Shown here piece after piece: positions 1 through 64,000 of a stretch of DNA of 64,000 nucleotides; position 1 is the first letter of the stretch, and each line of letters starts with the position of its first letter. Origin of the DNA: an uncultured Bryobacteraceae bacterium (lineage in GTDB: Bacteria; Acidobacteriota; Terriglobia; Bryobacterales; Bryobacteraceae); NCBI GenBank assembly GCA_938027685.1, contig CALJAM010000002.1:62001-126000 (forward strand), read 5' to 3'. The notes below the pieces were generated by a model. The model was given only the letters and a program-made list of their open reading frames with translations, was not told the origin of the DNA and did not search any database. The translations under genes and the position numbers were made by a program.

Positions 1-1
1 C

Positions 2-787
2 CTGAGCACGCTGAGCTTTTTCCGGTCCTCCACCATCGCCAAAGCGCAACTGCTGCGACCCTTCCCGCACATGGGAACTTTGACCATGAACGGCAACGAC
101 GGGGAGGTGCGGACCGACGAACTGCAACTCAGCTTCGAGCGCCGCTTCGCGCAAGGCTTTAACGTCTACGTGGCTTACACGCGCAATCGCAACCGCGAGG
201 CGGATTACTTCCACAACGAGTTCGATCCCTGGCCTACCTGGCGCGACAGTAACGACAGTCGCCCGCACCGGTTGGTCTGGACGGCGGTAATCGAGCTGCC
301 TTTCGGCAAGGGCAAGCCGCTCGCCCGCTCCGGGCCGGCGGCCGCGATCCTGGGCGGCTTTCAGGTGAGCCTCACCTACGAATTCCAGTCCGGCGCGCTG
401 CTCGATTTTGGCAACCTGTTTTTTTACGGAGATCCGAAGGACATCCCGCTCAAGGGCCGAAAAACTTTCAGCCGCTGGTTCAACACCGATAACTTCGAGC
501 GGAATGCCTCACGGGCGCCTGCCGCTTATCATCGGCGTGTCTTCCCGACGCGGGTCCCGGACGTACGCGCAGATTGGACGAACCACTGGAACGGCAACAT
601 TCAGCGCGAATTCCGCTTGCTGGAGCGTTTCGGCCTCCAGTTCCGCATGGACGTACTGAACTTGCTGAACCGCACGCAGATGGCCGCGCCGGTAACGAAC
701 CCGTTGGCGACCAACTTCGCCGAGTGCACCCAGCAGGCCTGGACGACGAAGCGGTTCCTGCAATTCCAGCTCCGGTTGGCCTTCTGA
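2..787 (+). CDS. TonB-dependent receptor, C-terminal end (partial)
   Basis: This is the last 261 residues of an outer-membrane TonB-dependent receptor of the Oar-like type; the frame is open to the left edge, so the start lies outside the window. It contains alternating amphipathic strands typical of a beta-barrel, including RPHRLVWTAVIELPFGKGK, a pattern that recurs near the C-terminus of the third receptor in this window (ELPFGKGR). It ends in FQLRLAF, with the terminal phenylalanine expected for recognition by the BAM assembly machine. The substrate cannot be told from this piece. It faces the sugar transporter genes tail to tail, with 31 bases between the two stop codons. Confidence 0.8.
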   Translation: MSTLSFFRSSTIAKAQLLRPFPHMGTLTMNGNDGEVRTDELQLSFERRFAQGFNVYVAYTRNRNREADYFHNEFDPWPTWRDSNDSRPHRLVWTAVIELPFGKGKPLARSGPAAAILGGFQVSLTYEFQSGALLDFGNLFFYGDPKDIPLKGRKTFSRWFNTDNFERNASRAPAAYHRRVFPTRVPDVRADWTNHWNGNIQREFRLLERFGLQFRMDVLNLLNRTQMAAPVTNPLATNFAECTQQAWTTKRFLQFQLRLAF

Positions 788-818
788 AAGGAGTGTGCGC
801 CCCGCCTCGCACCGGGCC

Positions 819-1739
819 TCACGTGAGCCTGCGCTTGCGGAGCTCGTCGACGGCCACCGCAAGAATGATCACGGCGCCGATGATGGCCTGCTGTAGGTAG
901 GGTGAGATGCCCAGCAGGTCGCTGCCGTTGGCCAGCAGCCCCATGATGAACGCGCCCACCAGCGTGCCCGGCACGCTGCCCTCGCCGCCGCGCAGGCTGC
1001 CGCCGCCGATGACGACCGCCGCGATCACCTGCAATTCATAGCCCTGGCCGGCGGTAGGCTGGCCGGTCATCAGGCGCGAGGCTTCGATCATGCCGGCCAG
1101 GCCGCAGAGCACGCCGCCGTAGGCGTAGACGGCCGTGGTGTGGAAGGCCACGGGAATCCCGGTGTACCATGCGGCCTCCGGATTGCTGCCGATGGCGAAC
1201 ACGTAGCGGCCCATACGCGTGTGCTCCAGGATCACGTGCGTAAGGGCGGCGCAGACGACGAGAATCCACAAAACAAAGGGCACGCCCAACAGGTTCCCTT
1301 CGCCGATGAAAGCGAACTCCTTCGGGATTCTATGGACGGGCAGGCCGTTGGAGATGATCAGAGTTATGCCGCGCGCAATGCCCAGCGTGCCCAGCGTCAC
1401 GATGAAGGGATTGATCCTCAACTGCGTGATGAGCAGGCCGTTGGCGAGTCCCCATCCGCAACCGCAGACCAGCGCCAGGGCGATGCTTGCCGGTATGGAC
1501 CAACCGGCCTCCAGCGCCATCGTACCCAACAGGCCGCTGAAGGCCATCACCGCTCCGACGGAAAGGTCGATCCCGCCGGCAATGATGATCAACGTCATGC
1601 CCAGCGCCATGACGTTGATGACCGCGGTCTGTCGCACGACGCTCGCCAAGTTCGTGTAGGTGAGAAAGTACGGGGAGGCCAACGAGAGGGCGATGAACAG
1701 CACCGCAAGCGTAGTGAGGGGAAGAAGGCGTTGCATCAT
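819..1739 (-). CDS. Sugar ABC transporter permease (RbsC/CUT2 family)
   Basis: Inner-membrane permease of a CUT2-type monosaccharide importer (ribose, xylose or galactose class). It has 306 residues, the usual family length, and about eight to ten hydrophobic segments. Family stretches visible include GGIDLSVGAVMAFSG near residue 55, NPFIVTLGTLGIARG near 110 and GGGSLRGGEGSVPGT near 245. Its ATG overlaps the stop of the upstream ATPase gene by four bases (ATGA), so the two are translationally coupled. No substrate-binding protein gene follows; the next gene is on the other strand. The sugar is therefore unknown. Confidence 0.88.
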   Translation of the reverse strand: MMQRLLPLTTLAVLFIALSLASPYFLTYTNLASVVRQTAVINVMALGMTLIIIAGGIDLSVGAVMAFSGLLGTMALEAGWSIPASIALALVCGCGWGLANGLLITQLRINPFIVTLGTLGIARGITLIISNGLPVHRIPKEFAFIGEGNLLGVPFVLWILVVCAALTHVILEHTRMGRYVFAIGSNPEAAWYTGIPVAFHTTAVYAYGGVLCGLAGMIEASRLMTGQPTAGQGYELQVIAAVVIGGGSLRGGEGSVPGTLVGAFIMGLLANGSDLLGISPYLQQAIIGAVIILAVAVDELRKRRLT

Positions 1740-3265
1740 GCCGGGTTCTTTTCCTGTTGAGCGTCGGCTCGGCCCGTCGCCGCCTGCTGCGTATCTAGGG
1801 TCGCATACCGCATGATTTCCTCCTGCGCCGCGCCGCGGGGCAGCTCGGCCGTGATCCGTCCCTGGCGCATGACGAGGATGCGGTCCGCCACCTGCACGAT
1901 TTCGGGCAGTTCGGAGCTGACCATGAGCACCGCCGCGCCTTCCCGCGCGAGCTCATCCATCAGATGGAAGACTTCGGCTTTAGCGCCCACGTCAATGCCG
2001 CGCGTCGGTTCGTCGAACAGGAACACGCGGGCGCGGGCCAGCAGCCATTTGGCGATGACCACCTTTTGCTGCGTGCCGCCGCTGAGCTGGCCGGCGGGTT
2101 GCCACAGCGAAGCAGCCCGGATGCGGAGCCGCCTGATGAATTCCTCGCAGAGTCGCCGTTCCCGTTCGGCGAGCAGGAAACCAAAACGGCTGACCTGCGG
2201 AAGCGAGGCCAGCGTGAGATTCCAGGCCAGCGGCAGACGAATGGCCAGGCCGCTGCGATGGCGGTCCTCGGGGATCAGGGCCAGTCCCACGCGCAGCGCG
2301 TCGCGGGGATGGCGGATGCGCACCTCGCGTCCCGCCAGCCAGACGCGGCCCGAATCCGCGGCGTCGAGCCCGAAGAGGGTGCGCAGAAGCTCGGTCCGTC
2401 CGGCGCCCACCAGTCCGGCCAGTCCAACGATTTCCCCCGCGCGCACGGAAAAGCTGATCGAATCCAGCACGGGCCGCCGCGTAAGCCCTTCCACGCGCAG
2501 CAACTCCTCGCCCGGAGCCTGCGGCGTGCGCTGGTAGATGGCGGTGATCTCGCGGCCAACCATGTGGCGGATGATCTCTTCGGTGGATACCTCGGCCACG
2601 CGTCCGCTGTAGACCGTATCGCCGTCCCGCAATACGGTGATGCGATCGCCGATGGCGCGCAGCTCTTCCAGCCGGTGCGTGATGTACAGCACGGCCATGC
2701 CGCGTTCCCGCAATTGGCGGACGATGCGGAACACTTCCTGCGTCTCCGCCTCGGAAAGGGCGGAGGTGGGTTCGTCGAAGATCAGCAAGCTCGATCCGTG
2801 CTGAAGGGCGCGACAGATTTCGACCATTTGGCGACCGGCCGGATTGAGCCGCTCGACCCGCCATTCCGGCCGCAACGGGAAGCGATGTTCCTCGATCAAG
2901 CGAGCGGCCGCCTCGCACAGCCGCCGTCGCTCGACCCACCCGAACGGCCGTCTCGGTTCCCTGCCAAGAAAAATGTTCTCCGCGACCGAAAGATGGGGCG
3001 CTAGCAGCGATTCCTGGTGCACCATGGCGATGCCCTGGGCCGCGGCGTCGGAAGGACGCTCGAATCGGACGGGGCTTCCTTGCCAGAGGAGCCGGCCGCC
3101 GTCAGGGGACACCATGCCCGCGATGATCCGGGCCATGGTGGATTTGCCTGCTCCGTTTTCGCCCACCAGTGCGTGCACCTCGCCCGCTTCTACGGCCAGA
3201 TTGCCGTCGCGCAGGGCCTGAATCCCTCCGAAACGCTTGCGTATCCCGCGCAGTTCGAGCAGCAC
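1736..3265 (-). CDS. Sugar ABC transporter ATP-binding protein (RbsA/XylG type, two ATPase domains)
   Basis: Cytoplasmic ATPase driving the CUT2 importer with the permease at 819-1739. It has 509 residues with two fused ABC domains. Domain 1 has Walker A GENGAGKST (near residue 36) and Walker B LLIFDEPTSAL. Domain 2 has the degenerate Walker A GLVGAGRTELL (near 285), signature LSGGTQQKVVIAKWL and Walker B FLFDEPTRGID. One intact and one degenerate Walker A is usual for RbsA-like proteins. The start is a GTG preceded by GAAGGG at a good distance. That Shine-Dalgarno lies inside a small inverted repeat (3272-3290). There are 243 bases between the argJ stop and this start, so it probably has its own promoter. 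Confidence 0.9.
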   Translation of the reverse strand: MLLELRGIRKRFGGIQALRDGNLAVEAGEVHALVGENGAGKSTMARIIAGMVSPDGGRLLWQGSPVRFERPSDAAAQGIAMVHQESLLAPHLSVAENIFLGREPRRPFGWVERRRLCEAAARLIEEHRFPLRPEWRVERLNPAGRQMVEICRALQHGSSLLIFDEPTSALSEAETQEVFRIVRQLRERGMAVLYITHRLEELRAIGDRITVLRDGDTVYSGRVAEVSTEEIIRHMVGREITAIYQRTPQAPGEELLRVEGLTRRPVLDSISFSVRAGEIVGLAGLVGAGRTELLRTLFGLDAADSGRVWLAGREVRIRHPRDALRVGLALIPEDRHRSGLAIRLPLAWNLTLASLPQVSRFGFLLAERERRLCEEFIRRLRIRAASLWQPAGQLSGGTQQKVVIAKWLLARARVFLFDEPTRGIDVGAKAEVFHLMDELAREGAAVLMVSSELPEIVQVADRILVMRQGRITAELPRGAAQEEIMRYATLDTQQAATGRADAQQEKNPA

Positions 3266-3271
3266 GGCAAC

Positions 3272-3290
3272 CCTTCAGTGTACGTGAAGG
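3272..3290 (-). promoter_or_regulatory. Inverted repeat covering the ribosome-binding site of the sugar ABC ATPase gene
   Basis: CCTTCA and TGAAGG, six bases each and perfectly complementary, are separated by seven bases just upstream of the GTG at 3265. On the minus strand the second arm is the gene's Shine-Dalgarno (TGAAGGG). It could be a short hairpin hiding the ribosome-binding site or an operator for a sugar-responsive repressor. A repeat this short can also arise by chance. Confidence 0.3.
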
Positions 3291-3508
3291 ATTGCCTTGC
3301 GCACGGCGTGCGGGCGTTAGCAGGTCAGCCGGAGGTCGAACGGCAAAGCCCTCGCCCCGTTGCCCGAGTGCTGCGCGTCGATCAGGGGGCGTGGCGTTGG
3401 CGTCTTCGCAAAAGCACGGATCTCGAACACGGGCGGCGCCGGCAGCCACGCTAGCGGCCGGGGGTTCAGCCATCGATGGGCTAGGGACGGCGCCCAGCCG
3501 ATTTTTCT

Positions 3509-4687
3509 TCAGGTGCGGTAGCTGCCGTTGATGCGAACGTAGTCTTCGGTGAGATCGCAGGTCCAGAAGCGCGCGCGGCCTTGCCCGCGCCCACGGAGGT
3601 GGAATCGGATGACGACTTCCTTTTCGTCGAGCTTCTGCTTGAGCTCGGGCTCGGAGAACGGCTCGGCCACGCCGTTGCGGCACACGCAGACGCCCTGCAG
3701 GTAAATCTCGACCTTTGTAGGGTCGAACTCCACTCCTGCGTTGCCCGCGGCCGAGAGGATGCGACCCCAGTTGGGATCGGAGCCCGCAATCGCGGTTTTC
3801 ACCAGAGGGGAGCTGGCGATGGCCCGCGCCAATCGCGCCGCCTGGTCGTCGTCGCGCGCGCCGCTGACATAGATGCTGATCAGCTTTCGCGCTCCTTCGC
3901 CGTCGCGTGCGATCTTTTCAGCCAGATCCTCGAGCACCCACGCCAGCACTTCGCCGAAGACGAGCTGTTCCTTGGGATCCGGACGCACGCCTGAAGCTCC
4001 GTTGGCCAGCAGGAGGATAGTGTCGTTGGTTGAAGTGTCGCCATCCACGGTGAGACGGTGATAGCTGCGCTCCACGGCCGGCAACAGGAGCGTGCGCAGG
4101 CGGGTAGGGGGGATGGCGGCGTCGGTCATCACGAAGGCCAGCGTCGTCGCCAGGTTGGGATGGATCATGCCCGAGCCCTTGGTCATGCCCGCGATATGAA
4201 CCGTCCCTTCCAGCAAAGGAACCTCGCCGAAAGCCATCTTGGGCACGGTATCGGTAGTCATGATGGCGCGCGCCGCCTCCGCGAAGCCGTCTTCGGAGAG
4301 CCGCTGGCAGAGCCGGGGAAGCGCCCGCAGGATCGGTTCGGCATCGAGCTCGACACCGATAACGCCGGTGGAGGCGGGCAATACCTGCTCGACGGGCGCA
4401 TCCAGCATGCGCGCGGCGGCGCGGCAGCAGGCCAGCGCAACCTTCTCTCCCGTGCGGGTGGCGCAGTTGGCGTTGCCTGCGTTGACAAGAACCGCCCGCA
4501 CCAATCCGCCCGAGGCACGCAGATGCCGCTTGGCCACTTTCACCGGCGCGGCCTGGACGTTATTGCGGGTGAAAACTGCTGCCGCAGAAGCCGGGCGATC
4601 GGAGACGATCAGTGCGAGGTCGTCCTTGTTTTCTTTACGAATTCCCGCGTAAGTGGCGGCGTAACGATACCCGAGCGGCGTTTTCAC
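3509..4687 (-). CDS. argJ: Bifunctional glutamate N-acetyltransferase / amino-acid acetyltransferase (ArgJ)
   Basis: Moves the acetyl group from N-acetylornithine to glutamate, and in bifunctional members also uses acetyl-CoA, in cytoplasmic arginine biosynthesis. It has 392 residues, normal for ArgJ. The self-cleavage and catalytic site is seen in KGSGMIHPNLATTLAF; cleavage is expected between Ala180 and Thr181, making Thr181 the nucleophile. Other family stretches are NAGNANCATRTGE, DGDTSTNDT and GSDPNWGRILSAAGNAG. The start overlaps the fmt stop by four bases, so it is the last gene of aroC-def-fmt-argJ. The other arginine genes lie far off at 57708-60003. Confidence 0.96.
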   Translation of the reverse strand: MKTPLGYRYAATYAGIRKENKDDLALIVSDRPASAAAVFTRNNVQAAPVKVAKRHLRASGGLVRAVLVNAGNANCATRTGEKVALACCRAAARMLDAPVEQVLPASTGVIGVELDAEPILRALPRLCQRLSEDGFAEAARAIMTTDTVPKMAFGEVPLLEGTVHIAGMTKGSGMIHPNLATTLAFVMTDAAIPPTRLRTLLLPAVERSYHRLTVDGDTSTNDTILLLANGASGVRPDPKEQLVFGEVLAWVLEDLAEKIARDGEGARKLISIYVSGARDDDQAARLARAIASSPLVKTAIAGSDPNWGRILSAAGNAGVEFDPTKVEIYLQGVCVCRNGVAEPFSEPELKQKLDEKEVVIRFHLRGRGQGRARFWTCDLTEDYVRINGSYRT

Positions 4688-5625
4688 AGGGTCTGTTCTC
4701 CAAATCTCTCATTTTGCTTCAACCGAAAGCCGCGAAGAAACTCGGCGGCGGACATACGCTTGCGGCCCTCCAACTGAAGCTCGAGAATTTCAAGAGCGGT
4801 TCCCTGGCCGCAGCAGGCGAGCAGGCGTTCGCCTGCGGATACCAGCGTAGCCGGAGGCCCCGGGGATGCGGCTGTGATCGGGCGCGCCCGCCAGAGGTGA
4901 AGCAGCTTGCCGCGCAACCACGTGTACGCCCCCGGCCACGGGACGAAGGCCCGCACCCGCCGGGCGATTTCTGCCGCGGTGCGGTTCCAGTCGATGCGTC
5001 CGTCTTCCTTGCGCAGCATGGGCGCAAGCGTGGCCTGCGCGTGGTCCTGCGGACGCGGCTGGATGGCGCCGGCTTCGAGGCCGGCGAGGGTTTCCAGCAG
5101 CAACTCCGCGCCCATTTCCGCCAGGCGCGACCGCAGCTCGATGGCAGTCTCCTCGGGTCCGATCTCTGTCTCGCGTTGCAGTAGGATGTCGCCCGTGTCC
5201 AGACCCTCGTCGATGCGTATCGTGGTTACCCCGGTGCGGGTTTCGCCGTTGGCGATGGCCCATTCGATCGGGGCGGCGCCACGGTAGCGGGGCAGCAAGG
5301 AGGCGTGCACGTTGACGATGCCGTGTTTAGGAATCTGGAAAACCGCGGGCGGAATGATCTTACCGTAGCCCACCACCACGCCCGCATCCGGCTCGAGCGC
5401 GCGTATGCACTCGATGAACTCCGCGTCACGGATGCGCTCCGGCTGCATCACGGCAAGGCCCAGCTCGTGCGCGCGCTGCTTGACGGGTGACGGAGTGGGT
5501 TGCAGCCCGCGCCCCGCGGGTCGATCAGGCTGCGTGATCACCGCCGCCACGTGGTGACCCGCACGCACGACCGCCTCCAGGCTGGGGACGGCAAATTCCG
5601 GGCTGCCGAAGAATACCAGGCGCAT
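4684..5625 (-). CDS. fmt: Methionyl-tRNA formyltransferase
   Basis: Adds a formyl group from 10-formyl-tetrahydrofolate to initiator methionyl-tRNA. It has 313 residues, the usual length. The N-terminal Rossmann-like domain begins RLVFFGSPEFAVPSLEA; the catalytic loop HASLLPRYRGAAPIEWAI lies near residue 110, followed by TGVTTIRIDEGLDTGDIL. The C-terminal OB-fold RNA-binding domain covers about residues 205-305. It sits 13 bases downstream of def, the classic pairing of the enzymes that add and later remove the formyl group, and overlaps argJ by four bases. Confidence 0.97.
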   Translation of the reverse strand: MRLVFFGSPEFAVPSLEAVVRAGHHVAAVITQPDRPAGRGLQPTPSPVKQRAHELGLAVMQPERIRDAEFIECIRALEPDAGVVVGYGKIIPPAVFQIPKHGIVNVHASLLPRYRGAAPIEWAIANGETRTGVTTIRIDEGLDTGDILLQRETEIGPEETAIELRSRLAEMGAELLLETLAGLEAGAIQPRPQDHAQATLAPMLRKEDGRIDWNRTAAEIARRVRAFVPWPGAYTWLRGKLLHLWRARPITAASPGPPATLVSAGERLLACCGQGTALEILELQLEGRKRMSAAEFLRGFRLKQNERFGEQTL

Positions 5626-5638
5626 GAATCCTCTGCGA

Positions 5639-6151
5639 CTACCACTCGCCCGCCTTCATGAGTTTGCGGATTTTCCGTCGGATCAGGTCCCGCTTAAGCG
5701 CACTCAGGTGGCTGAGGAACAGCCGTCCGTTCAGGTGATCGGTTTCGTGCTGGAAGGCCCGCGCCAGCAGGTCTTCGCCGGTCATCTCGAAGTAGTTGCC
5801 GCGCAGATCCTGCGCCCGTACGGTAACGCGTTTGCCGCGGCGGACCGGCTCGTGAAAGCCGGGCACGCTCAGGCAGCCTTCCTCGGCGGTTTGCACGCCT
5901 TCGACAGCTACGATCTCGGGATTGATCAGAACGATGCGCCGGTCCGGATCCTCGCCGCCCGAAGGATCGATCACGGCAATGCGCCGGGAGATGCCGATCT
6001 GCGGCGCCGCCAAGCCGACGCCATGCGCGGCATACATGGACTCGAACATGTCCTCGATGAGCCGGCGTAGCTCGGGCGTGTCGAATTCCTCCACCGGTTG
6101 GGCCGGTTGTTCCAGCACCGGATCGCCGTACTTGACGATGCGATAGATCAT
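5639..6151 (-). CDS. def: Peptide deformylase
   Basis: Iron/zinc hydrolase that removes the formyl group from nascent proteins. It has 170 residues. All three hallmark motifs are present: GVGLAAPQIG (motif 1), EGCLSVPG (motif 2, metal-binding Cys) and QHETDHLNG (motif 3, HExxH). I start it at the ATG giving MIYRIVKYGDPVL, the normal deformylase N-terminus. The frame stays open about 90 codons further upstream, but that stretch lies inside aroC and is not deformylase-like. Spacing is 13 bases to aroC before it and 13 to fmt after it. Confidence 0.96.
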   Translation of the reverse strand: MIYRIVKYGDPVLEQPAQPVEEFDTPELRRLIEDMFESMYAAHGVGLAAPQIGISRRIAVIDPSGGEDPDRRIVLINPEIVAVEGVQTAEEGCLSVPGFHEPVRRGKRVTVRAQDLRGNYFEMTGEDLLARAFQHETDHLNGRLFLSHLSALKRDLIRRKIRKLMKAGEW

Positions 6152-6164
6152 CGCCGTTTCCCGC

Positions 6165-7337
6165 TCAGTATCGGCGCAACTGCTCCCGGTAGCCCTCGTA
6201 ATTCCGGCGCGTTTCCCCGAGCGAGTCACCGCCGAATTTTTCCAGAAACGCGTCCGCCAGCACCAGCGCCACCATGGCCTCGGCCACCACGCCTGCCGCC
6301 GGCACGACACAGACATCGCTGCGTTCGTAAGCGGCGGCTGCGGGCTCGCGCGTAGCCAGGTCGACCGATTCCAGCGGGCGGCGCAACGTGGAGATGGGTT
6401 TGAGATAGCCCCGGATGACAATGTCCTCGCCGTTGCTCATGCCGCCTTCGATGCCGCCGGCGCGGTTGGAGTCGCGGAAAAAACGCCGCTTTTCGGCGTC
6501 GTAGCGGATGGGATCCTGCACGCGCGACCCAAAGGAGGCGGCAGCTTCTATCGCCTCGCCGATTTCCACGCCCTTGACGGCCTGAACGGAAATGACCGCC
6601 TGGGCGAGGCGCCCGTCCAGACGACGATCCCAACTGGCGCACGATCCCAGGCCGGGAGGCACGCCGTGAGCGACAACCTCGAAGACGCCGCCCACCGTAT
6701 CGCCTGTGCGGTAGGCTTCGTCGACGACCTCTTTCATCCGCCGTTCCACGTCGGGATCCACGCAACCCAAGAAGATCTCTTCACGTCGGCTCAACTCGAC
6801 CAACTCCTCCCAACGCGCCCGGCGCTCCAGGCGGACTCCGCCGATCGCTACGACGTGGCTCAGCACGCCTATGCCGAACTGCTCGAGGAGAGCCTTGGCC
6901 AGGGCCCCCGCGGCCACCCGTGCGGCGGTCTCGCGCGCACTGGCACGCTCCAAGACGTAACGGACCTCGGGGAAGTTGTATTTCAGCGCGCCGGCCAGAT
7001 CGGCGTGGCCGGGCCGCGGTCGCGTCACCGGACGCCGAGCTGCCTCGTCACCCTCGGTGCGTTCGACCGGCAAGGCCTCCGCCCAATTGGGCCAGTCCCG
7101 ATTGCGGATCAGTATGGCCACGGGAGCACCGATGGTTTGCGAGTGCCGCACGCCCGCTACGATCTCCGCGTGGTCCTTTTCGATCTTCATTCGGCCGCCG
7201 CGTCCGTAGCCCTGCTGTCGGCGCCACAGTTCGCGGTCGACGGCCTCGATCGAGACGGGCACGCCGGCGGGAAGGCCGCTGAGGACCGCAATCAGGCATT
7301 CGCCGTGGGATTCGCCTGCGGTCTCCAGTCGTAACAT
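6165..7337 (-). CDS. aroC: Chorismate synthase
   Basis: Last step of the shikimate pathway, converting EPSP to chorismate with reduced FMN. It has 390 residues. Visible family signatures are GESHGECL at the N-terminus, RPGHADLAGALKYNF near residue 110, RASARETAARVAAGALAK near 133 and GGIEGGMSNGEDIVIRGYLKP near 287. It is the first gene of aroC-def-fmt-argJ and is divergent from the TonB receptor at 7492, with 154 bases between. A TAGGAT hexamer lies 11 bases before its ATG and no strong Shine-Dalgarno is seen. Confidence 0.96.
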   Translation of the reverse strand: MLRLETAGESHGECLIAVLSGLPAGVPVSIEAVDRELWRRQQGYGRGGRMKIEKDHAEIVAGVRHSQTIGAPVAILIRNRDWPNWAEALPVERTEGDEAARRPVTRPRPGHADLAGALKYNFPEVRYVLERASARETAARVAAGALAKALLEQFGIGVLSHVVAIGGVRLERRARWEELVELSRREEIFLGCVDPDVERRMKEVVDEAYRTGDTVGGVFEVVAHGVPPGLGSCASWDRRLDGRLAQAVISVQAVKGVEIGEAIEAAASFGSRVQDPIRYDAEKRRFFRDSNRAGGIEGGMSNGEDIVIRGYLKPISTLRRPLESVDLATREPAAAAYERSDVCVVPAAGVVAEAMVALVLADAFLEKFGGDSLGETRRNYEGYREQLRRY

Positions 7338-7475
7338 GCGGAATTTCCATCCTATCGGAGCGCGCTGCGAGCGGGCAAGCGATACTCAGGCGCAGGCAAA
7401 ACGTCATCGCACCGCAACGTGCAACTGCTAAGCTGGGCATTGAGGACCGACTCGAGACGAGGGCGGTTCTTCGCG

Positions 7476-7483
7476 AAAGGAGG
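7476..7483 (+). promoter_or_regulatory. Strong ribosome-binding site of the TonB receptor gene
   Basis: AAAGGAGG, eight bases before the ATG at 7492. This near-perfect Shine-Dalgarno fixes the start and contrasts with several genes in the window that have none. A TAAGCTGGGC sequence at 7429-7438 upstream matches one found at the promoter of the third receptor (50772-50781). Confidence 0.7.
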
Positions 7484-7491
7484 TTGCTCCC

Positions 7492-10400
7492 ATGAGCAGA
7501 TTGCCGGTACTGCTGACGGCGATCGGCTGTTTGTTCGCCTGCGCGGCCTGGGGTCAATCCGACGCCAACAAAGGCCAGATCGTGGGAACGGTTTATGACC
7601 CCAAGCAGGCGGTGGTGCCCAAAGCGGCGATCAAGATCCGAAATCTGGACACAGGGCTCACGCGGGAACTGGTCAGCAATGAAGTAGGTCAGTACCGGGC
7701 GGTCCTGCTCGATCCGGGCCGCTACGAGGTGACAGCGGAGGCGCCGGGATTCGCGCCTACGACCGTTTCAGGCCTGGTGGTCAACGTCGGATCGACGGTG
7801 AGCGCGGACATCCGCCTGCAGGTGGCGTCCACGACCACGTTAGTCGAGGTTGGTGAGGCGCTGGTGAGCGTCGCGCCGGCCGCATCGGCAGTCGTAGACC
7901 GCCGCGCGCTTCAGGACTTGCCGATCAACGGTCGGCGTTTCCAGGACCTCGCCCTCGTGACGCCTACCGTGCAGGTGGATCCGCAGCGCGGGCAGATCTC
8001 GATCGCCGGCCAGCGCGGCATTTACTCCAACGTGATGGTGGACGGCGCCGATTACAATCAGCCCTTTTTCGGCGGCATCCGGGGCGGCGAACGCTCGAAC
8101 CTGATCTTCACGGTGCCGCAAAGCGCGATCCAGGAATTTCAGGTCGTAGCCACCGGCTACGCCGCCGAGTACGGGCGCTCGACGGGCGGCGTGGTGAACG
8201 CGATCACCCGCTCGGGCTCGAACGAGTTCCATGGCGAGGCTTTTTACCAGTTGCGCCACAAGGAGCTGGGCTGGAAGACGCCCTTCAACCGCCAGTCGCT
8301 GGAAACGCAGCACCAGTTCGGCGGGGCGGCGGGGGGTCCTATTCGCAGAGACCGGCTTTTTTTCTTCGGGGCCGTCGAGCGGCAGCAGACACGCAATCCG
8401 CGCTTGGTTTTCTTCCCGCAGCTGCGTCGCGTGACGCCGTCGCCGGCGACCAGCGAGGCCTACACGCATTATTTGGGTCTGGAGACCCCGTTCACGCAAA
8501 CCAACGACGGCACGGCTTTGACGGCGCGCACCGACCAGCAGTTCCCCGGCGGCTCGCGGCTGACCTTCCGATACAACTTCTCCGACGCCACGGCGCTCAA
8601 TGCCACGACGACAGGAACGCGCATTGAACCCACGATTGACCGCGCGCTTTCCAACAACGGCACCGAGAAAGACCGCACCCACACCGGGAGCACGCAGTTC
8701 ACCTGGGTCCTCGGTCCCTCACTGGTGAACGACACTCGCTTCGCGGCCTCGTACGAGATCAGGCCTCGGCTGACGAACTCGCGTACGCCTCAGGTCTCGA
8801 GCGTGATCGGGCGTTTCGGGGGCGTGGACTTCTTGCCCACCGTGCAGGACGACATGCGGATCCAGATCACCAACGGCCTCTCGTTCATGCGCGGCAGCCA
8901 CACGCTCAAAATCGGCCTCGACTACAACCGCCTGGGGACGTTCCAGACTTTCGGCTTCAACCAGTTCGGCGCTTTTGCCATCAGCGGCACGGATCCCAAT
9001 GTGCACCTTGACATTCTCTCGCTCGGCGGCGCCGTAGCGAACCGCTTCGACGACCGCTCGGTGACTTACCGCCGCCAGATCGGCAATCTGCTGGCCGAGT
9101 ACAGCGTGCACCAGGCCGCGCTCTACGCGCAGGACAGTTGGCGGGTCTCCTCAGCGCTGACGCTTGACTACGGCCTGCGCTGGGAGGGCCAATGGAACCC
9201 CACGCCGGAAGCCAACAACGCGAACCTCGTGAACCTGGTCAAGGGCTTCCGCTTCCCGATCGGTTCCTTCGACCCCACCATCATTCCGGACGCGCCCAAC
9301 CAGTTCATGCCGCGCTTCGGCTTCGCCTGGACTCCCACGACTTCGCGGCGGACCGTGGTCCGCGGACATACGGGCATCTTCTACGCGGCCACGCCCATGC
9401 TGCTGTTTGCGGGACCGATGAACAACTACCGTTGGCCGCCGGGCGACGTCTCCATACAATTACCCCGCTCGGGCTCCACGGTCTATCGTGACCTGCTGGC
9501 CGCCGGCGTGGACTTGAACCGTTACAGCTTGGACAAGCTGCCCGTGCTCGATGTCGAGGTCGTGCAGAGGGCGGCGGCGGGCGGCGGCGCGGCGCCGGAT
9601 CCGTTGCGCGGCGCCAATCTGCTGGCGATGGCCTCGGACTTTCGCAATCCGCGCTCGTGGCAGGCCGGTCTGGGCGCCGACAGGGAAGTGGCGCGCAATC
9701 TCGTGGCCGGCATCCAGCTGCACTACGTCAACACGGTACACCTGCAACGCAATCGCGATTTCAACCTTCCCGAGCCGGTGATTCGACCGACGGACAAGTC
9801 GCTGCGACCGTTCTTCGGTCTCCGCTCCGGCCGGAGCAGGCCCATCCCGACGCTTGGCAGCCTGTGGGTGCGTGAATCCGGATCCCGCTCGATGTATCGC
9901 GGACTTACGCTCTCCACCCAATACCGCAGCCGACGGCTGCAGTTCGGCGCTTTCTACACTGCGTCGGAGACGTTCTCCTACGACGACAACGAGCGGGACG
10001 CCACGGGCGTACGTTACGAGAATTCGTTCAACCTGGCGCCCGAGTACGGCTATTCGGATCTCGACATGCGTCACCAGTTCACCGGCTACGCCGTTGCCTC
10101 ACTCTTCTGGGGCATCGATCTGGCCGCGACTTTCCGCGCTAACAGCGGTCGCCCCATCGATCCGCGCACGGGCGCCGATAGTAACGAGGACCTCGGCGGC
10201 CCCGATCGTGCCTACAAAGCTCCGGGAGTGCCTTATCAGCGCAACAGCTTCCGCAACCGCGGTTACCGCACGGTGGACTTCCGCTTCCTGAAGAATTTTC
10301 CCGTCCGCGAGCGTTTGCGGGTGCAGTTTTCCTGCGAAATGTTCAACATGTTCAACTTCGATAACGTCGTTTACGCGGGCACCAATCTGAACTACGGCGT

Positions 10401-10545
10401 CGGGATTGATCCGGCCACCGGGAACCCGGTCCCGCCCCCGCCCACATTCATGCGGCTGCGCCTTCCCGACGGCAGTTACGACCCTGTGAACATCCAGCTC
10501 GGCAACCCGTTCCAAGCGCAGTTCGGATTGCGCTTCATATTCTGA
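7492..10545 (+). CDS. TonB-dependent receptor with carboxypeptidase-regulatory domain (Oar-like)
   Basis: Outer-membrane active-transport receptor of 1017 residues. Order: signal peptide (about 1-21, ending in CAAWGQ), a CarboxypepD_reg-like beta-sandwich (about 25-110, GQIVGTVYDPKQAVVPKAAI), a plug domain (about 130-250, with RRALQDLPINGRRFQDL and YAAEYGRSTGGVVNAITRSG), then a 22-strand-type barrel ending in FGLRFIF. Proteins of this class are abundant in Acidobacteriota and are usually assigned to uptake of large carbohydrates or other polymers; the substrate here is unknown. Transcription is divergent from aroC. The kinase gene starts 99 bases downstream. Confidence 0.92.
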   Translation: MSRLPVLLTAIGCLFACAAWGQSDANKGQIVGTVYDPKQAVVPKAAIKIRNLDTGLTRELVSNEVGQYRAVLLDPGRYEVTAEAPGFAPTTVSGLVVNVGSTVSADIRLQVASTTTLVEVGEALVSVAPAASAVVDRRALQDLPINGRRFQDLALVTPTVQVDPQRGQISIAGQRGIYSNVMVDGADYNQPFFGGIRGGERSNLIFTVPQSAIQEFQVVATGYAAEYGRSTGGVVNAITRSGSNEFHGEAFYQLRHKELGWKTPFNRQSLETQHQFGGAAGGPIRRDRLFFFGAVERQQTRNPRLVFFPQLRRVTPSPATSEAYTHYLGLETPFTQTNDGTALTARTDQQFPGGSRLTFRYNFSDATALNATTTGTRIEPTIDRALSNNGTEKDRTHTGSTQFTWVLGPSLVNDTRFAASYEIRPRLTNSRTPQVSSVIGRFGGVDFLPTVQDDMRIQITNGLSFMRGSHTLKIGLDYNRLGTFQTFGFNQFGAFAISGTDPNVHLDILSLGGAVANRFDDRSVTYRRQIGNLLAEYSVHQAALYAQDSWRVSSALTLDYGLRWEGQWNPTPEANNANLVNLVKGFRFPIGSFDPTIIPDAPNQFMPRFGFAWTPTTSRRTVVRGHTGIFYAATPMLLFAGPMNNYRWPPGDVSIQLPRSGSTVYRDLLAAGVDLNRYSLDKLPVLDVEVVQRAAAGGGAAPDPLRGANLLAMASDFRNPRSWQAGLGADREVARNLVAGIQLHYVNTVHLQRNRDFNLPEPVIRPTDKSLRPFFGLRSGRSRPIPTLGSLWVRESGSRSMYRGLTLSTQYRSRRLQFGAFYTASETFSYDDNERDATGVRYENSFNLAPEYGYSDLDMRHQFTGYAVASLFWGIDLAATFRANSGRPIDPRTGADSNEDLGGPDRAYKAPGVPYQRNSFRNRGYRTVDFRFLKNFPVRERLRVQFSCEMFNMFNFDNVVYAGTNLNYGVGIDPATGNPVPPPPTFMRLRLPDGSYDPVNIQLGNPFQAQFGLRFIF

Positions 10546-10644
10546 AGCTCGCGGATCTGTTGTTGCGGCAAGCCGCGTGAGGGCGAGCGACTGCCTACTC
10601 CCGCCGGGTCGCGTCGTGCGAAAATACCGGGATAACACCCGACA

Positions 10645-12933
10645 GTGGCTAAGCGGTCCGAGCGGGAGGCTGTTCTGGATTCCTTGAGCGAGGGAGTGGT
10701 GTTGCTCGACGCCATGGGCCGCGTCGAAGCCGCCAACCCGGCTGCCCGGCGGATCCTGGGGGATGGACTGATTGCAGCGCACCCTCGGGAGTGGGCCTCC
10801 TGTTGCGGGCTGTTTGCACGCGACGGCCGCGTTCCCGCCGCAAGTTCTGATCTGCCGCCGGAGGCCGTGCTGGCGGGCGCTTCCGCCTGCGAGCAGGAGT
10901 TCGTGGTGCGGCGCGCCGATCTGTCCGGCGAGCTGCACATCCGCATACGGGCGCTTCCCCGGGAGGGCGGCGGCGTCCTCTGCCTAGTGCAGGATCTCAC
11001 CGAGTTCCGTGAAAAGGAAAGGGAACTCTCGCGCTCGCTCGAGCAGGCTCAGGAAACTCTGCGCAAGTTCATCCGCGGGGTCGAGCAGAGCCCGGCTTGC
11101 GTGGTGATCACCGACGTCGAGGGCCGGATCGAGTACGTCAATCCCAAGTTCACCGAGCTCACCGGTTACACCCCGGAGGAAGTCTACGGGAAGAACCCGC
11201 GGATCCTGAAATCGGGGTACACTCCGCCGGAAGAGTACAGGCGGCTGTGGGAGACCATTCTGGCCGGCCGACAATGGAGCGGCGAGTTCGTCAATCGCAA
11301 GAAGAACGGCGAGCTGTACTGGGAATTTGCCCGAATCTCGCCGCTGCAGGGACCGGACGGCGCCATCACGCACTTCATCGCCATCAAGGAAGACATTACC
11401 GAGCGCAAGCGTTTCGAACGGGAGATCGGGCAGGCCAACGACCGGTTGCGCGCCGTGATCGAAACGTCTCCCCTGGCGATTTGCACACTGGATGAGGAGG
11501 GACGTGTCACGAGTTGGAACGGCGCGGCCGAGCGCATTTTCGGGTGGCAGGCTGGCGAGGTGTTGGGTCGGCTCCTGCCGGTGGTTCCCGAAGAGTTCAG
11601 TCTTGCTTTCTGGACCCGATTCGAAGAGGCGCGGTGCGGCCGGGCTTTCGGCAGCCTGCAGGGCTCTGGCCGACGCAAGGACGGCCGGCGCCTGGAGGTC
11701 GAGGTCTGGGGCGCACCTTTGGCCTGCGGGCACTCGGTGAAAAGCGTCGTGCTCCTTTTCGCCGACGTCACCGAGCGCAAGTGGCTCGAGGAACAGCTTC
11801 GGCAGGCTCAGAAAATGGAGGCCCTGGGCCGGCTGGCGGGCGGCGTGGCGCACGATTTCAACAACCTCCTGACGATCATCAGCGGCTACGCCGAACTGTT
11901 GCTCACGCAGGTGAACGAGTCTGTCCGCGAAGATGTGCGAGCGATTCTCGAGGGCGCCGAAAGGGCTACGGCCCTGACCAAGCAATTGCTGGCTCTAAGC
12001 CGGCGTCAAGCCAGCCAGCCGCGGCTCGTCGATCTGAACGAAATCATCCGCGGCATGGAGAAGATCATCCGGCGGGCGCTCGGCGAGCACGTAATCCTCG
12101 AAGTGTCGCTGCGCTCCTCGCTGTGGCCCGTCAAAGCCGACCCCGGACAGATCGAACAAATTCTTCTGAACCTCGCTGTGAACGCCCGGGACGCGATGCC
12201 GCGAGGCGGCCGCCTGGTGATCGCCACGGCCAACTGCACTCGCACCGAGGCCGCCGCAGTACGCCTGCCGCCGGGCCAGTACGTTCGGCTGACGGTCAGG
12301 GACAACGGCGAGGGTCTCGATCCGGAAACGCGCCGACACGTTTTCGAGCCGTTCTTCAGCACGAAGCCGGCCGACAAGGGCACCGGCCTGGGGCTCGCTA
12401 TCGTCTACGGCATCGTCAAGCAGAGCGGCGGCGAAGTATTCGTGGACAGCCGTCCCGGCGAAGGCTCGGTTTTCACCATCTACCTGCCGCGGGCCAGCGG
12501 GATTCCGGAGTCGCGCGTGACGGCGGCGCCCGAGCCACCTAGGCCGGCGCGCGGAGAAACGATCCTGCTGGTCGAAGACGAAGATGCCGTGCGGCGCCTG
12601 GTGCGGAACATGCTCACACGTCACGGCTATGTAGTGCTCGATGCGCCGGGCGGAGACCAGGCCATCCGACTTTTCGAACGGCACCCAGACCGGGTGGATC
12701 TGCTGCTCACCGACGTCGTCATGCCGGGCATGAGCGGCCGCGAGCTCGCCGCGAGGCTGCGCGCGATCCGCCCCGAGCTCAAGGTCGTCTACATGTCGGG
12801 CTATACCGGCGACGTGCTGGGCGATCGCAGCGCCCTCGAGCCCGGGACCACGCTCATCCCAAAGCCGTTCTCCCCTCGGACGCTGCTACGGCACCTGCGC
12901 GAAGTCCTGGCCGGCCCGCCTCGCGTCGGCTGA
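10645..12933 (+). CDS. Hybrid PAS sensor histidine kinase with C-terminal receiver
   Basis: Cytoplasmic signal-transduction kinase of 762 residues with no transmembrane segment. Order: PAS-like (about 10-110), PAS (about 142-258, [20 protein letters not shown]), PAS (about 268-385), dimerisation/phosphoacceptor domain with H403 in [13 protein letters not shown], ATPase domain (N box near 505, DNGEGL near 552, [13 protein letters not shown] near 578) and receiver (about 638-755) with phospho-acceptor D690 in [10 protein letters not shown]. The start is a GTG without clear Shine-Dalgarno. There is no output domain, and no response regulator lies nearby, so its target is not encoded beside it. 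Soluble kinases of this layout sense redox, light or small ligands through the PAS domains. Confidence 0.92.
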
Positions 12934-12952
12934 AGCCTTCCCGGGAAACAAT

Positions 12953-13976
12953 TCAAAAACTGCGGAGGCTTTCGATCTGTCCGATCCAGGCCTCGACGAG
13001 ACGTTCCGGATTCGCGCACCTCGGCGTCGCCGTCAGCCACACGGAGACCGCGCCGCCGAATGTCGGCAGCCGGGCCTTCAGGAAGAGCCGCCGGCACTCG
13101 CGGTACGACTCCCACGTCGGGAGCCGCCATGGATAGACGAGGCAGGCGATCACATGCTCTACGCGCGCCGGACCGGCATAGGACGGCAGCTGAACCAGGT
13201 CCTGACGGTGTTCCTCACGCAAAGCGTAGTGCCATTCCTCGCGCTCCCGTCACTCGAACTCCTCCCAATGCCGCTTGTAGTTGGCGTCCACGATCAGTGA
13301 ACCCCACTTCCACTCCAGCCAATGGTCTGGGATCAGCGCGGCTTGCGTTCCCCAGCCCGGCGGGTCCCGCTCCGGCGGCTCCACTGTCTCGCGCAATCTT
13401 CCTGTCCTGAGGATGGCGCCCGTGCGACGCGTCAGGCGCTGAAGAATTGTCTCCACCCAGGCCTCGAAGAACTGATCCATGGGAAGGAACCAGGGCACTC
13501 CTTCCAGATCGCTCAGCCCAGCCAACCCGCGCTCTTCCGCGGTCCATTCGATGGCCTGGATTCCCTCCTGCGGCGCCGTCGTTTTCATGGGCCGCCGCAA
13601 CCAGGCATCCAACAACAGCGGCGGAGGTAGCAGGGTAGCGACGTCGCGGACCGCCAAAAGTAGGCGTCCCGCCCATTCGACCATCCGGTGGATGAGGGCG
13701 CCGCACTCCTGCTGGGTTTCCAGTGACCGGATCTCGAGTTCGAGGCAGTAAGCGGACGGCGGCGCGAAGCTCGCCGTCGTCGCCCAGTTCAGGAAAAGCG
13801 CCGAGCACCCGGAGAAAGCCCGCTCCCGTCAGGCGCTGCCGTACGTAGAGCTTCCAGCGCACCTTGCCGCGCGGCGCCGGGAGAACCTCTTCGACCATCT
13901 CGAACCGCCGTTCCAGCGCCTTTAAGAGCGCTTCCAGGCGGGCCAAAACCTTGACAGCCAACACCCAGCCCGACAC
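12953..13976 (-). pseudogene. mcrC: McrC-like restriction endonuclease subunit, disrupted
   Basis: Remnant of the nuclease partner of the McrB-like ATPase. Three pieces join into one McrC-like protein. Piece one runs from the GTG at 13976 (SGWVLAVKVLARLEALLKAL). Near 13752-13758 a one-base shift is needed to continue as AYCLELEIRSLETQQE. A TGA at 13250-13252 (after HWEEFE) then interrupts the frame, which continues without a shift as REREEWHYALREEHRQDL to the TGA at 12953. The MDQFFEAWVETI and IPDHWLEW..SLIVDANYK blocks match the PD-(D/E)xK region, but the expected Lys of DAK is Asn (DAN). Frame-consistent sequence without a start codon also links it to the McrB stop. Homology is inferred from motifs and position. 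Confidence 0.68.
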
Positions 13977-14066
13977 TTTGCGCGCGGCGCGCTTCGGCAG
14001 AGGGAGAGCGAGCGGTTGGGGAGCTACCTTCCAGCCGGTCTCCGCCAGCGCGGCTCCGATGCCGGG

Positions 14067-15934
14067 TCACTCGAATCGCGGCTGAATCACCCGGCCGAGA
14101 TCGTGCCGCACGCTCAGCGGCGACAGCAGCGGGATGGCGCTGGCGCGGGCGCCGGTCACCAGTCGCAGGACGAACTCCGCACCCTCGAACTCAATCTCGC
14201 CCTGCGTCTTGAGCACAGTGAAATGCAAGGGGTTCTGCTCGAGGAACTGGCGCGCCAGCCGCGTCGCGATTGCAACGGCCTCACGGCCCCTCCGTCCTCC
14301 GAAAATTTGAACGACCGGCCGCCGGAGGACGCGGTAATCCGCGGCTTCCGGACAGAGCTCGGGCCGTGCGTTGCTACGAGTGTGCTCACTGAAACTTTTT
14401 AGCCACTGCGAGTAAGCGCGGGTCTGCTCGCCGAATCCGCTCACGTAACCCTGCGCAAGATACTCCTCGAGCAACGGCGCCAGTCGCAGGCGCAGAGTCT
14501 CTGCCGCACGATCATCGTTTTGCACCATGAAATAGGCATGCCCCGGCAGAAGGCAGAATGCTTCGCCGGAAGCGTACTCCACGGAGTTATCGAGCAGCCC
14601 GCGGTACGCTTCCAGGGCCATTGCGGCTCCGGACCGCTCAACCACATCCGGATGCTTCCACGGGTTGATGAAACGGAGGCGCCGGCGGATGGCGATGTCC
14701 ACGAGCGCGATGCTGCGGTCGGCGCTGTGGGTGGTGCCCAGGATGTGAAGGTTGCGCGGGAGTCGGAAACGCCTTCCGAAAGGATCACCGAAATCATAGG
14801 GCAGTTCGATCTGGCGCTCGTATTCAGGCTCCGTTTCCAGCAGGGAGATCGCGTCTCCCGGCACCTTCGCGAGGTCGGGGCGATTGATCTCGTCGATGTG
14901 CAGCAGATAGGGCCTATTCGGGTGGGCGAGCGCGTCCGCAGCCGCCTCCATGAGAAATCCGCGAGCCGGTGCGAAGCGGAAACCCAAATGATCTGCGGTC
15001 GCCACCGGGGCCAGCCCCCGATGAAGTTCTCGTAGGAGGTGTCGGGGTGGAACTGAATCGAGCGGCCGAAGCCTTCATACGCGCCTTTCAGCAGCATCCG
15101 CGCCATGCGGGTCTTGCCGGTCCCCGGCGGCCCCTGGAGAATTACGTAGCGGTAGAGTCGAAGGATCTCGAGAACCTGGTCCTCTTCCACAACCGGAAGC
15201 AGCCGGCTTTGCCGGCCCTCGCGAATTTCGTCCGCGTCCTTCTGCGCCGCCCTAAGCAGCTCCGCGCCGCGCTCTTTGATGTAAAGGTCGAGGAAGGCCG
15301 CGGCGGCTTTCGAAGTGAGGCTTTGCTCGTCGGGCTCGGGCACGTAGAAACCGTAAATGACCTTGCCGTACTTTTCCAAGACCGGTTTGTGTTGCGGGAA
15401 CTGCCTTCTCACCTTGGCCGGGACGTCAAGATCGATGCGGGTGGGATCCTGCTTGGCCCAGGCAGAAAAGCGGCATGATTCGCTCCGCAGCCAGGCGCAG
15501 ACCGCCTGAACCTTACGCGCGTGACCGGGTCGGCCGAGGATGGCTTCATCCGGCGCAAGCCGGTTGGTGCCCGCGACCAAACCGAAGAGGGCGGGGCTTT
15601 GCTCCACGGGGAAGACCGCCAAGGACAGGCCGCCGTACGGGCCCGAGGAGGGATTGGATTTGTGGATCCAAGCCGCGAAAGGCACGCCGTCCGCGGGCTC
15701 GGGGGCGCGAGGCGTGATCTCCCGCTCCGCCTGCTCCTTGTTGTAACGCCGGCCTTCGGCCCCGAGGATCGCCCTGAAGGCTCGCTGGGCCCGTTCATGC
15801 CGGTTGGCAACTCCCGGCGCGTGGATCAAGTTCACGAGCGGTTGCAGGCCATGCCCGCTCGCATCATTTGCTGATCGGCCCGCGTTCGGCTTTCCCGTGA
15901 GCCATTCCCTGCATTGCAGGGTGTGCCTGCTCAA
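14067..15934 (-). pseudogene. mcrB: McrB-like AAA+ NTPase of a modification-dependent restriction system, frameshifted
   Basis: Motor subunit of an McrBC-type system that would cut modified DNA. The N-terminal part (about 1-220) is a DUF3578-like domain. Walker A reads LQGPPGTGKTRMARML, followed by FHPDTSYENFIGG, a hallmark of this family. The frame then fails: restoring one G near 15014-15015 (minus strand GGGGGCTGG to GGGGGCCTGG) gives GGLAPVATADHLGFRFAP and continues through Walker B LLHIDEINRPDLAKV to HSADRSIALVDIAIRRRL and the TGA at 14067. In McrB the last motif is normally NTAD-RS; here it is HSAD-RS. The start is taken at 15934, overlapping the end of the esterase gene by four bases. 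A sequencing error in the G/C run could mimic this single frameshift. Confidence 0.75.
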
Positions 15935-17472
15935 GGCTTTGGTTGATTGGCCTCGCCCGGCAGCCGCGCGTCGGGCCAGTCATCGGAGCGGAAGGGCGAG
16001 GCGGGCAGGCCTTCGGCGTTGAAGAGCGTGGCTTCAGGGAAATTCGCCCAGGCGTAGCGCACAGCCACGGGCTCTTTCACTTCATCGCTCCATACCAAGA
16101 CCGTGTCGCCCTCAATCGCCGCCTGTGCGGGATGGAAAACGCGGTCGGCCCCCGCGACCAAGAATTCCTTGAGCGCGCCCCGCGCCCGCAGGCCGCCGCC
16201 TACGTGATCGAACCAAACGCGCAGCCGACTGCCTTCGCGCGTCAGCTGCCGAAAGATCGGGCCCGAGTGAACGATCTTTTCGCCATAGACGAGGGCGCGT
16301 GCGGCCAGCGCCAACCTCAGCCCCACGTCCTGCTTGTTCTTGGGATGAATGTCGTGGGCTTCGCCGATGTCAATGGTCACCGCCATGCCCGTGTTGCGTA
16401 GCTCGAGGGTATTCAACTGTGCTTCCTGCACCACGGACCAGTAACCCTCGGGCGACGCATTCGCGTAGCTGGCCAGTTGCACGAACAGGAACGGGAAGTC
16501 GCCTTGGCCCCAGGCCTGCCGCCAGTCCCGAATCATGGCTTCGAACAGCGTGCGATAGAGACGGGCTAGCGCATTGGCATTGCTCTCGCCCTGATACCAG
16601 ATCGCGCCGCGGATGGCGTAGGGCGTGAGCGGGTGGATCATGGCGTTGAACAGGCCGGCCGGCGTGTGCGGATGGCCGGGACCCATAGGTTGACCCGGAC
16701 GCGGCGGGGGCTCACGTCCCTCTCTTTTGGCTTCCGCCGCACGCTGTTCCCACTGTCTGAGAGCTTCCTGATAACGTTGCTTCGCCCGGGGCCAATTCAC
16801 CAGCACCCGATTCCATTCGATCAGGTAGGTTTGCAGCGTCGGCTCGGAAATGAGCGTGGCGCGGCTGGTCCAGGCCTGCGCCGGGGTGCCTCCCCAGGCG
16901 GATTGGATCATGCCCACAGGAATCCCCAGCTTCTCGTGCAAATGGCGTGCGAAAAAGTAAGCGACGGCCGAAAAGCTTCTCACGCTTTCGGGACTACAGG
17001 GCTGCCACGAACCCTCCACGTCCTCCAGAGGTTCCTCGGACGTCTTCAGCGCCACCTTGAAGAGGCGGATGCGCGGGTAGTTCGCGGCTGCAATCTCCTT
17101 CTCCGCGTCACGCGAGCGCTCGACAGGCCACGCCATGTTGGACTGGCCGGAAGCCACCCAGACCTCGCCGACCAATACATCGCGCACCGTCACCGTATTC
17201 CTTCCGGAAATGACCAGCTCATGAGGGCCGCCCGCGGGCATGGGGCGCAGCCAGGCTTCCCAGCGGCCCGCAGCATCGGCCGCCGTGGACACTGTCTGGC
17301 CGGCGAATCGCACGGTGATGCTCTCCCCCGCGTCGGCCCATCCGTAAATGCGCACGGGATGCTCCCGCTGGAGGAGCATGTGATCGCTGATCAGCGCGGG
17401 CAGCCGCACGTCGGCGGACGAAAAGACCGCGCTCACGAACAATACCCCGAGCAAGCGCCGCGAATGCGTCAT
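15931..17472 (-). CDS. Sialate O-acetylesterase-like SGNH hydrolase (exported)
   Basis: Predicted periplasmic carbohydrate esterase removing O-acetyl groups from sugars. It has 513 residues. Residues 1-20 are a signal peptide (RRLLGVLFVSAVFSSA). The sequence DHMLLQREHPVRIYGWA is typical of the N-terminal beta domain of this family. The catalytic Ser lies in VWVASGQSNMAWPVE near residue 115, and the second block IWYQGESNAN is near 290. HDIHPKNKQDVG near 380 carries the family Asp-x-x-His (D-I-H). Family knowledge: related enzymes act on sialic acid or on acetylated xylan. The stop overlaps the McrB-like start by four bases. Confidence 0.88.
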   Translation of the reverse strand: MTHSRRLLGVLFVSAVFSSADVRLPALISDHMLLQREHPVRIYGWADAGESITVRFAGQTVSTAADAAGRWEAWLRPMPAGGPHELVISGRNTVTVRDVLVGEVWVASGQSNMAWPVERSRDAEKEIAAANYPRIRLFKVALKTSEEPLEDVEGSWQPCSPESVRSFSAVAYFFARHLHEKLGIPVGMIQSAWGGTPAQAWTSRATLISEPTLQTYLIEWNRVLVNWPRAKQRYQEALRQWEQRAAEAKREGREPPPRPGQPMGPGHPHTPAGLFNAMIHPLTPYAIRGAIWYQGESNANALARLYRTLFEAMIRDWRQAWGQGDFPFLFVQLASYANASPEGYWSVVQEAQLNTLELRNTGMAVTIDIGEAHDIHPKNKQDVGLRLALAARALVYGEKIVHSGPIFRQLTREGSRLRVWFDHVGGGLRARGALKEFLVAGADRVFHPAQAAIEGDTVLVWSDEVKEPVAVRYAWANFPEATLFNAEGLPASPFRSDDWPDARLPGEANQPKP

Positions 17473-17495
17473 GTTGGACTCTCCTGCCGAGCCGC

Positions 17496-18644
17496 CTATT
17501 CTACAACCTCGCTCTGCACGGCGGCCGCACGCGTGGCGGCGAGCAATCGGTTGAAACGTCCTTCAAGAATCGCCCGGCGGATCTCCCGCATGCGCGCGAA
17601 GTAAAAGTGCAGGTTGTGCAGCGTGGCGAGCGTCGCGAAGAGGATTTCGCCGGCTTGGAAGAGATGGCGCAGATAGGCTCGTGAGAAGTTGCGGCAGGTG
17701 TAACAGCCGCAGTTTTCATCCGGCGGCGCGGGATCGTCCTGGTAGCGCGCCTGCTTGATGACAAGCCGACCGCCGCTGGTGAACAGGCAGCCGTTGCGCG
17801 CGTTGCGGGTGGGCAGTACGCAATCCATCATGTCCACGCCGCGAGCCACGTACTCGGCCAGTTCCTCCGGCAGGCCCACGCCCATCACGTACCGCGGTCG
17901 CCCGCGCGGCAGCAGGGGCAAGGTGACCTCGATCATTTCCAGGCTGAGCGCGCGCGGCTCGCCTACGCTCAGCCCGCCGACGGCGTAACCCTCGGCTTCC
18001 AGCTCCAGCAACTCGAGGGCACACTGGCGGCGCAGGTCGGCGTACATGGAACCCTGCACGATAGGGAACAGCGAGCCCACACTTTCTCCCTTATCGAGCT
18101 TTTCGCGGTAACGCGCGAAAGCGGCACGCGCCCAACGGACGGTGCGCGCCACCGACTGCCGTGCGGTTTCGTGGCCGGCAGGGTAAGGCAGGCACTCATC
18201 GAGCACCATCATGATGTCGCTGCCCAGCGCCGTCTGCACCTCCAACGTGGATTCGGGCGTGAACAGGTGGGCTTCTCCGTCCAGATGCGAACGGAACCAC
18301 ACGCCTTCGTCGGTGACCTGGCGCAAAGCCGCGAGGCTGAAAACCTGGAAGCCGCCGGAGTCCGTGAGGATCGCCCGCGGCCAGCTCATGAAGCGGTGCA
18401 GGCCTCCGAGCCGACGGATGACTTCGTGGCCGGGCCGCAGGAACAGATGGTAGGTGTTCGCCAGCAGGATCCGCGCATCGAGCTGCTCGATCAGGTCTCG
18501 TGGCGTGATGCCCTTCACCGTGGCCTGCGTGCCGACGGGCATGAAGACCGGGGTCTCCACCACGCCGTGCGGGGTGCGCAGCAGGCCCGCGCGGGCGCCT
18601 GTTTCCGGGCATTCCGCGACGATCTCGAATTCAACGCGCGCCAA
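17496..18644 (-). CDS. tgt: tRNA-guanine transglycosylase (queuine/preQ1)
   Basis: Exchanges guanine for the queuine precursor at wobble position 34 of Asp, Asn, His and Tyr tRNAs. It has 382 residues. Visible hallmarks: PVFMPVGTQATVKG near the N-terminus, DSGGFQVFSL (catalytic base Asp near residue 94), GGLSVGEP, MDCVLPTRNARNG (nucleophile Asp) and the zinc ligands CGCYTC with a downstream His in TLHNLHFYF. The start is a TTG at 18644 giving MARVEFEIVAECP; a nearby ATG is out of frame. It is divergent from the M28 peptidase gene with only 23 bases between the starts. Confidence 0.95.
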   Translation of the reverse strand: MARVEFEIVAECPETGARAGLLRTPHGVVETPVFMPVGTQATVKGITPRDLIEQLDARILLANTYHLFLRPGHEVIRRLGGLHRFMSWPRAILTDSGGFQVFSLAALRQVTDEGVWFRSHLDGEAHLFTPESTLEVQTALGSDIMMVLDECLPYPAGHETARQSVARTVRWARAAFARYREKLDKGESVGSLFPIVQGSMYADLRRQCALELLELEAEGYAVGGLSVGEPRALSLEMIEVTLPLLPRGRPRYVMGVGLPEELAEYVARGVDMMDCVLPTRNARNGCLFTSGGRLVIKQARYQDDPAPPDENCGCYTCRNFSRAYLRHLFQAGEILFATLATLHNLHFYFARMREIRRAILEGRFNRLLAATRAAAVQSEVVE

Positions 18645-18654
18645 GCGACCATTG

Positions 18655-18660
18655 TAAAAT
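18655..18660 (+). promoter_or_regulatory. Minus-10 box TAAAAT seven bases before an ATG (probable leaderless start)
   Basis: TAAAAT ends seven bases before the ATG at 18668. No Shine-Dalgarno is present. With a normal 6-7 base spacing, transcription would begin at or next to the A of ATG. The same layout occurs at 21856 and 60595. No strong minus-35 is seen (TTCAAC at 18630 has a 19-base spacer). Confidence 0.45.
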
Positions 18661-18667
18661 CGGGCGC

Positions 18668-20206
18668 ATGCGCGCCGTCCTTCTAGCCGTCTGCGCCGCT
18701 GCTCTTTCCGCGCGGGCGCAAAGCGTCAATGCCGAGCGCCTGAAGGCCGACGTGGCTTTTCTGGCCTCCGAACCCCTGGCCGGCCGGCAGGCGCTGGAGC
18801 GCGGCTCCGAGGTAGCCGCGCATTTCGTCGCGGCCGAATTCCGCAAGGCCGGCCTGAAGCCCCCGGTAAACGGCTCCTTTTTCCAACCTTTCGAGCTCAT
18901 CGAGTACCGCATGGATGGCGATGCCACCCGCTTGATTGTCCGAATCGGCTCCGAGCGTCGTACGCTCGTGCACGGCCGTGACTTCGGCGGCTCGTTTCCG
19001 GCCCGGTATTCGATCAGCGCGCCCGCTGTTTTCGCGGGCTACGGCATCACCGCCCCGGAGTACGGCTATGACGATTACGCGGACCTGGATGTCCGCGGCA
19101 AGATCGTTGTCGCCCTCGAATACGAGCCGCGGGCGCACGATCCCGGCTCGCCTTTCAACGGGACTGGCAATACCGTTCACGCCAGCCCGCGTCGGAAGCT
19201 GATGAACGCTCAGCAACGCGGCGCCGCCGCGCTCCTGCTGATCCCAGCGCCCGACCGCAAGCGCCCGTTCCGGCCTGGCAGAGGCGCGCGCATCCAGGCC
19301 CTGGCCGAGAGCGAACTGCGCATCCCGCTTTTCACCCTTACCGCGGAGGCTGCCGCAGCCCTGTTCGCCCATTGCGGGCGGACGCCTGCGGAAGTGCAGC
19401 AGGAACTGGACCGCACGCTTAAGCCCGTGCGCCTGCCGCTCCGCGCGGAGATCGAGGTACGCGCCGCACCCACCGATGTACGCCGTGGCCTCACCTACAA
19501 CGTAGCCGGTTTTCTCGAAGGCGCCGATCCCGCTTTGAAGGCGGAAACCGTAATCTTCTGCGCGCACTACGACCACTTGGGCCAGCGGGACGGCAAGATC
19601 CTGCCGGGTGCGGACGACAACGCTTCAGGCGTGGCCGGTCTGCTCGAGCTGGCGCGCATGTTCGGCGCAGGACCGCCTGTACGCCGCTCGCTGCTGTTTC
19701 TGGCCTTCGGCGCCGAGGAGGCCGGCCTGCTCGGCTCCTACTATTACACGGCGCATCCTCTACGCCCGCTCGCGACCACACGCGCCGTGCTCAACCTGGA
19801 CATGATCGGCCGCGACGAGCAGCCCAGCGAGCAGACCGACGGGCTGGTCGAGATCGGGTCCGATCACTCGAACGAGACGAGCTTGGTGGGTATTCATGCC
19901 AGCCCGGATCTGGCGGCGCTCATCCGGCGCGAGAACGCCGTCGTGGGACTGAGCCTCAGCGAGAAGTGGGATCGTGACGGCGTTCTCAATGTTCTCTGGC
20001 GGTGCGACCACTTCCCGTTCCTGCTGCGCGGCATCCCCGCCGTTTGGTTCTTCAACGGTTTCACTCCCGACTACCACACGCCGAATGACACGCCCGAGAA
20101 GCTCAACTACGCGAAGATGGAGAAAATCGTGCGCCTAGCCTACCGCGCAGGCCGTGCCCTGGCCGATCAGCCCGAGTGGCCGCGCTTCGGACCGCGGGTT
20201 CGCTAG
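18668..20206 (+). CDS. Exported M28-family metallopeptidase
   Basis: Zinc-dependent aminopeptidase-type enzyme, predicted periplasmic or secreted. It has 512 residues. The signal peptide is about 1-18 (VLLAVCAAALSARAQ). A PA-like insert covers about 120-235. The M28 catalytic domain has metal ligands His300 (HYDHLG), bridging Asp316 (GADDNASG), Glu350/Glu351 (AEEAGLLGS), Asp378 (LDMIGRDE) and His470 (DYHTPNDTPEKL). The full ligand set suggests an active enzyme. It is a single-gene unit, divergent from tgt and convergent with the next gene. The start ATG has no Shine-Dalgarno but a well-placed minus-10 box. Confidence 0.9.
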   Translation: MRAVLLAVCAAALSARAQSVNAERLKADVAFLASEPLAGRQALERGSEVAAHFVAAEFRKAGLKPPVNGSFFQPFELIEYRMDGDATRLIVRIGSERRTLVHGRDFGGSFPARYSISAPAVFAGYGITAPEYGYDDYADLDVRGKIVVALEYEPRAHDPGSPFNGTGNTVHASPRRKLMNAQQRGAAALLLIPAPDRKRPFRPGRGARIQALAESELRIPLFTLTAEAAAALFAHCGRTPAEVQQELDRTLKPVRLPLRAEIEVRAAPTDVRRGLTYNVAGFLEGADPALKAETVIFCAHYDHLGQRDGKILPGADDNASGVAGLLELARMFGAGPPVRRSLLFLAFGAEEAGLLGSYYYTAHPLRPLATTRAVLNLDMIGRDEQPSEQTDGLVEIGSDHSNETSLVGIHASPDLAALIRRENAVVGLSLSEKWDRDGVLNVLWRCDHFPFLLRGIPAVWFFNGFTPDYHTPNDTPEKLNYAKMEKIVRLAYRAGRALADQPEWPRFGPRVR

Positions 20207-20225
20207 GTGTGGGTCGGCAGCTTCC

Positions 20226-20930
20226 TCAGTGGCCTTTGGGGCCCGGATGAGCGGGTTTTCGCTCCAGCCTCACGCGGGTGGCCACCAGGACGCCGTCAGC
20301 ACGCATATAACCTTCGATCTCCACGTCATCGCCGGGCTTTAGAGCGGACAGCCCGGGGAGGCCTACGAACTGTGTCTCCGCCGTCACGACGATATCGAGC
20401 GGAAAACCACGCAGCCGCAGGAAATTGGCCCCGACGAAAGCGACTTCGCCTTTGAGGCGGAGTTCTGTGGTCGTCGCGGTGGTTGCCGGCTCGGGAAAGC
20501 GCCAACCACTCACGAACTGCCCGATCCCCTCGCGTGCAAGAAGGAACACTCCCGAGAACTGGGTCCCCGGCAGCCTGAATGGCAACCGTTCGCGAGCGTC
20601 GCCGTTACCATCGGTCCCGATCGACCCGAGCGACTGGCAGGCTCCGGCCGGCGGACAGAAAAACACCGTGTACTCTTTCAAAGGCTCTGCGCCCTCGAGC
20701 CTAACTTCGACCTCGCGCTTACGGCGCACCTCGACGCTGCCCCAGGCGAGGCGGTCCTTCGCAGTCGGGTTGTAAAGGGCGCCCAACTGTTGCGGACCTC
20801 CCTCCGCGACTCGCACCAGGGCGGCTTCGAAAAGCTTCTCGCCCCGGCCCGGTTCGTCAACGTCCGCCTGAAGCCGGGCGCCGATCGGCACGATTGCCAA
20901 CACACAAACGGCTAGGTTCCACCAGCGCAT
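20226..20930 (-). CDS. Exported protein with C-terminal DUF5666-like domain
   Basis: Function unknown. It has 234 residues. I start at the ATG giving MRWWNLAVCVLAIVPIGA, a clear signal peptide preceded by GGGAGG; the frame is open further upstream without better evidence. The middle region (about 25-150) is predicted beta-rich with one Cys pair (FFCPPAGACQ). Residues about 165-225 resemble DUF5666: GEVAFVGANFLRLRG, a T-x-F segment, LKPGDDVEIEGYM and DGVLVATRVRLE. Domains of this type are small beta-barrels of unknown role in exported proteins. It is convergent with the M28 peptidase gene (19 bases between stops). Confidence 0.7.
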   Translation of the reverse strand: MRWWNLAVCVLAIVPIGARLQADVDEPGRGEKLFEAALVRVAEGGPQQLGALYNPTAKDRLAWGSVEVRRKREVEVRLEGAEPLKEYTVFFCPPAGACQSLGSIGTDGNGDARERLPFRLPGTQFSGVFLLAREGIGQFVSGWRFPEPATTATTTELRLKGEVAFVGANFLRLRGFPLDIVVTAETQFVGLPGLSALKPGDDVEIEGYMRADGVLVATRVRLERKPAHPGPKGH

Positions 20931-21074
20931 GCTCAACCTCCCAGGACGCGGGCCACTCCCTGCCATGCAACCGAAGGGCCGTCGCCGGGCCCGTGCCGTC
21001 AGCGCGTTAGCGCACCGTGTGGAAAGAACTTCCGGCAAGAGTTGCCGCTTCCGGGCAAAACTTACACGCTGCCT

Positions 21075-21776
21075 TCATCGGAGGGCGCGGCGGTAAAACT
21101 CGGCCACCCGATCCCAGTCGATCACATTCTGAAAAGCTTTCACGTATTCGGCCCGGCGATTCTGGTACTTGAGGTAGTACGCGTGCTCCCAGACGTCGAT
21201 GCCGAGAATGGGCGTGCGGCCTTCCGAAAGCGGAGTATCTTGATTCGGCGTCGGCTCGACCCGCAGCTGCCTGTTCCGATCCACCGTGAGCCAGGCCCAG
21301 CCGCTGCCGAAGACGCCCATGGCCGCGCTGACAAATTGCTCCTGGAAGCGCGCGAAGCTGCCGAAGGCCTTTTCAATGGCTTTGGCCAACTCCCCGCGCG
21401 GCTCGCCGCCGCCCTTGGGCGACATGATCTGCCAGAAGAGCATGTGATTGGCATGGCCGCCGCCGTTGTTGCGGATGGCGGTCCTCACGTCGGTCGGGAG
21501 TGCGTTCAGGTCCGCAAGCAGCTCCTCCACGCTTTTGCGGGCCAGATCCGGATGCTTGGCCACCGCGGCGTTAAGGTTGCGCACGTAAGCCGCGTGGTGG
21601 CCGGTGTGATGGATCTGCATGGTCCTGGCGTCGATGTGCGGCTCCAGCGCGTCGTAGGGATAGGGCAACGGCGGCAGGCTAAAGGGTTCCCCCTGTTCGG
21701 CGGCTGAGGCGGCCGGAACTACGCCGGAAAGGACAGAGATACCGAAGGTACGGAAAAGATCTCGTCGCGTGGGCAT
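21075..21776 (-). CDS. sodA: Superoxide dismutase, Mn-type, with Tat-like export signal
   Basis: Converts superoxide to peroxide and oxygen. It has 233 residues from the ATG giving [18 protein letters not shown], a twin-arginine leader, so the enzyme is probably exported, unlike the usual cytoplasmic SodA. An upstream TTG at 21791 would add five residues. Metal ligands by alignment with Escherichia coli SodA: His56 (QIHHTGHH), His111 (ANHMLFW), Asp194 and His198 ([10 protein letters not shown]). Gln179 in PNQDTPL marks the Mn type rather than the Fe type. The C-terminal sequence [19 protein letters not shown] is standard. Confidence 0.93.
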
Positions 21777-21855
21777 GGTCGTATCAGTCAATTAGATTCA
21801 GCCGGGAGCTTCCAGGTCACCCGAAAGCAGGCGGGTTTTCGAAAGCCGACTTTGG

Positions 21856-21861
21856 TAGACT
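21856..21861 (+). promoter_or_regulatory. Minus-10-like TAGACT seven bases before a GTG start
   Basis: TAGACT followed by seven bases and the GTG at 21869, with no Shine-Dalgarno. This is the second example of a TANNNT-N7-start layout in the window and supports the GTG as the true, possibly leaderless, start. No clear minus-35. Confidence 0.4.
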
Positions 21862-21868
21862 CGGCTTC

Positions 21869-23989
21869 GTGAAGCCGCCCACCCTATCGTTCTGGTTGCT
21901 GGGCTGGGCGCTATGGGCCCAAGCGCCGGCCGAGCTCGACTTCCTTGCTAACCACACCGATTACCGCCGGATCCGCAACATGCTTCCTGAGTGGCTCAAA
22001 CAAAGGGCCGCCGAGCGCCTGGAAGAGCGCCGTCGTGAAGTTGCGCGCTTGGAGGCGAGCCGCCTGGAAACCTGGCGCAGGAAAGTGCGCGAGGCCATCC
22101 TTCAGGGCATCGGTGGATTGCCTGAGCGAACTCCGTTGAACGCGCGGGTCACCGGGGTGATCGAGCGCGAGGACCACCGCATCGAGAAGATCGTCTTCGA
22201 AAGCCAACCAGGCTTCTACGTTACCGCTAATCTTTATTTGCCCAAGCGTGGTTCGCCTCCTTATCCGGCCGTGCTTTACCCGCTGGGCCACGAGCCGGGC
22301 GCGAAGGCTTATCCGGTATGGCAACGCATGCTGGTAACTCTGGCGCGCAACGGCTATGTCGCCTTGACGTGGGACACTCTGGGGCAGGGCGAGCGCATCC
22401 AGCTCTTCGACGAAGATTTCGGCGGGTCCAAGTTAGTGCAGTCCACGCTCGAGCACACCATGCAGGGCATCCAGTGCCTGCTAGTCGGCGACAGCCTGGC
22501 GCGCTACACGATTTGGGACGGCATCCGGGCCCTCGATTACCTGCTTTCGCGTCCCGAGGTCGATCCCAAGCGCGTGGCAGTGACGGGAAACTCCGGCGGC
22601 GGCACCCATACGGCCTATCTTGCGGCGCTGGACGATCGCTTGCAGGTGGCTGCGCCGTCCTGCTACCTGACCTCCTGGGCCCGTCTGCTCGAGACGATCG
22701 GGCCTCAGGACGCAGAACAGTGCTTCCCAGGCTGGTTGGCGGCGGGTCTGGATCATGCTGATTTCGTCTTGGCCTTCGCTCCCAAGCCGTATCTGATTCT
22801 CTCCGCGATTCGCGACTTTTTCTCGATTGCGGGCGCCCGCGCCACCTACACCGAGGCGCGCGCCGTCTACGAACGGCTCGGCGCCGGCGATCGCATCGGC
22901 ATGACGGAGGCTGATGACGGTCACGGTTACTCCGCGCCCCGGCGGCAGGCCGCCTACCGCTGGTTCGAGCGTTGGCTGAAAGGCACCGAACGTGAGATTC
23001 CGGAGACGGAGATAGCGATCGCGCGCGAGGACGAGCTCTGGGTAACCAACACTGGCCAGGTGGCCACTTCCCTCGGCGGCGAGACCGTCTTCACGCTGAA
23101 CAGCAAACGGGCCCAAGGACTACGCCGGCCGGCCCCGCCCGTGTCCCGCCATACCCTTGTCGAGTTGCTGGCGTTGAGCCGAGTGACGGGGCCGCCTGCG
23201 GTGAAACCGCTCGGAGTCATCGAGCGCCCCGGCTACCGTATCGAAAAGCTGATCTACGAAAGCGAGCCGGGCATTGAGATTCCGGCCGTGCTGGCGGCGC
23301 CTGAGGGATCTGCGGGCCGCAGACCGGCCGTCGTCCTGGTTCACGGGGGCGGCAAGTCGGCGGCCCGCTCGGAAATGGAAGCGTTCGTGGCCGCGGGAAT
23401 GGTCGTATTCGCCATCGACGCCCGTGGCTGGGGCGAAACCAGGCCGGCTGCCGCCACCAAGGGCGCAGAGTGGTCGCGCTACTTCGGAGACTATGATTCG
23501 GCTATGACTTCCCTGCTTTTGAACCGGCCGCTGGTGGGTCAGCGCGTCACCGACATCCTCCGCGGTCTCGACCTGCTGGTCGCACGCCCGGAAGTGGATC
23601 CCCAGCGCATCTGCGGCGTCGGTCTGTATGCGGGAGGCGTGCCCTTGCTCCACGCAGCCGTGCTGGACGATCGCATCCGCAAAGTAGCTTTGGAGCGTAG
23701 CCTGGCTGCTTACCAGTGTGTCGTGCGGTCCCGCATTCATCGGGGCATGTTCGAAAGCGTCATCTTCGGGGTGCTGAAGGCTTACGATCTTCCCGATCTG
23801 GCCCTTACCTTGGCCCCGCGCAAGCTTTGGCTGATCGACGCAGCCAATCAGCTCGGGGAGCCGATGGGCCTCAATGAAGTTCGCTCCCTTTACGCGCCGG
23901 CTTTGAGAGCGGGCAACACGCGGATTCTGCGACGGCAGCCGGAACAGCCGGCCGCTGTCGCCTATGGCGACTTTCTCGGGACATGGTGA
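21869..23989 (+). CDS. Exported two-domain alpha/beta hydrolase (acetyl-xylan-esterase-like), first copy
   Basis: It has 706 residues. The signal peptide is about 1-18. Two alpha/beta-hydrolase domains in tandem: about 100-380 and about 425-700. Each begins with a related lead-in (HRIEKIVFESQPGFYVTANLY and YRIEKLIYESEPGIEIPAV). Domain 1 keeps the nucleophile elbow GNSGGGTHTAYLA with Ser242 and a downstream DGHGYSAPRR that probably supplies the His. In domain 2 the same position is GLYAGG, with Ala588 in place of Ser, so it looks non-catalytic. This resembles AXE1/CocE-type esterases; the substrate is unknown. Its stop overlaps the next gene, a paralogue, by seven bases. Confidence 0.82.
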   Translation: MKPPTLSFWLLGWALWAQAPAELDFLANHTDYRRIRNMLPEWLKQRAAERLEERRREVARLEASRLETWRRKVREAILQGIGGLPERTPLNARVTGVIEREDHRIEKIVFESQPGFYVTANLYLPKRGSPPYPAVLYPLGHEPGAKAYPVWQRMLVTLARNGYVALTWDTLGQGERIQLFDEDFGGSKLVQSTLEHTMQGIQCLLVGDSLARYTIWDGIRALDYLLSRPEVDPKRVAVTGNSGGGTHTAYLAALDDRLQVAAPSCYLTSWARLLETIGPQDAEQCFPGWLAAGLDHADFVLAFAPKPYLILSAIRDFFSIAGARATYTEARAVYERLGAGDRIGMTEADDGHGYSAPRRQAAYRWFERWLKGTEREIPETEIAIAREDELWVTNTGQVATSLGGETVFTLNSKRAQGLRRPAPPVSRHTLVELLALSRVTGPPAVKPLGVIERPGYRIEKLIYESEPGIEIPAVLAAPEGSAGRRPAVVLVHGGGKSAARSEMEAFVAAGMVVFAIDARGWGETRPAAATKGAEWSRYFGDYDSAMTSLLLNRPLVGQRVTDILRGLDLLVARPEVDPQRICGVGLYAGGVPLLHAAVLDDRIRKVALERSLAAYQCVVRSRIHRGMFESVIFGVLKAYDLPDLALTLAPRKLWLIDAANQLGEPMGLNEVRSLYAPALRAGNTRILRRQPEQPAAVAYGDFLGTW

Positions 23990-26106
23990 TGAAGAACAGG
24001 ATCTTTCCGCGAATTGTCGTGGCCCTGCTGGCCGTCTGGCTGCCCGCATTGCGGGCGCAGGAAGCGCTGGAGGTCGTGGGCGGCCTTAGGGGCATGGTGG
24101 ACCGTTACCTCACGGGCCTCGCCAAGCAGTGCTGGGAGCGGCGCGCGGAGGCGATCGCGCGCATCAGCACGCAAGAGCAGGTGGCGGAGCGGCAGGCCTA
24201 CGTCCGCAGCAAGGTGCTGGAGGCCTTGGGAGGCTTTCCCGAAAAAACTCCCCTCAACGCTCGCATCACCGGCACGCTCGAGCGCGACGGCTATCGCATC
24301 GAGAAGCTCATTTACGAGAGCCTGCCGCGTTTCTACGTGACGGCGAACGTCTATGTGCCCACGCGGGGTACGCCTCCTTTTCCTGCCGTCCTGGGCACTG
24401 CCGGCCATAGCGCTTCCGGGAAGGCCTACTCGAACTATCAGCGCGTCTGGATCTCGCTGGCCCGGCGCGGAGTGCTGGTGCTGGCCTATGATCCGCCCGG
24501 CCAGGGCGAACGGCAGGAATACCTGGATGACGTAACGGGCAGGCCGCGCTTCGGTCCCACCGGTCAGCACATGATGGCCGGCGTACAGTGTTTCCTCACA
24601 GGCACCAACTTCGCTCGCTACGAACTGTGGGATGGCATCCGCGCCGTGGATTATCTTCTTAGCCGATCTGACGTGGATCCTCAACGCATCGGCGTCATCG
24701 GAAACTCGGGCGGCGGTACGCAGACTGCCTACCTCCAGGTCGTCGAACCCCGGCTGGCGCTGGCTGCACCCTCCTGCTACATCACTGCGTGGGAGAAACT
24801 CTGGTTCGAGCCGGGGCCCCAGGACGCCGAACAGAACTTCGCCGGCTTCCTCGCCGACGGCCTCGATTTTGCCGACTTCCTGATTGCCTTCGCGCCCAAG
24901 CCGCTCAAAGTGCTCACCGCCATCCGCGATTACTTCCCCATCGACGGCGCCCGCGCCGCCTACCGCGAGGCGCGCCGCATTTACGAGATCCTCGGTGCGG
25001 CCGAGCGTGTGGACTTTTTCGAGTACGATGACGGGCACGGATGGTCCAAACCGCGCCGCGAGGCGACCTACCGCTGGGTCCAGCAGTGGCTGAACCGGAA
25101 GGTGGAGGAAGGCGTGGAAGAGGAGTTCCCCACCGAACCGGAGGAAAATCTCCACTGCACGCCTACCGGGCAAGTGCTGACGTCGCTGAAGGGTGAAACC
25201 GTGTACTCGCTCAACCGCGCCTTCGCGGAAAAGATCTATCCTGAGCGAGCCGCGACCAAAGTGCGCGACCCCGCGTCGTTGCGGAGCATGGTGCGAGCGG
25301 TGCTCGGTATCGGGGAACCGCGCCAGAACATTGCCGCTGCGCGTTACGGCGAGGTGGGGCGCGACGGGTACCGCATCGAGAAAATCGCTCTGGAAACCGA
25401 GCCGGGCATCACCGTGCCTGCGCTGGTATTCGTGCCGGCGGCCGCCAAAAGACCGCTGCGCGCCATCCTCTACGTGAATTCCGCGGGGAAGGCGGCCGAC
25501 GCCGCGCGCGGCGGAGATCTCGAGGCGCTGGCGCAGGCCGGCTTCCTCGCGATGGCGCCGGACTTGCGGGGCTGGGGCGAGAGCGGCCCCCCTCCCGGTA
25601 AATGGGAGTACTCCGGCGTGTGGCGGACGGTGATGCGGGCCATGCTGGTGGGCAGGAGCCTGCTGGGCATGCAGGTGTTCGACCTGCTCGGCTGCCTCCG
25701 CTATCTGAGTTCGCGCGCGGACGTGGATCAGGCGCAGATCGGCGTGCTCGGGAAAGGCAACGGCGGAATCGTCGCTCTGATCGCCGCCGCCCTGGAGCCG
25801 CGCATCGCACGCGTGGCGCTGGAGGGAAGCGTCCTTTCCTACATGGACATCGTGCGCGCGCCTCTGCACGAGAACCTCATCGACCTGCTGGTTGCCGGCG
25901 TGCTCAGGCATTTCGATCTGCCCGATTTAGCCGCAGCCGTAGCGCCGCGTCCGCTATGGTTGGTTGCGCCGCGCACGCCTTGGGGCGCTGCGGCCCCGCT
26001 CGACCGTGCGGCTGCCGAATACGGCGCCCTCGGCCGCAGCTTGCGAGTCCTGGCGCGGCCCGAAGGCTGGTCCTTCCTGAAGGTTTACGCCGACTGGCTG
26101 AAGTGA
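23983..26106 (+). CDS. Exported two-domain alpha/beta hydrolase, second copy
   Basis: A 707-residue paralogue of the upstream gene with the same layout. Signal peptide about 1-24 (IVVALLAVWLPALRAQ). Domain 1 has the elbow GNSGGGTQTAYLQ with Ser242, the same residue number as in the first copy, and DDGHGWSKPRREATYRW. Domain 2 starts near YRIEKIALETEPGITVPAL; its elbow is GKGNGG, with Gly592 where Ser is expected. Both copies thus pair one complete and one degenerate domain. Overlap of seven bases with the previous stop and GTGA overlap with the next start make a coupled three-gene unit. A paralogue-specific substrate is likely but cannot be read from sequence. Confidence 0.82.
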   Translation: MVMKNRIFPRIVVALLAVWLPALRAQEALEVVGGLRGMVDRYLTGLAKQCWERRAEAIARISTQEQVAERQAYVRSKVLEALGGFPEKTPLNARITGTLERDGYRIEKLIYESLPRFYVTANVYVPTRGTPPFPAVLGTAGHSASGKAYSNYQRVWISLARRGVLVLAYDPPGQGERQEYLDDVTGRPRFGPTGQHMMAGVQCFLTGTNFARYELWDGIRAVDYLLSRSDVDPQRIGVIGNSGGGTQTAYLQVVEPRLALAAPSCYITAWEKLWFEPGPQDAEQNFAGFLADGLDFADFLIAFAPKPLKVLTAIRDYFPIDGARAAYREARRIYEILGAAERVDFFEYDDGHGWSKPRREATYRWVQQWLNRKVEEGVEEEFPTEPEENLHCTPTGQVLTSLKGETVYSLNRAFAEKIYPERAATKVRDPASLRSMVRAVLGIGEPRQNIAAARYGEVGRDGYRIEKIALETEPGITVPALVFVPAAAKRPLRAILYVNSAGKAADAARGGDLEALAQAGFLAMAPDLRGWGESGPPPGKWEYSGVWRTVMRAMLVGRSLLGMQVFDLLGCLRYLSSRADVDQAQIGVLGKGNGGIVALIAAALEPRIARVALEGSVLSYMDIVRAPLHENLIDLLVAGVLRHFDLPDLAAAVAPRPLWLVAPRTPWGAAAPLDRAAAEYGALGRSLRVLARPEGWSFLKVYADWLK

Positions 26107-27269
26107 GCGCGACAGCCTCTTCGCGGCGTGTCTGCTTGGCTTGGGCGGCCGCGGCGACCGCTTTTGCACTCGCCGGCCAATTTCTGACGGTACGGTTCAA
26201 CTACCACGGAAACTGGACCGGCCTGTTCTGCACGGGTTCGCGCCTTCCCGTTCCGCCGGCTCTGAGCCACGAGCGGATCCACGTCTTTGCGGATTCGTCC
26301 GGCTACGACGGCCAGTTCTATCATTACATCGCGCACGATCCGTTCTTCAACCGTGGCTTTGCCTCTTACATCGACGCGCCGCGCCTGCGCTATCGCAGGA
26401 TCTTGGTTCCTTTCCTCGCCTGGCTCTTGAGCGGCGGTGGCGGCGCCTGGCTGCACGCGGCCTATGTTGGCGTCAACCTCGCTTTCGTCTTTCTCGGGTC
26501 GTATTGGCTCGCCTGCTGCCTGGCGCACCGCGGACTGCATCCAGCCTGGGGGCTGAGTTTCCTGGCCATTCCGGGCGTCATCATTTCGCTCGATAGGCTG
26601 GTCTTGGACGGGCCGCTGACGGCGCTCGCGGCAGGGTTCGTCTGGTACGCCGGGCTCGGCAAGCGCGGTCCTTTGCTTGCCGTGCTGACGGCGGCGCCGC
26701 TTGTGCGCGAGACCGGCTTGCTGCTGACCGCCGCAGCCACATTGCCTGCCGCCTGGGCGCGCCGGTGGCGGCAGGCGCTGCTTTACGCAATTACGGCTTG
26801 TCCGGCGCTGGCCTGGTATGCCTGGGTTCACTCGCGGACCGTCGGTTCGCCGCCCATCCCACAGCCGCTGACTCTTCCGCTGGCGGGCCTGTTCGAACGA
26901 ATTTTCCAGTCCCCGGACTACCCGTTTCCTACGCCGGTCTCGGTTCTGGCCGCGACGCTGGACTGGATCGCCATCGCCGGCGTTCTGCTGACCTTGGCGT
27001 TGGCGGTGGGGGCGCTCCTGCGTCGCCATGATCCGCCGGCTGCCGTACTGGCTTCTTACGCGCTTCTGATCGCAGCGCTGCGCGTTCATTTCTGGATCGA
27101 CGCCTATTCTCACACGCGCCTGATCTCGCCCCTGCTCGTGTTGCTGCTGGCGGGCGAAGCGGCGATCGATCGCCGCGGTCCTTGGCTCGCGTTGTGCTTA
27201 ATGCTGCCGCGCGTCGGCTTGCAGCTTGGCTCGCAGGCGCTGGGTGTGCTGCGCGGGCTCGTCGGCTGA
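26103..27269 (+). CDS. Polytopic inner-membrane protein, family unknown
   Basis: It has 388 residues from a GTG whose last two bases begin the TGA of the upstream hydrolase gene, so it is translationally coupled. About nine to ten hydrophobic segments. The first periplasmic loop contains SSGYDGQFYHYIAHDPFF followed by a D..RLRYRRILVPFLAWLL block. That DGQFY/D-P/YR-RIL.P pattern is typical of an uncharacterised bacterial membrane family thought to be related to lipid-linked-sugar (GT-C-like) glycosyltransferases. I cannot assign a reaction. The open frame extends about 167 codons further upstream but lies inside the hydrolase gene. Confidence 0.72.
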   Translation: MSATASSRRVCLAWAAAATAFALAGQFLTVRFNYHGNWTGLFCTGSRLPVPPALSHERIHVFADSSGYDGQFYHYIAHDPFFNRGFASYIDAPRLRYRRILVPFLAWLLSGGGGAWLHAAYVGVNLAFVFLGSYWLACCLAHRGLHPAWGLSFLAIPGVIISLDRLVLDGPLTALAAGFVWYAGLGKRGPLLAVLTAAPLVRETGLLLTAAATLPAAWARRWRQALLYAITACPALAWYAWVHSRTVGSPPIPQPLTLPLAGLFERIFQSPDYPFPTPVSVLAATLDWIAIAGVLLTLALAVGALLRRHDPPAAVLASYALLIAALRVHFWIDAYSHTRLISPLLVLLLAGEAAIDRRGPWLALCLMLPRVGLQLGSQALGVLRGLVG

Positions 27270-27291
27270 CCTACGATGGTAGTTCGCGCGC

Positions 27292-29652
27292 ATGCACAAC
27301 TGGCCTCTGATCTACGCGGCGGTGGCGCTGACCACGTTGGCGTCGCTGCTGCTCGAGCTTGCGCTCACGCGGATCTTTTCCGTCGTTTTCTACTACCATT
27401 TCGCTTTTCTGGCTATCTCGATCGCGCTGTTCGGACTGGGTGCCGGCGGGGTGTTCACGTACGCAAGAAAGGCAGCCGGCGGTCTCACCCGACTGGCGCC
27501 CTCGGCCGCCTGGGCATCACTCACCACGGTGGCTGCGCTCGTCTGGCTGCTGACGCGGCGCGACCCCGGCCCTTGGGATCTCGCCGGTGTTTACTTTCTA
27601 AGCGCCCTGCCCTTCTTTTTCGCCGGCGCCGTGATCTCGGCAGCCATCGGCGAGACGATCGTGCGTGTCGGCCGCGTCTACTTCTTTGATCTGGCCGGAG
27701 CTGCCGCGGGATGCCTGCTGCTGGTGCCGCTGCTCGACGTGGCCGGGGGACCGAACACGGTGCTGGCGGCCGCCCTGGCGTTCGCGGTGGCCGCTTTTCT
27801 CTGGAGCCTGTTCTCCACGAAGGGTCGCACACGCCGGCTTACCGCTGCGCTCGCCGCTTGCGTCCTCGTATTGCTGGCCGTGAACTGGCGCTGCAACCTG
27901 CTCGACATCCGACATGCGAAGGGGCGCGACCTGGCGCGGCAGCGGGAGCGGTTCGTCAAATGGAACAGCTTCTCGCGCGTGGCGCTGGCGGGCGAGCCCG
28001 GCTCGGGGATGATTTACATTGACGCCGACGCCTCCACCGGCATTCCGTGGTTCGATTTCGAGCGGATGACGGAGGCCGAGCGTCGCGAAGCGCTGAAGCT
28101 GGGCCCGAGCCTGCCTTTCCTGCTGCGGCCCGGGGCCAAGGCCCTCATCCTAGGCGCGGGCGGAGGGTGGGACGTGGCGCGCGCGCTTGCGTCGGGGAGT
28201 CGCGACGTCACGGCCGTCGAAATCAATCCCATCATCGCCGACACCATCATGCGCCGGCGCTACCCGCATTACAGCAACCGCCTATATTTCAGGCCCGAGG
28301 TGCGAGTCGTCATCGAGGATGCCCGCACGTTCGTGCGGCGCACTCGCGAACGCTACCAGGTCATCCAGGCGACGCTGGTGGATACCTGGGCTGCCACCGC
28401 TGCCGGCGCATACGCGCTATCTGAGAACAACCTGTACACCGTGGAGGCGTTCCGCGAGTATCTCGAGCATCTGACCGAGGACGGCGTGCTGGCCTTCACG
28501 CGCTGGGGCCTCGAGCCTCCGCGCGAGTCGCTGCGCGTCGTGTCGCTGGCCGTGACGGCGCTCGAGGCCTTGGGCGAGCGCGAGCCGGCTCGGCATGTGG
28601 CCGTTTTCCGCGAAGGCAAGCCGGAGGACCTTGAGCGTTGGGGAGTCCTCGATCACATCTTGGTGGCGCGCCGGCCGTTGAGCGAGCCCGATCTCAAATG
28701 GCTCCGAGAATGCGCGCGCGAGCGCGGGCTGTGGCCGGCGTATCTGCCGGGCGAGCGGATTCCGGGCGCTTTCACAGCGATGCTCGAGGCTTCTGAGCGG
28801 AGATCCTTCCTGCGCGAATATCCCTTCGACGTTTCCCCCGTGACCGACAACCGGCCGTTCTTCTTTTACACGGTGCAGCCACGCGACCTCTGGAACTACC
28901 TCAATCGGATCGGGCGGAGCAGCGCCGATTACCAGGTGAACCGCGCGGTGCCTTTGCTTTTCACGCTGTTAGGCGTAAGCCTGCTGGCTACCGTTTCGAT
29001 CTTGGTGCTGCCGCCCCTATTGGCGAGAGATCGCGTCCCGCGCGAGGCGGGCATCCGTGCGTTTCTGGCGTACTTTGTGGCGATCGGCATAGGCTACATC
29101 CTGGTTCAGGTGGCGCTGGTGCAAAGGTTCATCCTGCTGCTCGGCCATCCCGCCAGTGCGCTGAGCGTCATCATTTTTTCGATGCTGTTAGCCAGCGGAC
29201 TGGGCAGCTACTTCAGCTCGCGGCTTGTCGGCCGTGAGGCGGCCCGGCTCGGTTGGATCTTCGCCGGCATCGTGGTCCTGATCGGTGCGCTGGGGCTGCT
29301 GGTCGGCCCGCTGTGTTCGGCGGCGGTTGCCTGGCCCTGGACCGCGAAGGTCGCCGTGACGGCAGCGGCCGTGGCGGCTCCCGCATTCCTGATGGGAACG
29401 CCCTTCCCCACCGGCTTGGCCCAGCTTGAGCGTAGGCACCGGCGCGCCGTGCGGTGGGCCTGGGCGCTGAACGCGGCCGCCAGCGTTCTGGGCAGCGTGC
29501 TGGCCGTCGCGCTGGCGCTGTACCTCGGGCTGCGCGAGACGTTGCTGGCGGGCGGGGTGATGTACGCGGGCGCCTGGGCGGCTACGCGGGCCTGGCGAGT
29601 CGAAAGGCCCGTCGCCCATCCGGTTTTGAGCGGCGCCGCGCGGGCGGGATAG
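27292..29652 (+). CDS. Membrane-bound spermidine-synthase-like protein
   Basis: It has 786 residues. Order: an N-terminal membrane domain of about five to six helices (about 1-205), a soluble SpeE-like Rossmann methyltransferase fold (about 230-520) and a C-terminal membrane domain of about seven helices (about 555-775). The SAM-site motif ALILGAGGGWDVARAL and VTAVEINPIIADTI are plain. Where SpeE has the polyamine site, this protein has TLVDTWAATAAGAYALSENN, so aminopropyl transfer is not assured. Fusions of this type are common in bacteria and unassigned. It starts 22 bases after the previous gene and may share its transcript. Confidence 0.82.
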   Translation: MHNWPLIYAAVALTTLASLLLELALTRIFSVVFYYHFAFLAISIALFGLGAGGVFTYARKAAGGLTRLAPSAAWASLTTVAALVWLLTRRDPGPWDLAGVYFLSALPFFFAGAVISAAIGETIVRVGRVYFFDLAGAAAGCLLLVPLLDVAGGPNTVLAAALAFAVAAFLWSLFSTKGRTRRLTAALAACVLVLLAVNWRCNLLDIRHAKGRDLARQRERFVKWNSFSRVALAGEPGSGMIYIDADASTGIPWFDFERMTEAERREALKLGPSLPFLLRPGAKALILGAGGGWDVARALASGSRDVTAVEINPIIADTIMRRRYPHYSNRLYFRPEVRVVIEDARTFVRRTRERYQVIQATLVDTWAATAAGAYALSENNLYTVEAFREYLEHLTEDGVLAFTRWGLEPPRESLRVVSLAVTALEALGEREPARHVAVFREGKPEDLERWGVLDHILVARRPLSEPDLKWLRECARERGLWPAYLPGERIPGAFTAMLEASERRSFLREYPFDVSPVTDNRPFFFYTVQPRDLWNYLNRIGRSSADYQVNRAVPLLFTLLGVSLLATVSILVLPPLLARDRVPREAGIRAFLAYFVAIGIGYILVQVALVQRFILLLGHPASALSVIIFSMLLASGLGSYFSSRLVGREAARLGWIFAGIVVLIGALGLLVGPLCSAAVAWPWTAKVAVTAAAVAAPAFLMGTPFPTGLAQLERRHRRAVRWAWALNAAASVLGSVLAVALALYLGLRETLLAGGVMYAGAWAATRAWRVERPVAHPVLSGAARAG

Positions 29653-29658
29653 GCGTGC

Positions 29659-30189
29659 TTACTGCCACGCCTTGGGTTGGGGCAGGCAGACCGGCCAGGG
29701 GGCGAAACCGAGCGTCTTGTCTTTGCGCTCGTACCAGATGGAAACTTCCTCGCCGGCGGGGAACTCGAGTCGGTGAATCACGCCGCCGCCGCAATCGCAG
29801 CCGCGCTCGCCCAGCAGGTGCGCGACGATGGTGCCCAGGGTGTAAAGGACACCGGGACCGCACGTCCTGGGGTTGATGTTGACCAGCCGGGCTGCCCTCA
29901 CGTTGCCGTGCGGACTTTGGGGCCCCCAGTCCTCCATGAATTTCTGGAAGGGGTAGTCACGACACGGAGTCGCTTCCGTGCAACCCCACATGCGGTAGGC
30001 TGCTTGGTAGTCCTGCCGCTCGAGAGCCGCGAGGAACTCGCGCAGTTGGCGGCGCGCGGGATAGGTCCTCAGAGCCAGGTAAAGCGCTCCGGCGATCACC
30101 GCCACAATTACCAGCGCCAGGACCAGGCGCTTGACCATCCGCTCGCGCCGCTCCTCTTCTACTCCGTAGCCGCTGAGGAAGTCGGACAT
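29659..30189 (-). CDS. Single-pass membrane protein of unknown function
   Basis: It has 176 residues. One membrane helix at about 20-40 (VLALVIVAVIAGALYLAL) after a short charged N-terminus, then a soluble domain, probably periplasmic. The segment REFLAALERQDYQAAYRMW resembles the start of NTF2-like or DUF4864-type domains, but I would not name it on that. Six cysteines lie in the outer domain (CTEATPC, TCGPG, GCDCGG, VCLPQ), so disulfides are likely. The start has GGGAGG seven bases upstream. It lies 22 bases after the OmpH-like gene in the same direction. Confidence 0.6.
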   Translation of the reverse strand: MSDFLSGYGVEEERRERMVKRLVLALVIVAVIAGALYLALRTYPARRQLREFLAALERQDYQAAYRMWGCTEATPCRDYPFQKFMEDWGPQSPHGNVRAARLVNINPRTCGPGVLYTLGTIVAHLLGERGCDCGGGVIHRLEFPAGEEVSIWYERKDKTLGFAPWPVCLPQPKAWQ

Positions 30190-30211
30190 GGTCGCCTCCC
30201 GAGCGGGCGTC

Positions 30212-30718
30212 TCACTTGGCGGGGTAGGCCTTGTCGTATGCGACGATGACCTCGTTGGTCAGATCCAGGGCCGGCTTGAAGTAAAGCGTGTTGCCCACGT
30301 CAATGATCACATCGAGACCTTTCTCTTCCGCCAGCTTGTTGATGATCTCCCGCATGCGCTGTCCGGCTTTGGTCAGAATTTCGTTGCGCTCCTCGTCCAC
30401 GTCCGATTGGAGATCCTCGCTCAGGCGCTGGAATTCCCGCTGCTTCCGCTGGGCCTGAAACGTCATCTCCGATTCGGCCTGCGGCGTCAGCTTGCCGGCC
30501 AGCGACTGAAGTTTCTCCTGAAGATCCTCGATTTCCTTGCGCAGCTTCTCCAGTTCGGCTTGCCGCGGCTTGTATTTGGCCTCGAGGGCGGCGGAAGCCT
30601 TTTTGATCTCCGCCGTTTCCAGCAGCGCACGCTGAAAGTTGACCACGGCGACCTTTGTCTGGCCGAGCCCAAGCGGCGGCGCCAGGCAGATAAGCGCAGC
30701 GATGAGAGAACGGGACAT
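30212..30718 (-). CDS. OmpH/Skp-family periplasmic chaperone
   Basis: It has 168 residues from the ATG giving MSRSLIAALICLAPPLGLGQ, a signal peptide; the frame extends eight codons upstream. It is followed by KVAVVNFQRALLETAEIKKA, the usual OmpH start, then a long charged coiled coil (about 45-125, KYKPRQAELEKLRKEIEDL) and the closing strand LDVIIDVGNTLYFKPALDLT. Skp-like chaperones hold unfolded outer-membrane proteins in the periplasm, which fits the many TonB receptors here. It sits between groES and the 176-residue membrane protein, not beside bamA or lpxD as often seen. Confidence 0.87.
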   Translation of the reverse strand: MSRSLIAALICLAPPLGLGQTKVAVVNFQRALLETAEIKKASAALEAKYKPRQAELEKLRKEIEDLQEKLQSLAGKLTPQAESEMTFQAQRKQREFQRLSEDLQSDVDEERNEILTKAGQRMREIINKLAEEKGLDVIIDVGNTLYFKPALDLTNEVIVAYDKAYPAK

Positions 30719-30781
30719 GAATGCACTCCTAGATCCGGGCACTCACAAGCCTAACACACGAAGCGGTAGGCACCAGCCGGC

Positions 30782-31069
30782 TCATTCGAGCACGGCTAGG
30801 ATTTCGTCCTCACGCAGGATCAGATACTCCTCGCCGTCTATTTTGACATCCGCGCCGGCATACTTGCCGAACAGGACGCGGTCCCCCACCTTGACGTCAA
30901 GGGGCACCCGCTCCCCATTCTCCAGCAGCTTGCCGTTGCCGACGCCGATCACCTCGCCCTGCTGTGGCTTCTCCTTGGCCGTGTCCGGGATGATGATCCC
31001 GCCCACCTTCTGTTCCTCTTCCTCCAGGCGACGCACCAGAACGCGATCGTGCAGCGGACGGATCTTCAT
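30782..31069 (-). CDS. groES: Co-chaperonin GroES
   Basis: Ten-kilodalton lid of the GroEL chaperonin. It has 95 residues. Typical start [20 protein letters not shown], mobile loop region [21 protein letters not shown], and [26 protein letters not shown] lies six bases before the ATG, in a purine-rich leader of alternating A/G runs (31078-31115). No CIRCE repeat is visible in the leader. No groEL follows; the next gene is the OmpH-like chaperone, so GroEL must be elsewhere. Confidence 0.96.
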
Positions 31070-31147
31070 TGTTCCTCCTGAGGTTTCTTTTTTCTTACCT
31101 TTTCTTTCTTAACCCATGCCGCGGCCGGGCGGCAAGCGCGCCCCTGT

Positions 31148-32260
31148 TCATAACAAGCTACGCAGCTCTCGCCAGGGTCTCCCCTGGGCCTCGGCTACCG
31201 CGGGATGCGTAAGGTGTCCTTGATAGGTGTTGACGCCCTGGGCAATAGCGGGGTGGTCGACGCAGGCCTGCTCGAGTCCCTTGTTGGCGAGCTCGAGCAG
31301 GTAAGGGAAGGTAGCGTTGGTCAGGGCGAACGTAGAAGTATGCGGCACGGCCGCCGGCATGTTCGATACACAGTAGTGGAGCACGCCGTCCACGGAGTAC
31401 ACGGGATCGGTGTGCGTGGTGGGTCGCGAAGTCTCCAAGCAACCGCCCTGGTCAATGGAGACGTCCACCACCACGGCGCCCCGTTTCATCCCGGCCACCA
31501 TGTCGCGACGCACCAGCTTGGGCGCTGCGGCCCCGGGGATCAGCACGGCGCCGATCACCAGGTCGGCCGTCCGCAGCGCCTCCCGGATCGTCCACACGTT
31601 GGAAGCCAGCGTGACCACCTGGCTGGCGAAGATGTCATCGAGCTGACGCAGCCGATTCAGGTTCTTGTCGATGATGGTGACACGGGCGCCCATGCCAAAA
31701 GCGATGCGCGCGGCGTTGGTGCCCACGACTCCCCCACCCAGTACGACGACCTCGGCAGGCGCCACGCCGGGTACGCCGCCCAGCAAAACACCCCTGCCGC
31801 CGTTGGGCGCCTCCAAGTACACCGCCCCGATCTGCGCCGCCAAACGCCCCGCCACCTCGCTCATCGGCGTCAGCAGCGGCAGAGAACCGTCGGGTTCCCG
31901 GATCGTCTCGTAAGCGACCGCGTTGACACGCCGCTCCAGCAGGCGCTCCGTCAGCTCCGGCAGCGGCGCAAGGTGCAAGTAAGTGAACAGGATCAGACCG
32001 GGGCGCAGGAATCCGTACTCGGATGGTTGCGGCTCCTTGACTTTCACCACTAGATCGGCACGTTGCCAAACCTCGGCCGCGGCCGCCACCATCTCCGCGC
32101 CCGCCTGCTCGTACTGTTCGTCTGGGATCGAACTGCCTTCGCCCGCAGAACGCTCGACCAGCACCCTGTGGCCGGCCTCCCGCAGGGCAATGACCCCGGC
32201 GGGCACCAGGCCCACGCGCGTCTCGTGATCCTTGATCTCCCTTGGAACCCCAATGATCAC
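31148..32260 (-). CDS. ald: Alanine dehydrogenase
   Basis: NAD-dependent interconversion of L-alanine and pyruvate plus ammonia. It has 370 residues. N-terminal [20 protein letters not shown] is the family signature. [15 protein letters not shown] carries substrate-site Lys, and the NAD site is [22 protein letters not shown] near residue 170. [19 protein letters not shown] near 270 includes the catalytic-region residues. The start is a GTG directly after the stop TAA of the peptidoglycan-binding gene (no gap), with GGGGAG upstream, so the two are cotranslated. Confidence 0.95.
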
Positions 32261-32788
32261 TTACGGTTTCTCCCCTGTGCTTTGGCCGTCCGACAGCGCG
32301 GACGGGGCGCCGGCGGTATGTGAGGCGCGGTTGGGACCCAGCCCCAGCGCGATCAGCGTCAGGGCGTTGATTTTGCCCGTGGCGTCCAGGTTGTGATCCT
32401 GCTGGAAACGTTTGAGAGCCTCCACGGATTCCGGTCCCCAGCTCCCCGTCGCGGGGCCCGCGAGGTAGCCTCGCTCGATTAAGGCTCGCTGGATTTCGGC
32501 GTACCGTTCGGGAGTCGGCTCTTGCTGCAACCGCGCCCTGTTCGCCTGCGCTTTGGACTTAGTCGCACTGCGCGCGGTCCTGCGGCCTGTCGCGGAGTTT
32601 GCGCCGTCCCTACCTGCGGGGGACTTATTAGCAGTGGTCGCAGGGCGACTGCTCCTCGGCTTGGCTGCCGCCTGCTTCGCCCGGCTGCCGGAACGGTTTG
32701 CGGCGGAAGGGTTGACCGCCGCCTGCCACCCGGCAAGTCCGACCGCTGTTATCAGGCACCAAACCGACATGAGCGCGGCCTGCCGCAT
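32261..32788 (-). CDS. Exported peptidoglycan-binding-domain protein
   Basis: It has 175 residues. Signal peptide about 1-22 (LMSVWCLITAVGLAGWQ). A low-complexity, basic Ala/Arg/Ser/Lys-rich segment (about 28-85) follows, then a PG_binding_1 domain at about 92-150: RYAEIQRALIERGYLAGP, GSWGPESVEALKRFQQDHNL and GKINALTLIALG. It likely anchors to cell-wall peptidoglycan; there is no catalytic domain. GGAGGGAGG lies just upstream of the ATG. It sits 62 bases downstream of the HtrA gene and abuts ald. Confidence 0.78.
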   Translation of the reverse strand: MRQAALMSVWCLITAVGLAGWQAAVNPSAANRSGSRAKQAAAKPRSSRPATTANKSPAGRDGANSATGRRTARSATKSKAQANRARLQQEPTPERYAEIQRALIERGYLAGPATGSWGPESVEALKRFQQDHNLDATGKINALTLIALGLGPNRASHTAGAPSALSDGQSTGEKP

Positions 32789-32850
32789 AACGCCTCCCTC
32801 CAGCAGAAAACCGGAATTATGCTACCACGTCGCGGATCCGCGGCAACGGC

Positions 32851-34491
32851 TCAGTTCGGGTTTTGGGGCAGCGTGCCGGCGGCGAAGAAGGGTTGCCACT
32901 CCGGCTGCTGCCCGCGCTGCGCCGTCGGTGAAGCGCGCATGACGCGGAAGGCCACCGCGTCACCCGGCTTCAGTCCGCTTTGGATCCGCAGCACGTCGTC
33001 CACCGAGTTGACCGGCTGGCGGTTGATCGAGGTGATGATATCGCGCGCCAGAAGTCCGATGTCTTCCGCGAACGAGCCGGGCTCCACTTCGGTGATGAGA
33101 ACGCCCCGCCCCTGGTAGCCCAGCCGTTCGCGATCGCTGTCGGTGAGGTTCTTAATGCTCATCCCGAAGCGGGCCTGCGTACCCGTTTCGATACCAGGCG
33201 CCTCGGGGCGCAGGCGCCTGCCGGCCAGATGCGGGAAGACTTCCGTCCGCTCGGCAATCTTCACCTTAAAATCGATCTTCTTGCCGTCGCGCAACACCGT
33301 GACGGTGGCTTCGCTGCCCACAGGCGTGTTGGCCACGCGATTGACCAGGTCGTCGCCGTCCCGCACGGGCTGCCCGTTATAGGCAATGATGATGTCCTCG
33401 GCCTTGATGCCCGCCTTGTCCGCGGGTCCGCCGGGCGCCACGCGTTCGACAAAGACGCCTTGGGAAGCGCCGTAAGCCTTCAGAAGGTCTTCTCGGCCCT
33501 GCCGGAACTCTATGCCGATGGAGCCGCGCGAGACCTTGCCCGTCTTTATGATCTGATTGTAAACGCTGACCGCCAGATTGATCGGCAAGGCGAAGCCCAC
33601 GCCAGCGTAACTGCCGGTATCGGTGGCGATGGCGGTGTTGATCCCGATCACCTCCCCGCGCGCGTTCACCAGGGGACCGCCGCTGTTGCCGGGATTGATT
33701 GCGGCGTCCGTCTGGAGGAATCGCTGCAACTGGTGCGTCTCATCGCCTACCTGACGGCCTTTCGCACTGATGATTCCGGCCGTCACCGTGGCCTCCAGAC
33801 CGAAGGGCGAGCCGATGGCGATCACCCATTCGCCGACCTGAGTGGCGTCGGAGTTGCCGATCTTCGCCGGCACCAGCGGACGCCCGACGCCCTCGACCTT
33901 GATCACGGCCAGATCCGTCTCCGGGTCGGAACCGATCAGCTTGGCGTCGTACTGCTTGGGATCGCTGTGGAATTTGACCTGAATGCGGCTGGCGTTTTCG
34001 ACCACGTGCAGGTTGGTGATGATGTAGCCGTTCTTGTCCACGACCACGCCGGATCCGTTACCCTGTCGGCGGAAGGGCATCCTCGGCAAGTCCTCGAACG
34101 GGCTGCCGAAAAAGCGCCGGAACCAGTCCCATCCCCGCTGATCTTCATCGTCGAAGGGCGAAGGCTGTCGCTGCCGTTGCCGCTGACCCTGCTGGCCTCT
34201 AGGCGGCGTTCCGTAAGTCGAAGTGATGTTCACCACCGAAGGCGACAACTGCCTGGCCAACTGCGCGAAAGCCGTCGAGAGCTCGACCGGATCGGGGACA
34301 TGCAAAGGCGTGGCGTCGGCCGCGATGGCTGACTGCGGGGCACCGGCCCGTGCATGGCCCGTGATCAACGTACCGATCAAGATACCCAGCGACAGGGTGA
34401 ATAACAGGAGGGTCACCGACAGAAGCCTGTGCTGGCGCATTCGGGTGAGGAAGTCCATGGGCTGATCGCTCCGGAGGTAGCTGTCCATCAT
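32851..34491 (-). CDS. HtrA/DegP-family periplasmic serine protease with two PDZ domains
   Basis: Quality-control protease of the envelope. It has 546 residues from the first ATG, which overlaps the EamA stop as TAATG; a second ATG at 34458 (MDFLTRMRQHRLLSVTLLLF) has GGAG upstream and is a good alternative. An N-terminal membrane anchor is at about 18-40. Catalytic triad (numbered from 34491): His162 in TNLHVVENA, Asp193 in ETDLAVIKV, Ser270 in PGNSGGPLVN. PDZ1 is about 300-385 and PDZ2 about 420-510. A Gln/Arg-rich linker (RGQQGQRQRQRQPSPFDDED) precedes the protease domain. The frame runs open upstream into the EamA gene, but that stretch is not protein-like. Confidence 0.93.
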   Translation of the reverse strand: MMDSYLRSDQPMDFLTRMRQHRLLSVTLLLFTLSLGILIGTLITGHARAGAPQSAIAADATPLHVPDPVELSTAFAQLARQLSPSVVNITSTYGTPPRGQQGQRQRQRQPSPFDDEDQRGWDWFRRFFGSPFEDLPRMPFRRQGNGSGVVVDKNGYIITNLHVVENASRIQVKFHSDPKQYDAKLIGSDPETDLAVIKVEGVGRPLVPAKIGNSDATQVGEWVIAIGSPFGLEATVTAGIISAKGRQVGDETHQLQRFLQTDAAINPGNSGGPLVNARGEVIGINTAIATDTGSYAGVGFALPINLAVSVYNQIIKTGKVSRGSIGIEFRQGREDLLKAYGASQGVFVERVAPGGPADKAGIKAEDIIIAYNGQPVRDGDDLVNRVANTPVGSEATVTVLRDGKKIDFKVKIAERTEVFPHLAGRRLRPEAPGIETGTQARFGMSIKNLTDSDRERLGYQGRGVLITEVEPGSFAEDIGLLARDIITSINRQPVNSVDDVLRIQSGLKPGDAVAFRVMRASPTAQRGQQPEWQPFFAAGTLPQNPN

Positions 34492-35408
34492 TATAAGCCA
34501 CGCGTGTGGTCCCGGCGGGTGACCGGACGCGGGATCTTCAACGACTTGAGTTCGACCGCCAGGATGCCGGACAGGATGAGGCCCGCACCGACGGTCTGCC
34601 GAAGGCTCAGACGCTCCCCGGTGACCGCGTAGGAAGTCAGCCAGGCGAAAACCGGTTCGAGGGCGAACATCAGCGCCGTATGGGTCGGGGTGGTGCGCTG
34701 CTGTGCCCACGTCTGCACGGAGAAGGCCAGTGCGGTGGCCAGCAGCCCCGTCACCAGCAGCGCCGAAACCACGCGCGGGGTGAGCCGGAGGTACCAGGAT
34801 TCGGCCCACCAGAAGGTGAGCGCGCAGAGGATGGTAGCCGTGGCGATCTGCACCAGCGTCAGCGCCTGGTAGTTGACCCTCGGCGCCCAGTGCCCGACCG
34901 CCAGGATGTGCAGAGCAAAGCCCCCGGCGCAGCCCACGGTCAGCAGATCGCCCGGGTTTATGCTTCCGAACCCGTCCTCCAGAGTGAGGAGGCCCATGCC
35001 GAGCGTAGCTGCCGTGATACCCGCGGCCTCCGTCGGCCCCGGAAGGCGGCGCCGAAACGCCGAGGCCAGTGCCGGCACCATCACGATCGAAAGACCCGTA
35101 AGAAAGGCCGATTTCGACGGTGTCGTGTACCGCAAACCGAGGGTCTGAAGCCAATAGCCGGTGAAAAGACACAGGCCCGCTACCAAGCCCCCCACAGCGA
35201 GCGGCCGCCTGTCCTGAAACCGTCCTGCCAAGGGCCGTGCAGTCAGCGCTAGGGCCACCGTGGCAAGGCTGAATCGGAGGCACAGGAACAGCAACGTGGA
35301 GGCGTCATGAAGGGCCTCCTTGACCACGACGAATGTGGCGCCCCAGACGAACGCGATGCCGGCCAGGGCGAGGTCGGCGCGCCAACTGGCGCCTTCGGCG
35401 GCCCTCAC
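34491..35408 (-). CDS. EamA/DMT-family transporter
   Basis: Drug/metabolite transporter superfamily permease, inner membrane. It has 305 residues and ten predicted helices in two five-helix EamA repeats (FVWGATFVVVKEAL at the start of repeat 1; LLVTGLLATALAFSVQTW and HTALMFALEPVFAWLTSYAVTGE in repeat 2). I start at the GTG at 35408, which forms a GTGA overlap with the stop of the M20 peptidase gene; a longer frame to 35495 gives a non-membrane, unlikely N-terminus. It ends in TAATG with the HtrA start. The substrate is unknown, often amino acids or metabolites. Confidence 0.87.
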   Translation of the reverse strand: MRAAEGASWRADLALAGIAFVWGATFVVVKEALHDASTLLFLCLRFSLATVALALTARPLAGRFQDRRPLAVGGLVAGLCLFTGYWLQTLGLRYTTPSKSAFLTGLSIVMVPALASAFRRRLPGPTEAAGITAATLGMGLLTLEDGFGSINPGDLLTVGCAGGFALHILAVGHWAPRVNYQALTLVQIATATILCALTFWWAESWYLRLTPRVVSALLVTGLLATALAFSVQTWAQQRTTPTHTALMFALEPVFAWLTSYAVTGERLSLRQTVGAGLILSGILAVELKSLKIPRPVTRRDHTRGL

Positions 35409-36646
35409 GGCGCTCCCGCGCCTCCCCGCATGAGCAGGCACAAAAGTAGCAGGATCCTTTTCAATCCCAGATCGCGACCCTCTGGGTGATACCACTCCGT
35501 ATCGCTGTGCGCACCGCCGCCCTGGCCGCCCGCACCGATGGCGATGGCGGGGAGGCCGAGCGAAAGGGGAACGTTGGCGTCCGTGGAAGCCGAATCCAGA
35601 CGTGAGCGGATGCCCAGGTGCGCATCGACGGCCTGGATGCAGGCCAGCAGCGGCGAATCGACGGGTAGTCGCCCGCCGGGCCGAAAGCCGATTTCGCGCA
35701 ACTTGCCCGCTAGCCTGCCGCCGGAGGCCCGCCGGTTCTCCATTTGTAAGGCCTCCTCGACCGCGGCGCTGAGGGACTGGATCCAGGGTTCGAGATCTTC
35801 CTCACGTTCACAGCGCAGATCTACTTTCGCTCGCGCCGACCTGGGAATGGCGTTGATGCTTGTGCCTCCCTCGATCCAGCCGAAATTGAACGAGCACCGA
35901 GAGCCGTTGAGAGTCTCGTTGAGCTGCCGGTCGGTGAAGAGCGTGATCGCGCGGCTGAGAGCGTGGACCGGGTTCGCCGTACCCGCGTCGCTCCAACTGT
36001 GCCCGCCAGGGCCGGAGTAGCAGATTTCGAATCGGCGGCTGGCGATGCCTTGGCAGGTAATGTGATCGATGGCAGGCCCGTCCAGGACTACGAAGGCCCG
36101 CCATCGCGAGGCCAGGGGGGACGCCGTGCAGAGGTACCGCATGCCGCTGAGGTTGCCCTCCCCCTCCTCCCCCACGTTGGCGATCAAGGCAAAGTCGGCC
36201 GGCAGATCCGGTCCCGGCGGGCTGTAGTGCAGCGCGGCCGCGATCGCTAACAGGGCGGCCAGCCCGGCTCCGTTGTCCGCCACCCCGGGGCCGCGCAGCC
36301 GGCCGTCGGGCTCAATCGTGATCTCGCTCCTACTGCGCGGCGCCAGCACGGTATCCAGATGCGCGGTTACAGCGACCAGCGGTCCCGAGCGCGCCCGCGG
36401 GAACGCAATGACGTTGCCCGCCCGGTCCACCTGCACCTCGCAGCCGAGCTTGCGGAACTGCGCCGCCATCCACTCGGCGCGCCGTTGCTCGAAGAAGGTG
36501 GGGGCGGGAATGCGGCAAACCTCCAGGTGTTGCTCCTGGATCCACTGCTTCTCGCGCGTAAACCACTGGAGGCACTCGCGGACCGCGGGGGATTCCGTCA
36601 ACTCGGCCAGCAGGCTTTTCCATCGACTGGGCCGCCCAGCGGACAT
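35405..36646 (-). CDS. M20-family metallopeptidase
   Basis: It has 413 residues with no signal peptide, so cytoplasmic. Di-zinc peptidase, closest in look to tripeptide aminopeptidase/PepT-like members. Motifs: VTAHLDTV (first His/Asp), GVADNGAGLAALLAI (bridging Asp), ANVGEEGEGNLSGMRYL (catalytic Glu pair) and C-terminal GGAHSDTEWYHPEG with the last His. The dimerisation insert spans about 195-300. It leads a coupled run M20-EamA-HtrA. TACACT lies nine bases before the ATG and no Shine-Dalgarno is seen, again a near-leaderless arrangement. Confidence 0.88.
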   Translation of the reverse strand: MSAGRPSRWKSLLAELTESPAVRECLQWFTREKQWIQEQHLEVCRIPAPTFFEQRRAEWMAAQFRKLGCEVQVDRAGNVIAFPRARSGPLVAVTAHLDTVLAPRSRSEITIEPDGRLRGPGVADNGAGLAALLAIAAALHYSPPGPDLPADFALIANVGEEGEGNLSGMRYLCTASPLASRWRAFVVLDGPAIDHITCQGIASRRFEICYSGPGGHSWSDAGTANPVHALSRAITLFTDRQLNETLNGSRCSFNFGWIEGGTSINAIPRSARAKVDLRCEREEDLEPWIQSLSAAVEEALQMENRRASGGRLAGKLREIGFRPGGRLPVDSPLLACIQAVDAHLGIRSRLDSASTDANVPLSLGLPAIAIGAGGQGGGAHSDTEWYHPEGRDLGLKRILLLLCLLMRGGAGAP

Positions 36647-36745
36647 CTGAAAGCCAGTGTAACAGCGCGCTGCCCGGCCTGAAAAAGATCGAAACCTCTA
36701 GCTTTGCCGCTTGCCGGCGCCTACAATGTAATTGCGAGGTGCTCC

Positions 36746-37015
36746 GTGTTCCGCCCGCTCAGGGGATTCAAGGCCCGTTATCACTATCTCGAGTTGGTGG
36801 TCTCCTGCGACTTCGACCACTGCAACGTGCTGGTTCTCGGACCCGGTCTCATCATTCAGGGTGCGCGACAATTCGACGAAGCCAAGGCCCGGTCGCACGC
36901 CGAGGCCTTGGCCCGCAGTTACATCCATGAGGAGAGAAAGGAAGACTTGCCCGCGATCGAAACGGTCGAGTGGCAGCCGCTGAGCACGGGAGAATGGTTA
37001 AACTGGCGGCCGTGA
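36746..37015 (+). CDS. Small conserved-looking protein of unknown function
   Basis: It has 89 residues from a GTG with GAGGTG seven bases upstream; an ATG at 36704 would add 14 residues but has no ribosome-binding site. The protein reads as alpha/beta: RYHYLELVVSCDFDHCNVLVLGPG, then a charged helix EAKARSHAEALARSYIHEE. No family is recognised. TACAAT at 36722-36727 is a possible minus-10. A nine-base-pair hairpin directly follows the stop (37016-37047). It is divergent from the M20 gene. Confidence 0.6.
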   Translation: MFRPLRGFKARYHYLELVVSCDFDHCNVLVLGPGLIIQGARQFDEAKARSHAEALARSYIHEERKEDLPAIETVEWQPLSTGEWLNWRP

Positions 37016-37047
37016 GCGGCTCGAACCGACACCGGGAATCGAGCCGC
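37016..37047 (+). terminator. Hairpin directly after the small gene
   Basis: GCGGCTCGA and TCGAGCCGC form a perfect nine-pair stem with a 14-base loop starting at the base after the stop codon. There is no T-run afterwards, so it may act as a processing or Rho-type stop or stabilise the 3' end rather than be a standard intrinsic terminator. Confidence 0.4.
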
Positions 37048-37088
37048 GGGGTCGCTCTGCTAACATGGCTGCGCGATAGGCAGGCGTC

Positions 37089-37652
37089 ATGAATATGTCA
37101 GCGCTCCGACTCGCACGCGCTCACCGCAAGGTCGCCGCCCTCCTCTTGTTGCTCTGCCTTCACCCGCTCTTCCTCTCTTGCTCACGGCAGATTTCCAGAT
37201 CGTCTCGCGTCTTTGCAATGGGCGACAGAGTGGAAGTCGGCCCGCTGGTTTACATCGTGCAGGACGCCGAATGGCGCGACTTCCTCGGCGAGGGGCCCCA
37301 AACCCGTACGCCGGTTCACCGCTTCCTGCTGGTACGGCTCACCGTCACCAATAGCGGCATCCGCGAGGCCGACGTCCCCCCGCTTTCGCTCGTGACTTCC
37401 GACGGGCGTTCCTACGCTGAGTTGAACCAGGGTGACGGCGTCCCGGACTGGCTCGGCTATCTTCGGACCTTGCGACCGGCCGCCACCGAGCATGGACGCG
37501 TGGTCTTCGATGCGCCCGCCGGCGCTTACCGGTTGCGCGTCGCGGCGACCGGAGAAAACGACGAGGAGACATTCGCTTTGATTGACCTCCCTTACCAGGT
37601 GAAGCCGGCGCTACAACTGCCCTTGACCCACCCGGGGGTGCCGTCGCCATGA
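37089..37652 (+). CDS. Exported DUF4352-like protein, possible lipoprotein
   Basis: It has 187 residues. Hydrophobic leader at about 13-30 ending in LHPLFLSC, which could be a weak lipobox with Cys31. The rest is a beta-sandwich resembling DUF4352/telokin-like domains: DRVEVGPLVYIVQDAEW, HRFLLVRLTVTNSGIREADV, and a closing GRVVFDAPAG..RLRVA. Such domains bind other proteins; the role is unknown. Its stop overlaps the next ATG by four bases, so the two genes are coupled. Confidence 0.65.
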   Translation: MNMSALRLARAHRKVAALLLLLCLHPLFLSCSRQISRSSRVFAMGDRVEVGPLVYIVQDAEWRDFLGEGPQTRTPVHRFLLVRLTVTNSGIREADVPPLSLVTSDGRSYAELNQGDGVPDWLGYLRTLRPAATEHGRVVFDAPAGAYRLRVAATGENDEETFALIDLPYQVKPALQLPLTHPGVPSP

Positions 37653-38491
37653 ACTTTTCGATGCTCGCGCCGTGCCTGCCGGCTGCCCTCTGCTCAGCCC
37701 TCGCCTCCGTCGCTGCCCCGCCGTTGATCATCACCGCCCTGACCCTTCACCAGTACGACGGCGGCCCACCCCTCGGACCAGGATTCCGCTTCGCGCGAGG
37801 CGAAAGCGTCTTCGTCCGGTATCGCATCCAGGGTTTCACTCGCAGCAAGGATCAACGCGTGCACCTAGAGTGTGTGCTGGATGCACTGGACGAGCGCGGC
37901 GTGAAGCTCGTCCCTACCCAGCGACAGACCATCGAGACGGAGCTGACCCCGCAGGATAAAGACTGGGCGCCGCTCGTGAGGCACGAATTCGTCATCCCGC
38001 CATTGCTGGATCCGGGCGCCTACCGCATCGTGATCGCGGTCGAGGACAAACTTTCTGGGGCAAGGGCGCAGGCGGAGGCCTCTTTTCTGGTTCGCGGCCC
38101 GGTGGTCGAACCCAGCCAGACTCTGGTGGCCCGCAATTTCCGCTTCCTGAAGGGCGAGGACGGGCCCGTGGTCGAAGGCGCCCCCATTTTTCACCGCGGC
38201 GAAACGCTCTGGGCTCGCTTCGAGATCACAGGCTACAAGATCGGCGACAACAACCGCATCGAGGTAGAGTACGGTCTTGGCGTGCTCGGAGCCACGGGCA
38301 AGGAGATTTACTCGGAGCCGGTCGCGGCCGCCGAGCGCAGCAATCCTTTCTACCCTCACCGCTACCTGCCCGGCGTTCTGAGTCTCGACCTGAAAAACGC
38401 CCAGCCCGGCGATTACACGCTGCTGTTGAGGATCCGGGACCTGGTGGGCGATCAGCAGTATGAAGAGCGCTTCCCCTTTCAGGTGCGCTAG
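37649..38491 (+). CDS. Exported protein with two tandem beta-sandwich repeats
   Basis: It has 280 residues. Signal peptide about 1-22. Two related halves: about 35-150 (FRFARGESVFVRYRIQGF, then HLECVLDALDERGVKLVP) and about 160-280 (IFHRGETLWARFEITGYKI, then IEVEYGLGVLGATGKEIYSE), each ending in a G-x-Y-x-l-x-I-x-V/R-D strand (LDPGAYRIVIAVEDKL and AQPGDYTLLLRIRDLV). It is an internal duplication of an Ig-like or bacterial-surface fold. No function recognised. It is coupled to the DUF4352-like gene; both may form a periplasmic complex. Confidence 0.62.
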   Translation: MNFSMLAPCLPAALCSALASVAAPPLIITALTLHQYDGGPPLGPGFRFARGESVFVRYRIQGFTRSKDQRVHLECVLDALDERGVKLVPTQRQTIETELTPQDKDWAPLVRHEFVIPPLLDPGAYRIVIAVEDKLSGARAQAEASFLVRGPVVEPSQTLVARNFRFLKGEDGPVVEGAPIFHRGETLWARFEITGYKIGDNNRIEVEYGLGVLGATGKEIYSEPVAAAERSNPFYPHRYLPGVLSLDLKNAQPGDYTLLLRIRDLVGDQQYEERFPFQVR

Positions 38492-38505
38492 CACTTACCT
38501 GCCAA

Positions 38506-38528
38506 GCCGAGCTTCGGCCCAGCTCGGC
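38506..38528. terminator. Hairpin between convergent genes
   Basis: GCCGAGCT and AGCTCGGC make a perfect eight-pair stem with a seven-base loop, 14 bases after the stop at 38491. There is no T-run on either side. The 167-base gap between this gene and the convergent one contains nothing else recognisable. Likely a transcription stop or 3'-end stabiliser. Confidence 0.4.
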
Positions 38529-38658
38529 GGCGAGTCCTGACGCCGGACGCCCTCCGTCACCGCGAAGCTCCGGTGCGGCCGCGCGCCGTCAGCGGCGGTT
38601 TCGATCCGCGCAGCATCGTCGCACGGGGCAGGAATCCGGGAAGCGCAGAACTGCGCAC

Positions 38659-39576
38659 TCAAACGCTCGCGGGCGCACCGGCCAGAATGCGGCTCACCAG
38701 TTCGACATTCTCGCGGATCTCGTCCTTGAAGCGCGGAAACATGCCCACGATGATCGCATCCTGCGGCTTGATGTTGGTGAGAACGAAGCGGAACGCGGCC
38801 TCCAGTTGCTCCGGATTGTTGATGTTGCGACCGGCGCCAAGCACTTTGAAGGCGAAGCAGGTCTTGCGCGTCTTGCGCACCACGGCGCACATGCGTTCGG
38901 GATCGCGCTCCATATAAATCTCGCCCACCGGTGCCTCGCCCAGCTCGCGCCTGGCTTCCTCCCGCGTCCGCGTCACACGATACATGCAGGTCATGTAGTA
39001 GTCCACATCCCAGCCGCGCTCTTCGATGTATTCGATCACGGCGGGATTGTGCGTGGAGACGCCCGCAGGGACGCCCGCGTCATGGACGGCCTTGGTGAAG
39101 TCGCGGACGACGTCCATCTGGCCGGCGCGGAAGCGCTCGTCGGTGCGGTTGCCGTGATGGGCGATGCCGATGGGATTCAGGCGGGCCACCTCCGGCAGCA
39201 GCTTCCAGTTCTTCATGAGCTCGAAATCGGCCAGCAGCAGCCAGTGCATTCGACCGCCTTCGGCCCGATAGCGCTTCAGGTCCTCGATGGTGGGATCGTT
39301 GTAGTGCACCTGCCAGGTGTTGATTCCGCACTGCTCCGCGCGATGGAGGATTTCCATGCGCCGGTCCTGCGTCATCCACTCCCGCATCATCTGGTCGAGG
39401 ATGCGGTTGAAGTGGGAGTAGCCGTAGAGCGGGTTGGATCCGATGATCAGGCGCGTGATCTCGACCTGGCCGAACTTGACCTTCGGCAGAGCCGGCGCCG
39501 TCGGGGACGTCGCTGTCGCAAGCGACCCGGCCGCGCCCAGAAATTGCCGGCGCGTGGCGAGACGGCTGTCGTTCAT
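38659..39576 (-). CDS. Tat-leader aldo/keto-reductase-like TIM-barrel protein
   Basis: It has 305 residues from the ATG giving MNDSRLATRRQFLGAAGS, a twin-arginine leader; an earlier in-frame start at 39612 is less likely. The body begins KFGQVEITRLIIGSNPLYGY, like aldo/keto-reductases, and has barrel-like blocks (CGINTWQVHYNDPTIEDL, IGIAHHGNRTDERFRAGQ, VPAGVSTHNPAVIEYI and TCFAFKVLGAGRNINNPEQ). I do not see the usual Asp-Tyr-Lys-His tetrad. An exact TATAAT lies nine bases before the ATG (39586-39591). Such proteins are common in Acidobacteriota and Planctomycetes, function unknown. Confidence 0.72.
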   Translation of the reverse strand: MNDSRLATRRQFLGAAGSLATATSPTAPALPKVKFGQVEITRLIIGSNPLYGYSHFNRILDQMMREWMTQDRRMEILHRAEQCGINTWQVHYNDPTIEDLKRYRAEGGRMHWLLLADFELMKNWKLLPEVARLNPIGIAHHGNRTDERFRAGQMDVVRDFTKAVHDAGVPAGVSTHNPAVIEYIEERGWDVDYYMTCMYRVTRTREEARRELGEAPVGEIYMERDPERMCAVVRKTRKTCFAFKVLGAGRNINNPEQLEAAFRFVLTNIKPQDAIIVGMFPRFKDEIRENVELVSRILAGAPASV

Positions 39577-39585
39577 AGCGAGGCA

Positions 39586-39591
39586 ATTATA
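39586..39591 (-). promoter_or_regulatory. Consensus minus-10 TATAAT before the aldo/keto-reductase-like gene
   Basis: The minus-strand TATAAT ends nine bases before the ATG at 39576, implying a leader of only a few bases and a start without Shine-Dalgarno. No clear minus-35. Confidence 0.45.
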
Positions 39592-39636
39592 ACATCGCCC
39601 TTCCCGGCTCACCGGGCCCGATCGCTCGATGCGGTT

Positions 39637-40890
39637 TCACGGCACCCGCGGTCGGCCTTCTTGGCGATCCTGGCGCCCTTTCACTGCGATGAGCGAGACT
39701 TGCTCGAGCATGGGCCACCGTCCCTCGGCGTCGGGCCTGCGCTCGACGGGCGGCAGGGGCTGCACGGTCGTGCGCGCGGGGAAAGCGCCGGGCGTGAAGT
39801 ACTGTGCGTAGACACGGTTCATGCGGTCGAAATCAGCGATGTCGTCCAGGTAAACGTTCGTCGCCACGACATGCGAGAAATCCAGGCCTGCCTCTTCCAG
39901 CCCGTCGAGCAGGTTGCGCATGGTTTGCCGAAGCTGGTGTTCCACCGTGGCCGCGTAGATCCCGCTGCGCGGGCCGGGAATGAAGCCGGATTTCGCCGAA
40001 CAGTAAAGCGTGTCGGCGGCGAACACGCAGGGGCTGGCCGTAGCGCTCGGCGCCATATTCTTGGGACGAATGGCGCGCCGTAGAGCCAGATCGCGCACCG
40101 CCACGCCGGTGAACTCGATGCCCGCGCCTTCCGGCAGCGTGGCCACCCGAATCGTGGCGCGTGCAGGCGTGTTGCCGAACTCGAAGCGCCGCGCGTAAAG
40201 CCGGTTCATCGTTTCCATCGGCACCGCGTCGGTCAAATACGGATTCACAAAGACCAGATGCCGGAAGTCGAGACCTGCGGCCGCCAGCACTTTGGCCATT
40301 TGCTCGAGCGCCGCCCCCACCTGCTCGCCTGCGTCTACGGGCACGCGCCCGCCTGCGCCTTCGCGGCCGAACACTCCGGAAACGTACACGCGATCGCCCG
40401 CTTCGACCGCCGCAGCGCAGAAGGGCGGCGCCGCCACGCCCGGAACGGAGACGCTCCTGCGGCGCGAGAGGTCGCCAATGGCCACCGCATTGATCTCGAT
40501 AGGAGTCCCGCCGGGCATCCGCGCGACGCCCACTACCGCGCACGCGGGCGGTTCGTGGGCGAAGTACTCGCGCCAGATCCCGGCCAGTTCGTCGTAGCGG
40601 CTTATCTCTTCCAGGTAGATTTGCGCGTAGACCACGTGTCGGAGCGTTAGGCCGGCTGCCTCCACCACCGCGCGCACGTTCTCGAGCGTTTGGCGGAGCC
40701 GGGAGCGGAAGCTCTCCGCCATGCTCCCGTCCGGTGCGCGGGCGCCCTGCCCCGAAACGTAGAGCCAATCTTCCGCAAGGACGCCGGGGCTGTAAGGGCC
40801 GATCGGCTCGACGCCTTGCGGGAAGATGCTTCGGCGCTCGGCGGCCGTAACCGGAATCAGCCCAGCAAGCAGAAACAAAGCAGCTCGCAT
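39637..40890 (-). CDS. Exported protein with three tandem RidA (YjgF/UK114) domains
   Basis: It has 417 residues. Signal peptide about 1-17 (ALFLLAGLIPVTAA). Three RidA-type domains at about 22-147, 155-270 and 280-405. Each shows the family pattern of a G-x-Y-S/C strand, a Q-T-L-E-N helix (RQTLENVRAVVEAAGL; LEQMAKVLAAAGLDF; RQTMRNLLDGLEEAGLDF) and an N/Q-x-Y-L-x-D strand. The PAR arginine that binds the imine substrate in RidA is present in domains 2 and 3 (TPARATI; FPARTTV) but is Cys in domain 1 (PPACAVV). RidA proteins are normally single-domain, cytoplasmic trimers that hydrolyse reactive enamines/imines; this fusion could mimic a trimer in one chain. It lies ten bases after the glycosidase-like gene. 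Confidence 0.85.
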   Translation of the reverse strand: MRAALFLLAGLIPVTAAERRSIFPQGVEPIGPYSPGVLAEDWLYVSGQGARAPDGSMAESFRSRLRQTLENVRAVVEAAGLTLRHVVYAQIYLEEISRYDELAGIWREYFAHEPPACAVVGVARMPGGTPIEINAVAIGDLSRRRSVSVPGVAAPPFCAAAVEAGDRVYVSGVFGREGAGGRVPVDAGEQVGAALEQMAKVLAAAGLDFRHLVFVNPYLTDAVPMETMNRLYARRFEFGNTPARATIRVATLPEGAGIEFTGVAVRDLALRRAIRPKNMAPSATASPCVFAADTLYCSAKSGFIPGPRSGIYAATVEHQLRQTMRNLLDGLEEAGLDFSHVVATNVYLDDIADFDRMNRVYAQYFTPGAFPARTTVQPLPPVERRPDAEGRWPMLEQVSLIAVKGRQDRQEGRPRVP

Positions 40891-40900
40891 AGCTGGAAGC

Positions 40901-43048
40901 TTACTCGATTACGAGCGCTTCGTACTCGCTCAGGTGCGGCACAGTCGCACGCAGGCGGCCGGCCCCGAAGCGGAACCTGAGCGCCTGCCCGCTCACCAGT
41001 GCCCGCACGCTCCGCACCGGAGCCTCGCGATCGAGTTCCACGATCACGTTGCTCAAGGGCACGATCCGCTGGATCGGCCGCGTCATTTCGCCCGTAAAAT
41101 TCACGAGATGGAGAATCCATCGACGGCCTCCTTCCTGCGAGCGCAGCACGACCTCGACCGAGCCCGGCGCGTTCTCCAGACGCACGGGCGAAGGGGCTAG
41201 TTGCCGAACAACGCTCGCGACAAGTTCCAGGTGCTCGGCGATATGCAGATTCTGGATGCTGTTGCCTAGATCGCCGGCGACGTAGACGACGCGCCCGCGT
41301 CCGGCGGCGTGCCAAACAAGAGCCGGATCCTCGGAGGCCTCGGGGATCCCGTCGTAGGGGCCTGCCATGGTCCTGGTGAAGTACAGAACGGCCCTGCCGC
41401 CGGCGGGCCGCACGCGCAGGTGATACGTCGTGGCCGGGAAGAGCCTGCGCCGCAGGTGGGACAGCAGCTCGGGAGCGCCCTGAGCGGGTTGGATGAAGTC
41501 CCATCGCTTCGGTCCCACGATCCTGCCGGCATCATGGACGCCGAAAACGTCCGCCAGCGCGAAGTCCGGGCGCCGCACGCCGGTCTCGTCGTAAAGCGAG
41601 GTTTCGAAAGTAGCCAGCAGATGGCCCCCCGCCTCGACGTAGCGGCGCAACCGCTCCGCCGTGCCCGAACTCATGCAGGCAACGTTGGGCAGTACGATGA
41701 GCGCGTAGCGGTCCGGCCTTGCGCTTTCGAGCGAAGCATCGTCTATGACGTCGAACGGCGTATGCGACCGCGCCAGGGCTTCCGCCAACCCGTTGAATTC
41801 GCCCTCCAGATTGCCCACCTCGCTGCGGGCCGGCACGCGGTCGACGTCGATCAGTTGCGCCTCGGCGCCCGTGTAGAAGCTCGCCGTCACGTCGGACCAC
41901 ACCAGCGCCACGCGCGCCTCGGACCGCGTGTTCAGGTAATAGCGGCCATGGCGCTCTACGAGGCGGTTCATGGCTTTGATCGCCTCGATCTCGGGCAAAT
42001 CCGCTTCGAAGCGGGAAAAGGCCAGCCAGACGTTCGCGCCGTTCGCGATCGAGTCCGCGTAGAGCAGTTTGAGTTCGGGCGCCGGGAGTATCGAGAAGGT
42101 CCAGGGCTTGTGGGCTGCCGCGGCGAAGATCACGCGGGGCTTGTCCGGCGCCTGGGTTTCGAGCAAACGTGCCGTGAGGCCCGGCTTCCATAGGGATGTG
42201 CGCGTGAGATCGCCGTAGATGAAACCTCCTTCGCTGCCCAGCAGGTCCTGTTCGGGAACCAGCACGCGGTTGAAACGGCCCGTGGCCCAGTTGCCGCCGC
42301 GTACGCCTCCGTTCATGTAGAAGGCGATTTGCGGGTTGGCGGCCTTGATCACCAGCCTGGCCTCGTGCAGGAAATCGGCCAGACTGCGGGCCTGGAACTC
42401 GAGCAGCGTAGCGAAGCCGCGCCCGCGCCGCTCGCGCTTGGATGGCATTTCGCCGCCGTACAGCCGCCGATACTTCTCCCGGCAGTGTCGGCAATAGCAG
42501 GTCTCGGCGTAAAAGACCGGGCCGTCGAAAAAGATGCCGTCAATCGGGTAGGCGCACAGGTCGCGCAGCAGCTGGAAGACCCATTCGCGCCAAGGGCTGT
42601 TCACGCACAGGGAAGTGCCCGTCTGGTAGATGCCCTCCAGAGGTTTGCCTGCCTCGGTGATCTGTACCCAATCCGGGTGGCGCGCGGCGAATTCCCGGTT
42701 GAACCAGTGCACGTTGAAGTAGATCATCACGCGCAGGCCGCGCTTTCGGGCTTCGGGGAGATATCTCTTCATGTAGTCTTCGTTCTGCCGCGCGGCGAGA
42801 CGCGTCGTGAAATAAAATCCCTCATCGTCAAGGCCCCTGCGATGATGCATGACGCCCAGATGCTCGCTGTTGAATCCCCATTCGATCTTCAGGGCCGCGG
42901 CGCGGGCGGGATCCGTCGCGTTGAGCGGTTCGAAGTCGGTGAGAAGGTGAACGATGCGCAGCGGTTCGCGTGTCCACCAGGGCGGAGGTTGACAGGGTAA
43001 CGGCAGGCAGGCTGCCAGGCCGGCCAGGATCAACACTGGGCGATACAT
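40901..43048 (-). CDS. Exported glycoside-hydrolase-like protein (beta-galactosidase/GHL6-like)
   Basis: It has 715 residues from the ATG giving MYRPVLILAGLAACLPLPCQ, a signal peptide, with GGGAGA upstream. The frame is open further upstream but that part lies within the glycosyltransferase gene. N-terminal TIM-barrel region about 30-400: WGFNSEHLGVMHHRRGL, MIYFNVHWFNREF, PIDGIFFDGPVF followed by CYCRHCREKY, and FYMNGGVRGGNW. A beta-galactosidase trimerisation-like/GATase domain at about 440-610 (YALIVLPNVACMSSGTAERL, then GGHLLATFETSLYDE). A C-terminal beta domain is about 620-715. Probably acts on surface or dietary glycans; the catalytic acids cannot be fixed by eye. Confidence 0.75.
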   Translation of the reverse strand: MYRPVLILAGLAACLPLPCQPPPWWTREPLRIVHLLTDFEPLNATDPARAAALKIEWGFNSEHLGVMHHRRGLDDEGFYFTTRLAARQNEDYMKRYLPEARKRGLRVMIYFNVHWFNREFAARHPDWVQITEAGKPLEGIYQTGTSLCVNSPWREWVFQLLRDLCAYPIDGIFFDGPVFYAETCYCRHCREKYRRLYGGEMPSKRERRGRGFATLLEFQARSLADFLHEARLVIKAANPQIAFYMNGGVRGGNWATGRFNRVLVPEQDLLGSEGGFIYGDLTRTSLWKPGLTARLLETQAPDKPRVIFAAAAHKPWTFSILPAPELKLLYADSIANGANVWLAFSRFEADLPEIEAIKAMNRLVERHGRYYLNTRSEARVALVWSDVTASFYTGAEAQLIDVDRVPARSEVGNLEGEFNGLAEALARSHTPFDVIDDASLESARPDRYALIVLPNVACMSSGTAERLRRYVEAGGHLLATFETSLYDETGVRRPDFALADVFGVHDAGRIVGPKRWDFIQPAQGAPELLSHLRRRLFPATTYHLRVRPAGGRAVLYFTRTMAGPYDGIPEASEDPALVWHAAGRGRVVYVAGDLGNSIQNLHIAEHLELVASVVRQLAPSPVRLENAPGSVEVVLRSQEGGRRWILHLVNFTGEMTRPIQRIVPLSNVIVELDREAPVRSVRALVSGQALRFRFGAGRLRATVPHLSEYEALVIE

Positions 43049-43080
43049 CGCGCATTCTCCCTTGCGGCGCAGTCGAATGC

Positions 43081-44091
43081 CTATTGTGGCCGAAGTTGCG
43101 GCTTGCCGGCCAGCAGAAAGAACAGGCGCCAGTAGGCGTCCCAGCCGGTCTGGCGTTGCAGGAGGCGAATTTCGTTCTCGCTTTCGGCGAGCAGCGCGGT
43201 CAGCCGGGCGGGATCGGCGGGCTCGGCGACAGCCCTCAAAGATTGAAACATTTTCAAGCCTTCCTGTTTGCCCTTCAGCCACGCTCGAAAAACGCCGCGA
43301 CGGAGGGCGAGCAGGCCCCAAAGCGCCTGCGCCGCCAGCACCGCGCGACCGAAGCGCCGCTTCCAGTCCGGCGGATAGTGCTTCGCCACCAGCAGGAGCT
43401 GATTGCGCGCCATCAGCCGCACGCTGGTCGGGCTCCAGCGGCCCAGGGTCGCGCTGCCCGCATGGCAGCCCCGCGCCTGGGGGACGTAAACGCCCTCGAG
43501 TCCGCGCAGGGCGCAGCGCAGGCAGAACTCCGCGTCTTCCATGTACGACTCGAAGCGCTCCTCCAGCGGTCCGGCGATTTCGAACAACTCGCGGCGAAAC
43601 AGGGTGGCGGCGAAGCCGCTGAAACGGATCCTCCGCGGGCGATCCCAAAGGGGACCGTCCGCGCGGCCTGCACCGGCACGCCAGGCCGTCGCACCGCGGC
43701 AGACGAGATCGAAGGTTCCGTCCAGCCGATTGGGTTCCCCCAGGCGAAAGAGCTTGCCGCAGGCGAACCAGGCGCGTTGCGCCGCAGCCGCTTCGACGAG
43801 CCGCTCCAGCCAATCCCGCTCCGGCTCCACGTCATTGTTGAGCAGCGCGACCCATTCCCCGTAACACGCCCGCAAGCCCGCGTTCACCGCGGCGGCGAAG
43901 CCCCGATGGCGCGCCAGACGGACCACCTCCGCGCCCAGCCGGGCGGCTGCTTCCGCGCTGCCGTCCGCGGAGCCGTCATCGGCGACCACCACCTGCGCGG
44001 GAGCGAGCGTCTGCTCCCGCAAGCGGACCAGCAGCGATTCCAGACGGGCCCGTCCGTTCCAGTTCGGGATCAGGACGCTGACCCGTCGCAT
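43081..44091 (-). CDS. Family 2 glycosyltransferase (rhamnosyltransferase-like)
   Basis: It has 336 residues from the ATG giving MRRVSVLIPNWNGRARL, two bases after the stop of the upstream glycosyltransferase gene. GT-A fold landmarks: VVVADDGSADGS near residue 40, RGFAAAVNAGL, the DxD-like LLNNDVEPERDW near 95, and SYMEDAEFCLRCALRG near 200. The hydrophobic patch near 255-275 may touch the membrane. It would add a sugar to a lipid-linked or polysaccharide acceptor in the surface-glycan block. It is 32 bases upstream of the glycosidase-like gene. Confidence 0.88.
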   Translation of the reverse strand: MRRVSVLIPNWNGRARLESLLVRLREQTLAPAQVVVADDGSADGSAEAAARLGAEVVRLARHRGFAAAVNAGLRACYGEWVALLNNDVEPERDWLERLVEAAAAQRAWFACGKLFRLGEPNRLDGTFDLVCRGATAWRAGAGRADGPLWDRPRRIRFSGFAATLFRRELFEIAGPLEERFESYMEDAEFCLRCALRGLEGVYVPQARGCHAGSATLGRWSPTSVRLMARNQLLLVAKHYPPDWKRRFGRAVLAAQALWGLLALRRGVFRAWLKGKQEGLKMFQSLRAVAEPADPARLTALLAESENEIRLLQRQTGWDAYWRLFFLLAGKPQLRPQ

Positions 44092-44093
44092 CT

Positions 44094-44825
44094 CTAGCCG
44101 GCGCGCCGCGCGAGTTTCTTCGTCCTGCTGAAACGCTTCTTGAAAAGGAAAAGAAGATTGTGCAACCCGTCGCGCCAGGGATTCAGCTTCTTCTCGCCCA
44201 GCCGTGAAGAGTACATGATGGAGATCTCGCCGAAGCGGATCCTGCGGTTCTTCAGCGCTTCGATCTTGATCTCCTCGGAGAAGGCCATCCCGTCGGCTTC
44301 CAGCGTCATCTCGTCGAGAATCGAGCGACGGAAGACCCACATGCCCGACTGCGAGTCGCGCACCCAACGCAGGAACAGCAGCGACATGGCCAACGAGAGT
44401 GCCAGGTTGCCGATCTTGTGCTTGAGGCTCATGGCCTTGGGATTGCGCACGGGAAAGCGGGAAGCGTTCAGGAAGTCCACTTCCAGGTGCAGGAAGGCCT
44501 CCAGCAGGTAGGAGATCGCGTCCACCGGATAGCTGTGGTCTCCGTCCAGCGTGACAATCAGATCCCCGGTGGCGTGCGCGAAGCCCTTGCGGTAGGCTCT
44601 GCCGTAGCCGCGCACGTCTTCGCGGATCACTTCGGCGCCGAGGCTGCGCGCGATTTCCGAAGTGCGGTCGGTCGAGCCGTTATCCACCACGATGACCTGA
44701 TCCACGAAGGAGGGCATGCGGCGCAGCACCTGTTCGATGCCCTGTTCCTCGTTCAAGCAAGGAATCACGACCGTGATGCGATGACCTTTGTACACGGCTC
44801 GAGCGCGCGCCTTGGAAGCTATCAT
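44094..44825 (-). CDS. Family 2 glycosyltransferase (dolichyl/polyprenyl-phosphate sugar synthase-like)
   Basis: It has 243 residues from the ATG giving MIASKARARAVYKGHR; an ATG four codons upstream would overlap the divergent gene's start. Landmarks: TVVIPCLNEEQGIEQVL, VIVVDNGSTDRTSEIA, and the DxD region IVTLDGDHSYP near residue 92, then RWVRDSQSGMWVFRRSIL. There is no C-terminal membrane pair. Family members move a hexose from a nucleotide sugar to polyprenyl phosphate. Coupled with the next glycosyltransferase gene; both starts are without obvious Shine-Dalgarno. Confidence 0.86.
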   Translation of the reverse strand: MIASKARARAVYKGHRITVVIPCLNEEQGIEQVLRRMPSFVDQVIVVDNGSTDRTSEIARSLGAEVIREDVRGYGRAYRKGFAHATGDLIVTLDGDHSYPVDAISYLLEAFLHLEVDFLNASRFPVRNPKAMSLKHKIGNLALSLAMSLLFLRWVRDSQSGMWVFRRSILDEMTLEADGMAFSEEIKIEALKNRRIRFGEISIMYSSRLGEKKLNPWRDGLHNLLFLFKKRFSRTKKLARRAG

Positions 44826-44835
44826 AGTGAATGTC

Positions 44836-45318
44836 ATGAAGCGCTGGTTATGGTGGTTCGCTCTGCCGCTGGCGGCTGCGCAGGCGCCTGAGCTGGGCCG
44901 CGTTCAGGCCGTCTACCTGCTGCGTATGGGACACGGCCTGGATCAGTATCTGGCTGCTCATCTGACCCGGTTGGGAGTTTTTCAGGTCGTAGCCGACCCG
45001 GCGAAGGCCGACGCCGTCTTCACGGACCACCTGGGCGAGGCCTTCGAGCAGCGACTCGACAAACTTTTCCCGGCCGGCGAGCAGGCGTCCCAGGAAAGCA
45101 CGCCGGCTGAGGGACAGTCGCAGGCAAGTTTCCGTGAAGAGGCGCCGCGCATCTCGAGCTGGGGACGGGGCCGCGGCACGATTTTCCTGGTGGACGCCCG
45201 CACCCGCACGGTCCTGTGGTCCGCCTACGAACCGCCGCGCGATTCCTCGGCGCCGCAGGTCCAGCGCGCGGCCAGACGCATTGCCGAGAGACTCAAGCGC
45301 GAACTGGGGCGCAAGTGA
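44836..45318 (+). CDS. Small exported protein of unknown function
   Basis: It has 160 residues from the ATG giving MKRWLWWFALPLAAAQAPE, a signal peptide. The body has GHGLDQYLAAHLTRLGVFQVV followed by KADAVFTDHLGEAFEQRL, and later TIFLVDARTRTVLWSAYEPP, a pattern of a small alpha/beta domain similar in feel to lipoproteins that compute a property and test a display (CsgG-like or DUF4136-like), but I do not assign a family. It overlaps the divergent glycosyltransferase promoter region and its last 26 bases overlap the end of the GT2-GT4 gene tail to tail. Confidence 0.6.
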   Translation: MKRWLWWFALPLAAAQAPELGRVQAVYLLRMGHGLDQYLAAHLTRLGVFQVVADPAKADAVFTDHLGEAFEQRLDKLFPAGEQASQESTPAEGQSQASFREEAPRISSWGRGRGTIFLVDARTRTVLWSAYEPPRDSSAPQVQRAARRIAERLKRELGRK

Positions 45319-47659
45319 GTCGAGTCTGCGCGCCCCGCTTGGCTTGCAGCGCTTCGCGGTAGCAGGCCGCCAGGCGCTCGGTGATCACGGCGCTGTCCCA
45401 GTTCTCGACGACCTCGCGCCGCGCGCGCTCGACCATGGCCCGGGCGCCGGCCGGATCGCTCAGGATTTCGACCACGCGGCGGGCGAAGCTGTCGGGATCG
45501 TCGGCCAGCGCGCAGAACTCGCCGTCCTCGCGCGCCAGTCCCTCGGCGCCCAGTCGCGTGGAGACCACCGGAATGCCGCTGGCGAACGCTTCCAGCAGCT
45601 TGACGCGCACGCCGGATCCGCTGAGGATGGGACAAACGAACACGGCGTAACGGCTCAGCGGCTCACGCACGTCCTCCACGCGTCCCCGCAACTCGATGGC
45701 TTCCAGCGGCCCGCTCAGCCCATAGCGTGGCGGCGGATCCGAGCCGACAACGATCAGTCGCGCTGAAGGCCTCTGCGCCAGCACGCGGGGCAGCACCTCC
45801 CGCACGAACCACTGCAAAGCCGCTTGGTTGGGCAAATGCCGGAAGCTGCCGAGGAAGAGCATCGTGTCCGGCTCTCGACCGTCAGGCCGGAAGGGATAGA
45901 GCCGGGTGTCAATACCGGCGCGCTGACCATCGTCCACGCGATCGGCCAGCGCGGGCAAGAACGACAACAGGTACTCACGGTTCTCGCGGCTGCACACCTG
46001 CACCCGGTCCAGCTTGGGCAGCGTGCGCAGCTCGTACCGCAGCGCCCGGAGGTACTCGAAAGCCGCCTGCGCCTTCCACATCAGGCCGCGACTCTCCCTG
46101 AGCGCACGGCCCAGCGACTGGAAATAGATGTCGTGTTCGAACAGCACGCAGAGCAGGTTGCGATAGCGGCCGTGATACTGCGCCAGCGGAGTGTACTCGA
46201 GCTGGATGACGTCAATGCGCTTCTGGCGGATCTGCCGATGAATGAGCCAGGCCAGATCCGCGTTAGCGAACTCGCGCACGGCGTGAGGCACGAGTGAAGC
46301 GGCGGCCGAACGCCCGTGGGGACGGACGAGGAATTCCATGCTCGCGCAGTAGGGTCGCAACTCCTCATGCGCGGCGCGCTCCTCCTCCTTGTCGAGCAAA
46401 GCGATGAGGTGAACCTCGGCGTAGCGCGCCAACTCCTTGAGGGTGTGGAGCATGAAAACGCCGCCGCCGTGCACGGGCGGGCATATGGGGTAGGGAGAGA
46501 CGAACAGCACGCGCAGCCGGTCCTCCTTCCCGGCCGACTCGAAGCGATCGCGATAGTAGCCGCCCAGCGGGCGCCGGAAGGCCTCCTCGTCCGGAATCGC
46601 GGCCGCCGATCGCGCGCGCCATCTCGCGACGACAGCTTGCGGCAGCCGTATCATGGCACGCCAGAGCGCTCCCAGGCTGGACCTCTCGGGTGAATCGCCC
46701 ACGAAAGCGCTTACGGTGCCCTCGGCCAGCGCGTAGAAGAAGTGCTCAGCCAGCCGGCGCCAGTCGTGGATGTTTTTCCAGGCAAACAGCAGGCGATTGC
46801 GCTTGAGCACGCGCTCGATCTCAGCCGGCCGGAAGCACCTTCCGATCGTACCGCGATGCTCGTGCCAAACCAGGCTGCGCGGTTCATAGAGCACTTTCCA
46901 TCCCCGCTTCCACGCGCGGTAGCCCAGATCCGCGTCCTCCAGATAGAAGGGCGCGTAGAGCTCATCGAAGCCGCCCAGCTCGAGGAATTTTTCGCGGTCA
47001 AAGGCGCACGAGCCGCCGCCGCCGTAAAAGCAGGGGAAAAGATCACGCACGGCTTCGTCGATGCGATGTCGCACGCGCAGCGAGCCGTTCTCCCACCAGC
47101 CCTCGGTCAGGCCCGTCTCCTCGCGGCGTCGGGTTGGATCGCTGAAGAAGATCTGGCAGGAGACCGCGAAGACCTGCGCGTCCCGGAAGCCCTCGAGCAA
47201 GGGTGCGAGGAAATCCTTGGCCACGCGCATGTCGTTGTTGAGCAGCACGACCACCGCGTTACGAGCCGCGCGCACTCCGGCGTTGGCGCCACCGGCGAAG
47301 CCCAGGTTGCGACCCGGCTCGATCACGCGCACGCCGGGAAATCGCCGGCGGAGGAATTCGGCCGTGCCGTCGCTCGAGCCGTTGTCGACCACCAGGATCT
47401 CGTTCTCGGGATTGCCTGCGAGAGCCTCCACGACGGACGGAAGGTTGCGCTCCAGAAGCTCGCGACCGTTCCAGGAGGGGATGACCACGCTGGCCGCGCG
47501 CGCGGAAGGGCGGGAATCTACGCGATCCCGTGGCAGCCGCCGTCCGGCGATGAGCCACAGCAGGTCGGTCGCCGCCAACGCCAGCGCGATCGCCGTCGCA
47601 GCCGCCAGCGCGGCCGCTGCCAATGGCAAAGCCAGCAGGATACGCAGCAACACTCGCAT
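45293..47659 (-). CDS. Bifunctional glycosyltransferase: GT2 domain fused to GT4 domain
   Basis: It has 788 residues. N-terminal membrane segment about 5-38 (ALPLAAAALAAATAIALALA). GT2 (GT-A) domain about 57-285: ASVVIPSWNGRELLERNL, ILVVDNGSSDGTAEFL, VVVLLNNDMRV and FYLEDADLGYRAWKRGW. Linker about 290-385. GT4 (GT-B) domain about 392-770: VLFVSPYPICPPVHGGGVF, DTMLFLGSFRHLPNQAAL, and the donor-site block CPILSGSGVRVKLLEAFASG. Two sugar transfers by one protein are likely. GAGGAAGG lies upstream. It sits nine bases after the methyltransferase gene. Confidence 0.9.
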   Translation of the reverse strand: MRVLLRILLALPLAAAALAAATAIALALAATDLLWLIAGRRLPRDRVDSRPSARAASVVIPSWNGRELLERNLPSVVEALAGNPENEILVVDNGSSDGTAEFLRRRFPGVRVIEPGRNLGFAGGANAGVRAARNAVVVLLNNDMRVAKDFLAPLLEGFRDAQVFAVSCQIFFSDPTRRREETGLTEGWWENGSLRVRHRIDEAVRDLFPCFYGGGGSCAFDREKFLELGGFDELYAPFYLEDADLGYRAWKRGWKVLYEPRSLVWHEHRGTIGRCFRPAEIERVLKRNRLLFAWKNIHDWRRLAEHFFYALAEGTVSAFVGDSPERSSLGALWRAMIRLPQAVVARWRARSAAAIPDEEAFRRPLGGYYRDRFESAGKEDRLRVLFVSPYPICPPVHGGGVFMLHTLKELARYAEVHLIALLDKEEERAAHEELRPYCASMEFLVRPHGRSAAASLVPHAVREFANADLAWLIHRQIRQKRIDVIQLEYTPLAQYHGRYRNLLCVLFEHDIYFQSLGRALRESRGLMWKAQAAFEYLRALRYELRTLPKLDRVQVCSRENREYLLSFLPALADRVDDGQRAGIDTRLYPFRPDGREPDTMLFLGSFRHLPNQAALQWFVREVLPRVLAQRPSARLIVVGSDPPPRYGLSGPLEAIELRGRVEDVREPLSRYAVFVCPILSGSGVRVKLLEAFASGIPVVSTRLGAEGLAREDGEFCALADDPDSFARRVVEILSDPAGARAMVERARREVVENWDSAVITERLAACYREALQAKRGAQTRLTCAPVRA

Positions 47660-47668
47660 CGGCCTTCC

Positions 47669-48934
47669 TCAACCGACCTCAGGACCCAAGCCTAGCCGCC
47701 TGCCTAGGCGGTGCCACCGCGAAGCGCGAACGGCCGACAGCAAGCGCTCCAGCTCCCGCACCTGCGCGTCGAGACGTTGGGCCCACTCGGTCCGTTCCAC
47801 GACCGCGGCCTCGGCGCGGTCCAGCAGGCGAACGCATTCGGCCAGCTCCGAGGAGCGCTGCTCGAGCTCGGCGCGAGCCGCCGTCAGCTCGGCGGTAAGC
47901 TGCTCTTCCAGGCGACGCACCCAGACGGCGCGCTCCTCCAATTCCCGCTCCAACTCGGCGATCTTGGCCTCGTAGCCGGCCACCACGCGCCGCGCCGATT
48001 CCTGCTGTTCGGCTAATTCCTGCTGGAGCGCAGCGATGCGTGCGCGAGCGGCTGCGAGTTCCTCGTCCAAAGATCGCGCCCAAAGATTGCTCCGCTCGAG
48101 TTCGGCCGTCTGCGAATGATACATTTCTAGAAGTTTTTGTTTTTCCTGGAACGCCGCCTCCAGCCAGGCGTCCTTCTGCGCCACTTCCTCGCGCAGCGCC
48201 GCGATGTGCCGCTCACGTTCCCGCAGCAGATTGGCCGTGCGGGGCGTCCACAGCAGACCGGCCGGACGCGGACCCTCCTTGAACCGACAAGCGGCCAGAA
48301 GAAAGTGCGCCTCGTCGGGATCGGGCGGGCCGCCTTCTACTGCCCCATCCACGCCCGCGTCCGCTTCGAGCGGCACAATCGCCAGGGCGGCCGCGTGATT
48401 TTCGACGTACAACGATACCACGGGAAAGTAACGGCCCAGCTCCTCGCGGAATTCACGCCAGTCGAACTCGCGGAAGTGATAAGGGTTCGGCCCCGAGGCT
48501 CCCCGCGCCTCGCTGTAGTAGAGCCGGTTCGGCGTCGAGATCAGACAGATCCCTTCGGGCGCGAGCACGCGGCGCAATTCGGCCAGCATCGCCTGCCCGT
48601 CTATCAGGTGTTCGATGACTTCGAAGCAGACAACCAGGTCGAAGCTTGCTTCGGGAAAGGGCAGAGCGGTAACCGAGCCTTGTACGAAGGCCAGGTTGGG
48701 ACGCTCGTAGTGCGCCTGCGCGTACTCGACCGCCTCGCGCGCGATGTCCACGCCGCTGACCCACCGGGCATGCTCGGCCAGAATGGCCGCGCCGTAGCCT
48801 GCACCGCATCCCGCATCCAGAACGCGCTTCCCCGCGGCCGGCCGTGCGGCGAACAGATAGCGCGCCACGTGTTCGTTCCACAGGTCCGGCTCGATCCGGC
48901 CGGGTATGGCGCGTTCCCCCGTGAATTCAGCCAA
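47669..48934 (-). CDS. SAM-dependent methyltransferase with long C-terminal coiled coil (WbdD-like)
   Basis: It has 421 residues. Residues about 1-200 form a class I methyltransferase: RVLDAGCGAGYGAAILAEHA (SAM site) near 37, SGVDIAREAVEYA, and VVCFEVIEHLIDGQ. Residues about 240-400 form an unbroken heptad-rich coiled coil (RERERHIAALREEVAQKD onward). It ends in SRWHRLGRRLGLGP, an amphipathic tail of the kind used for membrane docking. In O-antigen systems exported by Wzm/Wzt, such proteins cap the chain end and set its length with the coiled coil; here the capping is probably methylation. The start overlaps the Wzt gene by eight bases. Confidence 0.82.
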   Translation of the reverse strand: MAEFTGERAIPGRIEPDLWNEHVARYLFAARPAAGKRVLDAGCGAGYGAAILAEHARWVSGVDIAREAVEYAQAHYERPNLAFVQGSVTALPFPEASFDLVVCFEVIEHLIDGQAMLAELRRVLAPEGICLISTPNRLYYSEARGASGPNPYHFREFDWREFREELGRYFPVVSLYVENHAAALAIVPLEADAGVDGAVEGGPPDPDEAHFLLAACRFKEGPRPAGLLWTPRTANLLRERERHIAALREEVAQKDAWLEAAFQEKQKLLEMYHSQTAELERSNLWARSLDEELAAARARIAALQQELAEQQESARRVVAGYEAKIAELERELEERAVWVRRLEEQLTAELTAARAELEQRSSELAECVRLLDRAEAAVVERTEWAQRLDAQVRELERLLSAVRASRWHRLGRRLGLGPEVG

Positions 48935-50237
48935 CGCGCGACTCCGCCTGAGGCGCCGTCTGAAGCCGGGCGTTTACTTCCACCCGGCAGGGCAGATGGA
49001 TGTACCCGTAAATCTGACCTTCGCTGTGGCCCATCTGAAGGGCGATGGCATTGTCGATCCAGTCGCACATGCGGTAGTGAAGCAGCGTGCCGTCGGCGAT
49101 GGCCGGCGAAAACGAAAAGGAGGCCGGATAGAGCTCGGGGAGCTCGAGGTGGAAGTCCACGGTGTAGATGTCTCCCGGCATCATCGGCGGCAGCTCGACT
49201 CCCTCGCGCGCCGTGTTGGTGCCGGAGAAGTCAATGCCCAAATGGTTGCGCAACATGAAGCCGACGATCGGCATGGGCACTTCCTCGCGGGCGCGCACGC
49301 TGATGCGCACGACGATGTGAGAGTTCGGTTCCAGCAGTTGCAGGGGTCTTCCGTATTCGTCGAGCACGGCGATGCCCAGCACCTCCGCCCGACCGTCGCC
49401 GTAACGGTGGTCGATGTTCGGGATGCGGTCCACAATCTCGGGGGGAAGGACCCGCCCGGCGGCCGCATCGCGTGCCGGCCGCTTCTTCAGTTGCAGGTAG
49501 GCGGAGTCCTTCTCCACCATCGCGGCCAGATATTTGGCGACGACCGCGTCGGCCAGCCCCAGCTCGCGAATGCGCCCTCCGTCCAGCCACAGGGCACGGT
49601 CGCCTACCGCCTTTACGTCGCCCATCGAGTGCGAGACGAACAGGATCGTGATCCCCCGCGAGCGCAGCTCGTGCACCTTCCGCATGCAGCGCTGTCGGAA
49701 GTAAATGTCTCCCACCGCCAGAGCCTCGTCCACCAGCAAGATTTCCGGATCCACGTGGATGGCAACCGCGAAGGCGAGCCGAACGATCATGCCGCTCGAA
49801 TACGTCTTCACTGGCTGATTGATGAAATCGCCGATTTCGGCGAACTCCTCGATTTCGCGGTACTTTTGCTCGATCTGGCGCGTAGTGAAGCCGAGGATGG
49901 CGCCGTTGAGGAAGATGTTGTCGCGGCCGGTAAACTCGGGGTTGAAGCCCGAGCCCAGCTCGAGCAGCGCCGAGACGCGGCCATTGACTTTGATTTCTCC
50001 CTCGGTGGGCTGCAGGATACCGGCCACCAGTTGCAGCAGGGTGCTTTTGCCGGAGCCGTTTTCGCCGATGATACAGAACGTCTCACCCCGGCGGACTTCG
50101 AAGCTCAGGTCGCGCAAGGCCCAGAAATCGCGGTGAAAGCGCTTCCGGCTGAACGTGAGCAGTTCTTTCAATCGGTCGAGTGGGGAATCGTAGATCGGGT
50201 AGCTTTTGGAGACTCCGCGAAACTCGATCGCGACCAC
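48927..50237 (-). CDS. wzt: Polysaccharide ABC exporter ATP-binding protein (Wzt type) with C-terminal carbohydrate-binding domain
   Basis: It has 436 residues from a GTG. ABC domain about 1-245: Walker A CIIGENGSGKSTLLQLVAG, signature TYSSGMIVRLAFAVA, Walker B EILLVDEALAVGD, and the H-loop LFVSHSM. The Wzt-C domain at about 280-425 (IAVLDEYGRPLQLLEPNSHIV; VGFMLRNHLGIDFSGTNT; YPASFSFSPAIADGT) recognises the capped chain end. It follows that its methyltransferase neighbour supplies the cap. No Wzm-type permease gene precedes or follows it in the window. A promoter-like TTGACA-17-CATATT lies about 375 bases upstream. Confidence 0.88.
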   Translation of the reverse strand: MVAIEFRGVSKSYPIYDSPLDRLKELLTFSRKRFHRDFWALRDLSFEVRRGETFCIIGENGSGKSTLLQLVAGILQPTEGEIKVNGRVSALLELGSGFNPEFTGRDNIFLNGAILGFTTRQIEQKYREIEEFAEIGDFINQPVKTYSSGMIVRLAFAVAIHVDPEILLVDEALAVGDIYFRQRCMRKVHELRSRGITILFVSHSMGDVKAVGDRALWLDGGRIRELGLADAVVAKYLAAMVEKDSAYLQLKKRPARDAAAGRVLPPEIVDRIPNIDHRYGDGRAEVLGIAVLDEYGRPLQLLEPNSHIVVRISVRAREEVPMPIVGFMLRNHLGIDFSGTNTAREGVELPPMMPGDIYTVDFHLELPELYPASFSFSPAIADGTLLHYRMCDWIDNAIALQMGHSEGQIYGYIHLPCRVEVNARLQTAPQAESRVG

Positions 50238-50611
50238 GGTCCAATGCTCGGCCGAATGCGCCTCTGGCGCTCTCTCTACCAGAATCTAACAGAACGGGTA
50301 CGCTTGGCGGGGCTGAAAGGAAGGCTGAGACGGCTGGGCGGCTGCCGCCGGGCGGGTGGAAGTGACTTGCCTGCCACTCGTACTAGCTGTCGCTCCTGCG
50401 TGCGGTGCAATGTTCCGCGGCGCGCGGGACTCCTTGGTCCTCGCTGGCGTCTCAGGTATCAGCTAGTCACCCGCCGTGACGACAGCCGCCCACGCCTGTG
50501 GACGTTCGATATCATCCACCTCCTGACGTAATTCCAGGGCGATTACTCGCCCCGGCTGCCCCGACCCCGCTGGGCCGGGGAAAGCGCCCTGCGCGGGCTG
50601 CTTTCACACCC

Positions 50612-50640
50612 AATATGCACCGCTTGCCCTGACATGTCAA
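50612..50640 (-). promoter_or_regulatory. Candidate sigma-70 promoter toward the Wzt gene
   Basis: The minus strand reads TTGACA (50640-50635), a 17-base spacer, then CATATT (50617-50612). The minus-35 is exact and overlaps the palindrome TGACATGTCA, a possible operator. Transcription would start near 50605 and read a long leader before the GTG at 50237. Confidence 0.45.
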
Positions 50641-50721
50641 GAGCTTTCATAACGCCCCGGGGCTTTTGTTGCTGGGACTACGGGCTTCGCCTCAGGACAG
50701 GCGGCTCGGAGCCCGCCCTGC

Positions 50722-50747
50722 CCCTAGGCCCTTCCCCTCGCCTAGGG
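50722..50747. repeat. Perfect inverted repeat abutting the TonB receptor promoter (candidate operator)
   Basis: CCCTAGGC (50722-50729), ten bases, then GCCTAGGG (50740-50747). The arms are exact complements and the second ends one base before the minus-35 at 50749. Arm centres are 18 bases apart, nearly two helical turns, which fits a dimeric regulator binding one face of the DNA. Confidence 0.5.
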
Positions 50748-50748
50748 C

Positions 50749-50777
50749 TTGACGCGCTCTGCCGCGCTTGGTAAGCT
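50749..50777 (+). promoter_or_regulatory. Candidate sigma-70 promoter of the third TonB receptor gene
   Basis: TTGACG (50749-50754), a 17-base spacer and TAAGCT (50772-50777), then the ATG at 50812. The TAAGCTGGGC after it recurs at 7429-7438 upstream of the second receptor gene, where no minus-35 is visible. Confidence 0.5.
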
Positions 50778-50811
50778 GGGCCGGGGTTCATCCCATTTCG
50801 GGGTTAGGGTC

Positions 50812-53800
50812 ATGCCGGCAAGCATCAACCGCAAGATCTCGGTCCTGGTCATCTTGGGGTGCCTGGCCGCTGCGTCGGGCCTCGCTCAGGAGTTTCGCGC
50901 CACGCTTTCCGGCCGAGTTTTCGATAGCACAGGCGCCGCGGTCCCGAACGCAAGAGTCCAGGCGGTCAACGTCGCCACCAATGAAACGACGACGGCCACC
51001 ACGGACCTCTCCGGTTCTTACACCCTTCCGTTCCTCCGGCCGGGGACGTACCGGCTGATGGTGACCGCTTCCGGCTTCAAAACTTTCACGCGCGAAAACA
51101 TCGTGCTGCAAGTCGGCCAAATCGCGGGCGTGGACGTCACGCTCGAAATCGGCGAGGTGGCCGAACGGATCGAAGTGACGGCCGAGGCTGCGCTGCTGGA
51201 GACGCAAACGGCCAGCCGCAGCGGCATCGTTAATACTACGCAAGTTACCGAGCTTCCGCTCAACACGCGCAACCCATTCATGCTGGGCGCCATGATGTCG
51301 GGCGTGATCTGGCGGGGCAGCGCTATCTGGATGCGGCCGTTCGACAATGGCGCCATCGCCGAGTGGGTGGTCAACGGCGGCCGCCAGCGCCGCAACGAGT
51401 TCCTCTTGGACGGCGCACCTAACAACGCCCAAATGGGCGGCAACAACATCGCGTACGTGCCGATCGTGGACGCAGTGCAGGAGTTCAACATCCAGACCAA
51501 CACCTACGACTCGCAGTACGGCCATAGCGGGGGCGGGATCTTCAACGTGGTGCTCAAGAGCGGCACCAGCGATTTACACTTCACGGCCTGGGAATTCATG
51601 CGCCGCCAGAGTTGGGACGCAAACACGTTCCAGAACAACGCCATCGGCGCCAAGCGTCCCGACCACAAACTCGACCAGTACGGGTTCCAGTTCGACGGGC
51701 CGGCCCACATTCCGGGCCTGCTCAAGAGGAACGGCCGCGTGCGTCTGTTCTACCTGGGCAGCCTCGAACTCTACCACGAGCTGTGGCCGCAGTTTTTGCG
51801 CAACTCCTATCCCGAACCGGAGATGCGCAACGGCGACTTCAGCAAGCTGGTCCACGCCGACGGCTCGCCCATCATCATCTACAACCCGTTCACCACGCGC
51901 TTCGACGCCGCCCAGAATCCGATCCGCGATCCGTTCCCGGGCAATATCATCCCCGCCAGCATGATCAACCCGGTGGCCCGGAATGTAACCAAATACATGC
52001 CGCTGCCCAACGCCAAGACGCCCAACGTACGTTACTCGACGCAGAATCTGATCCACGAGAAATACGCAGCCGAAGACAACTTTTACAATCTCATCCTCAA
52101 GTTCGACTGGAACTTCGGCGATCGTCACCGGGCCTTCGTGCGGCACGCCTCGAACGATCGGACCGAAGACCGCTGCACCAACGGCATCTGCGAGGGTCCG
52201 GGGATGGCCGGGCAGCAGCCCTTCCAGCGCATCAATGACGCTTACGTGGCGGACTGGGTCGGTACGATCACGCCTACACTCATCCTCAATACGCGCCTCT
52301 CGCACAATCGCTTCATCGAGAAAGGCTTCGGACGAGGCAACGTGGGCTTCGACCTGACGAGCCTGGGCCTGCCCGCCTCCCTGATCAACCAGTTGCCGCA
52401 GCCCCGATACTTCGGACTCTGGCAATTCGACGGCTACAGTTCGATGGGTCGTTACCAGAGCATCAACATCACGAACACCTATAACTTGCAGGGGAACGCC
52501 ACCAAGATCTGGCGCACTCACACCGTAAAGGTCGGGGTCGATCTGCGGCGCGTGCACTATATCCTGCAAAACAGCGGCAACATACTGCAGTTCGCGGGCA
52601 ACACGCAGTGGACGCGCCGGCTATGGAACCAGGCGGAGCCCAACTCGGGCGACGGTTACGCGACCTTCCTGCTCGGCGTCGTGAGCGGCTCGTCCAACTA
52701 CCCGCTATATCCTTTCTTTCGTCAGTGGTACCTGGCTCCGTACGTTCAGGACGATTGGAAGGTCACGCGGCGCCTCACGGTGAACCTCGGCCTGCGCTGG
52801 GACTACAACGGGCCGCCCGACGAGAAGTACAACCGGCTGAACCGCGGCTTCGATCCCAAAGTGCGCAACCCCGTGGTCGACCAGATCCCGCCGGAGATGC
52901 TCGCGCTGTACCCGCAGTTGCGCGACCTGAGGGGCGGGCTGCTGTTCGCCGGCGTGGGCGGGCAGCCGCGCGCGGCGGGCAACCGTGACCTGAACAACTG
53001 GCAGCCCCGCATCGGAGCGGCTTATCAGATCAGCTCGAAGCTCGTCATGCGCGGCGGCCTCGGTATCTATTACTCCAACCCTAACAACGATTACCTGCAG
53101 ACCGTGGGCTTTTCCACCAGCACGCCGATCGTGACCAGTCTGGACGGAGGACGAACGCCGATTCCCAACATCCTGAGTAACCCTTATCCGAGCGGCATCA
53201 GCGTCCCCACCGGAGCATCGCTCGGACCACTTACCTTCGTCGGTCGCAGTACGAACTGGTTCAATCCCGCCTTCCGAATCCCTTCCGTGCGACAGTTCTC
53301 CTTCGGTTTCCAGTACCAGGTGACTCGCACGGCCACGATGGACATTTCCTATGTCGGCAGCCGCACGGTGGACGAGAACGACTCCAAAGCCTATAACATC
53401 CCCACGTTGGAGTTTCGCCGGCAGTGCAATCTGCTGGAAGGCGGCAACCCGGCGTACTGCGAAGCAGCCTTACCCAACCCGTTCCGCAACGTGCCTGCGT
53501 TCGCAGGCACCGGCTTTTATACCGCGACGACGCTGTCGCGCTACCAGCTCAACCGCCCCTTCCCGCAGTTCAGCGGCGACATGACGGAGCTGGGGCGCAA
53601 CGACCAGCGGATCTGGCACAACGGGCTTCAGGTCAGCTACAACCAGCGGGCCGGCCGCAACGTCACCCTGCTGGTCAATTACACGCTCTCGAAGACCGTC
53701 GAGCGAACGGGCTGGCTCGACGCGTTTGCCGGGGTGATGCAGCAGGGCCCGATCACCTACGACCGGCTGCACATGTTCAAGGCGACGGCGGTTTACGAGC

Positions 53801-54387
53801 TGCCTTTCGGCAAGGGCCGCCGGTGGGGCGCCGGGACGACAGGCCTGTTCCAGAAGCTGATCAGCGGTTGGGAGCTGACCGCCTTCCTCAACACCACGTC
53901 CGGGGAACCGATGAATCTTCCGGGGAATGTGATCATTCTCAAGGACCCTCGGGTGAAGCCCGATTGGAGCCAGGAGCGGGTCCGCTTCTGGAGCCCTTGC
54001 GTGCTGCGGCAATACAACGACGGCAGCATCCGGCCCCAGCCGTTCAGCCTCGCGGCCGGCTGCGGCGCCGATTTCGCCAACTACCACTGGCTGATGACGG
54101 CCAGCTACGCGCCACGCTTTACGCCCTATCGGGCCTCGTGGCTCCGGTCCCATGCGTGGTTCGGCATGGACGCGTCGCTGAACAAGACCACCAGAATCGG
54201 CGAGCGCGCGCGCTTCCAGGTTGGCATCGAGGCCTTCAATGCGCTAAACCACACGAACTTTACTTGGGAACGCGGAACCACCGATCCGAACAGCCCCAAC
54301 TTCGGTCTGATCTACCTGAGCCAGTCCTCGCTGACTAACAACGGGTATCCGCGGCAGGTGCAACTTCGGTTGAAGTTCTACTGGTAG
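50812..54387 (+). CDS. TonB-dependent receptor with carboxypeptidase-regulatory domain (Oar-like)
   Basis: It has 1191 residues from the ATG giving MPASINRKISVLVILGCLAA. Signal peptide about 1-26 (cut after SGLAQ). CarboxypepD_reg domain about 30-110 (FRATLSGRVFDSTGAAVPNA; GSYTLPFLRPGTYRLMV). Plug about 125-260, with VTELPLNTRNPFMLGAMMSG and SQYGHSGGGIFNVVLKSG. The barrel fills the rest and ends VQLRLKFYW with a terminal aromatic residue. Substrate unknown; the neighbouring deacetylase and polysaccharide genes suggest a glycan. A longer frame to 50749 exists but would overlap the promoter. Confidence 0.92.
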   Translation: MPASINRKISVLVILGCLAAASGLAQEFRATLSGRVFDSTGAAVPNARVQAVNVATNETTTATTDLSGSYTLPFLRPGTYRLMVTASGFKTFTRENIVLQVGQIAGVDVTLEIGEVAERIEVTAEAALLETQTASRSGIVNTTQVTELPLNTRNPFMLGAMMSGVIWRGSAIWMRPFDNGAIAEWVVNGGRQRRNEFLLDGAPNNAQMGGNNIAYVPIVDAVQEFNIQTNTYDSQYGHSGGGIFNVVLKSGTSDLHFTAWEFMRRQSWDANTFQNNAIGAKRPDHKLDQYGFQFDGPAHIPGLLKRNGRVRLFYLGSLELYHELWPQFLRNSYPEPEMRNGDFSKLVHADGSPIIIYNPFTTRFDAAQNPIRDPFPGNIIPASMINPVARNVTKYMPLPNAKTPNVRYSTQNLIHEKYAAEDNFYNLILKFDWNFGDRHRAFVRHASNDRTEDRCTNGICEGPGMAGQQPFQRINDAYVADWVGTITPTLILNTRLSHNRFIEKGFGRGNVGFDLTSLGLPASLINQLPQPRYFGLWQFDGYSSMGRYQSINITNTYNLQGNATKIWRTHTVKVGVDLRRVHYILQNSGNILQFAGNTQWTRRLWNQAEPNSGDGYATFLLGVVSGSSNYPLYPFFRQWYLAPYVQDDWKVTRRLTVNLGLRWDYNGPPDEKYNRLNRGFDPKVRNPVVDQIPPEMLALYPQLRDLRGGLLFAGVGGQPRAAGNRDLNNWQPRIGAAYQISSKLVMRGGLGIYYSNPNNDYLQTVGFSTSTPIVTSLDGGRTPIPNILSNPYPSGISVPTGASLGPLTFVGRSTNWFNPAFRIPSVRQFSFGFQYQVTRTATMDISYVGSRTVDENDSKAYNIPTLEFRRQCNLLEGGNPAYCEAALPNPFRNVPAFAGTGFYTATTLSRYQLNRPFPQFSGDMTELGRNDQRIWHNGLQVSYNQRAGRNVTLLVNYTLSKTVERTGWLDAFAGVMQQGPITYDRLHMFKATAVYELPFGKGRRWGAGTTGLFQKLISGWELTAFLNTTSGEPMNLPGNVIILKDPRVKPDWSQERVRFWSPCVLRQYNDGSIRPQPFSLAAGCGADFANYHWLMTASYAPRFTPYRASWLRSHAWFGMDASLNKTTRIGERARFQVGIEAFNALNHTNFTWERGTTDPNSPNFGLIYLSQSSLTNNGYPRQVQLRLKFYW

Positions 54388-54413
54388 TCGCTAAGGGGCT
54401 GCAGTCGCGGTTT

Positions 54414-55121
54414 TCAGCGCTGCCGCCCTCCTCCGAGCAACTGGCTCACGGTCACGAGCGCAAAGCCTCGCTCGCGCAGGGCGGGAAGGAGGCGCCGTAA
54501 CGCCTCGGTCGTGTTGCTCGCGTCGGGGGCGACTTGCAGTTCACGCCCGTCGTGCAGGCAGAAGATGGCGCCGTTGCGCGCGGCGCGAAGGAGGCGGGCC
54601 ACGATGCGATCGGCGGGAAGCTCCCAGTCCCGGGCCAACGCGGTCCACATGACGCCCGTCAGCCCCAAATGCTGCTGAGCCTCGCGCAAACCGAACCAGC
54701 GCACTCCGTAGGGCGGGCGGAACCAGCGCGGCGGTGTGCCGGCGATGGCTGTGAGAGCCCGCTGCGCGGCGGCAAGCTCATCGTAGATGAAGCGGGCGCT
54801 CCGCAGCCACAGGCGCGCGTGCGAGTAGCCGTGATTGCCGATCTCGTGGCCGGCCTGTGCTGCGGCCTTGAGGATTGAGGGATGCCGTTCGGCGTTGAGG
54901 CCGCAGGCGAAAAAAGTGGCCTTGGCCCCGTGACGCTCGAGCGTCTCGAGAATCGCCAGAGTGGCCGGAGTGGGTCCGTCGTCGAAAGTCAGAGCGATCG
55001 CTGCACGGTCCCGCGGGCCACGGTAAACAGAAGGCGCCAGCAGGCTCGACGACCGTCCCCGGACCGCGTAGACCATGCCTGCCGCAGCTGCAGCCAAAGC
55101 GCCGCCGAGCGCGATCCACAT
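54414..55121 (-). CDS. Polysaccharide deacetylase (NodB-type, carbohydrate esterase family 4)
   Basis: It has 235 residues. Membrane anchor or signal about 3-20 (ALGGALAAAAAGMVYAV). The NodB domain is about 40-225. Motif 1 ALTFDDGPTPATL gives catalytic base and metal Asp near residue 47. Motif 2 GNHGYSHARL supplies the His ligands. Motif 3 RPPYGVRWFG gives the Arg, and CLHDG near 192 holds the closing His. It removes N- or O-acetyl groups from cell-wall or capsular sugars. It is 19 bases downstream of the enolase-superfamily gene and convergent with the TonB receptor gene. Confidence 0.9.
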   Translation of the reverse strand: MWIALGGALAAAAAGMVYAVRGRSSSLLAPSVYRGPRDRAAIALTFDDGPTPATLAILETLERHGAKATFFACGLNAERHPSILKAAAQAGHEIGNHGYSHARLWLRSARFIYDELAAAQRALTAIAGTPPRWFRPPYGVRWFGLREAQQHLGLTGVMWTALARDWELPADRIVARLLRAARNGAIFCLHDGRELQVAPDASNTTEALRRLLPALRERGFALVTVSQLLGGGRQR

Positions 55122-55140
55122 GGAGATCTGTCGCTTCCTG

Positions 55141-56385
55141 TCAGCCTCGTCCGATCCACTTGATGCTGTGATCCGAGCTCACGTACAGCGTCTCGGGCGG
55201 CGAATCCAGGCGGAACCACGTCCAGGGTCCCGGCTGCCACGGATAGCGCTGGACGACGTCTTCATTGACGACCACACCGAGGCCGGGTTCGCGTGGGACA
55301 ACCAGTTCTCCCCGGCAGATTTCGAGCGGCCCGCGCAGGATTTCGTCGGCCAACGGAAACGGGTACATGCCCGGCTTGCCGCCGTGAGAGTAACACGGGT
55401 ATTCGAGCCACTCTACCACCGTCTCCGGCCAGCAGATGCCCAGATGCGCGGCGGCAATGAGCTCGAGAGCGGTTCCCCAACTGTGGAAGGCAAACCTCAA
55501 GCCCTCTTTAGCCATCTCGGCCAACAGCTTGCGGCCGCTGGCGTAGCCCCCCTGGCAGCAGATGTCCATCTGCACGTAGTCTACGCAGCGGCCGCGAATC
55601 AGATCGAGGAAGCTTTCGTCACTGGGCTCGTGCTCGCCGGAGGCTATCGGGACATAAGCCTGTTCTCTTAGGCGACGGTAGGCTTGGTGGTCCTCCGGCG
55701 GCCAGGGTTCCTCGAGCCATGCGATGCGATACTCGGCCATCGCACGGGCCAGGCCTTCGACCGTTTCCCAGCCGTAGCTGCGATCGCCCATGCGCCACCA
55801 GGCGTGTGCGTCCACCATCAAGCCGACGTCCGGTCCCACCGCCTCACGCATCAGACGCACGGCCTCCAGATCCCCCTCAGGTCCCAGCGCCGGTCGCATC
55901 TTGTACGCGGGAAAGCCCAGTGCGGCAATGGCGGCCGCTTCGCGCGCGTAGCCTTCCGCAGGCTGGTACATGCCTGCACTCCCGTAAAGGCGGATGCGAT
56001 CGCGGACCCTGCCGCCGATCAACTCCGAAACGGGCGCCCGCTCCGCTTTGCCCAGGGCATCGTAAAGCGCGATTTCAACGGCGCAATAGGGCTTGACGGA
56101 CTCCGGATGCGCGCGGCCAGGTCCTTCGAGGAATAGGGTCCGCAAGGCGTCAGGGTCCTCCAGCGACCGGCCTTCCAGGAACGGCGCTACGACCGCCTCG
56201 ATCGCGCGCTGCGCGGCCTCGCTGGCGGGTCCCGGACCGTGGCCGATGATGCCTGCGTCCGTTTCAACGCGGACCAGCATGGCATCGCGCTTGACAATGG
56301 TGCGCTCGCCGCCCCAGAAGGGCATCCGTAACGGCTGCGGCAATGGGCAGCTCATCAGATAGGACCGAACTCCTCGAATCCGCAT
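55141..56385 (-). CDS. Mandelate racemase/muconate-lactonizing-enzyme family protein (enolase superfamily)
   Basis: It has 414 residues. N-terminal capping domain about 1-125, then the barrel. Likely metal ligands in LMVDAHAWWR (Asp near 192), AWLEEPWPPED (Glu near 219) and IASGEHEPSDE (Glu near 246); a catalytic Lys is expected in FPAYKMRPALG, and His in FAFHSWGTALELIAAAH. The residue pattern fits acid-sugar dehydratases or racemases, but substrate assignment is not safe. No Shine-Dalgarno is apparent. An intrinsic-type terminator lies between it and the upstream gene, so it starts its own unit with the deacetylase gene. Confidence 0.84.
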   Translation of the reverse strand: MRIRGVRSYLMSCPLPQPLRMPFWGGERTIVKRDAMLVRVETDAGIIGHGPGPASEAAQRAIEAVVAPFLEGRSLEDPDALRTLFLEGPGRAHPESVKPYCAVEIALYDALGKAERAPVSELIGGRVRDRIRLYGSAGMYQPAEGYAREAAAIAALGFPAYKMRPALGPEGDLEAVRLMREAVGPDVGLMVDAHAWWRMGDRSYGWETVEGLARAMAEYRIAWLEEPWPPEDHQAYRRLREQAYVPIASGEHEPSDESFLDLIRGRCVDYVQMDICCQGGYASGRKLLAEMAKEGLRFAFHSWGTALELIAAAHLGICWPETVVEWLEYPCYSHGGKPGMYPFPLADEILRGPLEICRGELVVPREPGLGVVVNEDVVQRYPWQPGPWTWFRLDSPPETLYVSSDHSIKWIGRG

Positions 56386-56452
56386 GACTGAGTCCAGCTT
56401 TCCCCGCCGGACCGGCTTCTGTCAACTCCGCGGCAGGCAGGGGTATGAGAAA

Positions 56453-56479
56453 GCCGGGCGCCAGGTGGGGGCGCCCGGC
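56453..56479 (-). terminator. Intrinsic terminator after the molybdopterin-binding-domain gene
   Basis: GCCGGGCGCC and GGCGCCCGGC form a perfect ten-pair GC-rich stem with a seven-base loop, followed on the minus strand by TTTCTCAT. A second stem (CGCGGGGC/GCCCCGCG, 56491-56520) lies just before it. It separates the gene ending at 56538 from the one starting at 56385. Confidence 0.65.
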
Positions 56480-56537
56480 GGAGGAGCGCTCGCGGGGCGC
56501 CCGGAGGAGGCGGCCCCGCGGCTGTGGAGGAGACTAT

Positions 56538-57509
56538 TCAGCTCAGCAGGCCCCCGTGGCCCAAACAGGCAACTTCCCAGCCCGAAACCCTGTATCTGGC
56601 CAACAACGGGGGCAGTAACAAGTCTACCACATTGGGCTTCGCCGAGCGGTAGCAACCCGGCGCGGAGACGATCGGGATCTCGTCCTTGTAAGCCAGCAGC
56701 AGCAGGCTGCCCGGTTCGACCGGGGCCAAGAACTTCTCCAAGTGACACCCAATATGCGTCATGGCCCGACCTACCGCATCTGCGGGACCCGCGGGTGCGG
56801 TGGTCGAAGCCACCAGAACCACCGTGGGCCGCGCCCGGAGCAGGTGCTGCAGGGCTCTTACCAAAGCGGCATCTTCTTCGATCGCGGCCAGCGAGAAATG
56901 CGGCGCCACGCCAAAGCGCTCGAGCTTCTGTTTGACGATATTCTCGAACAGTTGCCGCGCACGTTCTCCCTGCAAGGGATCGCTGTAAAGCAGCGCTACC
57001 GAAGGTTCCCGGATCGGCCGCGCCTGCAACAGCGGACCCCGCTCGCGAAGAACGGCGCGCACGGCCTCCAGTTCCTGCTCCGCCACTGCAAAAGGGGCAC
57101 TCTTGACCGTGGCAATGCGCTGCCCTGCCCGCGCGAAACTGAAGTTCGCCACTGTGGCAATGACCACGGAAAAGGTGCAGTTGATTTGCCGCAGCAGGTC
57201 GTCATCGAGCAGCACACAACAGTCTTCAACCGCGATCAGGTTGGCCCTCCCGCCCGGCGCCAGACGGATCTCCACCGCCCCACAGGCCATCTCCGACGCC
57301 ACCGTCAACACGGCTTCGTCTTCAGCAACTTCGCCCTCTTCCAGCTCGGTCACCCAGATCTTGTCCAACCCTTCAGTGGCCAAAAGCTGGACATCTTCTT
57401 CGTTGATCACATGGCCTTTCGCCAGCAGCTTCTTGCCGCATGCGCGAAAAATCGTGCAGGAGAGAATCCTCCCCGTCGCCTCTCTTATATCAACGGTCTG
57501 CGCTCTCAT
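56538..57509 (-). CDS. Molybdopterin-binding-domain protein (MoeA/CinA-like fold)
   Basis: It has 323 residues. The N-terminal portion MRAQTVDIREATGRILSCTI resembles the start of MoeA, with GHVINEEDVQLLATEGLDKI. The C-terminal half (about 160-320) is a MoCF_biosynth-like domain: PSVALLYSDPLQGERARQLF, VVLVASTTAPAGPADAVGRAM and EIPIVSAPGCYRSAKPNVVDLLLP. The usual MoeA domains II and IV are missing. Proteins of this kind are found near oxidoreductase and MobA genes; none are in the window. GAGGT lies nine bases before the ATG. Role unknown. Confidence 0.75.
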   Translation of the reverse strand: MRAQTVDIREATGRILSCTIFRACGKKLLAKGHVINEEDVQLLATEGLDKIWVTELEEGEVAEDEAVLTVASEMACGAVEIRLAPGGRANLIAVEDCCVLLDDDLLRQINCTFSVVIATVANFSFARAGQRIATVKSAPFAVAEQELEAVRAVLRERGPLLQARPIREPSVALLYSDPLQGERARQLFENIVKQKLERFGVAPHFSLAAIEEDAALVRALQHLLRARPTVVLVASTTAPAGPADAVGRAMTHIGCHLEKFLAPVEPGSLLLLAYKDEIPIVSAPGCYRSAKPNVVDLLLPPLLARYRVSGWEVACLGHGGLLS

Positions 57510-57575
57510 TTTCGACCTCGTGTCGCGATAAAGCGCACCGCCGCTATGAACTGTAACAAATTAGACTCCGTATTG

Positions 57576-57624
57576 AAAGGAATTTCTCCGAGTTAGGCGG
57601 CGATTTTTTGCGGGGAATTCCTTT
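57576..57624 (-). repeat. Inverted repeat in the AT-rich leader of the molybdopterin-binding-domain gene
   Basis: AAAGGAATT (57576-57584) and AATTCCTTT (57616-57624), perfect nine-base arms, plus a weaker inner pairing CTCCG/CGGGG, 31 bases apart. They lie 67 bases upstream of the ATG in a 198-base AT-rich spacer between two minus-strand genes. They could fold as a leader hairpin or bind a regulator. It does not resemble the known molybdenum-cofactor riboswitch as far as can be judged by eye. Confidence 0.4.
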
Positions 57625-57707
57625 GCCGCATTTGTGGTGAGAAGGTAGATAAATGAAATTTTAGTAAGCGCAGGCCTAGGTTTTCCTCGGCGCAGGCGTT
57701 AGAGATC

Positions 57708-58217
57708 CTACCCGGGCCCCAGCGATTTCATCACGGCGATTTCGTCGCACGCCTGGAATTTGGGACACCGCAGACAATCCTTCCAAGCCTTCAGCGGCAG
57801 CTCGGCGCGGTCCACTTCGCGATAGCCCAACTTGGTGAAAAAGTCCGGAATGTACGTAAAGGCAAAGACGGCTTCCAGCCCCAGGCTGCGGGCCTCCTGT
57901 TCGAGCGCGCCGACGAGGGCCTTGCCCAGGCCCCTGCCCTGAGCTGACGGTTCGACCGACAGGGACCGGATCTCGGCGTTAGTCGGCGAGTAAATGTGCA
58001 GAGCGGCGCAGGCTATGACGCGCCCGTTTTCGCGCACCACCGTGAAATCCCTGAGATTTTCCGCCAGTTCGAGTTCCGTTCGGGGCAGCATGATGCCCTG
58101 CGCAGCGTAGGAGTTGATCAGGCGCAGCAACTCCGGGATGTCGGCGCTCACGGCCTTGGCGAGCTTCAGGGCGCCGGCCGGCGCGGCAAGGTCCGCCGCT
58201 CGAACCTGGGTCTTCAA
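57708..58217 (-). CDS. GNAT N-acetyltransferase, probable short N-acetylglutamate synthase
   Basis: It has 169 residues. GNAT acetyl-CoA motif RSLSVEPSAQGRGLGKALVG near residue 85, preceded by LPRTELELAENLRDFTVV and followed by FAFTYIPDFFTKLGYREVD. The C-terminal DCLRCPKFQACDEIAVMK has a Cys-x-x-Cys..Cys pattern that is characteristic of ArgA-like proteins of this size. Its ATG overlaps argB by four bases, so it is the third gene of argC-argB-acetyltransferase; this context supports glutamate as substrate and arginine biosynthesis as the pathway. A bifunctional ArgJ also exists in the window. Confidence 0.82.
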   Translation of the reverse strand: MKTQVRAADLAAPAGALKLAKAVSADIPELLRLINSYAAQGIMLPRTELELAENLRDFTVVRENGRVIACAALHIYSPTNAEIRSLSVEPSAQGRGLGKALVGALEQEARSLGLEAVFAFTYIPDFFTKLGYREVDRAELPLKAWKDCLRCPKFQACDEIAVMKSLGPG

Positions 58218-58999
58218 GCGCCGTTCTCCCGGAGAATCAGACGCGTGCCCACCTGATCGCCGGCGAGCACTCGTGCAATGGCGCCCGGCTCGGCGCCGGG
58301 CGCGATGAACACGCTGCCCACCCCTGCCCGGAGGGCGCCGGTGGCTGCCTCGAGCTTGGCTTGCATGCCTCCGGTGGCCGTCCCTTGGGCGATGAGCTGC
58401 CGCGCTGCGGCGGTGGTGAGTTCAGGCAACGGGCGTCCGTCAGCTCCCAGTACGCCCCCCACGTCGGTGAGGAAGATGAGAAATTCGGCCCGGAACGCTG
58501 CCGCGAGCGCGGCCGCCATCTGGTCGGCGTTGACGTTGTAAATGCTGCCGCGACGGTCGCCGGCCACGCAAGCGACGACCGGGAGGAAACGACGCTCGAC
58601 GAGCAGTTCCAGCAGCTCAGGGTTCGCGCGTATAGGGCGACCCACGGCGCCCAAGTCCTCATCCATAAGCTCGGCTTCCAGCAGGCAGTCGTCCACGCCG
58701 CTCAGGCCCACGGCGCGGGCGCCCGCTGCGACCAGGGTGGCGACCAGCTCGCGGTTGACGCTGCCGGCGACGACCTTCACCACCGCGTCCAGCACTTCGG
58801 GGGTGGTTACACGCAAGCCGCCCACGAAACGGCCGGCCACGTTGCGTTCGGCGAGGAAGCGGCTCATTTGTTTGCCGCCGCCGTGCACGACGACGAGCCC
58901 GACTCCCTGTCGCACGGCTTCGGCCAATTCCCGCGCGAGCCGTGCGCGCGAATCGGCCGACTCCAGCAGCGAACCGCCCAGCTTGATCAACGCCCTCAC
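58214..58999 (-). CDS. argB: Acetylglutamate kinase
   Basis: Phosphorylates N-acetylglutamate, second step of arginine biosynthesis. It has 261 residues, amino-acid-kinase fold. N-terminal LIKLGGSLLESADSR carries the catalytic Lys; VVVHGGGKQMSRFLAE and RFVGGLRVTTPEVLDAV bind the substrate. YNVNADQMAAALAAAF and FLTDVGGVLGADG follow, then TGGMQAKLEAATGALRAG with the second Lys. It overlaps argC by four bases and the acetyltransferase gene by four bases. It lacks the long N-terminal helix of arginine-sensitive kinases, so feedback by arginine at this enzyme is uncertain. Confidence 0.95.
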   Translation of the reverse strand: MRALIKLGGSLLESADSRARLARELAEAVRQGVGLVVVHGGGKQMSRFLAERNVAGRFVGGLRVTTPEVLDAVVKVVAGSVNRELVATLVAAGARAVGLSGVDDCLLEAELMDEDLGAVGRPIRANPELLELLVERRFLPVVACVAGDRRGSIYNVNADQMAAALAAAFRAEFLIFLTDVGGVLGADGRPLPELTTAAARQLIAQGTATGGMQAKLEAATGALRAGVGSVFIAPGAEPGAIARVLAGDQVGTRLILRENGA

Positions 59000-60003
59000 A
59001 GCAAGGCCTCCGTCTCAGGGAATCCGAGCATCAGGTTCATGTTCTGCACGGCCTGACCGGCGGCGCCCTTCACCAGGTTGTCAATCGCGGCCACGACCAC
59101 GCCGCGGCCGGTGCCTGCATCAAAGACCACGCCCAGATCGCAGAAGTTGGTGTGCCGGACGGCGTGCAGGTCGGGGGTTTGGCCCGGTTCGTAAAGCCGG
59201 ATGAAGGGCTCCTGTGCGTATCGCTGCTCGTAAAGCTTGAGCAGCATTTCGGGCCCGCTGACCTCCAGCCCGCGGAAGTAAATGGTCTCCAGGATGCCGC
59301 GGTCCAGCGGGACCAGTTGCGCGGTGAAGCTCAGTTCGCCTTCCTCCAGCTCGCAGTTGAGTAGGATTTCCGGGACATGCCGGTGCTCGAGGATGGAGTA
59401 CGCGCTGAGATTCTCGGTCACCTCGCAAAAGCTGGTACGCAGTGTGGGCTTGCGCCCGGCTCCGCTCACGCCCGACTTGGCGTCGCAAACGATGCCCGCA
59501 TAGCGATCCACCACGCCCGCCTCGATCAGCGGCCGGATTGCCAGGCTGGCCGCGGTGGGATAGCAGCCGGGATTGGCCACGAGGCGGGCCTGCCGAATGC
59601 GGTCGCGATAAAACTCGGGCAGGCCGTACACAGCCTCCGCCAGCAGTTGCGCCTGCGTATGCTCGCTGCGGTACCAGCGCCGGTAGGTTTCGGGCAGGCG
59701 AAGCCGGAAGGCCCCGCTCAGGTCGATCACGCGTGCGCCGGCTTCCAGCAGCGACGGCGCCAGCTCCAGCGAGACCTCCGGAGGAGTCGCCAGGAAAACC
59801 AGAGCCAACCTGTGCTCGCGCACCGCCTCCGCGCTCAGCGGCAGGTGCGGGGGCCGGCTCTCTCCGCGGATGCGCGGGGGCTCGTCGGACTCGCTGCGAT
59901 GCTCGAGCAGCCAGACCTCGACATGACGATGGCGCTTGAGGATGCGCAGCAACTCCGCGCCGCTGTAGCCGCGGAAACCGACAATGCCTACCCGCCGTTT
60001 CAT
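58996..60003 (-). CDS. argC: N-acetyl-gamma-glutamyl-phosphate reductase
   Basis: NADPH-dependent third step of arginine biosynthesis. It has 335 residues. Rossmann start VGIVGFRGYSGAELLRIL. The active-site Cys lies in VANPGCYPTAASLAI near residue 145, and KSGVSGAGRKP near 184 is a family stretch. C-terminal LVKGAAGQAVQNMNLMLGFPE is typical. It is the first gene of the arg operon. Upstream (60004-60060) the sequence turns AT-rich with TGAATATTTA near 60030, a weak match to half an ARG box, too weak to call. Confidence 0.95.
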   Translation of the reverse strand: MKRRVGIVGFRGYSGAELLRILKRHRHVEVWLLEHRSESDEPPRIRGESRPPHLPLSAEAVREHRLALVFLATPPEVSLELAPSLLEAGARVIDLSGAFRLRLPETYRRWYRSEHTQAQLLAEAVYGLPEFYRDRIRQARLVANPGCYPTAASLAIRPLIEAGVVDRYAGIVCDAKSGVSGAGRKPTLRTSFCEVTENLSAYSILEHRHVPEILLNCELEEGELSFTAQLVPLDRGILETIYFRGLEVSGPEMLLKLYEQRYAQEPFIRLYEPGQTPDLHAVRHTNFCDLGVVFDAGTGRGVVVAAIDNLVKGAAGQAVQNMNLMLGFPETEALL

Positions 60004-60081
60004 CTCGTGGTCCCGTCGCAGACTAAATATTCAGGTGATTGTATAAACATAACACAACGGGCGCGGAGCGCGCGAGCCGCC

Positions 60082-60522
60082 TCAAGACTCGGCGAGCGAC
60101 TTCTCGGCCAATTCACCGAGGATGGGAAGCGAGGTCGTCTCCTCCCGGGCCGTTCGGATCATCATGTAGATCCACAGGGCCACCAGCGCCAGTCCGAGCC
60201 ACTTGTCCGGGCGCATGTGCATTCCGGGCAGCATCCGGAAAAGGGGCCTCAACACCCACTCCACGATCAGGTAGGCGACGAAAAGGTACAGCCCCTGGAA
60301 GGCGTGGAAGCGCGCAGTCCGTTCGTGCCGGAAGCGCTCGCTGGCCAGGACGGCGACGGCCGCGATCCAGCCCACGAACGGGACGTAGCAGAGCACGGAC
60401 GCCGTTCGGGGACTCAACGCGGGCGAGGGCCGCGCGGGCGGGGCCGGTTGTCGGGTCCCGCAGCGGCGGCAGTACAGGTCTGTCTCCGCCACCTGGTTCC
60501 CGCAATGGCAACAGTAAGGCAT
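60082..60522 (-). CDS. Zinc-ribbon membrane protein
   Basis: It has 146 residues from the ATG giving MPYCCHCGNQVAETDLYC, with GGAAGG upstream; the frame starts five codons earlier. Residues 1-25 form a zinc ribbon with CCHCG and CRRCG knuckles. A Pro-rich linker follows, then about three membrane segments (VLCYVPFVGWIAAVAVLA; FQGLYLFVAYLIVEWVL; LGLALVALWIYMMI). The membrane region resembles DUF4870-like proteins (SVLCYVPFVGWIAAV followed by FHAFQGLYLF). Function unknown. It is 59 bases before argC on the same strand's downstream side, and divergent from the next gene. Confidence 0.75.
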   Translation of the reverse strand: MPYCCHCGNQVAETDLYCRRCGTRQPAPPARPSPALSPRTASVLCYVPFVGWIAAVAVLASERFRHERTARFHAFQGLYLFVAYLIVEWVLRPLFRMLPGMHMRPDKWLGLALVALWIYMMIRTAREETTSLPILGELAEKSLAES

Positions 60523-60594
60523 GGCGCGGCCTTCCACTGCCCAGCTACGAGAAACCGCAACCGCAGGTTCCCGTTTCCCGTCGGTTTTCTATGA

Positions 60595-60600
60595 TACGAT
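60595..60600 (+). promoter_or_regulatory. Minus-10 box TACGAT seven bases before an ATG
   Basis: TACGAT ends seven bases before the ATG at 60608; TATGAT overlaps it at 60590-60595. No Shine-Dalgarno. Third case of the TANNNT-N7-start layout, consistent with a leaderless message. Confidence 0.42.
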
Positions 60601-60607
60601 CAGCGCG

Positions 60608-61615
60608 ATGCGCGGTGCGGTCCTTTGTTTCCTTCTGTGCGCGGCGCAGGCTGCGGCGGCGCCGCAGGAGCTGGCTGTTTACTTCGTGGACGTCGAAGGC
60701 GGCCAGGCCACCTTGATCGTCACGCCACGCGGGGAATCGTTGCTGGTGGATGCGGGTTGGCCGGGCTTCGAAGCACGCGATGCCCGCCGCATCCAGGCGG
60801 CCGCCCGTCACGCAGGGCTTCGCCGCATCGATTACCTGCTGATGACCCACTACCATCTGGACCACGTGGGCGGCATCGAGCCGCTGCTCGATTACGTGCC
60901 CGTGCGCTTTTTCGTGGATCACGGGGAGAATACCGAGACTGACAAACGGGCGATCGAGCTGTCGGAGTCCTACCGACGCGCGCTGACTCGCGGTCGGCGC
61001 CTCACGGTAAAGCCCGGAGATCGGATCCCCTTGCGCGACGTCGAGGTCCTGGTGGTGTCCGCGCGCGGCGAGCTCGTCGCGCGGCCGCTGCCCGGTGCGG
61101 GTGCAAGCAACCCCCACTGCGAGGGCGTCAGCCGCCGGGATGACGACCTCACCGAGAACGCGCGTTCCGTGGGGTTCCTGCTTCGGTACGGCAAGTTTCG
61201 CTTCCTCAACCTGGCGGACCTCACCTGGAACAAAGAACTGGATCTGGTCTGCCCGGTGAACCGCATCGGGACGGCGGACGTGTATCTAGTGAATCATCAC
61301 GGCCTGAATCTGTCCAACGCACCGCCGCTGGTGCGGGCCATCCAGCCCCGCGTGGCCATCATGAGCAACGGCGCGAAGAAGGGCGGCTCGCCCGAGGTGC
61401 TCCGCCTGTTGCGCAGCCTGCCCGGGCTGGAAGACCTCTGGCAGCTTCACCTCTCCTTAAACGCTCCGCGCGAGGATAACGCGCCCGAGGACCGCATCGC
61501 CAATCCGGACGCTAGCTGCCAGGGGCACTGGATCCTGCTGAAGGCCCGGGCTGACGGCTCTTTCGCGGTGACCAACGGTCGCACGGGCCAGACCAAACGT
61601 TACCCGGCCCGTTAA
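60608..61615 (+). CDS. Exported metallo-beta-lactamase-fold hydrolase (ComEC C-terminal-like)
   Basis: It has 335 residues from the ATG giving MRGAVLCFLLCAAQAAAAP, a signal peptide; the frame is open 29 codons earlier without support. The domain begins LAVYFVDVEGGQATLIVTP, as in ComEC/Rec2-type domains, and has the metal motif MTHYHLDHVGGIEPLL, then VRFFVDHG, FRFLNLADLTW and YLVNHHGLNLSNA. No membrane helices, so it is a free hydrolase in the periplasm or outside. The substrate is unknown; phosphodiester or nucleic-acid cleavage is possible by analogy. It is convergent with the lipoprotein gene with a three-base gap. Confidence 0.82.
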   Translation: MRGAVLCFLLCAAQAAAAPQELAVYFVDVEGGQATLIVTPRGESLLVDAGWPGFEARDARRIQAAARHAGLRRIDYLLMTHYHLDHVGGIEPLLDYVPVRFFVDHGENTETDKRAIELSESYRRALTRGRRLTVKPGDRIPLRDVEVLVVSARGELVARPLPGAGASNPHCEGVSRRDDDLTENARSVGFLLRYGKFRFLNLADLTWNKELDLVCPVNRIGTADVYLVNHHGLNLSNAPPLVRAIQPRVAIMSNGAKKGGSPEVLRLLRSLPGLEDLWQLHLSLNAPREDNAPEDRIANPDASCQGHWILLKARADGSFAVTNGRTGQTKRYPAR

Positions 61616-61618
61616 GGC

Positions 61619-62242
61619 TCAGCGCGCCGTCGCAAGGTACTCGCCGGTGGAGGCGTCGACGAAGATCGAGTAACCGCTGGTCGCGATCGAGCGGCCCCAG
61701 ATTACCCGCCAGGCGGGGTTGGGGAAGCGGCGGGTCTTTTCGAGCAGATACATCATGGGCATGTCGGGATGCTTCTTGGCATAATCGGCGCCCTTCTTCA
61801 TGGCGAGCTCGTGAGCGGCGGTTGCGTCCACCTTGAAGGCGGCGACGGGGAACGGCTCGGCCTGGCCACGCGGTCCTGCCCAGCTCTCTTCCAGGCCCGC
61901 GAAAACGCCCTTATGGAGGTTGCCCTCGGCCTCGATCACGGAGTAGGTGATCCGCCGCGCACGGCTCAGGCGCGGTGAAACGAAGACCGCTTCCCAGGCA
62001 CCGCATTTGCCCGCTTTACAGGGAACCTTTTCCAGATCGATGCTGGCGAGGCGAAGCGGTGTGGCGTCCGGCGCCCAACTCCGCGCGTACACGTACATCT
62101 GATGGAAAGCCCACTGAGCGGAGACCGGTTCGGGCGGCTTCTCAGGCTCTTTGGCTTTCTCGGCGGTGCGCGGCGCTTGTCCACAGCCAGCCGTCAGCAG
62201 GAGGCAGCAAAGCGGGATCAACCAGCGATGACTTTTTCCCAT
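61619..62242 (-). CDS. Lipoprotein of unknown function
   Basis: It has 207 residues from the ATG giving MGKSHRWLIPLCCLLLTAGC; LTAGC is a good lipobox with Cys20. Another ATG six codons upstream exists. A charged linker (KAKEPEKPPEPV) follows, then a domain with QWAFHQMYVYARSWAPDA, KAGKCGAWEAVFVSPRLSRA, and a PepSY-like ending in IFVDASTGEYLATA preceded by PAWRVIWGR. The last strand pattern (W-R-V..D..TGE) recalls PepSY domains. Likely inner- or outer-membrane anchored. Role unknown. Confidence 0.72.
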   Translation of the reverse strand: MGKSHRWLIPLCCLLLTAGCGQAPRTAEKAKEPEKPPEPVSAQWAFHQMYVYARSWAPDATPLRLASIDLEKVPCKAGKCGAWEAVFVSPRLSRARRITYSVIEAEGNLHKGVFAGLEESWAGPRGQAEPFPVAAFKVDATAAHELAMKKGADYAKKHPDMPMMYLLEKTRRFPNPAWRVIWGRSIATSGYSIFVDASTGEYLATAR

Positions 62243-62318
62243 GGCCGGACCCTTTCGCAACGGACTATTCTATCCGAGTCCCTGTGCGGCGCACGCTCCC
62301 GCCCGACGGCGCTCTTTT

Positions 62319-63416
62319 TCAAGGGATCACGCGGTATCGCCTCAGAATCTCCCTCACGGGCTCAATAGGCAGGGCTTCGACTGTTCGCCCTCGTGAGCTG
62401 ACGGTGATCGCCTTGAACAGCGAGTTGTAGACGGCCTCCTCCGTCGCCTCGATCACCGCCAGAAAGAGCGGGGACATGGCGTCGTTGGGCAGTACGCGCG
62501 CCCCCGTGGCAGCGCCGGCTCGGATGCGCAACTCAGGCGCCGTCGTGAAGGCGATGGCATAGTCGCCGCTCGAATTGGATCCCGCCGCACCGGTCCGCGC
62601 CAACCCCAGCATGGAACGCGCCGCCATGCGACGAAGGTTGCGCGCATCTACGGGAGCATCGGTGGCGATGACGACGATCACCGACCCGTCCGCCCCGGCG
62701 GTGCTGGTTCGCAACTCCCGCCCCACGGGCGCGCCGCAGATCCGCAGATCGCCGCCGAAATTGCTCTGCACCAGCACGCCGACGGTCCATCCGCCCTGTG
62801 CTGCCGGCAGGCGCCGCGAAGCCGTGCCGATGCCGCCCTTGAAGCCGAAGGCGATCGTTCCCGCGCCGGCCCCAACCGCGCCCTCTTCCACCGGGCCTCC
62901 GCGGGCGTTGCGGAGCGCCTGGAGCACCTCTTCGCGTCCCAACGGGCGGCTGCGGATGTCGTTGAGAACGCCGTCGTTGGTCTCCGCCACCACCGGATTG
63001 ATCGACCGCACGTCTTCGTTGCCGGGCAGCGAGAGCATGTAATCGACCAAGGCGTCGGCGACGCGCCAGACGTTCAGCGTGGAGGTCAGCAGGATTGGCG
63101 TCTCGATCTCGCCCAGCTCGTTCACCTGCGTAGCGCCGATCAGCTTGCCGAATCCGTTGCCCACGAAAACGGCGCCCGGCACCTTTTCGCGGTACAGGTT
63201 GCCCGCGTGCGGCAACACGGCGGTGACGCCGGTACGGACGTCGTCGCCCCGGACGAGGGTGGCATGCCCGACGGCCACGCCGGCAACGTCTGTGATGGCG
63301 TTGAGAGGACCCACGGGCAGACTGCCCACCGCGATGCCGAGATCGCGTGCGCGAGGGCGAGACTCGGCGGCCATCATGGCACCCGCAAGCGCCACCACCA
63401 GTGGACCTGCGCGCAC
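62319..63416 (-). CDS. P1-family peptidase (DmpA/L-aminopeptidase D-esterase type), exported
   Basis: It has 365 residues from a GTG with GGAG nine bases upstream, giving a signal peptide (GPLVVALAGAMMAAESR). It starts four bases after the stop of the upstream gene; the frame is open farther up but overlaps that gene. Family marks: GPLNAITDVAGVAVGHATL, VFVGNGFGKLIGATQVNE, GAVGAGAGTIAFGFKGG and the self-cleavage region GAAGSNSSGDYAIAF, where a Gly-Ser or Asn-Ser bond is cut to free the N-terminal nucleophile. These enzymes release N-terminal amino acids from peptides, sometimes D-amino-acid amides. Confidence 0.88.
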   Translation of the reverse strand: MRAGPLVVALAGAMMAAESRPRARDLGIAVGSLPVGPLNAITDVAGVAVGHATLVRGDDVRTGVTAVLPHAGNLYREKVPGAVFVGNGFGKLIGATQVNELGEIETPILLTSTLNVWRVADALVDYMLSLPGNEDVRSINPVVAETNDGVLNDIRSRPLGREEVLQALRNARGGPVEEGAVGAGAGTIAFGFKGGIGTASRRLPAAQGGWTVGVLVQSNFGGDLRICGAPVGRELRTSTAGADGSVIVVIATDAPVDARNLRRMAARSMLGLARTGAAGSNSSGDYAIAFTTAPELRIRAGAATGARVLPNDAMSPLFLAVIEATEEAVYNSLFKAITVSSRGRTVEALPIEPVREILRRYRVIP

Positions 63417-63420
63417 GAGC

Positions 63421-64000
63421 TCATCTCCGGCGGCCGCCGGGCGTGCCGGGCGAGAGGGTAGGCTGGGCCTGTTTCCCAGGCTGGGTTGCGCCCGGCGCCT
63501 GGACCGCCCCTCCTGCTGCAAGGCCGAGCTGCCTCATGCGCAGCGGATCCTTGCGAAAGTCGTAGATGAATTCCCACTCGTTGTACTTGGTCCGCTCGTT
63601 GTACACCATGATGGCTTCGGCCTCGAGCGTGCTGGCCACGCCCGCGATGCCTCCGCCCAGGATCTGCCCGGCCGGCGTCGCCGCCTGCTGCTGTTGTTGC
63701 GGCTGGACGGCGGCCAGACCACCCGGCCTGGGTCTCGTGAGCAGGTCGCGAATCAGTTGGAGGGCGGGATTCTGGGCGGGCTCGGCGGGAAGCGGTTGCA
63801 GGCCAGGTTGAGGAAACGGCGAATAACCCGGCCTGGGCGTCCCGACGCCCGGCTGCGCCGGAAACGCAGGTTCCGGCGCGGGCGTCGGCTGCTGGGGCGG
63901 CCCGCCGGTCGTGATCGTGATGGCCCCGATCGAAGGTGACCCGGGCTGGCCATAAGGGGCGGGCAGGCCCGGAACGTTCTGCGTGGGGTAGGGCGGTGTA
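63421..64000 (-). CDS. Proline/glutamine-rich protein, C-terminal part (partial)
   Basis: Runs off the right edge; about 192 codons are visible. The first 125 are Pro/Gly/Gln-rich and unstructured, with PQQQQAATPAG near the end. Then comes a compact block GGGIAGVASTLEAEAIMVYN followed by RTKYNEWEFIYDFRKDPLRM, and a Pro/Gly tail ending in GTPGGRRR. I have the impression of similar C-termini in type II secretion or type IV pilus clusters of Acidobacteriota, but this is memory of pattern, not a verified match. It precedes the P1 peptidase gene by four bases. Confidence 0.55.
   Translation of the reverse strand, partial: TPPYPTQNVPGLPAPYGQPGSPSIGAITITTGGPPQQPTPAPEPAFPAQPGVGTPRPGYSPFPQPGLQPLPAEPAQNPALQLIRDLLTRPRPGGLAAVQPQQQQQAATPAGQILGGGIAGVASTLEAEAIMVYNERTKYNEWEFIYDFRKDPLRMRQLGLAAGGAVQAPGATQPGKQAQPTLSPGTPGGRRR

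Follow-up and report, generated by a model that had tools for sequence, protein, structure and literature searches.

RidA proteins are usually regarded as a protection, in the cytoplasm, from enamines formed by PLP enzymes. The enamines or imines that some PLP enzymes set free are hydrolysed by RidA, and in salmon RidA-1 the N-terminal segment of a monomer is paired with the C-terminal segment of the adjacent monomer (PMC7311433). In TdcF, the pocket consists of Tyr17, Gly31, Asn56, Asn88, Arg105, Pro114 and Glu120; Glu120 bonds across the interface to residue 107, Gly31 packs on Glu120 and Asn88 orients Arg105 (PMC1884159). Proteins with three RidA domains, such as EF_0115 of Enterococcus faecalis, have been described as 3x-RidA and are presumed to be covalent trimers (Niehaus 2015, PMC4433059); in a term search of the main text of that paper, the words signal, periplasm and secreted were absent. 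Growth on an N-acetylated amino-sugar acid requires the RidA-family protein OngD, which is clustered with a PLP deaminase and did not itself deaminate the amino-sugar acid in vitro (PMC9537276). PvdN and PtaA are PLP enzymes that are sent to the periplasm in folded form by the Tat system (PMC6206403).

The DNA analysed here (the window, a stretch of 64,000 nucleotides from an uncultured Bryobacteraceae bacterium) carries on its minus strand a gene for a protein of 417 aa with an ATG start (39637..40890). The protein was found in three stretches by both the Pfam model PF01042 (E 3.3e-67, 224.4 bits; cut-off 27.3) and the NCBIfam model TIGR00004 (213.3 bits compared to a cut-off of 106.25), both scores lying above the cut-offs of these RidA models. 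The Pfam matches to domains 1, 2 and 3 cover positions 40477-40809, 40096-40431 and 39760-40050, respectively; for domain 3 the lower end was set to 39676 based on the alignment and the structural model. The architecture is thus that of a 3x-RidA with tandem-fused domains rather than a homotrimer of subunits of about 125 aa. According to the alignment, the arginine of the PAR motif, corresponding to Arg105 of TdcF, is present in domain 2 as Arg244 (codon at 40159..40161, minus strand) and in domain 3 as Arg373 (39772..39774, minus strand), and is replaced in domain 1 by Cys117 (40540..40542, minus strand). In these points, i.e. three RidA domains in one chain and an arginine kept in two of them, the preliminary description of the locus proved correct.

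A full-length copy of the protein was found by whole-protein search in 26 of the 61 genomes searched, the window's own included; 25 copies matched at E 5.3e-99 or better and one (G006) was matched in two pieces of one frame. The protein occurs in 20 of 37 genomes of the window's family and is patchy class-wide, with matches at E 1e-90 or better in 7 of 121 genomes, again counting the window's own. Since the copies of the two other genomes of the genus are 81% and 77% identical to the window protein and 23 further relatives 46-64%, the open reading frame is not a product of chance. These 26 orthologues (set A) are the fairer set for assessing conservation. A second set (set B, n=81) consists of the window protein and public loci from a pattern scan that covered 84,980 species with one genome per species and in which 151 relatives were confirmed and the best 80 kept; the 80 loci do not equal 80 genomes (L059 and L063 are from one assembly) and overlap with set A, many being the same genes. 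The loci of set B were fetched with two domain-3 peptide patterns, NLLD[GN]LEE and one ending in CSAK, and the invariance of domain 3 in this set is therefore partly by construction. The CSAK pattern is present in 70 of the best 80 of 151 loci, the other 10 keeping both cysteines and Lys300, and set A bears out the same conservation pattern as set B. All of the best 80 of 151 loci have acidobacterial titles (Bryobacterales, Terriglobia, Sulfotelmatobacter etc.) except L047, which is labelled Acidimicrobiia, and the closest named relatives among them are two Bryobacteraceae MAGs. Judging from these sequences, the triple-RidA protein is an acidobacterial family. In a tree of the individual domains of 15 hand-chosen orthologues out of the 81, the domains grouped by position (support of 1.0 for domain 3, 0.99 for domain 2 and 0.6 for domain 1); thus, the fusion probably predates the spread of the family.

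Related genes were also seen outside this family. The same genome carries a second, much more diverged triple-RidA gene (L009:3831-5051, plus strand; G000:C2:47830-49050) with PF01042 in three stretches and a signal-like N-terminus, which, by eye, adjoins a GH3-like beta-glucosidase gene. A single-domain RidA protein of this genome (L003; G000:C16:26368-26700) likewise has a signal-like N-terminus and groups with domain 2 (support 0.77). Another triple-RidA family, with lipoprotein-like N-termini, occurs in a different family of the same order (L036:1108-2289 and L037-L039), and in L036, L037 and L039 the gene is followed by a deoxyhypusine synthase-like gene, again judged by eye.

The N-terminus of the window protein (MRAALFLLAGLIPVTAAE; residues 1-17, 40840..40890, minus strand) is signal-peptide-like. 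By a simple Kyte-Doolittle rule, a hydrophobic N-terminal extension is present in 76 of the 81 proteins of set B (window and best 80 of 151 loci), a count that is raised by the start codons having been picked by a script favouring the start of the query. Of the five failing the rule, L091 and L109 are just below the threshold and L045, L068 and L104 clearly so. For single RidA proteins, hydrophobicity was taken over another part of the chain, so that they are no clean control for this rule. The protein thus appears to be exported, as had been proposed from the window alone, and the chain would leave the cytoplasm via a Sec-type signal.

An AlphaFold2 model built from the 26 orthologues reached a pLDDT of 90.0 and a pTM of 0.90. 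The best solved whole-chain match to this model was the chorismatase 4bps (Z 26.1, rmsd 2.8, 285 residues), and the chorismatases 5a3k and 5ag3 gave a Z of 25.4, compared to 14.8-17.4 for single RidA-type chains among the matches listed. The model thus has the pseudotrimeric single-chain fold of the chorismatases (FkbO/Hyg5/XanB2 type) and predicts the covalent-trimer packing presumed for 3x-RidA. The suggestion of the preliminary description that the three domains form a one-chain trimer is well supported by this prediction. The FIST domain of FBXO22 was also aligned with the model, with a Z of 14.6-15.0 over 245-260 residues, and we therefore considered a non-catalytic, FIST-domain-like sensor or binding protein for an acidic ligand in the periplasm. 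This role was not adopted and is regarded as very improbable, since the arginine and the pocket residues are conserved and the few annotated neighbour clusters include no signalling family.

From the contacts published for TdcF, we infer that one subunit should contribute the Tyr/Gly/Glu half of a RidA site and another subunit the Arg/Asn88 half. As the N-terminal segment of RidA-1 should adjoin the start of the Arg strand, the arginine of domain n would face the Tyr half of domain n+1. The exported chain would accordingly fold as a pseudotrimer with three non-identical inter-domain sites, designated 1/2, 2/3 and 3/1 below. Domain 1 (40477..40809, minus strand) has Tyr33, Gly47, Asn71 and Glu132 in addition to Cys117; domain 2 (40096..40431, minus strand) keeps Arg244, Asn229 and Pro253 and has lost the residues at the Tyr17 and Asn56 positions; in domain 3 (39676..40050, minus strand), the loop TASPC...CSAKSGFIPG is remodelled and the last strand is preceded by an insertion. 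Together, domains 1 and 3 supply residues for all pocket positions of TdcF except Pro114, which could not be assigned in domain 3 (Tyr33, Gly47, Asn71, Glu132, Arg373 and Asn358); several of these are missing from the other two sites.

At site 3/1, Arg373 is kept in 26/26 proteins of set A and 70/81 of set B, i.e. it is lost in 11/81. The corresponding counts for sets A and B are 25/26 (Asp in one) and 60/81 (Asp in 16) for Asn358, 25/26 and 65/81 for Tyr33, 23/26 and 77/81 for Gly47, 26/26 and 75/81 for Asn71, and 22/26 and 60/81 for Glu132. At site 2/3, Arg244 is invariant (26/26 and 81/81), Asn229 is found in 24/26 (Asp in 2) and 74/81 (Asp in 6), and Pro253 in 26/26 and 80/81. From the side of domain 3, Cys288, Cys297 and Ser298 (26/26 and 81/81 each), Lys300 (25/26 and 81/81) and Asn326 (26/26 and 80/81) are near-invariant, the second figure in each case referring to the pattern-selected set B. 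Sites 3/1 and 2/3 are equally conserved in set A. At site 1/2, residue 117 is Arg in 19, Cys in 3, Leu in 2, Ala in one and Gly in one of the 26 proteins of set A, and Arg in 75, Cys in 3, Leu in 2 and Gln in one of the 81 proteins of set B. Asn103 is kept in 10/26 and 50/81, Gly172 in 20/26 and 50/81 and Glu259 in 18/26 and 67/81, and a Tyr at position 158 (3/26 and 7/81) or an Asn at position 197 (6/26 and 4/81) is rare. These counts indicate that sites 2/3 and 3/1 are kept and that site 1/2, into which the missing arginine falls, is weak; judged by conservation, this site is degenerate in the family. The expectation that one of three interfaces is dead or changed is thereby probably correct and can be sharpened, in that the arginine has been lost to Cys, Leu, Ala, Gly or Gln and the same site is also degenerate in its domain-2 half.

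The positions of Tyr17 and Gly31 in domain 3 are occupied by Ala in 25/26 proteins of set A each, and the chemistry of site 2/3 may therefore not be imine hydrolysis. Together with the chorismatase as best whole-chain match, this favours an explanation in which the fold was recruited to another reaction, as in chorismatase, with site 2/3 (Arg244, Lys300, Gln/Glu397 and the remodelled loop) acting on a sugar acid, a lactone or an aromatic acid instead of imines. This explanation is doubtful given that RidA residues are kept at site 3/1 in most of the proteins and that no chorismatase family is among the Pfam and NCBIfam matches or among the best 60 of 64 PDB matches. A chorismatase identity by sequence was considered and not adopted.

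We also assessed the coupling between residues of the putative sites in set B. Arg373 and Tyr33 are both lost in 10 proteins and both kept in 64, with 6 proteins lacking only the Tyr and one only the Arg (p 4e-8), which fits one shared site; for the Asn88 position of domain 3 and Glu132, the p value was 2e-10. When losses were placed on the tree, two of four Arg373 losses coincided with Tyr33 losses (p 0.06), and the p value for the Asn88 position and Glu132 was 0.14. A rival pairing of Arg373 with the Gly31 position of domain 2 gave p values of 2e-4 at the tips and 0.46 on the tree. The lowest values among the 13 pairs tested on the tree, uncorrected for 13 tests, were obtained for the Asn88 position of domain 1 with the Gly31 position of domain 2 (p 0.03) and for Arg373 with Glu132 (p 0.04), and both pairs agree with the inferred ring direction. 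As the coupling is strong at the tips and weak on the tree, we did not rely on it as evidence, and the proposed ring direction is based on contacts from the literature, on how the residues are conserved and on a pair of cysteines.

The cysteines of this pair are Cys117 and Cys158, the latter at the Tyr17 position of domain 2 (codon at 40417..40419, minus strand). They co-occur in three sequences, one from each genome of the window's genus (3/3), and may go back to a single event in one lineage. In a search of 237 genomes of the family at E 1e-170, a threshold that leaves more distant copies out of account, only these three genomes passed. Since positions 117 and 158 would lie opposite one another in site 1/2, the simple guess is a disulfide between the two domains, and the pair is a possible staple. 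The cysteine in domain 1 was rejected as a trait of the family because it is confined to one genus (3/26 in set A and 3/81 in set B). Between residues 20 and 405, set B has cysteines at eight positions: 288 and 297 (all proteins), 68 (34), 173 (4), 117 and 158 (3 each), and 235 and 377 (one each). In set A, there are ten such positions, with 288 and 297 in all 26 proteins, 68 in 13, 117 and 158 in 3, 89, 135 and 173 in 2, and 235 and 341 in one. The two invariant cysteines (40000..40029, minus strand) are borne by strands 288-291 and 294-300 of the AlphaFold2 model; they are likely cross-strand neighbours in a hairpin of domain 3 and form a candidate disulfide.

The gene 10 bp upstream of the triple-RidA gene in the window, on the same strand (40901..43171, minus strand), codes for a GHL6/GH42-like protein according to Pfam, and its cluster comprises only the window and L040. 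The downstream gene (38659..39612, minus strand), 24 bp away, codes for a protein of 317 aa with an RR-type (twin-arginine-like) N-terminus and no Pfam match; its cluster is found at most three genes downstream of the triple-RidA gene in 3/3 loci of the genus. Sugar-active genes, to which the preliminary description had drawn attention, are indeed present in the window (the GHL6-like protein and glycosyltransferases, by Pfam), but this neighbourhood recurs mainly in the loci of the genus and is not the commonest context of the family.

We surveyed the neighbours in the best 80 of 151 loci, to which all following counts of loci refer, with at least 1 kb available upstream in 77 and downstream in 76 of them, and named the neighbour clusters from representatives. 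The commonest neighbour was a PLP enzyme, which was adjacent on the same strand at less than 150 bp in 43/80 loci: a DgaE-like protein in 35/80 (32 upstream, 3 downstream) and a class I/II aminotransferase in 8/80. As the loci are related, the 43 cases are not independent events; both gene orders were seen. Given that the window's genome has two DgaE-like genes, we estimate the probability of chance adjacency at well below 1%. A DgaE-like representative scored 158.5 bits with TIGR01437, below the cut-off of 385.3, and the Pfam model SelA was just above its cut-off in one representative and below it in another. The aminotransferase representative matched PF00155 (E 5e-46), with the PRK09105 and PtaA models below their cut-offs. 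A twin-arginine-like motif was found in 37/41 members of the DgaE-like cluster and 6/8 of the aminotransferase cluster, using a lax pattern. The PLP-lysine motif SGGK is present in 40/41 DgaE-like members, the exception being a fragment of 101 aa. In these 40 proteins (e.g. L115:6558-7847), the position three residues beyond the PLP lysine (SGGKxxR) varies, with Arg in 20, Cys in 12, Gly in 5 and Ala, Ser or Gln in the other 3, which possibly reflects a change in substrate binding.

None of the three loci of the genus has a DgaE-like or aminotransferase gene adjoining the triple-RidA gene. Another contig of the window's genome codes for a DgaE-like protein of 535 aa. It shares 59-61% identity with the proteins encoded next to the Rid gene in L060, L072 and L078 and with the one encoded a gene away from it in L056. 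Further neighbours were a cytochrome c gene immediately upstream in five loci and, at a distance of up to three genes, members of the enolase superfamily (6 loci) and Amidohydro_2 genes (3 loci), and in 2/80 loci (L095:6467-8524 and L103:7989-10067) an SMP-30/gluconolactonase domain (PF08450) is fused in frame to the triple RidA. The recruitment to another reaction gains from this fusion and from the enolase-superfamily and Amidohydro_2 genes, but has to contend with a PLP enzyme as the commonest adjacent neighbour, which points back to imine/enamine chemistry. This also modifies the proposal of the preliminary description that the protein has a job other than clearing 2-aminoacrylate: the chemistry may well be of the same kind, while the location is probably the periplasm and the substrates are probably other than the products of serine/threonine dehydratases.

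Our main reading, to which we assign a probability of roughly one half, is that the protein is an exported single-chain RidA trimer, i.e. a variant of 3x-RidA, acting as a periplasmic imine/enamine hydrolase that serves exported PLP enzymes. Based on the precedents of PvdN and PtaA, the chemistry of RidA and OngD, we propose that the triple Rid finishes deamination outside the cytoplasm at sites 2/3 and 3/1. Site 2/3 would work with Arg244 and the near-invariant, non-RidA-like loop of domain 3, and the near-canonical site 3/1 with Arg373, Tyr33, Gly47, Asn71 and Glu132; site 1/2 would be decaying and, in the window's genus, may be closed by a disulfide between Cys117 and Cys158. The reaction would most likely be the hydrolysis of imine or enamine products from Tat-exported PLP lyases and aminotransferases, with release of ammonia and of 2-keto acids or 2-keto-3-deoxy sugar acids, the identity of the substrate being a guess. 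For the family, this reading is stronger than for the window's own copy, which has no linked PLP gene. In 37/80 loci, neither of the two PLP clusters is adjacent, and the other neighbours are mostly unannotated. These loci, the TIGR00004 matches above cut-off in three stretches and the presence of L003, a single-domain RidA of this genome whose N-terminus is signal-like, would suit an ordinary RidA activity outside the cytoplasm, i.e. a non-specific imine scavenger with incidental neighbours; we consider this unlikely in view of the PLP adjacency in 43/80 loci in both orders and of the near-invariant non-RidA loop in domain 3. A more detailed version of the periplasmic hydrolase, which we put forward tentatively and would not bet on, is a periplasmic module linking a Tat-exported PLP lyase or aminotransferase to the exported Rid pseudotrimer, which would receive from it imines or enamines of amino-sugar acids. 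In this module, a new, cysteine-braced site (Arg244 and the TASPC...CSAK loop of domain 3) would stand beside a canonical one, and the Arg-Tyr pair of the spare site would have been turned into a Cys-Cys staple in one genus.

If correct, an exported Rid protein together with exported PLP enzymes would move RidA chemistry to the periplasm. The protein would also be a natural one-chain trimer in which each of the three sites can be mutated alone, and an example of a fused trimer that specialises one site and retires another. The fused architecture is already known as 3x-RidA (PMC4433059). Export, the remodelled and asymmetric sites, the cysteines and the PLP linkage are apparently undescribed: in the open-licence literature, we found nothing on an exported triple RidA or a link between Rid and DgaE, and the term 3x-RidA in Niehaus 2015 only; subscription papers may differ. 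PvdN and PtaA resemble the proposed partners as Tat-exported periplasmic PLP enzymes, but they function in pyoverdine tailoring, and a Rid partner is not mentioned in the account consulted (PMC6206403). In the case of OngD, too, a Rid protein goes together with a PLP enzyme that deaminates an amino-sugar acid, but OngD has a single domain of 127 aa, and the PLP enzyme, OngC, is of fold-type III and predicted to be cytoplasmic (PMC9537276). The 3x-RidA proteins share with the acidobacterial protein the three RidA domains in one chain, whereas we found no mention of asymmetric sites, of cysteines in domain 3 or of a PLP partner in the text consulted (PMC4433059). With the chorismatases, the protein shares the arrangement of three RidA-like domains as a pseudotrimer within a single chain (Z 26.1 over 285 residues), at an identity of 12-13% and with no sequence-family match seen. 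Compared to the RidA/TdcF homotrimers, the acidobacterial protein has the same domain fold (Z 14.8-17.4 among the matches listed) and, in site 3/1, the same pocket residues, but it is fused, apparently exported and equipped with sites that are not equivalent.
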